Virus record (IMG/VR): IMGVR_UViG_3300006916_000318
Location: 1-26,444 of that record
Direction: 5' to 3' (one strand)
DNA from: a virus
Length of the DNA: 26,444 nt
This document shows, one piece after another, positions 1 through 26,444 of the stretch. A model generated the notes under the pieces. That model made no database searches. It was not told the DNA's origin and saw nothing but the letters and a program-made list of their open reading frames with translations. The position numbers and the translations under genes are program-made. Position 1 is the stretch's first letter. The number at the start of each line of letters is the position of its first letter.

Positions 1-14
1 CAGATCAACTAGAT

Positions 15-377
15 ATGAAGATTGCTGTAGATAGTTTTGGTAGGCGCGGAGTGCCTGCTGCACAACGTCTGGAGAGAAAAGCAGTAAAAACGTTAATACG
101 AGATATGAACGCTGAAGCTCAAAAGTTGACAGACGAGCAAAGACAGCTACCGCTCGCGCAACAAGAAAGCATTATTGCTGCCAATCTGGCGAGTAGATAC
201 GACAAAGACAAACTTGTTGGCCTAGAGGCAGCATTGGATCAACACGGAAAGTATCTAAGAAGCGTGTTTGGATCGCGGGGAACAGATAGATATGACTCAG
301 CACTTGAGCAGTATTTACAAGAATTCCCTCATTTGAACTCGAACTTGTTCACTGAAAATGTTGCACCAAACTACTAA
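15..377 (+). CDS. Unknown 120-aa protein upstream of the giant protein
   Basis: I do not recognise this family. The protein is mostly helical and charged, with basic stretches near residues 10-30 and a Gln/Ala-rich middle; there is no signal peptide or membrane segment. Its stop codon shares one base with the ATG of the giant polyvalent protein (TAATG), so the two are probably translated together. A TAG lies at 10-12, just before its ATG, and could be the end of a further upstream gene. Position in the late block suggests a virion or virion-assembly protein, but that rests on context only. Confidence 0.75.
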   Translation: MKIAVDSFGRRGVPAAQRLERKAVKTLIRDMNAEAQKLTDEQRQLPLAQQESIIAANLASRYDKDKLVGLEAALDQHGKYLRSVFGSRGTDRYDSALEQYLQEFPHLNSNLFTENVAPNY

Positions 378-3300
378 TGGCGACACAAGAAGAGTTTATA
401 CAGGCTTTAATATCTAGGCTTCAGCCTCAAGGTACGCCTGCTGCTCCAACGCAGTTTGACCAACCCGAAAATCTACCGCCTACACAATTTGCGGCTCAAC
501 CGTTTTCAATAGGTCAGCCTCAAGCCGGTAGCCTTGCAGCAGGGTTTGTGCAAGATCAGGCTCCAGCACAACCCTTGATGCCACCTCCTACGCCAGAAGA
601 GCAAGAACGTTTAAACATTTTTGGCGCAGCAGATAGGGCATTCCTTCCTCCACCCCAGCCAGCTTCGGATGAAAGTCAAAACTACTTCATGCAAGTGGGC
701 CGTGGGTTGGGTCGTGGGTTCGCGCAAAGTGGATTGACCCTAGGACAAGGTTTGTTCGCTACAGCCGATGCTGTCACCAATGTTGCTGGCTATGAAGATG
801 CGATAGACCCAGAGACCAGCGAGTTTCTTAAAGGCTTAAATGAAGCTAGAGAAATCGTCGGGTATGAAGAAGGCGCTGTAGGCAAGATGGCTGAAGTCAT
901 AGGCAGCATGGGCACCTTGATTATACCGGGGCTAGGCGTTGCGGGAGCAGCAAGGGGCGCGTTGGCAGCGCAAGCGGCTGGCAGGGTAGAAGCAGCCAGA
1001 AGGTTGAAGAATCTAGGATACGGATTGCGCGGCCTGACGGGCGTTGTGGCTTCAGGCACTGGTGCTGGCACCGCGAACCAAATGTTGGAGGCGTATGCCA
1101 AGGCTGGGAATGACGTTACTAACGCACAACGTAACCTGTCTACAGCCTTTGGTTTAGGTATTGGCCTTACAGAATTACTGCCACTAGAAATTCTGTTACG
1201 AGGTATACCCGCCTCACTGGGTAGAAACGTAACAAATAGGTATGCGGTCAGGGCGGCACAAAACATTACCAATGCTGGTGCCGAAGGCGGTCAGGAAGCT
1301 GTCGCAGGCATCATGCAGGAGCTTGCAGCGCAAGGTAACTATAACCCCGACCAGCCGATAGGTGATTCGGCGTTAGCTGACTTTGGTTACGGGTCTGCCG
1401 CTGGCTCCATCATTGATGGCTTGCTAGGCAAGAAGTTCCGATTACCCAAGACTGAAAAGGCGCTGTCCGAGGATTACCAGAAGACAGAGGCACTGCAACC
1501 CCTCACCGAAGAAGAGCTTTCTGAGATACAGCGCAAAGAAGAAGACATTGCGTATTATGACGATGAAGGTAATCAGCAGGGCGGTCAGGTCGTAGGGTTC
1601 GATGATGACACTGTGACGCTATCTGTTGATGATGATCTCATCACCCTGCCTCGAAATCAGATGCCAGACCCAGACACAGGCAACTCCTTTGCATCTGATG
1701 CCGATTTGCTTACACCCCGATTCAAGATAGACGGTGAAGAAATAGGCGCAATGACTTTGCCTGATGTCGTTGATCTCAGGAACAAAGAGCTTTTGCCGGA
1801 TACGCTACGAGCAGAGGTAGATGCAGGCAACATAAGCCTAGAAAAAGCTATCGAGATGGCTAAGACCGATGACCAGCAACTCGTAGCCACCGTAACGCCT
1901 GACAAGAAATATCGCATCAAGGCGCTCACGCAAGAAATCAATCGTCGTGATCCAGAGTTCAACGCTTCTCTTTCAGAGGAAGCAGCAGACCAACAGTCTA
2001 GGGCAGCAGCCGGGGTCGATATAGATAGCGGTGAGTTCGGTGATGACCTAGATGCCAGTTTAAACGCAAGGGTAAGCCCATCGCTTACAGACACGGTTGT
2101 TGGTCGGACAGTTGGCGGGACTGTTGATCCGAGCATAGTCGGCAAAGATGCGCTCGATAAAGCGTTTAAAGCTGCTGGTGTCTCCAAGAAAGACCGAGCC
2201 ACCTATTACGAGGAAGTCGAAGCAAGTCCAGACGCTGCATTCGATAGTCTTAGTCAGGAACAAGTCGTTGGGCTTCTCGAAAGGGCATCAAGGCACAAAG
2301 AACGCAAAGCTGAAGAGAAGAGGGCGCAGAAAGAGCGAGAGGCACAAGCGGCTACAGAAGAGCAGATTCAGCTTAAAGCGCAAGAGATAGAAGCTGCAAA
2401 ACAACAAACGGTAGTTACACCAACGACAGGAGATCAAGCCACTGTCGTTGCAGAAGAGATTGCCGAGACTATCGAAGAGGCTCCTGCACAGCCTGCCCTC
2501 ACAGAGAAACAACAAACTAGAGCAGCTAAGTTCCGTAAACGTCTGGCTGATGCAGAAACACCAATAGACCGTATAAACGCTGCGGTGAGCATGATAACCC
2601 GTGGTCAAACAGATAATAATCCCGAATTGATTGCTGAAGGCGAGGCGGCGTTACGCGCAGCCGAAGCCGAAGGATTTACGATTCAAGAAGGAACGAGAAA
2701 AGGAGACACACGAACTTACAATGAAGACACAAACGCAGGCTTAACTAGAAGGGTATCTCGACAAAATACTCCTAATGACGGCGACATTGAAACAATAGAG
2801 AGCGTTCAAAAAGTAGGAATAATAAAAGATGGACGGTTGGTTCAAGTTTCACAAGCAACTACTAGTTATAAATCTCCACAACCAGAAGAAACACAAATAA
2901 CCCCAGAGCCAGAGGTTGTAGTAGAAGAAGCACCTGCGCCCGTAGGCTTTCAATCTAAAACTGTTGAGGACTCTAAGCCACGATATAGAAATGTAACGCC
3001 TGTATTTAACTCTTTGCTCGATAAAGCTCTGTACATAGTAGGCAACCCTAAGAGCAAATCTAAAGCCGATGAGCAGGTAATGGGTGAGCTTAGGTCATTC
3101 TTGCAGCAAAAAGCGCCCGATTTAGAAGATGCAAACATCCGTAGACTAGGGATGGCTGTACGAGATAATGTCAAGTATCAAGGCGAAATAGCTCGGAAAG
3201 CGGAACGATCAAGTTTCGAGGTGCAAGAGCAGGTATTGCCTGACGTTGACCTTTCTTCTCCAGACTTAATCGAATCAATACTAGATCGCTATCAAAAGCC

Positions 3301-6300
3301 AGCGGCTGATACCGAGCCTACTGCGTCTAAGCCTGTAAAGCCCACACTCCCCAAGACAGAACAGGTTGTTGCAACTCCGAAAGAAAAAGCAGATCTGAGA
3401 GAAGCCATAGGCGTGATGGCTGGCGATAACGCGAAAGCAATAAAGCTAGGAACCGAAGCATATCAACGCCGTCGAGATCAGGGTGAGAGCCACGAAGAAG
3501 CATTAGATGCGTTTGCACAAGATCCAGACTTTCAAGACGCTGCTTTAGACTTTGCCCGTAGAGAGCAGGGTGCAGAGCAAGTATCTCCGGGGCCGGTGGT
3601 CGGAATCGCTGGCACACAAACAGCCCCCGGCGTTCCGGGCATGTTGGTTCAAAAGCAAGGGCCACCGATTGACATCAACACAATCCGACGAATCAGGAAG
3701 ATTGTTAACGATGTAGCGCCCACATCAGATCTTGTTGTAGCCAGCCAGTTATATGGTCAGGTGGTCGATAGAGATGGCGATGTGCAATACGTCATCAACG
3801 GCAACGAGGTTAATTACGAGCAGGCTCTTGGTCTCCAGATGGGCAACATCGTCGGCGTATCTGTAGCGCCAGATGCCGTGATAGACCCAGAAAATAGGGC
3901 TTATCACGAGGCCACACACTTCCTTGTCAACAATGGCTTTATAACAGAGCCAGAGATGAGGTCGCTGATCGCTAACATCCCAAGGCTAGAGCAGATCGTC
4001 CTCGAACATCTGGGCCAGAAGCGATATAAAGAAGCTATGTCGGGCAATGAGTTCCAGAAGTTCAACGAGCTAATTGCATATGGATCAGCTCTATACAACA
4101 GGGGCTTAGATATAGATGGCAAGGTGCCAAAAGAGTTTAACCCTGCGCTACGCCGCATCTTCGCCAAGATTGCTAGACTGTTTAAACAGCTTAGATCCAA
4201 CTTTACTGGTGAATTTGTACCAATGGAGGTGGAGCAGGTCTTCGAGCAGATCCGTCAAGGTAGAACAGGACGCAGAGCGCCAGACCCACAGGCTACACAG
4301 CGCGTCAAACAGGCGATGCTTAAAGAAGATCCAACGGGTCTGAGCGCAGCGACACCTCTGTTTGTTATAAAGCAAGGCCCAGTTGCAGCTAGTTCATCCT
4401 TTGAAAACTTCAGAGGTGAAGTTCCCGCCAGACCAGCATTCAAGTCTGCGATGAAGACCAAGTTAGAAGGCATGACAGGCCAGAAGAAGCTGCCTGATGC
4501 TTGGGGAAGGGTTGAAGGCAATCGGGTGGTAGGCGCGTTGTCTGGCGTGAAAGTAGAAGAATGGAACGATTCAAACATAGAGGCATTCCTTACCAGCTTG
4601 CCTCCAGATAAATCAGTAAGCGGTCAAGAGCTTCTGGATTATTTCAACGACATCGAGCAAGTCGTTGAGATAGTTGTATATGGCTCTCCGCTTGGGCCTA
4701 AGAACGACTCAGACTCAGAGATAAAGTATCGTTCCGCTATACAAGAGGATCGTAATAACCAAGGTTACATAGCGACAGCTAACGATGCGATGACTTCTTT
4801 GCGAACTGGAAAAGGCAAAGACGTTGTAAATGCAATGCAAGTAGCAAATCTAACCCGCAAAGAGGTTCCAAACAAAGACGATATAAATCCTGCATATCCA
4901 CCTGATGTTGTCGATGCCCTAGAGAGCTACGCCGAAGCACTTAAAAAGCAAGATGCTTCATTTGACGATTTGCCTGACCCGATCCAAGAAAAGCAAAGGC
5001 TCATTACCGCATTGCAAAAATCGTTTAAACGAGATGGCACTTCATTGGATCAAAAGGCTTTCGGACTTACCTTGGTAGAAGCAAGCGTTAAGCCGGGATT
5101 CCAGTTTACTAGGGAGGCGGGTGAAATGCTTCCTGCTGGATTTAGTATGGACGATGGTGATTTGCCATTACAGAGAGGGGCGGGAACGGGTAGCGCATAC
5201 GGAACCGAGATATCCGATATACCTAACTTTTATTTCGCATGGACGACGATGGGCGGTAGGGCGATCTCAGCAGGTTCCCCTCGTAGCGGGATGAATTTAC
5301 AGCAAGACTACGGATATAGAGAAATAATAATCGCAGCGCCAAGTATGGCGGGTGATGGAACTTATCACAGTCACTTTCCTGACATTCGCAATCCAATAAT
5401 GCACATGCGTCTTGCCGATATTATTTTAGAGAACGGCGAGTCTGTATTGGTGATCGAGGAAATACAGTCTGATGTTCATCAGGGTGCAGCAGAACTAATG
5501 AAGCGAATGGCTGCAAAGAAGTTGTTTGAGGATGGCGCAATATCAGATAGCAGATTCAAGTTTCTGAACAGAGACCAAAAGAACTTAGTAAGAGAAGCTG
5601 CCTCTCAATTTAAAGATGATGTGTACGGCAAGGTATTTCCTAACCTGCCTCTCAAGAATGAAAATCAGCGGATAGCTTTTGCCATGCAGCAGATTACACG
5701 CATGGCAATAAACGGTGGGTATGACCATATCGCTGTGAGCAATAGCGAGCTACAAGTAGAGCGTTATAAAGACGAATACAAGGCTGCTATTGATGGCTTG
5801 GTGATGACGCAAGTTGCAGATGTCGGCGTGGATTCTGACGCTTTTGGTGTCCTCGCTGGGCAGGAAAATGTTTTTGCTGTCAATACAGAGCAAGGAACAT
5901 TCGAGGTATCAGAGACAGATGTTCGTATGGAGCTAGAGTCTTTGATTGAGCAGGACATATTAGCGCCTGCGTTTCCAGATCCATTTACTGGCTCTTTCCC
6001 TACACAAGAACAACTCACTGGCGAGGTCGCACCACAGGAAATCCAACGAGACCAAGAGGCTATAGATCAGGCTAAGGAAAATTCAGAAGACTCAGCAAGG
6101 AAAAGCGTAGCTCAAATTCTTGCTTTTGCTGCACAAAGAGGAAACCTGTCAGGATTCAGGGCTGCTTCTGCAAGGGCGGCAGATGCTGCATTGCAAGAAA
6201 CAGTCGATGTAGACGGGTTGGATGCGATTAAGCTGGCGTTTATGAAGGCGCTTCTCAAAGCTAACCCAGATATGCCTTCGTCATGGCTTGCCACCTACAC

Positions 6301-9300
6301 AACACCCGTTGTTGGCATGAATAATCAAGGCCAAACAGTCAGAGGTAATTTTCAAAGACAGACAATCGAGCTAGGCAATCAAGGCGTTACAAGATCTGGC
6401 AACCCAAGGCTAGATGATTGGTTGGGTGAAGATGTTGCTCTGTTAGTCCGTAATGACCTACAAAATCCAGAAACTGTATCAGACCAATTTGCTTCTCGAA
6501 ATTTTGTGCAGTTTATACAAAACAAAATTGCACAATCTCAAACACAAAAAGAACGTTTAAACGCTGGAGACAACGAACTTACATCTTATCAAAGGTCTGA
6601 GGCTGAGTTGATGGATGTGGACAGCATTCAAAGGTCGGTCAACAGATTTACAGGCGCGATAGATGTGCCTGTTGGCGGTGGATTCGATAACGTGTACGAC
6701 GAAAAGATACCCAGAGCTTTAGAGTCTGCGTTAGCTAGTCTAATTTCTACATCGAAAAGCCAACTCAAATCTAAGCGTCGAAGCGTAAGGCAAGATAATG
6801 AGGGCCAGCGCCTTTATCTAGGGTCGGGTCACTCGTTAGCTGCCGATATTGATGAGCAAGGTAGCCAAATATCAGCCGAGTTGTCTGATGAGATTCTTAT
6901 AGAAGAGTCTCAAATCGTGTCTGCCGATCAAGTGCAGTCAATGCCTCAAAGAGCGAGGTATGTGGGAGATGAATTTACAACGGAAGGTCAGGCGTTAGCG
7001 CAGGCAATAGGAGAAGACCCTTCAATGTTGCAGTTGGTGGGGGAGCAGGCTCAAGTAGATCCTGATACACCAGATCTTGCTGTTGAGGCGGAAGACGTGA
7101 GCCAGCGTTTTATGATCCCTGTATCTAACAGCCGTAATGCTTTGCGCGTTTACACGCTCACCCCGGAGATGGAAGCCTCGCCCAAAGTCCTCCAGCCTAG
7201 TGATATTTACTTCGCCAAATTGCAGAACGAAAGGGCCGAGGTGACTAATCACGGCACTGAGCAGCTACGCGGTGTGGCTAAGAACGCTAGGCAAAAGGCA
7301 GTCGATTACATCAACGGCATGCCATTCTTTAACACGCTTAAAGGATTGCCACAGAAGCGGGAGTTTTACCTAGAGCGAGCGAAGTATCTTGGCGTGGTAC
7401 AAGCATCCTCTGAGATAGGCACTGTGCTGCGTGACGAGATAGGCAATCAGTTCTTATTCAGGAAGGGTGACAAGAACAGGGGCGCTACAGAGACCCTGAG
7501 AACGTCGATTTTTAATTACATGACCACAGGTGACGCATCACAAGAACAAGCGTTACTGGAGCAGCTAGAAGCCTTAGACCCTAGGGCCGCTAAAGCCTCT
7601 GCAAAAGCTAAGGATATGATCGAAAGCCTAGGCTTGCAGATGGTGCAGAATGGTTTGATGGCACCCAAGACATTCTACGAGAATCGTAGGTCTTATCTGC
7701 CTCGAATATACCTCAAGCACCTATTACAAGATCCGAATCCAGAACGCTTTGGCTATCTGAAGAGAAGGAACGAGGAGCTTACGCCAGAAGATCAAGAGGC
7801 TCTGGGTGTCATCAACGAGCTAGACCCTGCATTCCTTGTGTCGCAAGCCATACAAAGACCGATCAGAGATCTACAGTTTATAGAGTTTATGAACTCGATA
7901 GCGGGTAACAACGCTTGGACGGTAGAAGATGACGTTCTGATGGTGAAGTACACAGACGTTAATGGTAATGAACAAGAGCAGAGTGGTTTATATTTGCTGG
8001 ATCAAGTGGCAACGCTGCGTCAGATAGCTGATGCGGTAGAAGCAGCCGATCCAAACAAGGCAGCAACCTTGCGGCGACAGGCGGAAGAGCTAGATCAAAC
8101 GGTGATTAAGACATTCACCGAGCGCGACATCATGGAGTATTACAACGAGCCTAACCGGGATGTAACCGGGGACACTCAGGGTTATGGTGCTGCGTTTAAA
8201 CGAGTTCCAAGAGGTAAGCAGTATGGCATGTTGTCTGGCAGGCTTGTCAGATCAGAGATATACGACAACGTAATCTCATCTGGATTCATGTTGAACCTTG
8301 GCGATCAGTCATACGTCAATATAGGTAGTAAAGGCAGGAAGCTGACCGCTATCTGGAAGACCATCAAGGTGCCTCTCAACCCACCCACGATTGCGCGTAA
8401 CACGTTCAGTAACGCGATCCTTATCCATCTATCGGGTGTCCCATTCTACCGTGTGTTGCCACGCATGATTGAAGCCACCCGCGAGATAGTTGCTTACAAC
8501 AACGGCGACTTCGCTAATGCCAAGCACTATCAAGAGATGCTGGCTCGTGGTGTAAAGCAGTCATCGTTTACAGATCAAGAGCTTGTCGCCATGCAAGATG
8601 ACATGCTCGACTTCTTAAAGTCTGTAGATGCAAAAGACTTAGGGTTGTTTGGCTGGTTGAAGCTCAACACATGGCAGCGGTTGGCACAGAAGGCCAGTAA
8701 TATCTATCAAGGCATTGAGGTGGTGGGTAAAACAGCCATCGCCATTGATGTCATGGATCGTCAAGGCGGCAGTGCAGACGATGCCTTTTTGAGAGCGCAG
8801 GAATACCTGTTCGATTACGGTGATGTGCCGGATGTTGTCAGAGGATTACGGCAAAGCCCACTGGGTATTCCGTTCCTGACGTTCCAATACAAGGTGCTGC
8901 CGGTACTAGCAAAGACTGCACTGCGTAACCCTATGCGATTCGCCCCTTATGTGGCGCTTTCGTATGCGCTGCCAGCACTGTTTATGAATGCTTTCGACAT
9001 AGACGATGATGATTATGATGAGATCAAGGCATCCATGCCCGATTACATCAGAGGCAATCCGGGTCTGATACCGTTGCCAGCCAGAGATGCCGAGGGCAGG
9101 TTACAGTTCTTGGATACATCTTACTTATATCCTTGGGGGTCGTTCACCAATCTCATCAATGGGGCTTTTGTCAGCGGCAAGAAAGCGGTTGGGGCAGGAA
9201 CACCGTTAGAGCAGGGCATTCAGCTTAAAGATATTTCAAGCACACTTGGCATGTTCGGTGGCCCCGGCTGGTCGCTGTACGACATAAGCCAAAACAGAGA

Positions 9301-9832
9301 CTCGTTTACAGATAGGCCCATCGTTAATCCGACTGATCCACTGTATATCAAGGAAGCTATCGAAAGACCTTTTTATAACAGAGGTAAGATCACCGATGCG
9401 ATGTTCTGGGCAGCGAATCAATACTTGTTGCCGGGGTTCTTGAACACAGAATACGGCGCGGTTTCTAAAATCAACACTGCGTTGAAGGGTGATAGCAAAC
9501 CAAATGGAGTCGCACCAGATACTCTTAATCAATCTATGTTCCGAATGCTTGGTTTAAACGCGATCACTCTTGACCCCGACCAGATACGTCTTTCGTTGCA
9601 GTATCTGGATAGAGAAGAAAGTCAAATCAAAACGGGTATCAACCGTCTGAAAAGAGATAAGACGTTATCCAGACCAGAAAAGAACAGGAGGATTAACGCA
9701 CACTTCCAGACGTTGGAGCGATATAGACTGCAACGCAAGGCTATTATCGAAGCAGCAGCCACCACAAATCGAGTCACCAATAAGCTCAGAATACGAGATG
9801 AAAGAAAAGCTAGGGAGGGGAATCGACCATGA
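377..9832 (+). CDS. Giant polyvalent protein (3151 aa) with zincin, EIQSD-type and LPD38-like regions
   Basis: This resembles the large polyvalent proteins of phages and conjugative elements, which are carried in the particle and thought to enter the host with the DNA. Order seen: Pro/Gln-rich tail (1-100); Gly/Ala-rich, partly hydrophobic region (110-350) with GSMGTLIIPGLGVAG; a small acidic beta-like segment (about 385-430); a charged coiled-coil stretch (about 638-675); a zinc peptidase motif HEATH at 1177-1181; a segment like known polyvalent-protein modules (about 1370-1480, GQELLDYF); a region with EEIQSDVHQ near 1693-1702, preceded by YREIIIA and followed by GGYDHIAVSN; a helical module with RRSYLPRIYL; and a C-terminal region from about 2660 with NPPTIARNTFSNAIL and FDYGDVPDVVRGLR, like LPD38. 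Some C-terminal segments are hydrophobic (APYVALSYALPALFMNAF). Seven GTTTAAAC sites lie inside. The gene ends in an ATGA overlap with the holin. Individual domain functions are inferred from family resemblance. Confidence 0.9.
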   Translation: MATQEEFIQALISRLQPQGTPAAPTQFDQPENLPPTQFAAQPFSIGQPQAGSLAAGFVQDQAPAQPLMPPPTPEEQERLNIFGAADRAFLPPPQPASDESQNYFMQVGRGLGRGFAQSGLTLGQGLFATADAVTNVAGYEDAIDPETSEFLKGLNEAREIVGYEEGAVGKMAEVIGSMGTLIIPGLGVAGAARGALAAQAAGRVEAARRLKNLGYGLRGLTGVVASGTGAGTANQMLEAYAKAGNDVTNAQRNLSTAFGLGIGLTELLPLEILLRGIPASLGRNVTNRYAVRAAQNITNAGAEGGQEAVAGIMQELAAQGNYNPDQPIGDSALADFGYGSAAGSIIDGLLGKKFRLPKTEKALSEDYQKTEALQPLTEEELSEIQRKEEDIAYYDDEGNQQGGQVVGFDDDTVTLSVDDDLITLPRNQMPDPDTGNSFASDADLLTPRFKIDGEEIGAMTLPDVVDLRNKELLPDTLRAEVDAGNISLEKAIEMAKTDDQQLVATVTPDKKYRIKALTQEINRRDPEFNASLSEEAADQQSRAAAGVDIDSGEFGDDLDASLNARVSPSLTDTVVGRTVGGTVDPSIVGKDALDKAFKAAGVSKKDRATYYEEVEASPDAAFDSLSQEQVVGLLERASRHKERKAEEKRAQKEREAQAATEEQIQLKAQEIEAAKQQTVVTPTTGDQATVVAEEIAETIEEAPAQPALTEKQQTRAAKFRKRLADAETPIDRINAAVSMITRGQTDNNPELIAEGEAALRAAEAEGFTIQEGTRKGDTRTYNEDTNAGLTRRVSRQNTPNDGDIETIESVQKVGIIKDGRLVQVSQATTSYKSPQPEETQITPEPEVVVEEAPAPVGFQSKTVEDSKPRYRNVTPVFNSLLDKALYIVGNPKSKSKADEQVMGELRSFLQQKAPDLEDANIRRLGMAVRDNVKYQGEIARKAERSSFEVQEQVLPDVDLSSPDLIESILDRYQKPAADTEPTASKPVKPTLPKTEQVVATPKEKADLREAIGVMAGDNAKAIKLGTEAYQRRRDQGESHEEALDAFAQDPDFQDAALDFARREQGAEQVSPGPVVGIAGTQTAPGVPGMLVQKQGPPIDINTIRRIRKIVNDVAPTSDLVVASQLYGQVVDRDGDVQYVINGNEVNYEQALGLQMGNIVGVSVAPDAVIDPENRAYHEATHFLVNNGFITEPEMRSLIANIPRLEQIVLEHLGQKRYKEAMSGNEFQKFNELIAYGSALYNRGLDIDGKVPKEFNPALRRIFAKIARLFKQLRSNFTGEFVPMEVEQVFEQIRQGRTGRRAPDPQATQRVKQAMLKEDPTGLSAATPLFVIKQGPVAASSSFENFRGEVPARPAFKSAMKTKLEGMTGQKKLPDAWGRVEGNRVVGALSGVKVEEWNDSNIEAFLTSLPPDKSVSGQELLDYFNDIEQVVEIVVYGSPLGPKNDSDSEIKYRSAIQEDRNNQGYIATANDAMTSLRTGKGKDVVNAMQVANLTRKEVPNKDDINPAYPPDVVDALESYAEALKKQDASFDDLPDPIQEKQRLITALQKSFKRDGTSLDQKAFGLTLVEASVKPGFQFTREAGEMLPAGFSMDDGDLPLQRGAGTGSAYGTEISDIPNFYFAWTTMGGRAISAGSPRSGMNLQQDYGYREIIIAAPSMAGDGTYHSHFPDIRNPIMHMRLADIILENGESVLVIEEIQSDVHQGAAELMKRMAAKKLFEDGAISDSRFKFLNRDQKNLVREAASQFKDDVYGKVFPNLPLKNENQRIAFAMQQITRMAINGGYDHIAVSNSELQVERYKDEYKAAIDGLVMTQVADVGVDSDAFGVLAGQENVFAVNTEQGTFEVSETDVRMELESLIEQDILAPAFPDPFTGSFPTQEQLTGEVAPQEIQRDQEAIDQAKENSEDSARKSVAQILAFAAQRGNLSGFRAASARAADAALQETVDVDGLDAIKLAFMKALLKANPDMPSSWLATYTTPVVGMNNQGQTVRGNFQRQTIELGNQGVTRSGNPRLDDWLGEDVALLVRNDLQNPETVSDQFASRNFVQFIQNKIAQSQTQKERLNAGDNELTSYQRSEAELMDVDSIQRSVNRFTGAIDVPVGGGFDNVYDEKIPRALESALASLISTSKSQLKSKRRSVRQDNEGQRLYLGSGHSLAADIDEQGSQISAELSDEILIEESQIVSADQVQSMPQRARYVGDEFTTEGQALAQAIGEDPSMLQLVGEQAQVDPDTPDLAVEAEDVSQRFMIPVSNSRNALRVYTLTPEMEASPKVLQPSDIYFAKLQNERAEVTNHGTEQLRGVAKNARQKAVDYINGMPFFNTLKGLPQKREFYLERAKYLGVVQASSEIGTVLRDEIGNQFLFRKGDKNRGATETLRTSIFNYMTTGDASQEQALLEQLEALDPRAAKASAKAKDMIESLGLQMVQNGLMAPKTFYENRRSYLPRIYLKHLLQDPNPERFGYLKRRNEELTPEDQEALGVINELDPAFLVSQAIQRPIRDLQFIEFMNSIAGNNAWTVEDDVLMVKYTDVNGNEQEQSGLYLLDQVATLRQIADAVEAADPNKAATLRRQAEELDQTVIKTFTERDIMEYYNEPNRDVTGDTQGYGAAFKRVPRGKQYGMLSGRLVRSEIYDNVISSGFMLNLGDQSYVNIGSKGRKLTAIWKTIKVPLNPPTIARNTFSNAILIHLSGVPFYRVLPRMIEATREIVAYNNGDFANAKHYQEMLARGVKQSSFTDQELVAMQDDMLDFLKSVDAKDLGLFGWLKLNTWQRLAQKASNIYQGIEVVGKTAIAIDVMDRQGGSADDAFLRAQEYLFDYGDVPDVVRGLRQSPLGIPFLTFQYKVLPVLAKTALRNPMRFAPYVALSYALPALFMNAFDIDDDDYDEIKASMPDYIRGNPGLIPLPARDAEGRLQFLDTSYLYPWGSFTNLINGAFVSGKKAVGAGTPLEQGIQLKDISSTLGMFGGPGWSLYDISQNRDSFTDRPIVNPTDPLYIKEAIERPFYNRGKITDAMFWAANQYLLPGFLNTEYGAVSKINTALKGDSKPNGVAPDTLNQSMFRMLGLNAITLDPDQIRLSLQYLDREESQIKTGINRLKRDKTLSRPEKNRRINAHFQTLERYRLQRKAIIEAAATTNRVTNKLRIRDERKAREGNRP

Positions 9833-10212
9833 GTTTAGTCGGACAATTAATTGGGCCAGTTACAGGGCTGCTAGATAAGTTCATCGAAGACAAAGATCAG
9901 AAGAATGCGCTGGCACATGAGATCGCAACTATGTCAGAGCGTCACGCCCAAGAAGCTCTCAAGGGCCAGCTTGAAATCAACAAGATGGAGGCGGCACACA
10001 AGAGCTTGTTCGTTGCTGGGTGGCGACCTGCTATTGGTTGGATCTGTGCGCTGGGCCTGCTCTACAACACCATCATCGCCAACATAATCAGCATCTGGGT
10101 GGCTGTGCCAGAGGTAGATACAACGCTCCTAGTGCCCGTTATGATGGGAATGTTGGGGTTGGGTGCTATGCGTTCATACGAGAAGGTTAACTCCGTGGCG
10201 CGGGAGAAGTGA
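9829..10212 (+). CDS. Holin, 3TM/GTA-type family
   Basis: A 127-aa membrane protein that should permeabilise the inner membrane so that the endolysin reaches the cell wall. The N-terminal half (to about 60) is an amphipathic, charged helix region; then comes the family-typical GWRPAIGWICALGLLYN (64-80) that opens a hydrophobic segment to about 92, and a second one at 98-115 (LLVPVMMGMLGLGAM). This pattern fits the holin_3TMs family found in gene transfer agents and alphaproteobacterial phages. It starts inside the end of the giant gene (ATGA overlap, preceded by GGAGGGG) and runs into the endolysin, the usual lysis cassette order. Confidence 0.9.
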   Translation: MSLVGQLIGPVTGLLDKFIEDKDQKNALAHEIATMSERHAQEALKGQLEINKMEAAHKSLFVAGWRPAIGWICALGLLYNTIIANIISIWVAVPEVDTTLLVPVMMGMLGLGAMRSYEKVNSVAREK

Positions 10213-10634
10213 TGAGCAAGCTAATCGAAATGATTAAGCGCCATGAGGGTGTTAAGTCAAAGGTTTACCTGTGCAGTGCTGGATTTGAGACCATAGGTGT
10301 AGGTAGAAATATCAGCGAGTCTGGCCTTGGGTTGTCTGATGACGAGATCGAATACTTGCTGGCGAATGATATAGCGCGTGTGAAGGAAGAGCTTGAAGAC
10401 ACATACTACTGGTTCAGCGGCATCAACGAGGCGCGGCAAGATGCAATGATTGATATGTGTTTTAACCTTGGTCTGACCAGATTGCGTGGCTTTGTGAAGG
10501 CTTTGGAGGCCATGTCGCGTGAGCAGTTCGATATTGCGGCAGACGAATTCATGGATAGTAAGTGGGCAAATCAGGTTGGGATGAGGGCGATTCGCGTTAC
10601 GGAAATGATTCGCAGCGGAGAATATAATGTTTAA
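10212..10634 (+). CDS. Endolysin, T4-type lysozyme (GH24)
   Basis: A 140-aa muramidase that cuts the glycan strands of peptidoglycan. The N-terminus carries the GH24 signature: Glu12 in KRHEGVK, Cys21 in VYLCSAG and Thr27 in ETIGVG, which align with the T4 lysozyme triad Glu11, Asp20, Thr26. The usual Asp is a Cys here; Asp20Cys is known to keep activity in T4 lysozyme and a Cys is common in phage relatives. There is no signal peptide, so export depends on the holin. I chose the ATG at 10212 because it has GGAG five bases upstream and shares the A of the holin stop (TGATG); a GTG three bases earlier is possible. The stop codon TAA is formed inside a GTTTAAAC palindrome. Confidence 0.92.
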   Translation: MSKLIEMIKRHEGVKSKVYLCSAGFETIGVGRNISESGLGLSDDEIEYLLANDIARVKEELEDTYYWFSGINEARQDAMIDMCFNLGLTRLRGFVKALEAMSREQFDIAADEFMDSKWANQVGMRAIRVTEMIRSGEYNV

Positions 10635-10842
10635 ACGATACGCCAAGGGCGGAAAGGTAAAGAAGAAAAAGAGTAAGTCTCGCGTCAACGAGGCAGGTAA
10701 CTATACCAAACCTGAGATGCGTAAGCGTCAGTTCAATAGGATCAAAGCTGGCACCAAGGGCGGGAAAAGTGGGCAGTGGTCAGCGCGTAAAGCCCAGATG
10801 TTAGCGAAGGCTTATAAAGATGCAGGCGGTGGGTACAAGTAA
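10627..10842 (+). CDS. Small basic protein (71 aa) of a type common in marine phages
   Basis: A very Lys/Arg/Gly-rich protein without a membrane segment. The stretch SRVNEAGNYTKPEMRKR and the later GGKSGQWSARKAQMLAK are conserved in short proteins I recall from marine phages next to structural and lysis genes; function is unknown. The high positive charge suggests nucleic acid binding or a role in the particle. Its ATG lies inside the endolysin gene and the first codons after Met (TTT AAA C) are part of a GTTTAAAC site that also supplies the endolysin stop. Its end overlaps the next ATG by one base (TAATG). Confidence 0.85.
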   Translation: MFKRYAKGGKVKKKKSKSRVNEAGNYTKPEMRKRQFNRIKAGTKGGKSGQWSARKAQMLAKAYKDAGGGYK

Positions 10843-11096
10843 TGCCGTTAAAGAAGTCACAGAAGTCGCTGAAGAAGTGGACAAAGCAGGATTGGGGCAC
10901 CAAGTCCGGCAAGAAATCAACGCAAGGTAAGAAGGCGACAGGTGAAAGGTATCTCCCGAAGGCGGCTAGAGAGGCTCTATCAGACAAGGAGTACGCTGCC
11001 ACTTCCAAAAAGAAACGAGCAGACACAAAGAAAGGCAAGCAGTTCTCCAAGCAGCCCAAGAAGATAGCTAAGAAAACAGCGAGGCATCGTAAATGA
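10842..11096 (+). CDS. Small basic protein (84 aa), KSLKKWTKQDWGTKSG family
   Basis: The segment KSLKKWTKQDWGTKSGKKS followed by GERYLPKAAREAL is typical of a conserved, uncharacterised phage family. About a third of residues are Lys or Arg. It sits second in a run of four basic proteins and overlaps the next gene by four bases (ATGA), so expression is coupled. A DNA-condensing or capsid-associated role would fit its charge, but nothing in the sequence proves it. Confidence 0.85.
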   Translation: MPLKKSQKSLKKWTKQDWGTKSGKKSTQGKKATGERYLPKAAREALSDKEYAATSKKKRADTKKGKQFSKQPKKIAKKTARHRK

Positions 11097-11425
11097 GTTT
11101 GACTGATGCAGAAAAGAACAGGCTCAAGAAGGTAGGACTGACAGGTTTAAACAAGCCCAAGAGAACACCAAGCCACAAGACCAAGAAGGGTGTTGTTGCT
11201 GTGCGTGATGGCGGGAAGATGAAGATCATCCGCTTTGGCGACCAGAAGATGGGCCACAACTACTCGGATGAAGCGCGTAAGAGTTTCAAGGCCCGTCATG
11301 GGAAGAACATAAAGAAGGGCAAAACATCTGCGGCTTTCTGGGCGAACAAAGTTTTCTGGAGTGGTAAGGGTGGCAGCAGAAAGTCACCACCTAAGTCGCA
11401 GAAGCAGAAGTTCGGGAAAGATTAG
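11093..11425 (+). CDS. Basic protein (110 aa) with conserved KARHGKNIKKGKTSAAFWANK motif region
   Basis: The N-terminal GLNKPKRTPSHKTKKG and the segment MKIIRFGDQKMGH (about 42-54), followed by SFKARHGKN and SAAFWANKVFW, match a conserved uncharacterised family that I recall from marine phages. The protein is strongly basic. It overlaps the previous gene by ATGA and its TAG stop shares one base with a GTG start of a 31-aa gene. One GTTTAAAC site (11145) encodes Leu-Asn of GLNKP. Function unknown; its place with three other basic proteins suggests a shared structural or packaging role. Confidence 0.85.
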   Translation: MSLTDAEKNRLKKVGLTGLNKPKRTPSHKTKKGVVAVRDGGKMKIIRFGDQKMGHNYSDEARKSFKARHGKNIKKGKTSAAFWANKVFWSGKGGSRKSPPKSQKQKFGKD

Positions 11426-11520
11426 TGGCTATCAGCAGAGCGCAGCAGGGTAAGCAGACTAGGAGCGGCCCTGCGAAAAAGAGGTCACCCAATAATCGTT
11501 ACCAAAAGAAACGAAAGTAA
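11425..11520 (+). CDS. Very short basic peptide (31 aa), GTG start
   Basis: This reads MAISRAQQGKQTRSGPAKK and then a Lys/Arg-rich end. The GTG overlaps the TAG of the preceding gene by one base (TAGTG), the same tight coupling seen between the other late basic genes, and the GGGAAAG upstream can act as ribosome site. Short MAI(S/T)RAQ peptides are frequent in marine phages at this place, from memory. It overlaps the antisense 32-aa membrane peptide by 36 bases, so the two operons converge here. Confidence 0.6.
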   Translation: MAISRAQQGKQTRSGPAKKRSPNNRYQKKRK

Positions 11521-11583
11521 GTAGATCGTGGCAATGATGCCAATCCCAATCAGAACGCCTGCCTTTAACTCGTCTTTATTCAC
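11485..11583 (-). CDS. Predicted single-span membrane peptide (32 aa), GTG start
   Basis: It reads MNKDELKAGVLIGIGIIAT followed by IYLLSFLLVTIIG: a short charged N-terminus and then one continuous hydrophobic segment from about residue 9 to the end. A GGGAGAG ribosome site lies four bases before the GTG. It would be the last gene of the leftward early block, 61 bases after the zinc ribbon gene. It is antisense to the end of the 31-aa basic peptide. The hydrophobic pattern and ribosome site are real; function is unknown. Confidence 0.5.
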   Translation of the reverse strand: MNKDELKAGVLIGIGIIATIYLLSFLLVTIIG

Positions 11584-11599
11584 AAGCTCTCCCTAAGAA

Positions 11600-11623
11600 C
11601 CCGCCTTCGGACACTCGGACGGG
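11600..11623. other. Imperfect hairpin between small early genes
   Basis: CCCGCC pairs with GGACGGG (one bulged A) around an 11-base loop. It lies between the zinc ribbon gene and the 32-aa membrane peptide. There is no good T-run on either strand, so it is at most a weak terminator or a processing site. Confidence 0.3.
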
Positions 11624-11644
11624 AACGAGCAGGAGAGAGTGTGG

Positions 11645-11842
11645 TTAGTTTCTCAGTCCGTCTTCATTATTTCCTGCTCTGCCACTCCATCGCAAGTCAG
11701 TAATTATAAGATTTGATTCGCCACATCCGGGGCATTGCTTTGGGTATGTTTGTTTAAACGATTTAATATCGCAATCTAAACACACAAAGTGCCATTCACT
11801 TTTCGATTTCTGTTTGGGATTCGTGGGGTTCGTCTTCACCAT
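11645..11842 (-). CDS. Zinc ribbon protein (65 aa)
   Basis: Two CxxC pairs, CLDC (about 21-24) and CPGC (about 37-40), separated by 12 residues, form a zinc ribbon of the rubredoxin-like type. This may bind nucleic acid or a protein partner; the ends are polar. The ATG lies 47 bases inside the preceding gene and has no strong ribosome site, so a later start or re-initiation is possible. A GTTTAAAC (11752) falls in the middle, coding Phe-Lys in KSFKQ. Confidence 0.7.
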   Translation of the reverse strand: MVKTNPTNPKQKSKSEWHFVCLDCDIKSFKQTYPKQCPGCGESNLIITDLRWSGRAGNNEDGLRN

Positions 11843-11993
11843 GTGTCCGTACTACTTTACGCTCAAGAAGTAGAGGTAGTCTAAGCCACGTTCCCCCGTT
11901 GTCTCTAGCGATCTCTTCAGCTTCCTCTCTCGTATCAGCTTCCACCTCTGTGTACTTGCATGTGATCTCATGCACAACGATGTGATACTTCAT
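11796..11993 (-). CDS. Small protein (65 aa) with a DpnD/PcfM-like fold pattern
   Basis: The pattern MKYHIVVHEITCKYTEVEAD followed by TREEAEEIARDNGG (a beta hairpin then an amphipathic helix) resembles short domains that are common in phages, plasmids and DpnD/PcfM-like proteins. Function is not known. It starts by ATGA overlap with the preceding gene and its 3' end overlaps the zinc ribbon gene. Confidence 0.7.
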   Translation of the reverse strand: MKYHIVVHEITCKYTEVEADTREEAEEIARDNGGTWLRLPLLLERKVVRTHGEDEPHESQTEIEK

Positions 11994-12172
11994 TTGAACT
12001 TGCCGCCTCTGAGCTTTATACGGCGATTGCCAGTTCGTTGTGAGTTGTTGATGCGGCCCGACACATTAGATTTCTTCTTTGGCATCGACTCTTCGTACTT
12101 AACCTCACCGAAAGGGACTTCCTGTATCTTGCCGCCACGCGCCAAGAACTCTTCTATTGTTTCTTTGGTCAT
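11990..12172 (-). CDS. Unknown protein (60 aa), MTKETIEEFLARGGKI type
   Basis: The N-terminus MTKETIEEFLARGGKIQEVP matches a short conserved phage protein of unknown function; the C-terminal half is basic (GNRRIKLRGGKFK). I chose the ATG at 12172, because it forms an ATGA overlap with the XRE gene and has GGAAG seven bases upstream; a TTG 12 bases earlier is the only alternative. It is translated in a chain with the genes on both sides. Confidence 0.75.
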   Translation of the reverse strand: MTKETIEEFLARGGKIQEVPFGEVKYEESMPKKKSNVSGRINNSQRTGNRRIKLRGGKFK

Positions 12173-12444
12173 TGTTGCTTCCAAAATCTACTAGCGATGG
12201 ATACACGCTTCTTATTGCGTGGTGACGCAGTAGAAGGCGCTTCTGGGGCTTCTAACTGTATGTATATAGTGGCCCCTAGCGCACCTGCGATAGTCTCTAC
12301 AGCCTCAAAGCTAGGCTTCCTCTTGCCCAACTCTACCTGACTGATGTACCCACGATTCATGCCTGACTTATCCGCAAGCTCCTGCAAAGACAGATTTTGA
12401 TCTGCCCTCATAGATCGCAGCTTCTCCGTGTACCAAGTCTTCAC
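12169..12444 (-). CDS. XRE-family helix-turn-helix regulator (91 aa)
   Basis: A Cro/C1-type DNA-binding domain occupies residues 7-60: LSLQELADKSG (first helices) and MNRGYISQVELGKRKPS (recognition helix and the typical ELGKRKPS turn). The C-terminal 30 residues are Ser/Pro/Lys-rich and probably disordered. It starts with GTG overlapping the previous stop (GTGA) with GAGGTG as ribosome site. It is a candidate for control of the divergent early promoters near 15770 or of the palindrome near 16450, but no binding site is proven. Confidence 0.88.
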   Translation of the reverse strand: MKTWYTEKLRSMRADQNLSLQELADKSGMNRGYISQVELGKRKPSFEAVETIAGALGATIYIQLEAPEAPSTASPRNKKRVSIASRFWKQQ

Positions 12445-12890
12445 GCTTGCACCTCACTCTCAAACAGCTTCAAGTGCTCGTTTAAACGCTCTCTGGCTTC
12501 CGGGTTGGTCTTTAGTTCTGATCGAGACTCGATGCCGCAGATAAATCTAATTACCTCTGCTGCATAGTTCTCGTCACTTTGATTCTCGTCTACGGCATGC
12601 CACTGATAGTAATTCATCCTTGCCCATTGGATGTACGACTCGTCCCTGCATATCAGGTTGGCCCTAGCCAACGCCTTCTCAATTTCGGTTGTGGCCCTTG
12701 GCTTAACGGGGTTCTCGTAGTCATCTATCTGGGCGCAAGCAAGCATGTATCGTTGCCCGATGGGGGCGGTAGCCATTTCCTTTGGGACATCATCGGGGTG
12801 AAGAACAAAGGACAGCACCATGCCGTCCTTCGTCTGGCGGTACGCATACTTCTTTGCTTCAAAACTCTCTGCTATATCTTCGCCTTTCAT
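12441..12890 (-). CDS. Conserved phage protein of unknown function (149 aa)
   Basis: I recognise only a general resemblance of the segment VLSFVLHPDDVPKEMATAP followed by IGQRYMLACAQIDD to uncharacterised phage and alphaproteobacterial proteins. The rest is helical and acidic. It is linked to the gene before it by TAATG and to the XRE gene by GTGA. A GTTTAAAC lies near the 3' end (12480), coding Leu-Asn in RLNEHL. Confidence 0.8.
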   Translation of the reverse strand: MKGEDIAESFEAKKYAYRQTKDGMVLSFVLHPDDVPKEMATAPIGQRYMLACAQIDDYENPVKPRATTEIEKALARANLICRDESYIQWARMNYYQWHAVDENQSDENYAAEVIRFICGIESRSELKTNPEARERLNEHLKLFESEVQA

Positions 12891-13414
12891 TAGTGCATCT
12901 CTCGCTCTGGCTCACAATCTCCACATGCCACATGCTTCAATACCACGACGGTCTTACCGCGCTGGGGAAATATGGCTGGATCGCCTCCATCAGTACGGTC
13001 AGGATCAAGCGGATTGACTATAGGTTCATCGTCTTCATTTCGTTCTACAAGCAAACCAAACTGGATCATGTCTTGAGCGTAAAAGAGAAGCTCGGCAAGA
13101 TCGTTTGCAGACAAGTAATCAGCGAGATCCGCAACGCTATTACACTTGGAAAATCGACGGTGCTTAATCATCGTAAGCTCGTCAAATAAGTCAGCTTTTT
13201 CTTCAAGAAGATCGTCATTCATTTTGAATATCACATCGTCTTCCTCACGCGCAGCGTCAAGTTCTTTTTGATGCTCAATCTGCATCTGTGCAATCTGTTC
13301 ACGATGTAGGAATGCAGCAGCTTCTAGCTCACTCTTTAATTCCTCGATGACATCATTCTTCGTCTTGTAGTATTTCTTCTTCGGTGCTGTCTTCGGTGCT
13401 TTCTTCTGGGTCAT
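12890..13414 (-). CDS. Coiled-coil protein (174 aa), unknown function
   Basis: After a Lys-rich start (MTQKKAPKTAPKKK) there is a long charged helix, about residues 20-90, rich in Glu, Leu and Gln with heptad spacing, followed by a compact part with DLADYLSANDLAELLFYAQD and an acidic Pro/Asp-rich end. The ribosome site belongs to the leader GTTTAAACGCAACGAAGG, which lies inside the preceding HNH gene (62-base overlap). Possibly a scaffold or partner in recombination; no direct evidence. Confidence 0.75.
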   Translation of the reverse strand: MTQKKAPKTAPKKKYYKTKNDVIEELKSELEAAAFLHREQIAQMQIEHQKELDAAREEDDVIFKMNDDLLEEKADLFDELTMIKHRRFSKCNSVADLADYLSANDLAELLFYAQDMIQFGLLVERNEDDEPIVNPLDPDRTDGGDPAIFPQRGKTVVVLKHVACGDCEPEREMH

Positions 13415-13706
13415 ATCCCTTTCCTTCGTTGCGTTTAAACATTTCTATCCATGTAAGTGGGTCAATGCCTTCCATCGCCCACCACCTTTTCTCATTGCCA
13501 TAAGCATGTAGGTGCCTGTGGTGGTCATCGCAGAGCGGGACTGCGTGTTGATCTCCGCTTCGCCTCATACCGCGCAACCCATCATCCTCAACAAATGTGA
13601 GGTGGTGTGCCTGCGCGGGGCGATAGCAAACCAAACAGCCATGCTCTCGTACCAGTTGCAGATACTTCCTGCTTCGTAGCTTCTTAGCCCAAGTCTTTTG
13701 TTTCAA
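13353..13706 (-). CDS. HNH nuclease, Ref/DUF968-like (117 aa)
   Basis: The core has CLVC (about 24-27), AHHLTFVEDDG (33-43), the nuclease segment HAVPLCDDHHRHLHAYG (54-70) and WWAMEGID, an order seen in phage recombination-associated HNH proteins such as P1 Ref and DUF968. It would bind a metal and nick or cut DNA. The only start after the in-frame stop is a TTG at 13706, with a 23-base overlap into the previous gene. The tail is very acidic (EESTEDSTEEEILQDEE), as if for contact with a partner; it overlaps the next gene, and the MFKRNEG codons contain the GTTTAAAC leader of that gene. Confidence 0.85.
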   Translation of the reverse strand: MKQKTWAKKLRSRKYLQLVREHGCLVCYRPAQAHHLTFVEDDGLRGMRRSGDQHAVPLCDDHHRHLHAYGNEKRWWAMEGIDPLTWIEMFKRNEGKGYDPEESTEDSTEEEILQDEE

Positions 13707-13950
13707 AGTCTTTAGCTATCTTGCTGCCAATCTCGTAAAGCTCTTCGAGTTGGCGAACCCTTTCAAGTGAAGCGTCCAACCGTTTGTCGATCTCGATCAG
13801 CAAATCCTCATCGTCAATGTGGTGCATCTCTTGGATCTTCAACACCGTAGCGTTGATCTGGTTTAGCTTCAGTCTTGCGTTGCGCTCTGCAATCTGCGAC
13901 TCACTGAGCCGCTCATGCAGATCCATAACGTGTGCTTTGATCTTGCTCAT
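13684..13950 (-). CDS. Small coiled-coil protein (88 aa)
   Basis: Almost wholly helical: ERLSESQIAERNARLKLNQ and RLDASLERVRQLEELYEIG have clear heptads of Leu/Ile. No catalytic motif is visible. A good AAGGAG stands six bases before the ATG. It lies between the small SSB-associated gene and the HNH nuclease in the recombination operon, so a binding or adaptor role is possible. Confidence 0.75.
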   Translation of the reverse strand: MSKIKAHVMDLHERLSESQIAERNARLKLNQINATVLKIQEMHHIDDEDLLIEIDKRLDASLERVRQLEELYEIGSKIAKDFETKDLG

Positions 13951-13959
13951 ACGAACTCC

Positions 13960-14208
13960 TTACATACCAAAGTCCGAAAAGTCTGCATCATCAGCCAGTT
14001 TTTCGGTAGCTGCTTTACCAGCAGACTCCTTTTTAGCCTTGAGTGTTACCCTGATATATGGCTGACCAGCTTTAGACACGTTCTTGTAGCCGTTCAGATA
14101 ATACTCAACGCCCTCTACTTTGATGTCGCCCTGCATGTCTGCATGCCAATCTTCTTTCTTGTCCTTGTTCTTAAACAATGCGCCAGATTTTTCGTTATCG
14201 TATTCCAT
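13960..14208 (-). CDS. Small phage protein (82 aa) with NEKSGALFKN start, possibly DNA-binding
   Basis: The N-terminus MEYDNEKSGALFKNKDKK and the middle VEGVEYYLNGYKNVSKAG match a short beta-rich family often found near phage recombination and replication genes; the function is not established. The fold pattern and the acidic end (LADDADFSDFGM) recall small OB-fold proteins. It begins at the stop of the preceding DNA-binding gene (TAATG), so the two products are probably made in similar amounts. Confidence 0.75.
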   Translation of the reverse strand: MEYDNEKSGALFKNKDKKEDWHADMQGDIKVEGVEYYLNGYKNVSKAGQPYIRVTLKAKKESAGKAATEKLADDADFSDFGM

Positions 14209-14894
14209 TAGAATGGTAAGTCCTCGTCTTCTGTTGTTGGTTTCGTTGCCAGTTGTGCTAGTCGCCCCTTGATCTTGTTAGCAAATGCATTCCAATCAGG
14301 GTGCCCTTCGTACTCTTTCTTGAGTGAGGGAAAGTGCTGACCCATGACAGCCTTCGCCTCCTCCGTTGTCTCCACAGATGCAAGCTCATCAATCAGAACA
14401 TCTGTGTTCTGCTTGAAGAAGTCCTCCGATGTGGGCACAACATCTGTCTTGACAGGCTTCGCTTTTGCCTTTGCTTTTGGTGACACGCCCTGCTTCTCTT
14501 CAATGGCGTACTGCACCTCATCTCCGCTGGCGTATTCGCCCCCACCTAGCCCTAATGCAGCGAGTGCTCGACCTATGGCAGAGGTAGCGCAGTTCTCTGT
14601 TGCTGACTTCTTATTGATAGGGCCATCGTTGCGGAACTCTTCTGCCCAATCGTTAGAAATCAAGTGCCATACATTGCCATCACGGACATGGACTTGAGCC
14701 TCGATCAGAACGCGATTCTCATTAGAGGTGTGGATCTTGGTGGTGATTCTCCCTTTGTCTCCATATGCCTTACGGAAAGCCACAACGCGAGTAGTGACCT
14801 GCGCGTAGAGTTTTCCCTTGATATTGATCTTGTCGGAATCGGACAATGATTCCATGTGATTGATTGCTTCAAGCAGCTTGTTATCACTCAACAC
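14208..14894 (-). CDS. Putative single-strand DNA-binding or annealing protein with SSB-like tail (228 aa)
   Basis: The first 130 residues contain the conserved ENCATSAIGRALAALGLGGG segment followed by YASGDEVQYAI, found in phage proteins that accompany RecB-like exonucleases and reminiscent of the TDA-KRAL motif of Rad52-like annealers. A Lys/Ala-rich linker follows, then a helical domain, and the protein ends in TTEDEDLPF, like the acidic tip DDDIPF of bacterial SSB, which docks repair proteins. I chose the GTG at 14894 with AGGAG four bases before it; a TTG directly after is also possible. The start overlaps the exonuclease gene. The leader is CGCAAC, then GTTTAAAC, then AGGAG. The exact biochemical role is inferred. 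Confidence 0.7.
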   Translation of the reverse strand: MLSDNKLLEAINHMESLSDSDKINIKGKLYAQVTTRVVAFRKAYGDKGRITTKIHTSNENRVLIEAQVHVRDGNVWHLISNDWAEEFRNDGPINKKSATENCATSAIGRALAALGLGGGEYASGDEVQYAIEEKQGVSPKAKAKAKPVKTDVVPTSEDFFKQNTDVLIDELASVETTEEAKAVMGQHFPSLKKEYEGHPDWNAFANKIKGRLAQLATKPTTEDEDLPF

Positions 14895-15753
14895 TATTCT
14901 CCTGTTTAAACGTTGCGAATTGGTCGCAGTAATCAGACACATCACAGAACTGCTCGCATCGTAAAGGTTGTCCTCGACGGTGATCTATTGTGTGTTTGTC
15001 TGCGTCTTTCTGAGCGGCGATGAATGTCTCCGCTTCCTCTTGCGAATCGAATACACGCACTGCGCGTACCCGCTTCTCCTTCATCACGGCAAACTTGTCA
15101 TCACGCAACCAACGTTCTTCGTCGGTGCAGTCAGGTAGATTGCCAGCCCTAGCCTCTTCATGTGCAGCGATACGCTCCATCACAAACGCTTCAGTCTGCT
15201 CGATGGGCCAGAGCGGGATGTCTTGGATAAAGATGTCTTGAGATGGGTAGTCAGGCTTTCGAGCAGCCTCATGCTTACTCCAATCCTTGACGAAGTTGAT
15301 GATCTGAAGGCCGCTTACCTTGATGCCGTTCTTGTGTGCGATGTATGCGTAGATGTTGAGTTGCTTCTCATCGCTATCATTGTTCATCACGCCATACGCT
15401 TTGCGCGTCTTGTAATCCTGTAAGACCCTTGTGCCATCCGGTTGCACATGCTGTACGTCTATGGCACCTGATAACTTTATGCCGCTTACAGAGCAGTACA
15501 GGCGCTCCTCGGTGATGAAGTCAGGGTGCTTGGAGTCTTCGAGAATGGAATGCACGGCGGTGCCGAACAGAGTCCATAGATTCTGAGACACATCACGGAA
15601 CATGATGTTGTTGGGATCGTCAAACAATGCAGCCATGCGCGGTGGGCGCAGTAAGCCTGTAGCTGAGTACGAGGCATCGCCCCGACTGTAGGAGTCTTTA
15701 GTGAGTGCAGCCGCTAGAGGCGCAGGCAGACCAAGCTCGTTGGTGTAGTTCAT
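14884..15753 (-). CDS. RecB-like PD-(D/E)XK exonuclease with cysteine cluster (289 aa)
   Basis: A nuclease that likely resects double-strand ends to feed the neighbouring DNA-binding protein. The fold motifs are visible in order: His68 in GTAVHSILE, Asp99 in SGAIDVQ, Asp113-x-Lys115 in LQDYKTRKAY and Gln131 in KQLNIYAYI. Cysteines at about 209, 266, 270 and 276 (LPDCTDEERW and CEQFCDVSDYC) are placed as in relatives of Cas4/AddB that hold a 4Fe-4S cluster. The ATG is preceded by CGCAACAGGG, a form of the phage leader motif. It is the first gene of the leftward block and is divergent to RusA with only 40 bases between. Confidence 0.88.
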   Translation of the reverse strand: MNYTNELGLPAPLAAALTKDSYSRGDASYSATGLLRPPRMAALFDDPNNIMFRDVSQNLWTLFGTAVHSILEDSKHPDFITEERLYCSVSGIKLSGAIDVQHVQPDGTRVLQDYKTRKAYGVMNNDSDEKQLNIYAYIAHKNGIKVSGLQIINFVKDWSKHEAARKPDYPSQDIFIQDIPLWPIEQTEAFVMERIAAHEEARAGNLPDCTDEERWLRDDKFAVMKEKRVRAVRVFDSQEEAETFIAAQKDADKHTIDHRRGQPLRCEQFCDVSDYCDQFATFKQENSVE

Positions 15754-15793
15754 GTGTTACCCTGTTGCGAAGGTTGTGTGACGATAAGAACAT
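15754..15793. promoter_or_regulatory. Divergent intergenic gap between exonuclease and RusA
   Basis: Forty bases separate two divergent start codons, so promoters for both sides must lie here or inside the coding ends. The leftward side holds the CGCAAC leader. I see no convincing -35/-10 pair on either strand, which may mean a phage-specific or activated promoter. Confidence 0.4.
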
Positions 15794-16189
15794 ATGGATA
15801 GAAAACAAGTCAAGCTAATTATTTTCGGATCTGCACAATCCAAAGCAAACAGCAGGCGGCTGGTCACGTTTGGTGGCAGACCCCGCATCATCAAGAGCAA
15901 GCCTGCTTTGCAGTTTGAGAAAGATGTGAAGGCACAAGTGCAGCCAATGGATGAGATGCTTGAGGGAGACCTGTCCTTCCACGCCGACATCTATTACCCC
16001 AGCCGTAGGCAGGATCTCGATCCCAGTATTCTGCTTGATGCGCTACAGGGTTTGATCTACGCCAATGACCGGCAGTTTAAACAGATAAGCAGTTGCAGGT
16101 ATCTCGACAAAGAGAATCCGAGGTCAGAGATATGGATCAAGGAAATAGATCACGACGAAAATGGCCCACCCCCAAGCGACGGGGTATGA
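15794..16189 (+). CDS. RusA-like Holliday junction resolvase (131 aa)
   Basis: The middle of the protein has the RusA pattern: RRQDLDPSILLDALQGLIY followed by ANDRQF, with Asp residues that match the metal-binding Asp70/72/91 of E. coli RusA. The N-terminal KLIIFGSAQSKANSRR is the usual first strand and basic turn. The segment between the acidic residues is two residues shorter than in E. coli RusA and has no clear Lys equivalent, as in some phage relatives. The product would cut four-way junctions made during recombination or branched DNA before packaging. The ribosome site before the ATG at 15794 is weak. A GTTTAAAC (16075) codes Phe-Lys in QFKQI. Confidence 0.85.
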   Translation: MDRKQVKLIIFGSAQSKANSRRLVTFGGRPRIIKSKPALQFEKDVKAQVQPMDEMLEGDLSFHADIYYPSRRQDLDPSILLDALQGLIYANDRQFKQISSCRYLDKENPRSEIWIKEIDHDENGPPPSDGV

Positions 16190-16225
16190 GGGTAGGCCGT
16201 CCTTCGCAACAAAGGAGTCATTTCT

Positions 16226-16297
16226 ATAGAGATAGAGTTGACAGATGAATTAAACCTGTGCTTTTTTAATAAAGCAAGGAATCGCGCAAGGGGGTAA
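16226..16297 (+). pseudogene. Tiny ORF behind a leader but starting with ATA (23 codons)
   Basis: Eight bases after the AGGAG of an otherwise perfect leader stands ATA, followed by an open frame that reads EIELTDELNLCFFNKARNR and ends at TAA. If ATA were ATG this would be an ordinary short phage gene. It may be a gene that lost its start, an ATA-initiated peptide, or chance. Only the leader and the spacing support it. Confidence 0.25.
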
Positions 16298-16441
16298 GAC
16301 CGCATCTGGCGCGTAATAAATTAGCGGTAATGTCCATGCTCGGCTCCGTCCGATGTGACACTCTCTCTCCACCATCCTCAAAATGAGGGGGGTTTGGGGG
16401 GAGCGTCCTTCTCTTTCCATCCGATGTGTTAAATATAACAT

Positions 16442-16459
16442 TATAGATATGTATCTATA
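16442..16459. promoter_or_regulatory. Operator-like inverted repeat TATAGATA-TG-TATCTATA
   Basis: Two perfect 8-base arms around TG, 34 bases before the GTG of the nuclease gene and in the AT-rich part where a promoter is expected (TATAAC and TATAGA lie here). The symmetry fits a dimeric regulator such as the XRE protein of this phage; that link is a guess. Confidence 0.45.
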
Positions 16460-16492
16460 TGCAGTGATGCACCTAAGCAACAAGGAAATATC

Positions 16493-16927
16493 GTGAGACC
16501 AGTATACGAAAGTAATGCTGACAAAGAGCGCGAGCGAAAGTTAGCAAGTGTCGTAGCCAAAAGATGGCAAGTTGACGCAAAAGAAAATCCAAAGATGTAT
16601 CCCATCGACTACTGCTTTGTTAACAGCAAAGGAGAGGTCGAGGGGTTTGGCGAAATGAAAGTTCGCACACACAAATTTGGCACCTTTCCAACATACATTT
16701 TGTCAGTTCATAAGGTCGCGGATGCGAAAGCACTTGCCAGCGCGACGGGTAAGCGTGTAATTTTAATCGTGCAATGGAGTTGTGGAACCATTGCAACGTT
16801 AGATCTAGACACAACACCAACCAAGGTTGAGTGGGGTGGACGGAAGGATCGGGGTGATGGTCAGGACATGGAGCCTATCAATCATTACGCCTTGGATGAT
16901 TTCACAATCGCAACAACAGGAAACTAA
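16493..16927 (+). CDS. Putative PD-(D/E)XK-type nuclease (144 aa), GTG start
   Basis: The N-terminal helix (ADKERERKLASVVAKRW) is followed by IDYCFVNSKGEVEGFGEMKVR, in which Asp39 and Glu54-x-Lys56 are placed as in PD-(D/E)XK enzymes, and by strands of the same fold (LILIVQWSCGTIA-like). This suggests a small endonuclease or Holliday-junction type enzyme, but the family is not recognised with certainty. The start is GTG, chosen because the leader AGCAACAAGGAAATATC stands directly before it. It opens an operon with the small replication-linked protein and the primase-helicase. Confidence 0.7.
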   Translation: MRPVYESNADKERERKLASVVAKRWQVDAKENPKMYPIDYCFVNSKGEVEGFGEMKVRTHKFGTFPTYILSVHKVADAKALASATGKRVILIVQWSCGTIATLDLDTTPTKVEWGGRKDRGDGQDMEPINHYALDDFTIATTGN

Positions 16928-16929
16928 AC

Positions 16930-17214
16930 ATGAGCGAATACGCTTTCGACGGGAACACAATCAAGCTAAAGCAAGCCGACTATGATCGGTGGATCAAAGC
17001 CTTCAAAAACATACCGAACCTAGATGCAGTTCTACAAAGCCGAGATGATTGGCTGACGTATGATGCTGAGATCAAGACGCAACAGCGTTGGTTCTTGAGT
17101 ACCTCCGCATATCTGGCAAGCCAAGACAAGAAGGCTGCGCTGGAAAACAAGAGAGATCTGAGTGGTCGTAAGGTAAATCCTGACGGCACGGTTCGATTCA
17201 AAACGGCCCCGTAA
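16930..17214 (+). CDS. Small replication-associated protein (94 aa)
   Basis: The first 60 residues, with YAFDGNTIKLKQADYDRWIKA, then IPNLDAVLQ and WLTYDAE, resemble the conserved block in phage replication or helicase-loader proteins that ends in a WF motif (here QRWFLSTSAYLAS). The remaining tail is basic. Its leader is CGCAACAACAGGAAAC, a variant of the phage leader. It directly precedes the primase-helicase by one base, so a role in primase or helicase loading is plausible but not shown. Confidence 0.7.
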   Translation: MSEYAFDGNTIKLKQADYDRWIKAFKNIPNLDAVLQSRDDWLTYDAEIKTQQRWFLSTSAYLASQDKKAALENKRDLSGRKVNPDGTVRFKTAP

Positions 17215-17215
17215 C

Positions 17216-18922
17216 GTGGGCTTCTACGATGAGTTGGCAAGCCTAGGGTTTGCCTCCCGCGATCTGCGCGAGGGTCAGAGCAAGATTCTGTGCCCGTCAT
17301 GCAGTGATACCCGCACAAAAAATAAACACGAAAAGTGCCTGAGCATGTCCATCGACGGAGAGGGGGCGCAGTGGCGCTGCCATCACTGTGATTGGGAGGG
17401 CAACGTCTGGAGAAATACAATGCAAAGTCCGTTTAAACAGAAGGTGGAGAAGAAGGTTCCGAAGATTCCTGACCTGAATGAGTTGAGTGAAGGGGTAGTG
17501 AAGTGGTTCGCCAAGCGAGGAATCTCTGAAGCCACGCTGGACATGGCTGGAGTTGAATCGGGTGAGGCTTTCATAGGTGGGGAGCGCAAGAACGCAATCG
17601 CATTTGTGCATAGAGACAAGGATGGCAAGACCATCAACGTGAAATTTCGCACACGAGACAAGGAGTTCAGCCAGATCAAGGATGGGCATCGCTTGCCGTA
17701 TCTCTGGAACATGGTGAACACGGATGAGCCGCACCTCATTATCACGGAAGGCGAGGTCGATGCGTTGACCTGCCTAGAGGCGGGACTGAGCAATGTCATC
17801 AGCGTACCCGATGGTGCGAGCGACAAGAAGCTCAATTGGATTGACGAGTTGAACGGTGAGTTGAATGGGTTCAAGAGGATTGTGCTTCTCACGGACGGGG
17901 ATTCCGTGGGCATAGCTATGCGTAACGAGCTTGCGCGTAGGCTAGGGAGGCACAGATGTTGGCGGGTGGAGTGGGACGAGGGATGCAAAGATCCGAATGA
18001 TGTGTTGATTGGGTACGGGAAGGAACGCCTGCGTGAGTTGGTAGAAACCGCAGAGCCGTGGCCCTTGAAGGCATTGCATGAAACGAAAGCCTATGCCGAT
18101 GATGCGTTTGCTCTATTGAATGGTGAGGTGAAGACGGGGATCTCGACAGGGATTACCGCGATGGATTGGAATTACAAGGTGAGGGCTGGTGAGCTAAACA
18201 TAATCTCCGGCGCTCCGGGCGTTGGCAAATCAGAATTCATGGATCAGATCTGTTTAAACCTTGCGTCAGAGCATGGCTGGAGATTCGCGGTTTGCTCGTT
18301 TGAGAATCCAGTTGATGAGCACATCAACAAGTTGGCTGCTAAGTACATACGCAAACCTGCGTGGGATACACAGTCTGGGCAGAAGATGAGCCATGAGGAG
18401 TGGGGCAAGGCGGTAGGATTTATCGGTAGCCATTACTACTGGATACGCTCAGACGATGAGGCACCCACTGTGGATTGGTGTTTGGAGAATGCGACTGCTT
18501 GTGTGCAGCGATACCCAAACGTGCGCGGGCTGATCCTTGATCCGTACAACGAGTTCGAGCATCGCAGACCAAGCGGGTGGACAGAGACCGAGTATGTGTC
18601 GCAGATGCTTGCAACATTGAAGCGTTGGGCAGCAGCCAACGAGTGCGCGATCTTCCTTGTGGCGCACCCTGCGAAGCTGAGAAGGAATCAAGACGGTTCG
18701 TTCCCAGTGCCAGAGCCATACGACATTGCTGGATCAGCAAACTTCTATAACAAAGCGGATAACATTTTGATTGTGGAAAGGGATTTCACGGAGGGTTCCG
18801 ATGACATTCGGATTCATGTGAAGAAGATTAGGTTTAAACAGAGCGGGAGGGTTGGTTGTGTTGAATTGAAATACAACTATACCGATGGGACTTACCGCTC
18901 ACCTGTGAAGATGAGCGGATAG
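17216..18922 (+). CDS. Primase-helicase, T7 gp4-like (568 aa)
   Basis: One protein that makes RNA primers and unwinds DNA at the phage fork. Order: zinc-binding domain with CPSC (26-29) and CHHC (55-58); TOPRIM primase core with ITEGEVDAL (Glu178) and LLTDGDSVG (Asp227/Asp229); linker; RecA-like helicase with Walker A GAPGVGKS (332-339), SFENP (361-365) and GLILDPYNEF as Walker B, then FLVAHPAKLRR and DIAGSANFYNKADN. The length matches T7 gp4 (566 aa). The start is GTG at 17216, one base after the previous stop, with a poor ribosome site, so coupling is likely. Three GTTTAAAC sites are inside (17431, 18252, 18832). Strong hairpin follows the stop. Confidence 0.95.
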   Translation: MGFYDELASLGFASRDLREGQSKILCPSCSDTRTKNKHEKCLSMSIDGEGAQWRCHHCDWEGNVWRNTMQSPFKQKVEKKVPKIPDLNELSEGVVKWFAKRGISEATLDMAGVESGEAFIGGERKNAIAFVHRDKDGKTINVKFRTRDKEFSQIKDGHRLPYLWNMVNTDEPHLIITEGEVDALTCLEAGLSNVISVPDGASDKKLNWIDELNGELNGFKRIVLLTDGDSVGIAMRNELARRLGRHRCWRVEWDEGCKDPNDVLIGYGKERLRELVETAEPWPLKALHETKAYADDAFALLNGEVKTGISTGITAMDWNYKVRAGELNIISGAPGVGKSEFMDQICLNLASEHGWRFAVCSFENPVDEHINKLAAKYIRKPAWDTQSGQKMSHEEWGKAVGFIGSHYYWIRSDDEAPTVDWCLENATACVQRYPNVRGLILDPYNEFEHRRPSGWTETEYVSQMLATLKRWAAANECAIFLVAHPAKLRRNQDGSFPVPEPYDIAGSANFYNKADNILIVERDFTEGSDDIRIHVKKIRFKQSGRVGCVELKYNYTDGTYRSPVKMSG

Positions 18923-18929
18923 GTGGATG

Positions 18930-18952
18930 GGGGGCGTAGCCCCCTATATTTT
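18930..18952 (+). terminator. Rho-independent terminator between convergent operons
   Basis: GGGGGC and GCCCCC pair perfectly around a GTA loop at 18930-18944, and TATATTTT follows on the plus strand. It lies seven bases after the primase-helicase stop and overlaps the stop of the converging HTH gene. The T-rich tract is on the plus side, so it mainly ends rightward transcription. Confidence 0.85.
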
Positions 18953-19369
18953 CTGGCCTAGCATCTCTTCGATCTCACGGATCGTTTCGTTGCGTTGCTC
19001 CTGCGTCTGCAAGATCCCGACCTTATCGTCAATGTAGTCCTTGTCTCCAAGGGCATCGACGGCCTTGATGACTTCATCGTTCATCTTCCATTTCAAGAAG
19101 TAGACGTACTGCCTACTCACTCCCTCTCGATCAGCGATCTGTGCAGGTTTCTCGTTTAAACGCAGTGATTCTTTGATTCGCTTGGTACGCTCTGACTTGT
19201 TGAAATCAACAACGTATCGCTTCACCTCATCGTACTTGCTGACACCCATGTGAGAGCGAAGCTCGTTGCGTACTGTGGACGGAGCCACGCCCACAACATC
19301 TGCGATGTCTTGCAGCTTCTTGCCTTGCTCACGCATGTGCATGGCTGCATCTATCCAAGGCTTATCCAT
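18944..19369 (-). CDS. Protein with two helix-turn-helix motifs (141 aa)
   Basis: Two DNA-binding helix-turn-helix units are visible: KLQDIADVVGVAPSTVRNEL (about 18-37) and PAQIADREGVSRQYVYFLKW (about 75-94). Both have the typical Ala-Asp-x2-Gly-Val-(Ala/Ser) turn. The C-terminus is acidic and helical. It may be a regulator or a site-specific DNA-organising protein; two similar units could read a symmetric or tandem site. It is the last gene of the leftward operon, starts in TGATG overlap behind GGAGG, and contains one GTTTAAAC (19154). Confidence 0.8.
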   Translation of the reverse strand: MDKPWIDAAMHMREQGKKLQDIADVVGVAPSTVRNELRSHMGVSKYDEVKRYVVDFNKSERTKRIKESLRLNEKPAQIADREGVSRQYVYFLKWKMNDEVIKAVDALGDKDYIDDKVGILQTQEQRNETIREIEEMLGQKI

Positions 19370-19782
19370 CAGTAGTCCTCCGGCATCAGCATGGTCAGGG
19401 TTTCGTGACCAGCATCGAGGATCAGATAGGTACGCAGATCTAGGTTGCCTGCCTTCGGGTTCTCATCGAAGGGGTACACCCCGATCATCATCAGACCAGA
19501 GCGCAGGTTCTCTTCGTTCTCCTGCACATCTTCTTCGTTAAGGGTTCCGTAATCCGCCTCGGCAAACCGCCTGAGACAACCAGTGACATAGCCGTTTAAA
19601 CACGATTTGTCTCTGAAGTATTCGATCAGATGGCTTTCGCAGTTGGCAGTGAGAGCAAATTGTTCAAGCCTTGCGAACACATCCGAGTGTGGTTGCATCA
19701 ACACTCGATCACGATCCCGCATTGGTTCTTGCGTCACGCCCTCGCGTAACGTGTTGCCCTGCATATCTACTACATCACCCAT
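19369..19782 (-). CDS. Conserved phage/plasmid protein (137 aa), unknown function
   Basis: The C-terminal half, with FAEADYGTLNEEDVQENEEN, then LMMIGVYPFDE and DLRTYLILDAGHETLTMLMP-EDY, resembles small proteins shared by plasmids and phages that carry a D(W/Y)G...ED...N block and end in LP-EY; none has a known role as far as I recall. The N-terminal half is less conserved and Cys-containing. Coupled to its neighbours by short overlaps (8 bases before, 1 after). GTTTAAAC at 19594 codes Leu-Asn. Confidence 0.75.
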   Translation of the reverse strand: MGDVVDMQGNTLREGVTQEPMRDRDRVLMQPHSDVFARLEQFALTANCESHLIEYFRDKSCLNGYVTGCLRRFAEADYGTLNEEDVQENEENLRSGLMMIGVYPFDENPKAGNLDLRTYLILDAGHETLTMLMPEDY

Positions 19783-19945
19783 TGTCTTTGCTCCTTATCT
19801 CAGCGATGAGGTTGTCTGCTAGGTCTGCGACCTTGACCATCCCATCGTCACGCTTTCTCAGCTTCGCTGTTTCTTTCTCTATCATCTTGATGATCTTCTC
19901 TTCGCCAAGATCCTTGGCAATCTTCGATAACTCTTTGATTTTCAT
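19775..19945 (-). CDS. Small charged helical protein (56 aa)
   Basis: It reads MKIKELSKIAKDLGEEKIIK and continues as an amphipathic Lys/Glu-rich helix; no known family. The ATG at 19945 was chosen over an upstream in-frame start because the leader CGCAACATTTGGAG lies eight bases before it and because it forms ATGA with the stop of the 36-aa peptide upstream. It overlaps the next gene by eight bases. Confidence 0.65.
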   Translation of the reverse strand: MKIKELSKIAKDLGEEKIIKMIEKETAKLRKRDDGMVKVADLADNLIAEIRSKDNG

Positions 19946-20052
19946 TGTGTCTCCAAATGTTGCGAGGCACAGGCGGGATCTCTCCCGCACTGCTCTCGGA
20001 AATCAATCTCATGTGCCAGCCCAAACGCCGCGATAAGCAGCGCGACTAACAC
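19942..20052 (-). CDS. Putative small membrane-anchored peptide (36 aa), GTG start
   Basis: It reads (V/M)LVALLIAAFGLAHEIDFRE and ends with a polar part holding two Cys (QCGRDPACASQ). The start has one short hydrophobic helix, as in a signal anchor. Support: it fills a gap between two genes, ends in ATGA with the next start, and is transcribed with them. Against it: the ribosome site before the GTG at 20052 is poor. A longer reading frame upstream exists but would overlap the preceding gene. Confidence 0.45.
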   Translation of the reverse strand: MLVALLIAAFGLAHEIDFREQCGRDPACASQHLETQ

Positions 20053-20086
20053 ACCTGTCTTACAATTTTGGGCGCAAGACGTACCC

Positions 20087-20368
20087 TCAGTGCATGACTG
20101 ATTCCATTTGCTTGTCGTTGTCCATGACGATGCTGATCTCATGTCTGGTTACCTCTCGTTCTAAAACCAATATGAGCGACCACATGATCTTTGTTTGAAG
20201 ATCGAGCGGTATCTCCATGTCCCTCACGGTGTTCACGATCTCGCGGGAGATGTGTCCGTATACTGCATGAAGCATGACATGCGGATCTTTCACATCGGCA
20301 AGCAAGTCTTGTGCGTGTCGCTGAGTCTCTTCGACCATGCGATTGATTTGTTCTGTGATCTTATCCAT
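20087..20368 (-). CDS. Unknown helical protein (93 aa)
   Basis: Predominantly helical and acidic, without a known motif (DKITEQINRMVEETQRHAQ, later HISREIVNTVRDMEIPL). The leader is CGCAACTACAGGAG, a looser form of the common leader, ten bases before the ATG. It starts inside the end of the preceding gene (8 bases). Confidence 0.7.
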   Translation of the reverse strand: MDKITEQINRMVEETQRHAQDLLADVKDPHVMLHAVYGHISREIVNTVRDMEIPLDLQTKIMWSLILVLEREVTRHEISIVMDNDKQMESVMH

Positions 20369-20732
20369 GAGAAACCTTCTCCTGTAGTTGCGTCAAAGTT
20401 TCGGATAGCTGGTGCGAGCGCACCTCTATCCATTGCGTCATTGGGTGAGTGACTATCTCGTCATCCTCCCGTCTTTCTAGGTATTGCCGACCGTTCTTTG
20501 TGAAGACTCGGCCCCCAACGCCTAATGATTTCAGCACTGCGTTTAAACGAGACTGTGTTGTTTTGGTGTGCCAACCAGCGTTGGTGATCCACACCTCACC
20601 TGTCTCGTTGTTGCGCCAAGCGATGGCATTGCCATGCAGGTACAGCGTGTTGTCATGTGACTCCGTGTTCGCCAGCTTGCCATCCCAGCCTCGGACAAAC
20701 CTGCCCACGATCTTTTCTTCGATGCCATTCAT
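20361..20732 (-). CDS. Unknown phage protein (123 aa) with winged-helix-like pattern
   Basis: The middle part, NTLYLHGNAIAWRNN-ETGE, VWITNAGWHTKTTQSRLNAV and GVGGRVFTKNGRQYL, alternates strands and a helix as in a small winged-helix or beta-rich phage family known to me only as hypothetical. It starts one base into the previous stop (TAATG). GTTTAAAC at 20541 codes Leu-Asn in SRLNAVL. Confidence 0.7.
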   Translation of the reverse strand: MNGIEEKIVGRFVRGWDGKLANTESHDNTLYLHGNAIAWRNNETGEVWITNAGWHTKTTQSRLNAVLKSLGVGGRVFTKNGRQYLERREDDEIVTHPMTQWIEVRSHQLSETLTQLQEKVSHG

Positions 20733-21139
20733 TAGTCGAACCTCGCTACTTTTGAATTACCTTCTTCGTCCCGAAGGGCGATGATCCCTGCCTCGTACAC
20801 GATGCACTCCAGATCCATGTCGGACTTGCTACGCGCCCTCATAATGAGGATAGGGTCTAGGTCTGGGTCTTCCTCATATGAGCTTATGAGGCGGCTCTGC
20901 GGCCCTATGGTGCTGGGCCAAGGGTATTCGTTGAACCCTCCGAATCCGTAGTTCTCGTCCATGATCTTGGACACACTGTCCAGATCAGTTCCCTGCTCAA
21001 TACCTGCGAGGAAGAAGTCGGGAATGAACCCTGCACAATGCACCATTCCGTGCTTGTTCATGTTGGTGTGTGCTTCGTTGGGATCAAACGTCCATGAAAG
21101 CATCACGTTGGATGGAAGTATCGTTATCTCTGTCTGCAT
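20732..21139 (-). CDS. Unknown protein (135 aa)
   Basis: No family recognised. It is acidic, Met-rich, with NYGFGGFNEYPWPSTIG in the middle and a beta-like end (LECIVYEAGIIALRDEEG). There is no membrane segment. Its leader is a full copy of GTTTAAACGCAACAAGGAG, seven bases before the ATG. Confidence 0.75.
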   Translation of the reverse strand: MQTEITILPSNVMLSWTFDPNEAHTNMNKHGMVHCAGFIPDFFLAGIEQGTDLDSVSKIMDENYGFGGFNEYPWPSTIGPQSRLISSYEEDPDLDPILIMRARSKSDMDLECIVYEAGIIALRDEEGNSKVARFD

Positions 21140-21181
21140 AGCAGCTCCTTGTTGCGTTTAAACATTTTCAAAATTAGGGGG

Positions 21182-21697
21182 TTATCGTTGCTTCGTGTTC
21201 ATTCCAAGCTCTTGGTTCAACTCCTCGGCATACTCCTTGGAATAAACCTCGCGGCTGTTGAACACATAGATCGGAAAGATCCCTTCCCATGCGAACATAT
21301 GATACTGATTGCTGGTATCTACCAGCCGCTCTTCTGCTGGATATAACTCAACGCCCTCCCAGTGATCGCCTAGGACGGCATTTTTGATGCGTTGCTTGGC
21401 CCTCCAATCGCCAAGCGGCTCGCGGTCTATGCGTTTGAATGATAGGTAGGTTGGGGTGTTGCCCTCAAAGCCATGCTGCTCATCCCACAGGACGCGCCGC
21501 ACTACTTGGAACATGGGTGACAGGTAGCACTTGGACTCGGCATCTTCCTGCGCCAACACCTCGGCGTTGTGCCTGATATGGGCATCAGACCAAACGGCGG
21601 GGGCATTCTTCTTGATGAGCGGCATCATCTGCTCGACGGTGCGCCTTGGCATAGGCACCTCTTCAAAGATGAAGTCCTTGTCTGTGTACACTTCCAT
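21182..21697 (-). CDS. Conserved phage protein (171 aa), RLVDTSNQYHMF family
   Basis: The segment LSFKRIDREPLGDWR, then QRIKNAVLGDHWEGVELYP and AEERLVDTSNQYHMFAW, is characteristic of a family that I know from many phages and some prophages, with unknown function. The N-terminal 70 residues vary. The start is ATG behind GGAGG; it lacks the CGCAAC leader and lies two bases after the preceding stop. No GTTTAAAC inside. Confidence 0.8.
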   Translation of the reverse strand: MEVYTDKDFIFEEVPMPRRTVEQMMPLIKKNAPAVWSDAHIRHNAEVLAQEDAESKCYLSPMFQVVRRVLWDEQHGFEGNTPTYLSFKRIDREPLGDWRAKQRIKNAVLGDHWEGVELYPAEERLVDTSNQYHMFAWEGIFPIYVFNSREVYSKEYAEELNQELGMNTKQR

Positions 21698-21699
21698 GC

Positions 21700-21891
21700 C
21701 TAATCCTCCAACTCAACTAAGTGCTCGAATGATTGTTTAAACACCTCAACCAAGTGATCGTAGTCACCTGACATCATGTTCGAGATTATCGGATCGGGAC
21801 TGTCGCCCGTCTGCTTGCATATGTTTCGGGCTATGCCCATCAACGCAAACGCATTTCCATCAGGGCCACTAAGGTCTATTCGTATCATCAC
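21700..21891 (-). CDS. Small phage protein (63 aa), DLSGPDGNAFALMG family
   Basis: The N-terminus IRIDLSGPDGNAFALMGIAR is a well conserved start of short phage proteins of unknown role; MSGDYDHLVEVFKQSFEHLV follows as a helix. The leader CGCAACAAGGAG is placed seven bases before the first of two ATG codons. It contains GTTTAAAC at 21735, coding Phe-Lys. Confidence 0.8.
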   Translation of the reverse strand: MMIRIDLSGPDGNAFALMGIARNICKQTGDSPDPIISNMMSGDYDHLVEVFKQSFEHLVELED

Positions 21892-21915
21892 TCTGTCTCC
21901 TTGTTGCGAGTGTTA

Positions 21916-22152
21916 CTAAAGTCTTTTCAGTTCGGGATTAACAAGTCCCAACAGCAACCCGACATCATTAGCCATGCTATGGTCGCCCACAGAATCGAAG
22001 TGACTCTGCGCTGCTACGGCAAGATTCCGAATGATATTTAGCTGATCCGCCTCTAGCTTGTACGGACGCAAGCTCTTTCTCAGGCTGTCGGTTGTGTAGG
22101 CGTTTTCAAGGCTCGAACCGAAGTGGGTTCCGTCTTCGTTGTATTTCGTCAT
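21916..22152 (-). CDS. Unknown protein (78 aa)
   Basis: No family recognised. Polar start (MTKYNEDGTHFGSSLENAYT) and a helical remainder (QLNIIRNLAVAAQSHFDSVG). The full leader GTTTAAACGCAACAAGGA precedes the ATG, eight bases between. Confidence 0.7.
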   Translation of the reverse strand: MTKYNEDGTHFGSSLENAYTTDSLRKSLRPYKLEADQLNIIRNLAVAAQSHFDSVGDHSMANDVGLLLGLVNPELKRL

Positions 22153-22216
22153 GTCGTTTTCCTTGTTGCGTTTAAACGGCTTGTCTCATCAGTGCGCCGG
22201 TAGCCAACCGACACAG

Positions 22217-22231
22217 ACCGCCAGAGGCGGT
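22217..22231. other. Perfect hairpin ACCGCC-AGA-GGCGGT
   Basis: A GC-rich 6-bp stem with a 3-base loop five bases beyond the stop of the 69-aa gene. On the plus strand TT follows; on the operon (minus) strand there is no T-run. It may weaken read-through or protect an RNA end within the operon. Confidence 0.4.
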
Positions 22232-22236
22232 TTCGA

Positions 22237-22446
22237 CTATGTTTCCAAAGACGCTCCGGTATCGAGATCCCACTGATCCACTAGCTTGTAATAAATCTTC
22301 GCAAGGTGTTTGCGCTTCGCTCGATTGAAGGATGGGGTCTCAATGTATGGGTTGTGATCCACATCCTGTTTCGCCATTTGCTCTAGCAGGTGTAAGAGTT
22401 CGCCTCGCGCTGCGTCGAGGGGGGTTTCGTTGTAGTGATTACGCAT
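22237..22446 (-). CDS. Unknown small helical protein (69 aa)
   Basis: Helical, with LDAARGELLHLLEQMAKQD and FNRAKRKHLAKIYYKLVDQW; no family recognised. The ATG follows CGCAACAAGGAG by six bases. No GTTTAAAC in the leader, where GTGTGTAAC-like sequence stands instead. Confidence 0.7.
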   Translation of the reverse strand: MRNHYNETPLDAARGELLHLLEQMAKQDVDHNPYIETPSFNRAKRKHLAKIYYKLVDQWDLDTGASLET

Positions 22447-22481
22447 GGTTTCTCCTTGTTGCGTTGTGTGTTACTAATGTA

Positions 22482-22658
22482 TTACAATGGGATCGTGTTG
22501 TCAACCCCTGTTGCAACTTGATCGTTGTCTTCATACAAACCGTCTATGTCTCCAGCGAAACCGTCGCACAAAAACTCAGAGTCTTCAGGCTCGTTTACGC
22601 AGTCGCCGCCGCAATACTTACATTCGATTTGGTTGCTGTTGTCATTGTATTCAGCCAT
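22482..22658 (-). CDS. Small acidic protein with Cys pairs (58 aa)
   Basis: It reads MAEYNDNSNQIECKYCGGDC and then a strongly acidic part with one more Cys (SEFLCDGFAG). CKYCGGDC could hold a metal ion. The frame extends upstream but the ATG at 22658 is preferred because the complete leader GTTTAAACGCAACAAGGAG lies six bases before it. Role unknown. Confidence 0.7.
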   Translation of the reverse strand: MAEYNDNSNQIECKYCGGDCVNEPEDSEFLCDGFAGDIDGLYEDNDQVATGVDNTIPL

Positions 22659-22705
22659 GTCGTTCTCCTTGTTGCGTTTAAACAGTACGCATATTTGCGT
22701 AATTC

Positions 22706-23530
22706 TTACGCTGCCTCGGTGTTGGCAGCGCATTCGTTCCAATGTCCCAGCACTGTATCCAGTGCCTCGTCCATCGTGTAGTAGCCCTTGTCGCCGTACA
22801 TCGGGGGGATGTACATGGCATCGGCAGGCAAGTCATCGAACTTCTTCACTCTGCCATAGCCGCTCACATATCCTGAGTAGGTGAACTCCATGATGCGGAA
22901 GCAAACTCGGCGCAACATGGATGGATGTGCCAGAGCGAAGGCGATGCGGTCAAGATCAAGCACTTCGTCAGCACGTTTGACCGTGATGAAGATGCGCTGC
23001 TCGTCGTGATCGTAGCCCTCGGTGTCAGATCGCTGGCAGGCAATCAACTCCACACGCTGACCAGACTGCTCGATCTGGTCGATCAGGGCGACAATGGCAG
23101 AGCCTTTGCGGATCATCGCGCTGGCCTCGGTGCTTGATGTGGCTCCGATGTCAGCGTAGATCTTGACGATGGGCATAGCGTTGCGGTTGCTGGTATCGTC
23201 CATCCAGACCATGTGATTCGGGACACCAGCGCAGTAGCTTGGGATGCAAGCTCGCTGACCGGCTACGCCGTACTCCCAATCAGGACGTTTAAACGATGCC
23301 TGCTTTGCCTTAGCAAACTCAACGCCAGATCCGATAGCGTCGCGCCCTTCGTCCCAGCCGCTGATCGCAGTCTGCACTGCATCACCGAAGGTGCGAGTGC
23401 CGTAGAACTCCTTGGCTTCGCGGCCCTCTTTTTTGGTGCTGGCTAGGCCATCCCAGCCCTCGTTGGGTTCGCGGTGCATGTCAGCCATGCACTCGTCCCA
23501 GCTTGCGTTGTACTCGATGACCTTGGTCAT
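22706..23530 (-). CDS. Partner of the CobS-like ATPase, possible degenerate vWA fold (274 aa)
   Basis: Near residues 121-165 it reads VKIYADIGATSSTEASAMI, then RKGSAIVALIDQIEQSGQR and VELIAC: a strand, a Ser/Thr turn, a helix and a strand, like the start of a von Willebrand A domain, but without a clear DxSxS metal motif. The N-terminus (EPNEGWDGLAST) and the C-terminus (YIPPMYGDKGYYTMDEAL) are conserved in phage homologues that sit beside CobS/MoxR-type ATPases. CobS acts with a vWA protein (CobT) in cobalt chelatase, so this pair may be a remodelling machine. It starts one base into the previous stop... the order is ATPase first, then this gene (TAATG). One GTTTAAAC at 23287. Confidence 0.7.
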   Translation of the reverse strand: MTKVIEYNASWDECMADMHREPNEGWDGLASTKKEGREAKEFYGTRTFGDAVQTAISGWDEGRDAIGSGVEFAKAKQASFKRPDWEYGVAGQRACIPSYCAGVPNHMVWMDDTSNRNAMPIVKIYADIGATSSTEASAMIRKGSAIVALIDQIEQSGQRVELIACQRSDTEGYDHDEQRIFITVKRADEVLDLDRIAFALAHPSMLRRVCFRIMEFTYSGYVSGYGRVKKFDDLPADAMYIPPMYGDKGYYTMDEALDTVLGHWNECAANTEAA

Positions 23531-24639
23531 TACGCTGCCTCCTGTAGTGCGTCGATGATAGAGAAGTCAACACCGTCCAAGACCTTGGTCTTGTCTGTGT
23601 CGCTCCAACCCTTGTCGAAGATCAAGGCGCTCATTACAGAGCGGAATGGCATACCAGCAGCCAGTGCCTTAGCGCCCTTGATAGAAGCCCTTGGGCTTAC
23701 CACAAAGCGCATCTTGTGATGCTCAACCTGTGCCCTGATCGCTTGCACCAGATCAACCCATGCATCATTGCCAGCGATGCTACGCTCTAGCGCCTCGTCG
23801 TATCCCATCGGGATATAAGCGAAGCGGTCAAGTGTTGCCGCATCCATTGGATTGCGTCCCACATACTGGGCTGATGCACCATGACCGAAGGTGTTGGCTG
23901 ATGCGATGATTCGGAAATCAGCGTGACGCTCGACCAGACCGCAGGGGAAACTAGCGAAGTCATTCGCTAGAGCAGCGTTGAGAGACAGCAAAGCGTTGGG
24001 ATTGCTTGCGTCCATCTCGTCCATCAAGACGAGACCGCCATGTTTAAACGCCTTGTAGAACTCGGTCTCAACGTAGTTGCCATTGGCATCGTTGTAGCCT
24101 AGGAACTCGAAAGCCTGACCGATAGCGCCGTAGCAGTAGAACGGAGTGTCCAGCGCCTCGGCTATCTGCTTTGCGATGCTGGTCTTACCAGAACCAGCAG
24201 GGCCGACGATATACGCTGGCTCACCCATCGCTACCCAATCGAGGACAGAGTGGAACACTTCGTGAACTCGGCCCTTGATCTGGATCGGATCGCCATCGTT
24301 GATGGTGATCTGGTGGGTGATAGTCTGCGTTGATGCAACCAGCGCCTTGAGATCCTCGATGTCCCCACGGAGATCTTCGATCACCTTGGCTGACATAGAC
24401 TCGATGTCACCCTGTGACAGCGTAGCAGCCCCAGCATTGGGGCCATGCAGCCATAGGCTGACCTTCGCCTCTTCGGGCATCGTGGCTGACATGCGGTACA
24501 TGGTAGCCAGCAGCGCCAGCTTGGAGCGATGCGCTGGGGTCACAATGTCGCCCTCTGACCGTAGGTCATTGAGAACCTTGCAGATTTTGTTAAGACGTTG
24601 GTGATGCGAAGCATCGAGTGTGGTAGTATGATCGAACAT
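23530..24639 (-). CDS. CobS/MoxR-type AAA+ ATPase (369 aa)
   Basis: A AAA+ machine that uses ATP to remodel a partner. Seen: Walker A GPAGSGKT (146-153), Walker B LVLMDEMDAS (Asp207-Glu208), sensor 1 Asn249 in IIASANTFG, Arg272 in LDRFAYIPMGY and the sensor 2-like VVSPRASIKGAKAL (Arg317). The 110 N-terminal residues contain a coiled-coil stretch (IEDLRGDIEDLKALVAS). Homologues with cobaltochelatase CobS similarity are widespread in phages; their target is not known. The leader GTTTAAACGCAACAAGGAG stands eight bases before the ATG. Followed at once by the possible vWA-like partner. Confidence 0.9.
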   Translation of the reverse strand: MFDHTTTLDASHHQRLNKICKVLNDLRSEGDIVTPAHRSKLALLATMYRMSATMPEEAKVSLWLHGPNAGAATLSQGDIESMSAKVIEDLRGDIEDLKALVASTQTITHQITINDGDPIQIKGRVHEVFHSVLDWVAMGEPAYIVGPAGSGKTSIAKQIAEALDTPFYCYGAIGQAFEFLGYNDANGNYVETEFYKAFKHGGLVLMDEMDASNPNALLSLNAALANDFASFPCGLVERHADFRIIASANTFGHGASAQYVGRNPMDAATLDRFAYIPMGYDEALERSIAGNDAWVDLVQAIRAQVEHHKMRFVVSPRASIKGAKALAAGMPFRSVMSALIFDKGWSDTDKTKVLDGVDFSIIDALQEAA

Positions 24640-24681
24640 GAAATGTTCTCCTTGTTGCGTTTAAACGGATCAGGTTGAAAG

Positions 24682-25290
24682 CTAGTCAGCGACTAGCGTT
24701 CCGGCGAGGTGACATGCTGGGCATGTTGACTCGGGGGTAATCTTCGATTGCCACTTGGCTGACACTCTGGCGGTGAAGCCGCAGTCACTGCATTGCAGTT
24801 TGAGCATACGAGTGCCTTGCTTCTTGCGAAGCGATGGGTCGATCTTGGCATGGGGGTAAACCCCCAAGATGTCAGCGATCTCGGCCAGTGTGTCCAGCAA
24901 AGCTGGTGATGCGGGGGTTTGTGTCATAGGGCCAGTGAAGCCTACGGCTTTGGCGATTCGGGCAAACTCACCTCGGTGACCACATTCGATACCGGCCCAA
25001 ACATGAATAAATTCATGTAGCAGGATACGAAGAACCTCGACGGGTTCATCTATGATGGGGTTGATGCAGACTTCCATAGTTCCATCGGAACTGACACTTG
25101 CATCGAATGCCTGACCTAGCACGACCTTGCCGGTCTTCGACCCACGATACCCGATAGGGAAGCCGCAGGTGACTCGATAGCGTCGTGATTGCCAAGCGTC
25201 GGGTGAGATACCAGCACTGGCAAAGACCATCTCAAACAGTAAAACAAGCGCAGCTTGTAACCATTCTTCTCTAGTAGTGTATGACTGCAT
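24682..25290 (-). CDS. SprT-like zinc metallopeptidase (202 aa)
   Basis: The metallopeptidase core LLHEFIHVWAGIECGHRGEF carries HExxH and a further His about nine residues on, as in SprT/Spartan-type proteins; GEFARIAKAVGF follows. The C-terminus has a zinc ribbon, CSDCGFTARVSAKW with CPACH. Such proteins cut DNA-bound proteins in cells; the phage target is unknown. The ATG at 25290 was chosen because CGCAACAAAGGAG lies seven bases before it; the reading frame extends 27 codons upstream without leader. It is the first gene of the long leftward operon, downstream of the hairpin-rich region. Confidence 0.88.
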   Translation of the reverse strand: MQSYTTREEWLQAALVLLFEMVFASAGISPDAWQSRRYRVTCGFPIGYRGSKTGKVVLGQAFDASVSSDGTMEVCINPIIDEPVEVLRILLHEFIHVWAGIECGHRGEFARIAKAVGFTGPMTQTPASPALLDTLAEIADILGVYPHAKIDPSLRKKQGTRMLKLQCSDCGFTARVSAKWQSKITPESTCPACHLAGTLVAD

Positions 25291-25299
25291 AGCAGTTCT

Positions 25300-25728
25300 C
25301 CTTTGTTGCGATTGATGTAATGAACACAATCGAAAGCATTCTTTGAATGCTCTCTGTTGTATGCACAACATTCGTAAATCTATCGTCTCGTCCAGATAGC
25401 TTCGCTATCCTTCTGGTGCGCCACGGGCCTCATGCCGATCTGCGTTCACACCGAGCCGGTTTACGCCATTGACGATCTTGTTAGCCTCCAGAGTAGATGT
25501 CTCCCGACATCTGGAGGTGACTCCACCGCCCCGACATCCTTTTCCCAAGCCTTCGCAGAATTGCCTTGCACACAATTCCAGCTTGCTACGTCCCGATCCG
25601 CCGTGAGATCGAAACACCGATACCTGATCGGAGGTGGTCTACACCCATTCAGTTGCATAAAGCTGCCGCCCCGCATCCGGTTGACGGTGAGCTGACCTGT
25701 TGAGCGGTCAATCCGTCGATGCCCCACC
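25300..25728 (-). ncRNA. Hairpin-rich region, candidate structured RNA or long 5' leader
   Basis: No convincing gene lies in about 430 bases, but inverted repeats follow each other almost without gap. Examples (plus coordinates): 25335-25351 (AGCATTC/GAATGCT), 25355-25370 (TGTTGT/ACAACA), 25395-25409 (GATAGC/GCTATC), 25485-25517 (CCTCCA and GATGTC stems stacked), 25546-25585 (CAAGC outside, GAATTG inside), 25593-25631 (CCGATC/GATCGG), 25683-25717 (GACGG outside, TGACC inside). Read on the minus strand, loops become GGGA (GNRA type) and GAA closed by C-G, which favours that strand. A promoter-like sequence sits just upstream (25729-25758). It could be a stable non-coding RNA or a leader of the SprT-like gene. 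I do not recognise a known class. Confidence 0.5.
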
Positions 25729-25758
25729 ATTAGGCCCAGCTTTCGTTTAAACTGTCAA
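25729..25758 (-). promoter_or_regulatory. Sigma70-like promoter for the leftward operon or RNA
   Basis: TTGACA (minus strand, 25758-25753), 18-base spacer, CCTAAT (25734-25729, four of six matches to TATAAT). The spacer contains a GTTTAAAC palindrome directly behind the -35 box, which would put a bound protein in the way of polymerase. Transcription would start near 25722, just before the hairpin chain. Confidence 0.5.
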
Positions 25759-25761
25759 CTA

Positions 25762-25797
25762 GTTTTTTCCAACTGGGTTTTTTACCCTAAAGGGTAA
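25762..25797. other. T-tracts and inverted repeat TTACCCT-AA-AGGGTAA
   Basis: On the plus strand two T-runs (25763-25768 and 25778-25783) are followed by a 7-base inverted repeat at 25782-25797. GGG before the second T-run can pair with ACCC after it, an alternative to the ACCC-GGGT pairing. CCCAG at 25735-25739 could pair with CTGGG before the second T-run as a plus-strand terminator. Either a terminator or an operator between the leftward operon and the terminase gene. Confidence 0.4.
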
Positions 25798-25827
25798 GTC
25801 GAGGAGTTTAAACGGGTCGTAGGCGTA

Positions 25828-26244
25828 ATGGGTAAGCAGGTGACGGTGAAGGAGCGCCTATTTGCTAGGTATGTGGCCGAAGGCCGTACACAAGCAGAGA
25901 GTGCGCGTATGGCTGGCTATGCCAGTAATCCAGACAAAAAGGGTAGTGAGTTGGTTAAAAAAGCAGAAGTCGTAGACTTAATCAATCAGCGGGGCGCTGA
26001 ATTAGCCGAGGATCGGGCTGTTTCACTTAGTGAACACCTCGATACACTGGCCGCTTTGCGTGATGATGCGCGAGACGCTGGGCAATATAGCTCTGCTATA
26101 CAGGCCGAGCACCACCGAGGGAAAGCCTCTAGGCTTTATGTGGAGCAGCAGGCGGTGGTTCGTGCTGATGCCGACTCACCTTCGGTGATCTTGGAGCGTT
26201 TAAACGGATTGTTGTCTCGTGATCCCGTCGCAACGCAGGACTGA
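25828..26244 (+). CDS. terS: Small terminase subunit, Terminase_2-like (138 aa)
   Basis: This protein should recognise phage DNA for packaging and bring it to the large terminase subunit. The N-terminal part, KERLFARYVAEGRTQAESAR and MAGYASNPDKKGSELVKKAE, is the helix-turn-helix of the terminase small subunit family; a helical oligomerisation part (SLSEHLDTLAALRDDARDAG, QAEHHRGKASRLYVEQ) follows. The large subunit is expected to the right of the window. The ribosome site is unclear: GAGGAG lies 22 bases before the ATG and is followed by a GTTTAAAC (25806). Another GTTTAAAC lies near the 3' end (26198). Confidence 0.82.
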   Translation: MGKQVTVKERLFARYVAEGRTQAESARMAGYASNPDKKGSELVKKAEVVDLINQRGAELAEDRAVSLSEHLDTLAALRDDARDAGQYSSAIQAEHHRGKASRLYVEQQAVVRADADSPSVILERLNGLLSRDPVATQD

Positions 26245-26444
26245 CGCGCATAATGCGCCTAGGAGTCCCATGCATAGCGCGTTTACACGCACCGGCAGAC
26301 CCCCACACACCCGCACACAGCGCAGGAGTCCCGCACATACACATACATACAATTATCTACAGTCGATCACCCCACTTTACAAACCCCACCCCTTAAAACG
26401 AAAACGATTATTGACAAAAATAGTGCGTAAAATTTTATATTTAC
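26245..26444. other. 200-base intergenic stretch after terS with repeats
   Basis: No gene is visible. Directly after the terS stop there is a hairpin (GCGCAT, A, ATGCGC; 26246-26258) without T-run. AGGAGTCCC occurs twice (26261-26269 and 26324-26332), with a C/A-rich tract between and after (CCCCCACACACCCGCACACAGC). The right end is AT-rich and has a promoter. Position next to the terminase makes it a place to look for the packaging start, but that is inference. Confidence 0.5.
26411..26441 (+). promoter_or_regulatory. Sigma70-like promoter at the right end
   Basis: TTGACA at 26411-26416 is followed by an AT-rich region with TTTATA at 17 bases (26434-26439) or TATATT at 19 bases (26436-26441). 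It points rightward, out of the window, and may drive the terminase large subunit and head genes or another early gene. Confidence 0.6.

Follow-up and report, generated by a model that had tools for sequence, protein, structure and literature searches.

The window analysed here, a stretch of 26,444 nucleotides from the virus record of an uncultured marine phage, carries divergent genes at its right end. The small terminase gene terS (25828-26244; Pfam Terminase_2, E 5.4e-6) lies on the plus strand, and the minus strand bears a SprT-like gene (24682-25290, from the list of open reading frames), followed by a second gene for a CobS-like AAA ATPase (23530-24639; Pfam AAA_5, E 3.6e-10). The SprT-like gene is the first of the operon in this genome, and its product, which contains the zinc-metalloprotease-like motif HEFIHVWAG, had no Pfam match at E ≤ 0.001. 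Elsewhere, positions 377-9832 form a single frame of 3151 codons, the product of which is presumably a very large virion protein. Directly behind a TTGACA promoter, about 430 bases of the minus strand (25300-25740) run without a gene up to sprT, and it is here, at the head of the SprT-like/CobS-like operon, that the original prediction had placed a possible new structured RNA; the location on the minus strand is confirmed, and the RNA is borne out by strong covariation.

Homologues were collected from IMG/VR by a CobS search and then a wider one, by pattern scans, and by a TerL search with a nucleotide profile. Some 25 IMG/VR contigs carry the element in the same position, flanked by divergent terS and sprT, and in those branches whose flanks were read it sits there behind TTGACA. 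All are uncultured contigs of one clade and fall into six sequence branches, namely A (the window, L001-L008 and L011), B (L014, L016-L018, L020, L023, L026, L027 and others), C (L009, L010 and L283), L190, L205/L290 and L206/L287. Relatives L050, L053, L056 and L215 have the same gene order with a short terS-sprT gap and no RNA, indicating that the operon can do without it; the RNA is also absent from relatives with similar terS and TerL, and the covariance model had no match in the other TerL relatives searched. In the closest named relatives by TerL (DSL-LC04, 023Pt_psg01, HTVC027P and HTVC023P, 51-56%) the neighbourhoods differ. Two candidates (L030 and L062) and most new matches of a later pattern scan were rejected, either for want of the downstream GATGTCGG tail or because they lay in coding DNA. 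A pattern scan of GTDB DNA gave, among the matches listed, only scattered ones in unrelated genomes that look like chance, and the covariance model found no match in one whole GTDB genome that contained a pattern match.

The leader promoter comprises a -35 box TTGACA (25758-25753, minus strand), an 18-nt spacer and a -10-like CCTAAT (25734-25729). The predicted box stands, conserved in sequence and position in nearly all homologues (L007 has TTGACG), although a strict sigma-70 scan scored no promoter at TTGACA/CCTAAT. In most branches the predicted transcription start falls at or beside the 5' strand of the first helix of the RNA, P1. Downstream of the RNA and ahead of the first gene no U-run terminator was found; a hairpin that immediately precedes the ribosome-binding site (25332-25354, minus strand) has no real U-run and is not convincing as a terminator, and a hairpin resembling it recurs before the sprT ribosome-binding site in branch-A relatives with an inserted first gene. 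The operon is presumably an early one. At about 25784-25800, some tens of bases ahead of the promoter, lies a palindrome, TTACCCTTTAGGGTAA (minus strand), the arms of which change together in relatives (TTACCC/GGGTAA, TTAACC/GGTTAA, TTATAC/GTATAA); it may be an operator, or else form a hairpin within the leader of terS.

Between the -35 and -10 elements is a further palindrome, GTTTAAAC (25745-25752), a candidate operator and one of 30 copies in the window, which extend from 609 to 26198 (e.g. 24659, 25745, 25806 and 26198) against a Markov-3 expectation of 0.76. The copies lie both inside and between genes and are spaced more evenly than random (CV 0.53 versus 0.95, P about 5e-5). Related contigs of 42-60 kb, RNA-free ones included, hold 21-48 copies, with 0-2 of the reversed pattern; DSL-LC04 has none and HTVC027P one. 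GTTTAAAC has the look of a binding site spread over the genome. Upstream of several minus-strand genes (e.g. at 21156, 22170, 22676 and 24659), the repeat GTTTAAACGCAACAAGGAG sets this palindrome immediately ahead of the ribosome-binding site.

The minus strand from 25290 to 25760 folds at -161.9 kcal/mol, compared with -147.9 +/- 5.8 for shuffled sequences (z -2.41, with 2 of 100 shuffles as good), and the plus strand gives z -2.26. Taken alone, fold energy is therefore weak evidence for a structured RNA. P1 (GACGG/CCGTC) and, enclosed by it, P2 (UUGACC/GGUCAG) occupy 25683-25717, close to the 5' end predicted for the RNA. The conserved core, captured by covariance model R1 (25531-25645; cmsearch 138.6 bits, E 1e-33), comprises P4 (25645-25633), P5 (25631-25617), P6 with the loop UNACGGCG (25613-25592), P7 (25585-25546) and the tail AAAGGAUGUCGG (25542-25531). 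Fold and alignment further define P8 (25485-25517), a long hairpin CCUCCAGAUGUC...GACAUCU..UCUGGAGG that is replaced in branch B by a different, longer stem region. Beyond it, Domain 2 (25371-25480) consists of a closing helix CGUAAA/UUUACG, helices CUCG/CGAG and GGUGUG/..CACC, and the hairpin GGAUAGC GAA GCUAUC; branches A, B, L190 and L205 possess it, and in C and L206 it could not be recognised. All of these features lie on the minus strand. The three stems singled out at the start, at 25683-25717, 25546-25585 and 25485-25517, are real, being respectively P1/P2, exactly P7, and P8, as upheld by fold and covariation. The loops had been called GNRA-like, which is not a conserved property; those conserved are UNACGGCG in P6 and a UAGGC-like loop in P4. 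An extra segment with CCGGAUGCGGGGCGGCAGC, at about 25682-25658 and shared as the same insertion by L001, L003, L006 and L007 of branch A, resembles the conserved GGAUGUCGGGGCGGUGGAG, as if the core had been partially duplicated.

Compensatory change was measured on separate alignments of the core and Domain 2, where the counts of double changes refer to sequences and not to independent events. In a plain MAFFT alignment of the core (115 nt, 12 sequences), 10 of 28 pairs were changed on both sides and 95.3% of cells were paired, and no shuffle reached the covariation score. An alignment fitted to the model, which leans towards the structure, raised these values to 16 of 28 pairs and 96.4% over 16 sequences. 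Core covariation was 0.352 versus 0.102 in shuffled alignments, with 0 of 500 shuffles as high; for Domain 2 (15 sequences) likewise no shuffle of 500 reached the score, with 10 of 22 pairs doubly substituted, 99.4% of cells paired and up to three pair types per position. Sliding the structures along the alignments gave 0.014-0.095, compared with 0.241-0.425 for the true ones. All seven pairs of P6 are doubly changed in the model-fitted alignment, and stems as different as UCGAUC/GAUCGG, CGGCUC/GAGCCG, UGAC/GUCA, UGAG/CUCA and CAUCAUGU/AUGUGAUG all bear the loop UNACGGCG, the exception being L190, with a variant UACGGC inside a longer loop. P1 and P2, the strands of which were chosen by eye and then checked, pair in all six branches despite differing strand sequences (P2 as e.g. 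UGACC/GGUCA, UGGGC/GCCCA or GGAG/CUCC; P1 as ACUG/CAGU or ACAG/CUGU). P4 is nearly invariant, with one mismatch in L190, and hence without covariation support, and a possible pseudoknot (UCACGG/CCGUGA or CGUC/GACG) hardly varies in sequence. RNAalifold suggested that P1 pairs with the tail (CCGAC/GUCGG); branch C does not form this helix, which was excluded from the structure tested. A model trained without L205/L290 and L206/L287 nevertheless found both (E about 1e-22 and 3e-9), compared with E 0.015 for L206 from a sequence profile of groups A, B and C; these held-out branches keep the loop UNACGGCG and the tail AAAGGAUGUCGG, with nearly all of their stem sequence exchanged. Paired columns contain 46 G-U and 3 A-C cells, indicating that the minus strand is the RNA under selection. 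Compensatory change in excess of both kinds of control, shuffled and slid, together with the strand asymmetry, marks this as a structured RNA as opposed to chance stems. The comparative evidence is decisive here, with fold energy only suggestive; a stem density far above chance is thus only moderately borne out by energy, and the stems are upheld by covariation.

Rfam 15 (4227 families) gave no match in the window at the gathering threshold and nothing for 25280-25830 even at E ≤ 5, and no family matched the RNA region of L010 or L014. ARAGORN found no tRNA or tmRNA in the window, in agreement with the initial assessment, and the literature searched, itself partial in coverage, holds no description of the leader RNA. 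The claim of novelty is supported in the sense of these Rfam and literature searches. A coding gene was also considered and rejected, since no frame is common to all branches and the lengths of the indels are not divisible by three. Neither of the two outcomes that would have told against the original prediction, a lack of covariation or a conserved protein frame, was thus observed.

In most homologues sprT is the gene behind the RNA, but relatives L002, L004, L006, L003/L011, L290 and L287 carry one of four unrelated short open reading frames (40-89 aa) in front of sprT, downstream of the RNA, indicating that the RNA belongs to the head of the operon and is not tied to one product. These frames, which start MQ.RIDIRVD.., MSDQSG.., MNNDEG.. 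or MSMTYDD.. and are present or absent among relatives, are candidate early host-takeover or anti-defence genes.

Our first choice, tentative and somewhat short of an even chance, is that the element is a promoter-proximal, cis-encoded leader of the sprT-cobS operon in this clade of uncultured, tailed marine phages, about 350 nt long, that would act on transcription elongation of the whole operon. We infer its transcription, and its action on that of the operon, from its place and its independence of the following gene, with putL of phage HK022 as the model for the role. The leader would be transcribed from the TTGACA promoter, fold while leaving RNA polymerase, and act on the operon as a whole rather than on one gene. 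Its invariant loops (UNACGGCG and UAGGC) and tail (AAAGGAUGUCGG) would most likely bind host polymerase or elongation factors, allowing transcription to run through the operon, which would make it an analogue of HK022 putL in role and not in ancestry. The start at P1, the covariation, the recovery of held-out branches, the lack of a U-run terminator and the varying next gene are all consistent with such a leader, whereas a size and fold unlike put, the RNA-free relatives, the null sigma-70 scan and the missing Domain 2 in branches C and L206 count against it.

The same independence of the following gene would equally suit a trans-acting noncoding RNA of the phage, cut from the mRNA (e.g. at the hairpin 25354-25332) and working as a separate RNA or ribonucleoprotein on, for instance, a host RNA-binding protein, polymerase or defence system. 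Such release, doubtful when taken by itself, is ranked nearly as likely as an action on operon transcription. Its size and multi-domain fold fit, as do apical loops that stay invariant while stems are almost wholly exchanged, in the manner of protein- or RNA-binding sites, and the similar hairpin repeated before the next ribosome-binding site at an inserted gene is compatible with a processing site. However, there is no terminator, processing is only putative, and a location at the head of an operon is explicable without a separate RNA.

The position in a 5' leader and the conserved unpaired segments around the core could also be those of a regulator of the first gene, be it a riboswitch, a thermosensor or a translational control element bound by a protein, but this is improbable, given that the RNA persists when another gene takes the first place and that the core lies about 180-290 nt from the first start codon. 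A non-systematic look at alternative pairings revealed neither conserved pairing with the ribosome-binding site nor a terminator switch, and no Rfam riboswitch matched at E ≤ 5. An element acting as DNA, such as a packaging site or replication origin with covarying palindromes, would account for the place beside terS in a divergent intergenic region; we consider it very improbable, because wobble is tolerated on the minus strand only, nested long-range helices and whole-stem exchange under fixed loops fit RNA, and the element is missing from relatives in which terS and TerL are similar. Least probable of all is a small early protein or leader peptide from the invariant AUG-UCG-G, which opens frames of 12-48 codons (MSGRW.., MSALW.., MSELG..) and is accompanied by a frame, VFRSHGG.., common to branches A and B, since the peptides diverge after a few residues, the sole purine run, AAAGGAUG, abuts the AUG and in most branches is too near it to serve as a Shine-Dalgarno site, and the second codon is never another serine codon, indicating a constraint on nucleotides.

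Complex conserved folds are known from few phage RNAs, and from even fewer that head an operon. It is conceivable, if doubtful, that this one is a leader of new architecture that would grip the polymerase or the elongation machinery of the host on its own, giving protein-free control of a whole early operon, or that it is released to form a ribonucleoprotein directed against the host. A specific function is testable, since covariation pins down the fold, the invariant loops are open to mutation, nature offers relatives both carrying and lacking the RNA, and a modular cargo site lies behind it.

Among structured phage RNAs, the phi29 pRNA is encoded near packaging functions; unlike that case, the phages described here have terS and TerL, relatives with a similar TerL lack the RNA, and no Rfam family matches. 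GOLLD and ROOL are found in phages. As ornate large RNAs (PMC12286853) they are likewise of unknown function, and the leader RNA differs from them in being shorter, in lying in an operon leader and in having no Rfam match to either family. From its place immediately downstream of an early promoter, the antiterminator RNA putL of HK022 exerts its effect across at least 10 kb with no protein (PMC9378689). Both putL/putR and the leader RNA stand directly downstream of a promoter that is early, presumably so here, and ahead of several genes; however, put is about 70 nt with two hairpins (PMC9378689), whereas the leader RNA, at about 350 nt and at least eight helices, is some five times longer and unlike put in fold, with no shared sequence noticed. 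Whilst it matches none of the 4227 families of Rfam 15, the leader RNA is supported by the same type of evidence as the structured RNA motifs that comparative genomics has brought to light in metagenomes (e.g. PMC2864571), namely covariation in uncultured sequence.

Follow-up and report, generated by a model that had tools for sequence, protein, structure and literature searches.

An octamer iterated across phage genomes is associated with an SprT-like gene and is a candidate operator

Results

A conserved control region between divergent units

The window, by which we mean the whole 26,444-bp stretch of viral DNA analysed, carries two divergent units separated by a short control region (Table 1). 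To the right lies terS, and to the left a putative promoter is followed by a structured noncoding RNA and, as the first gene after it, that for a 202-aa SprT-like protein. Two copies of the palindrome GTTTAAAC stand between these units at 25745 and 25806, 61 bp apart from start to start, as a sequence-only reading of the region had noted. That reading had also taken them for the only close pair, with all other gaps above 320 bases, and the next smallest gap in the window is indeed 322 bp. The left copy, assigned to the spacer of a leftward TTGACA promoter, directly follows the minus-strand TTGACA (25758–25753) and is succeeded by a -10-like box. An automatic promoter scan rejected this promoter, position 2 of the -10 not being A. 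The T-runs and the inverted repeat TTACCCTAAAGGGTAA were likewise found between the two copies. On the plus strand the T-runs stand before the repeat, so the repeat is not a simple terminator; no terminator-like site was called in 25729–25813, neither strand of the window gives a stem followed by a U-run, and a T-run after the stem occurs only in relatives L102–L104. As a control region the interval is conserved and offers a candidate protein site in a promoter spacer, while a terminator role for the T-runs was rejected.

Among 26 related terS loci, the right copy of GTTTAAAC is present in all and both copies in 22. Of the 22 pairs, 18 are spaced at 60–61 bp, three at 73 bp and one at 63 bp. 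Four loci lack the left copy: L086, with GTTTAAAT in its place, L099, L100 and L101. Where it has shifted by a few bases (L094, L102–L104; also G006), it still lies between the -35 and the -10. The -35 core TGTCAA is kept in 25 loci, L086 having CGTCAA, and in L087–L089 the inverted repeat shows a paired change from ACCC/GGGT to AACC/GGTT that maintains pairing.

Table 1. Features of the window and their coordinates.
Feature	Position	Strand	Remarks
GTTTAAAC, 27 further copies	span 609-24666	.	word count in window; starts at 609, 2058, 4180, 5023, 6555, 8194, 9552, 10629, 11145, 11752, 12480, 13433, 14904, 16075, 17431, 18252, 18832, 19154, 19594, 20541, 21156, 21735, 22170, 22676, 23287, 24042, 24659
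SprT-like gene, 202 aa	about 24682-25290	-	HExxH zinc-protease fold (predicted) and C-terminal KKQGTR/CxxC...CPAC ribbon
Structured noncoding RNA, ~400 nt	25325-25732, ends approximate	-	possible 3' hairpin 25332-25354
-10-like CCTAAT (CATAGT in relatives), putative	25729-25734	-	18-bp spacer
GTTTAAAC, left copy	25745-25752	.	in -35/-10 spacer of leftward promoter
-35 box TTGACA, leftward promoter	25753-25758	-	
T-runs	25763-25768 and 25778-25783		
Inverted repeat TTACCCTAAAGGGTAA (TTACCCT-AA-AGGGTAA)	25782-25797	.	hairpin or operator
GTTTAAAC, right copy	25806-25813	.	22 bp before terS
terS, terminase small subunit	25828-26244	+	
GTTTAAAC, within terS end	26198-26205	.	

GTTTAAAC is iterated across the window and conserved as nucleic acid

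The window holds 30 copies of GTTTAAAC, as against 0.31 expected from dinucleotide shuffles (largest shuffle count, 2) and 0.25 from a second-order Markov model, and 30 of its 32 TTTAAA hexamers belong to the octamer. Twenty-four copies lie in genes and six in noncoding DNA. The copies lie near one per kb and are spaced more evenly than under random placement (CV 0.53 vs 0.96, P 0.0002), with one gap below 200 bp where 6.0 were expected; such gaps are rare in most long related records, the clear exception being G005 with seven. Because the sites are over-regular, a pair only 61 bp apart is genuinely exceptional in the window, although the same gap would be unremarkable under random placement.

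Related records of 42–57 kb carry 36–48 sites each, and the pair is two of about 40–48 sites genome-wide rather than a special two-copy switch. The sequence-only reading had envisaged one protein that bridges both copies and coordinates early transcription with packaging. The 60–61-bp spacing in 18 of 22 loci would suit such looping, as would the promoter-flanking pairs of phage Reedo (below); with spacings of 63 or 73 in four loci and the left copy lost from four of 26, we regard it as very doubtful.

Copies are sparser in the gene for a 3151-aa protein (377–9832, plus strand; 7 copies in 9.5 kb) than in the rest of the window. On the minus strand, GCAACAAGGAG and a start codon directly follow GTTTAAAC at 21156, 22170, 22676 and 24659, with a variant at 13433, an arrangement that amounts to a start-associated element joining the site and a ribosome-binding site.

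The octamer is a trait of the clade to which the window belongs. In clade loci, defined by a primase identity of 59% or more or by terS matches, it is the top palindromic octamer, at ~6–20 copies per 10 kb, and outgroup loci with a primase identity of 41% or less have 0 or 1. Where G003 aligns at 73% nucleotide identity, 16 of 17 sites are kept, compared with 15% of all 8-mers. When both overlapped amino acids are unchanged, the 8-mer is kept in 141 of 154 site comparisons (32% for control 8-mers), and when the two closest records are left out, in 98 of 108 (controls, about 17%). This codon-level control rules out amino-acid constraint as the cause of site conservation. Sites that lack GTTTAAAC often keep the amino acids (FK coded TTC AAG), so the constraint acts on the nucleic acid. 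Over 186 non-redundant sites (from 794 distinct and 1386 raw) the flanks show the symmetric preference YGTTTAAACR, with a weaker preference at distance 5, as would be expected for a symmetric protein site.

A structured RNA downstream of the leftward promoter

The minus strand of 25325–25732 is strongly conserved and noncoding. RNAalifold, applied to 13 distinct relatives, gave a structure of 98 pairs, 30 of them with double changes, in which 97.7% of alignment cells pair. Covariation was 0.268 for this structure, itself derived from the same alignment, vs 0.124 in shuffles (0 of 500) and 0.039–0.055 with partners slid. Rfam yielded no match above the gathering score for 25325–25732 or for a relative's RNA. 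Elsewhere in the window, a hammerhead type II ribozyme-like match of 30.5 bits (gathering 37; E 0.014) lies at 22174–22238 on the minus strand, and the corresponding place in a relative (L105:11382–11446) gives one of 30.6 bits (gathering 37; E 0.0009).

Scanning IMG/VR with a 15-mer of the RNA returned 114 stretches. Of the loci from L134 up, those with further RNA words and an upstream TTGACA are all rich in GTTTAAAC, and the others look like chance matches. In some relatives the gene that follows the RNA is not the same, so the RNA seems to be an independent unit. In the window the leftward promoter would drive the structured RNA and then the SprT-like gene, an arrangement that the sequence-only reading had overlooked.

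The SprT-like protein combines a predicted protease fold with a C-terminal ribbon

Relatives of the SprT-like protein occur in 163 INPHARED records, where depositors mostly annotated them as SprT-like protease. The HExxH motif and a third ligand are represented by HEFIH and GHRGEF in P0001 and are nearly invariant in A2 and A4; the C-terminal part contains KKQxTR plus CxxC/CPxC. Pfam gave no match for the protein, and a sequence search against solved structures returned nothing meaningful. The AlphaFold model (pLDDT 84) was matched best by Foldseek to human SPRTN (6mdw, E 8.9e-5), with a moderate TM of 0.33, and in third place, at lower confidence, to CapP. VIA scored the similarity to 6mdw at Z 7.1, which is under the tool's caution level of 8, and that of the ribbon to MCM or rubredoxin ribbons at a moderate Z of about 4.5.

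The HExxH with a further GH histidine and the zinc-ribbon-like C-terminal part resemble SprT/SPRTN, as, to a moderate degree, does the predicted fold. SPRTN, a crosslink protease, is not known to have a sequence-specific site in the genome. The phage proteins differ from it in that an exact DNA word is associated with them and that some members lack HExxH: the protein at L288:819–1343 has a degenerate HExxH and retains the ribbon. In the L288 cluster of 40 IMG/VR loci, GTTTAAAC is dense, reaching 43 copies per 10 kb among the loci read.

The word and the SprT-like gene occur together in unrelated phages

A pattern of three GTTTAAAC at 255–285-bp gaps matched 67 IMG/VR stretches, many from phage groups that have little in common with the window beyond the SprT-like protein. 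When loci were instead found through the SprT-like gene, 60 of 79 showed enrichment of GTTTAAAC or GTTTACAC at P<1e-4, and none of 116 controls did (primase loci of the outgroup, and loci with the 15-mer but no RNA); at P<0.01, enrichment was seen in 73 of 79. The 79 were the top-ranking ones among at least 592 IMG/VR stretches, L287 having been removed from 80 as already included. Since the peptide patterns used in picking contained the ribbon motif KKQxTR, homologues without a ribbon are under-represented. Taken singly, GTTTAAAC is enriched in 43 of the 79 loci and GTTTACAC in 21, and none of 300 words permuted from these letters is enriched in more than 2. Together with 22 further loci the set falls into 21 coarse nucleotide clusters, of which 18 are enriched.

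The reverse test gave an SprT-like gene in 11 of 13 long dense records and in none of five controls; it was missing from two dense records, one a fragment of 31 kb and the other 235 kb long. Among the 11 matches, one is to the ribbon part alone (G024:39396–39542, alignment positions 146–193), in a 77-aa frame near the record end. SprT is the only widely shared family, found in 76 of 101 sources; the next are terminase (26/101), DNA polymerase and primase.

Cultured phages show the same association. Streptomyces phage Crosby has 34 copies of GTTTACAC in the 44 kb read (0.04 expected), Arthrobacter phage Reedo 28 (0.2), Microbacterium phage Percival 14 (0.03) and phage 4A 13 (0.22). GTTTAAAC occurs nine times in Dinoroseobacter phage R5C (0.02 expected), seven in Burkholderia phage Mica (0.09), six in Escherichia phage Bas97 (0.69) and four in Achromobacter phage Mano (0.14). 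In the two ribbon-less isolates examined, Bordetella CN1 (L346) and Pseudomonas Epa5 (L351), the SprT homologue lacks the ribbon and the word is absent. The motif stays with a degenerate HExxH (L288) and is lost with the ribbon, which makes the ribbon a candidate reader, on few cases. Residues separating the proteins of GTTTAAAC phages from those of GTTTACAC phages could not be singled out, since many columns differ and the differences are confounded with phage group. CN1 and Epa5 carry another iterated word, CCTGGGC (81 vs 19 and 122 vs 19.5 expected), possibly a related system that uses a different word.

Positions of the sites relative to promoters and the SprT-like gene

Of 229 sites in GTTTACAC phages, 73 are close to a TTGCGY -35-like box, where chance would give 9.6. 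In GTTTAAAC phages the excess is small or absent, and sites of the window clade are not enriched near TTGACA (8 vs 5.0). Given this lack of enrichment and the location of only 6 of 30 copies in noncoding DNA, simple promoter operators do not account for most window-clade copies. In the GTTTACAC group the sites are clearly used at promoters; in the window clade such use is local, 25745 being an example.

In Reedo, pairs of GTTTACAC 41 bp apart flank promoters, including that of the SprT gene (32002/32043), and in Percival a copy lies between TTGCGC and TATAGT. Bas97, Mano and Mica have GTTTAAAC 16–20 bp upstream of the SprT gene. A site lies in the 260 bp upstream of 21 of the 75 IMG/VR SprT ORFs counted (10.2 expected) and is missing there from the other 54; of the 79 loci, L356, L377, L418 and L424 were left out because their ORFs begin too close to the end of a contig. 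Forward and reverse copies of GTTTACAC number 16/18 in Crosby, 20/8 in Reedo and 8/6 in Percival, and noncoding sites make up 7/34, 12/28 and 1/14 in isolates.

These positions bear on the possibility that GTTTAMAC, the general form of GTTTAAAC, is a site of DNA metabolism (replication start, packaging, condensation or protein–DNA crosslinking), with the SprT-like protein serving that process and not transcription. Regular spacing near one per kb, the intragenic location of most window-clade sites without promoter enrichment and the SPRTN-like predicted fold all speak for it. Against it, several unrelated phages have sites within promoters and ahead of the SprT gene, and we find it distinctly unlikely.

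Discussion

A model for GTTTAMAC as an operator

The association between gene and word is strong, and we infer both the identity of the reader and an effect on transcription. On balance, GTTTAMAC is probably an operator that is scattered in the manner of stoperators, with the SprT-like protein, or a factor closely linked to it, as the reader. In its simplest form, the SprT-like protein itself would bind GTTTAMAC via its C-terminal ribbon. The site at 25745, between -35 and -10, would then block or modulate the leftward promoter, giving a feedback in which the blocked promoter is the one that makes the structured RNA and then the SprT-like gene; the site at 25806 would act on terS expression, and copies inside genes might serve as stoperator-like roadblocks or anchoring sites. 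More tentatively, ribbon-bearing phage SprT-like proteins may form a novel class of regulators, sequence-specific and genome-wide in reach, which act on their own promoter and on tens of GTTTAMAC sites and, in the clade, control the RNA too, the protease half perhaps ending the block through cleavage of itself or of a partner on a single-stranded DNA signal of replication or damage. The reader could also be a partner outside our lists or a host protein.

With a division of labour, a separate repressor would read GTTTAMAC and the SprT-like protein would be a dedicated protease that cuts this repressor upon DNA damage or exposure of single-stranded DNA. Derepression in the style of PprI–DdrO and CapP–CapH has been published, the crosslink protease SPRTN and CapP were the first and third Foldseek matches, and the window contains an XRE gene and a double-HTH gene that are conserved in the clade, in a set that includes loci taken twice from the same contigs. 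No partner family is common to the sources, however, terminase being the next after SprT, and the motif persists without HExxH and is missing without the ribbon; we consider this arrangement unlikely. As readers in their own right, the XRE and double-HTH proteins were rejected: their recognition helices vary in the clade while the site is constant, apart from one conserved SRQYVY-like helix of the double-HTH protein, and neither protein is shared by phages beyond this clade.

Should the SprT-like protein be the reader, a DNA-repair protease fold would be performing sequence-specific gene control across many phage lineages. In either case, a widespread phage protein family without a known role (163 INPHARED records and at least 592 IMG/VR stretches) is tied to an exact DNA word, and because of this link its function is testable in phages of E. 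coli, Arthrobacter and Streptomyces. The window region adds a new structured RNA, which under the operator model would be subject to SprT-linked control.

Relation to known systems

Repressor/stoperator systems of the L5 type, known also from Streptomyces phage R4, have tens of short identical sites across the genome, one of them upstream of the regulator gene; the L5 sites are asymmetric 13-mers, oriented with transcription and mostly in short intergenic gaps, and their reader is a two-domain HTH-type repressor (PMC9283540, PMC6550527, PMC10276819). The sites described here are similar in that tens of identical short copies extend over one phage genome, in promoters and elsewhere. They differ in that the window site is an 8-bp palindrome with symmetric flanks, the actinophage GTTTACAC being asymmetric but also 8 bp; in that no clear orientation is apparent (GTTTACAC is mixed, and for a palindrome orientation is undefined); and in that they lie mostly in genes (24/30 in the window) and are linked to an SprT-like protein. 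By analogy, the link of a putative zinc protease to transcription control recalls CapP–CapH, PprI–DdrO and ImmA–ImmR, in contrast to which no widely shared HTH partner was found within 10 kb, a distance beyond which a partner is possible. In the excerpts of phage literature on GTTTAAAC or GTTTACAC we found no link to such a system, and the consulted parts of PMC8758107 and PMC7824862 name SprT-like phage genes without any motif.

INPHARED contained no close relative by megablast of window positions 1–25000 and two dense contigs, or by tblastn with terS. A scan of bacterial genomes for a prophage or host with a large terminase pattern returned 17 stretches, none of them a relative.

HIP1, the highly iterated palindrome of cyanobacteria, is likewise a hyper-abundant palindromic octamer. 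GTTTAAAC differs from it in being phage-specific in the scans made, positionally conserved and tied to one gene. The occurrence of motif and gene in phages of very different hosts would fit a reader of host origin, a DNA-binding protein found in many bacteria and countered or used by the SprT-like protein. Such a reader is highly improbable, as the triple-pattern scan found no host genome with scattered GTTTAAAC, the hosts span actinobacteria to E. coli, and phage groups differ from one another by one base in the word. This one scan gave no sign of an iterated palindrome in host genomes: its 33 matches, judged by spacing, are CRISPR arrays (period of about 72 bp) or protein repeats. In cyanobacterial and other genomes (L246, L253, L274 and others), GTTTAAAC recurs every ~72 bp, apparently in CRISPR repeats.
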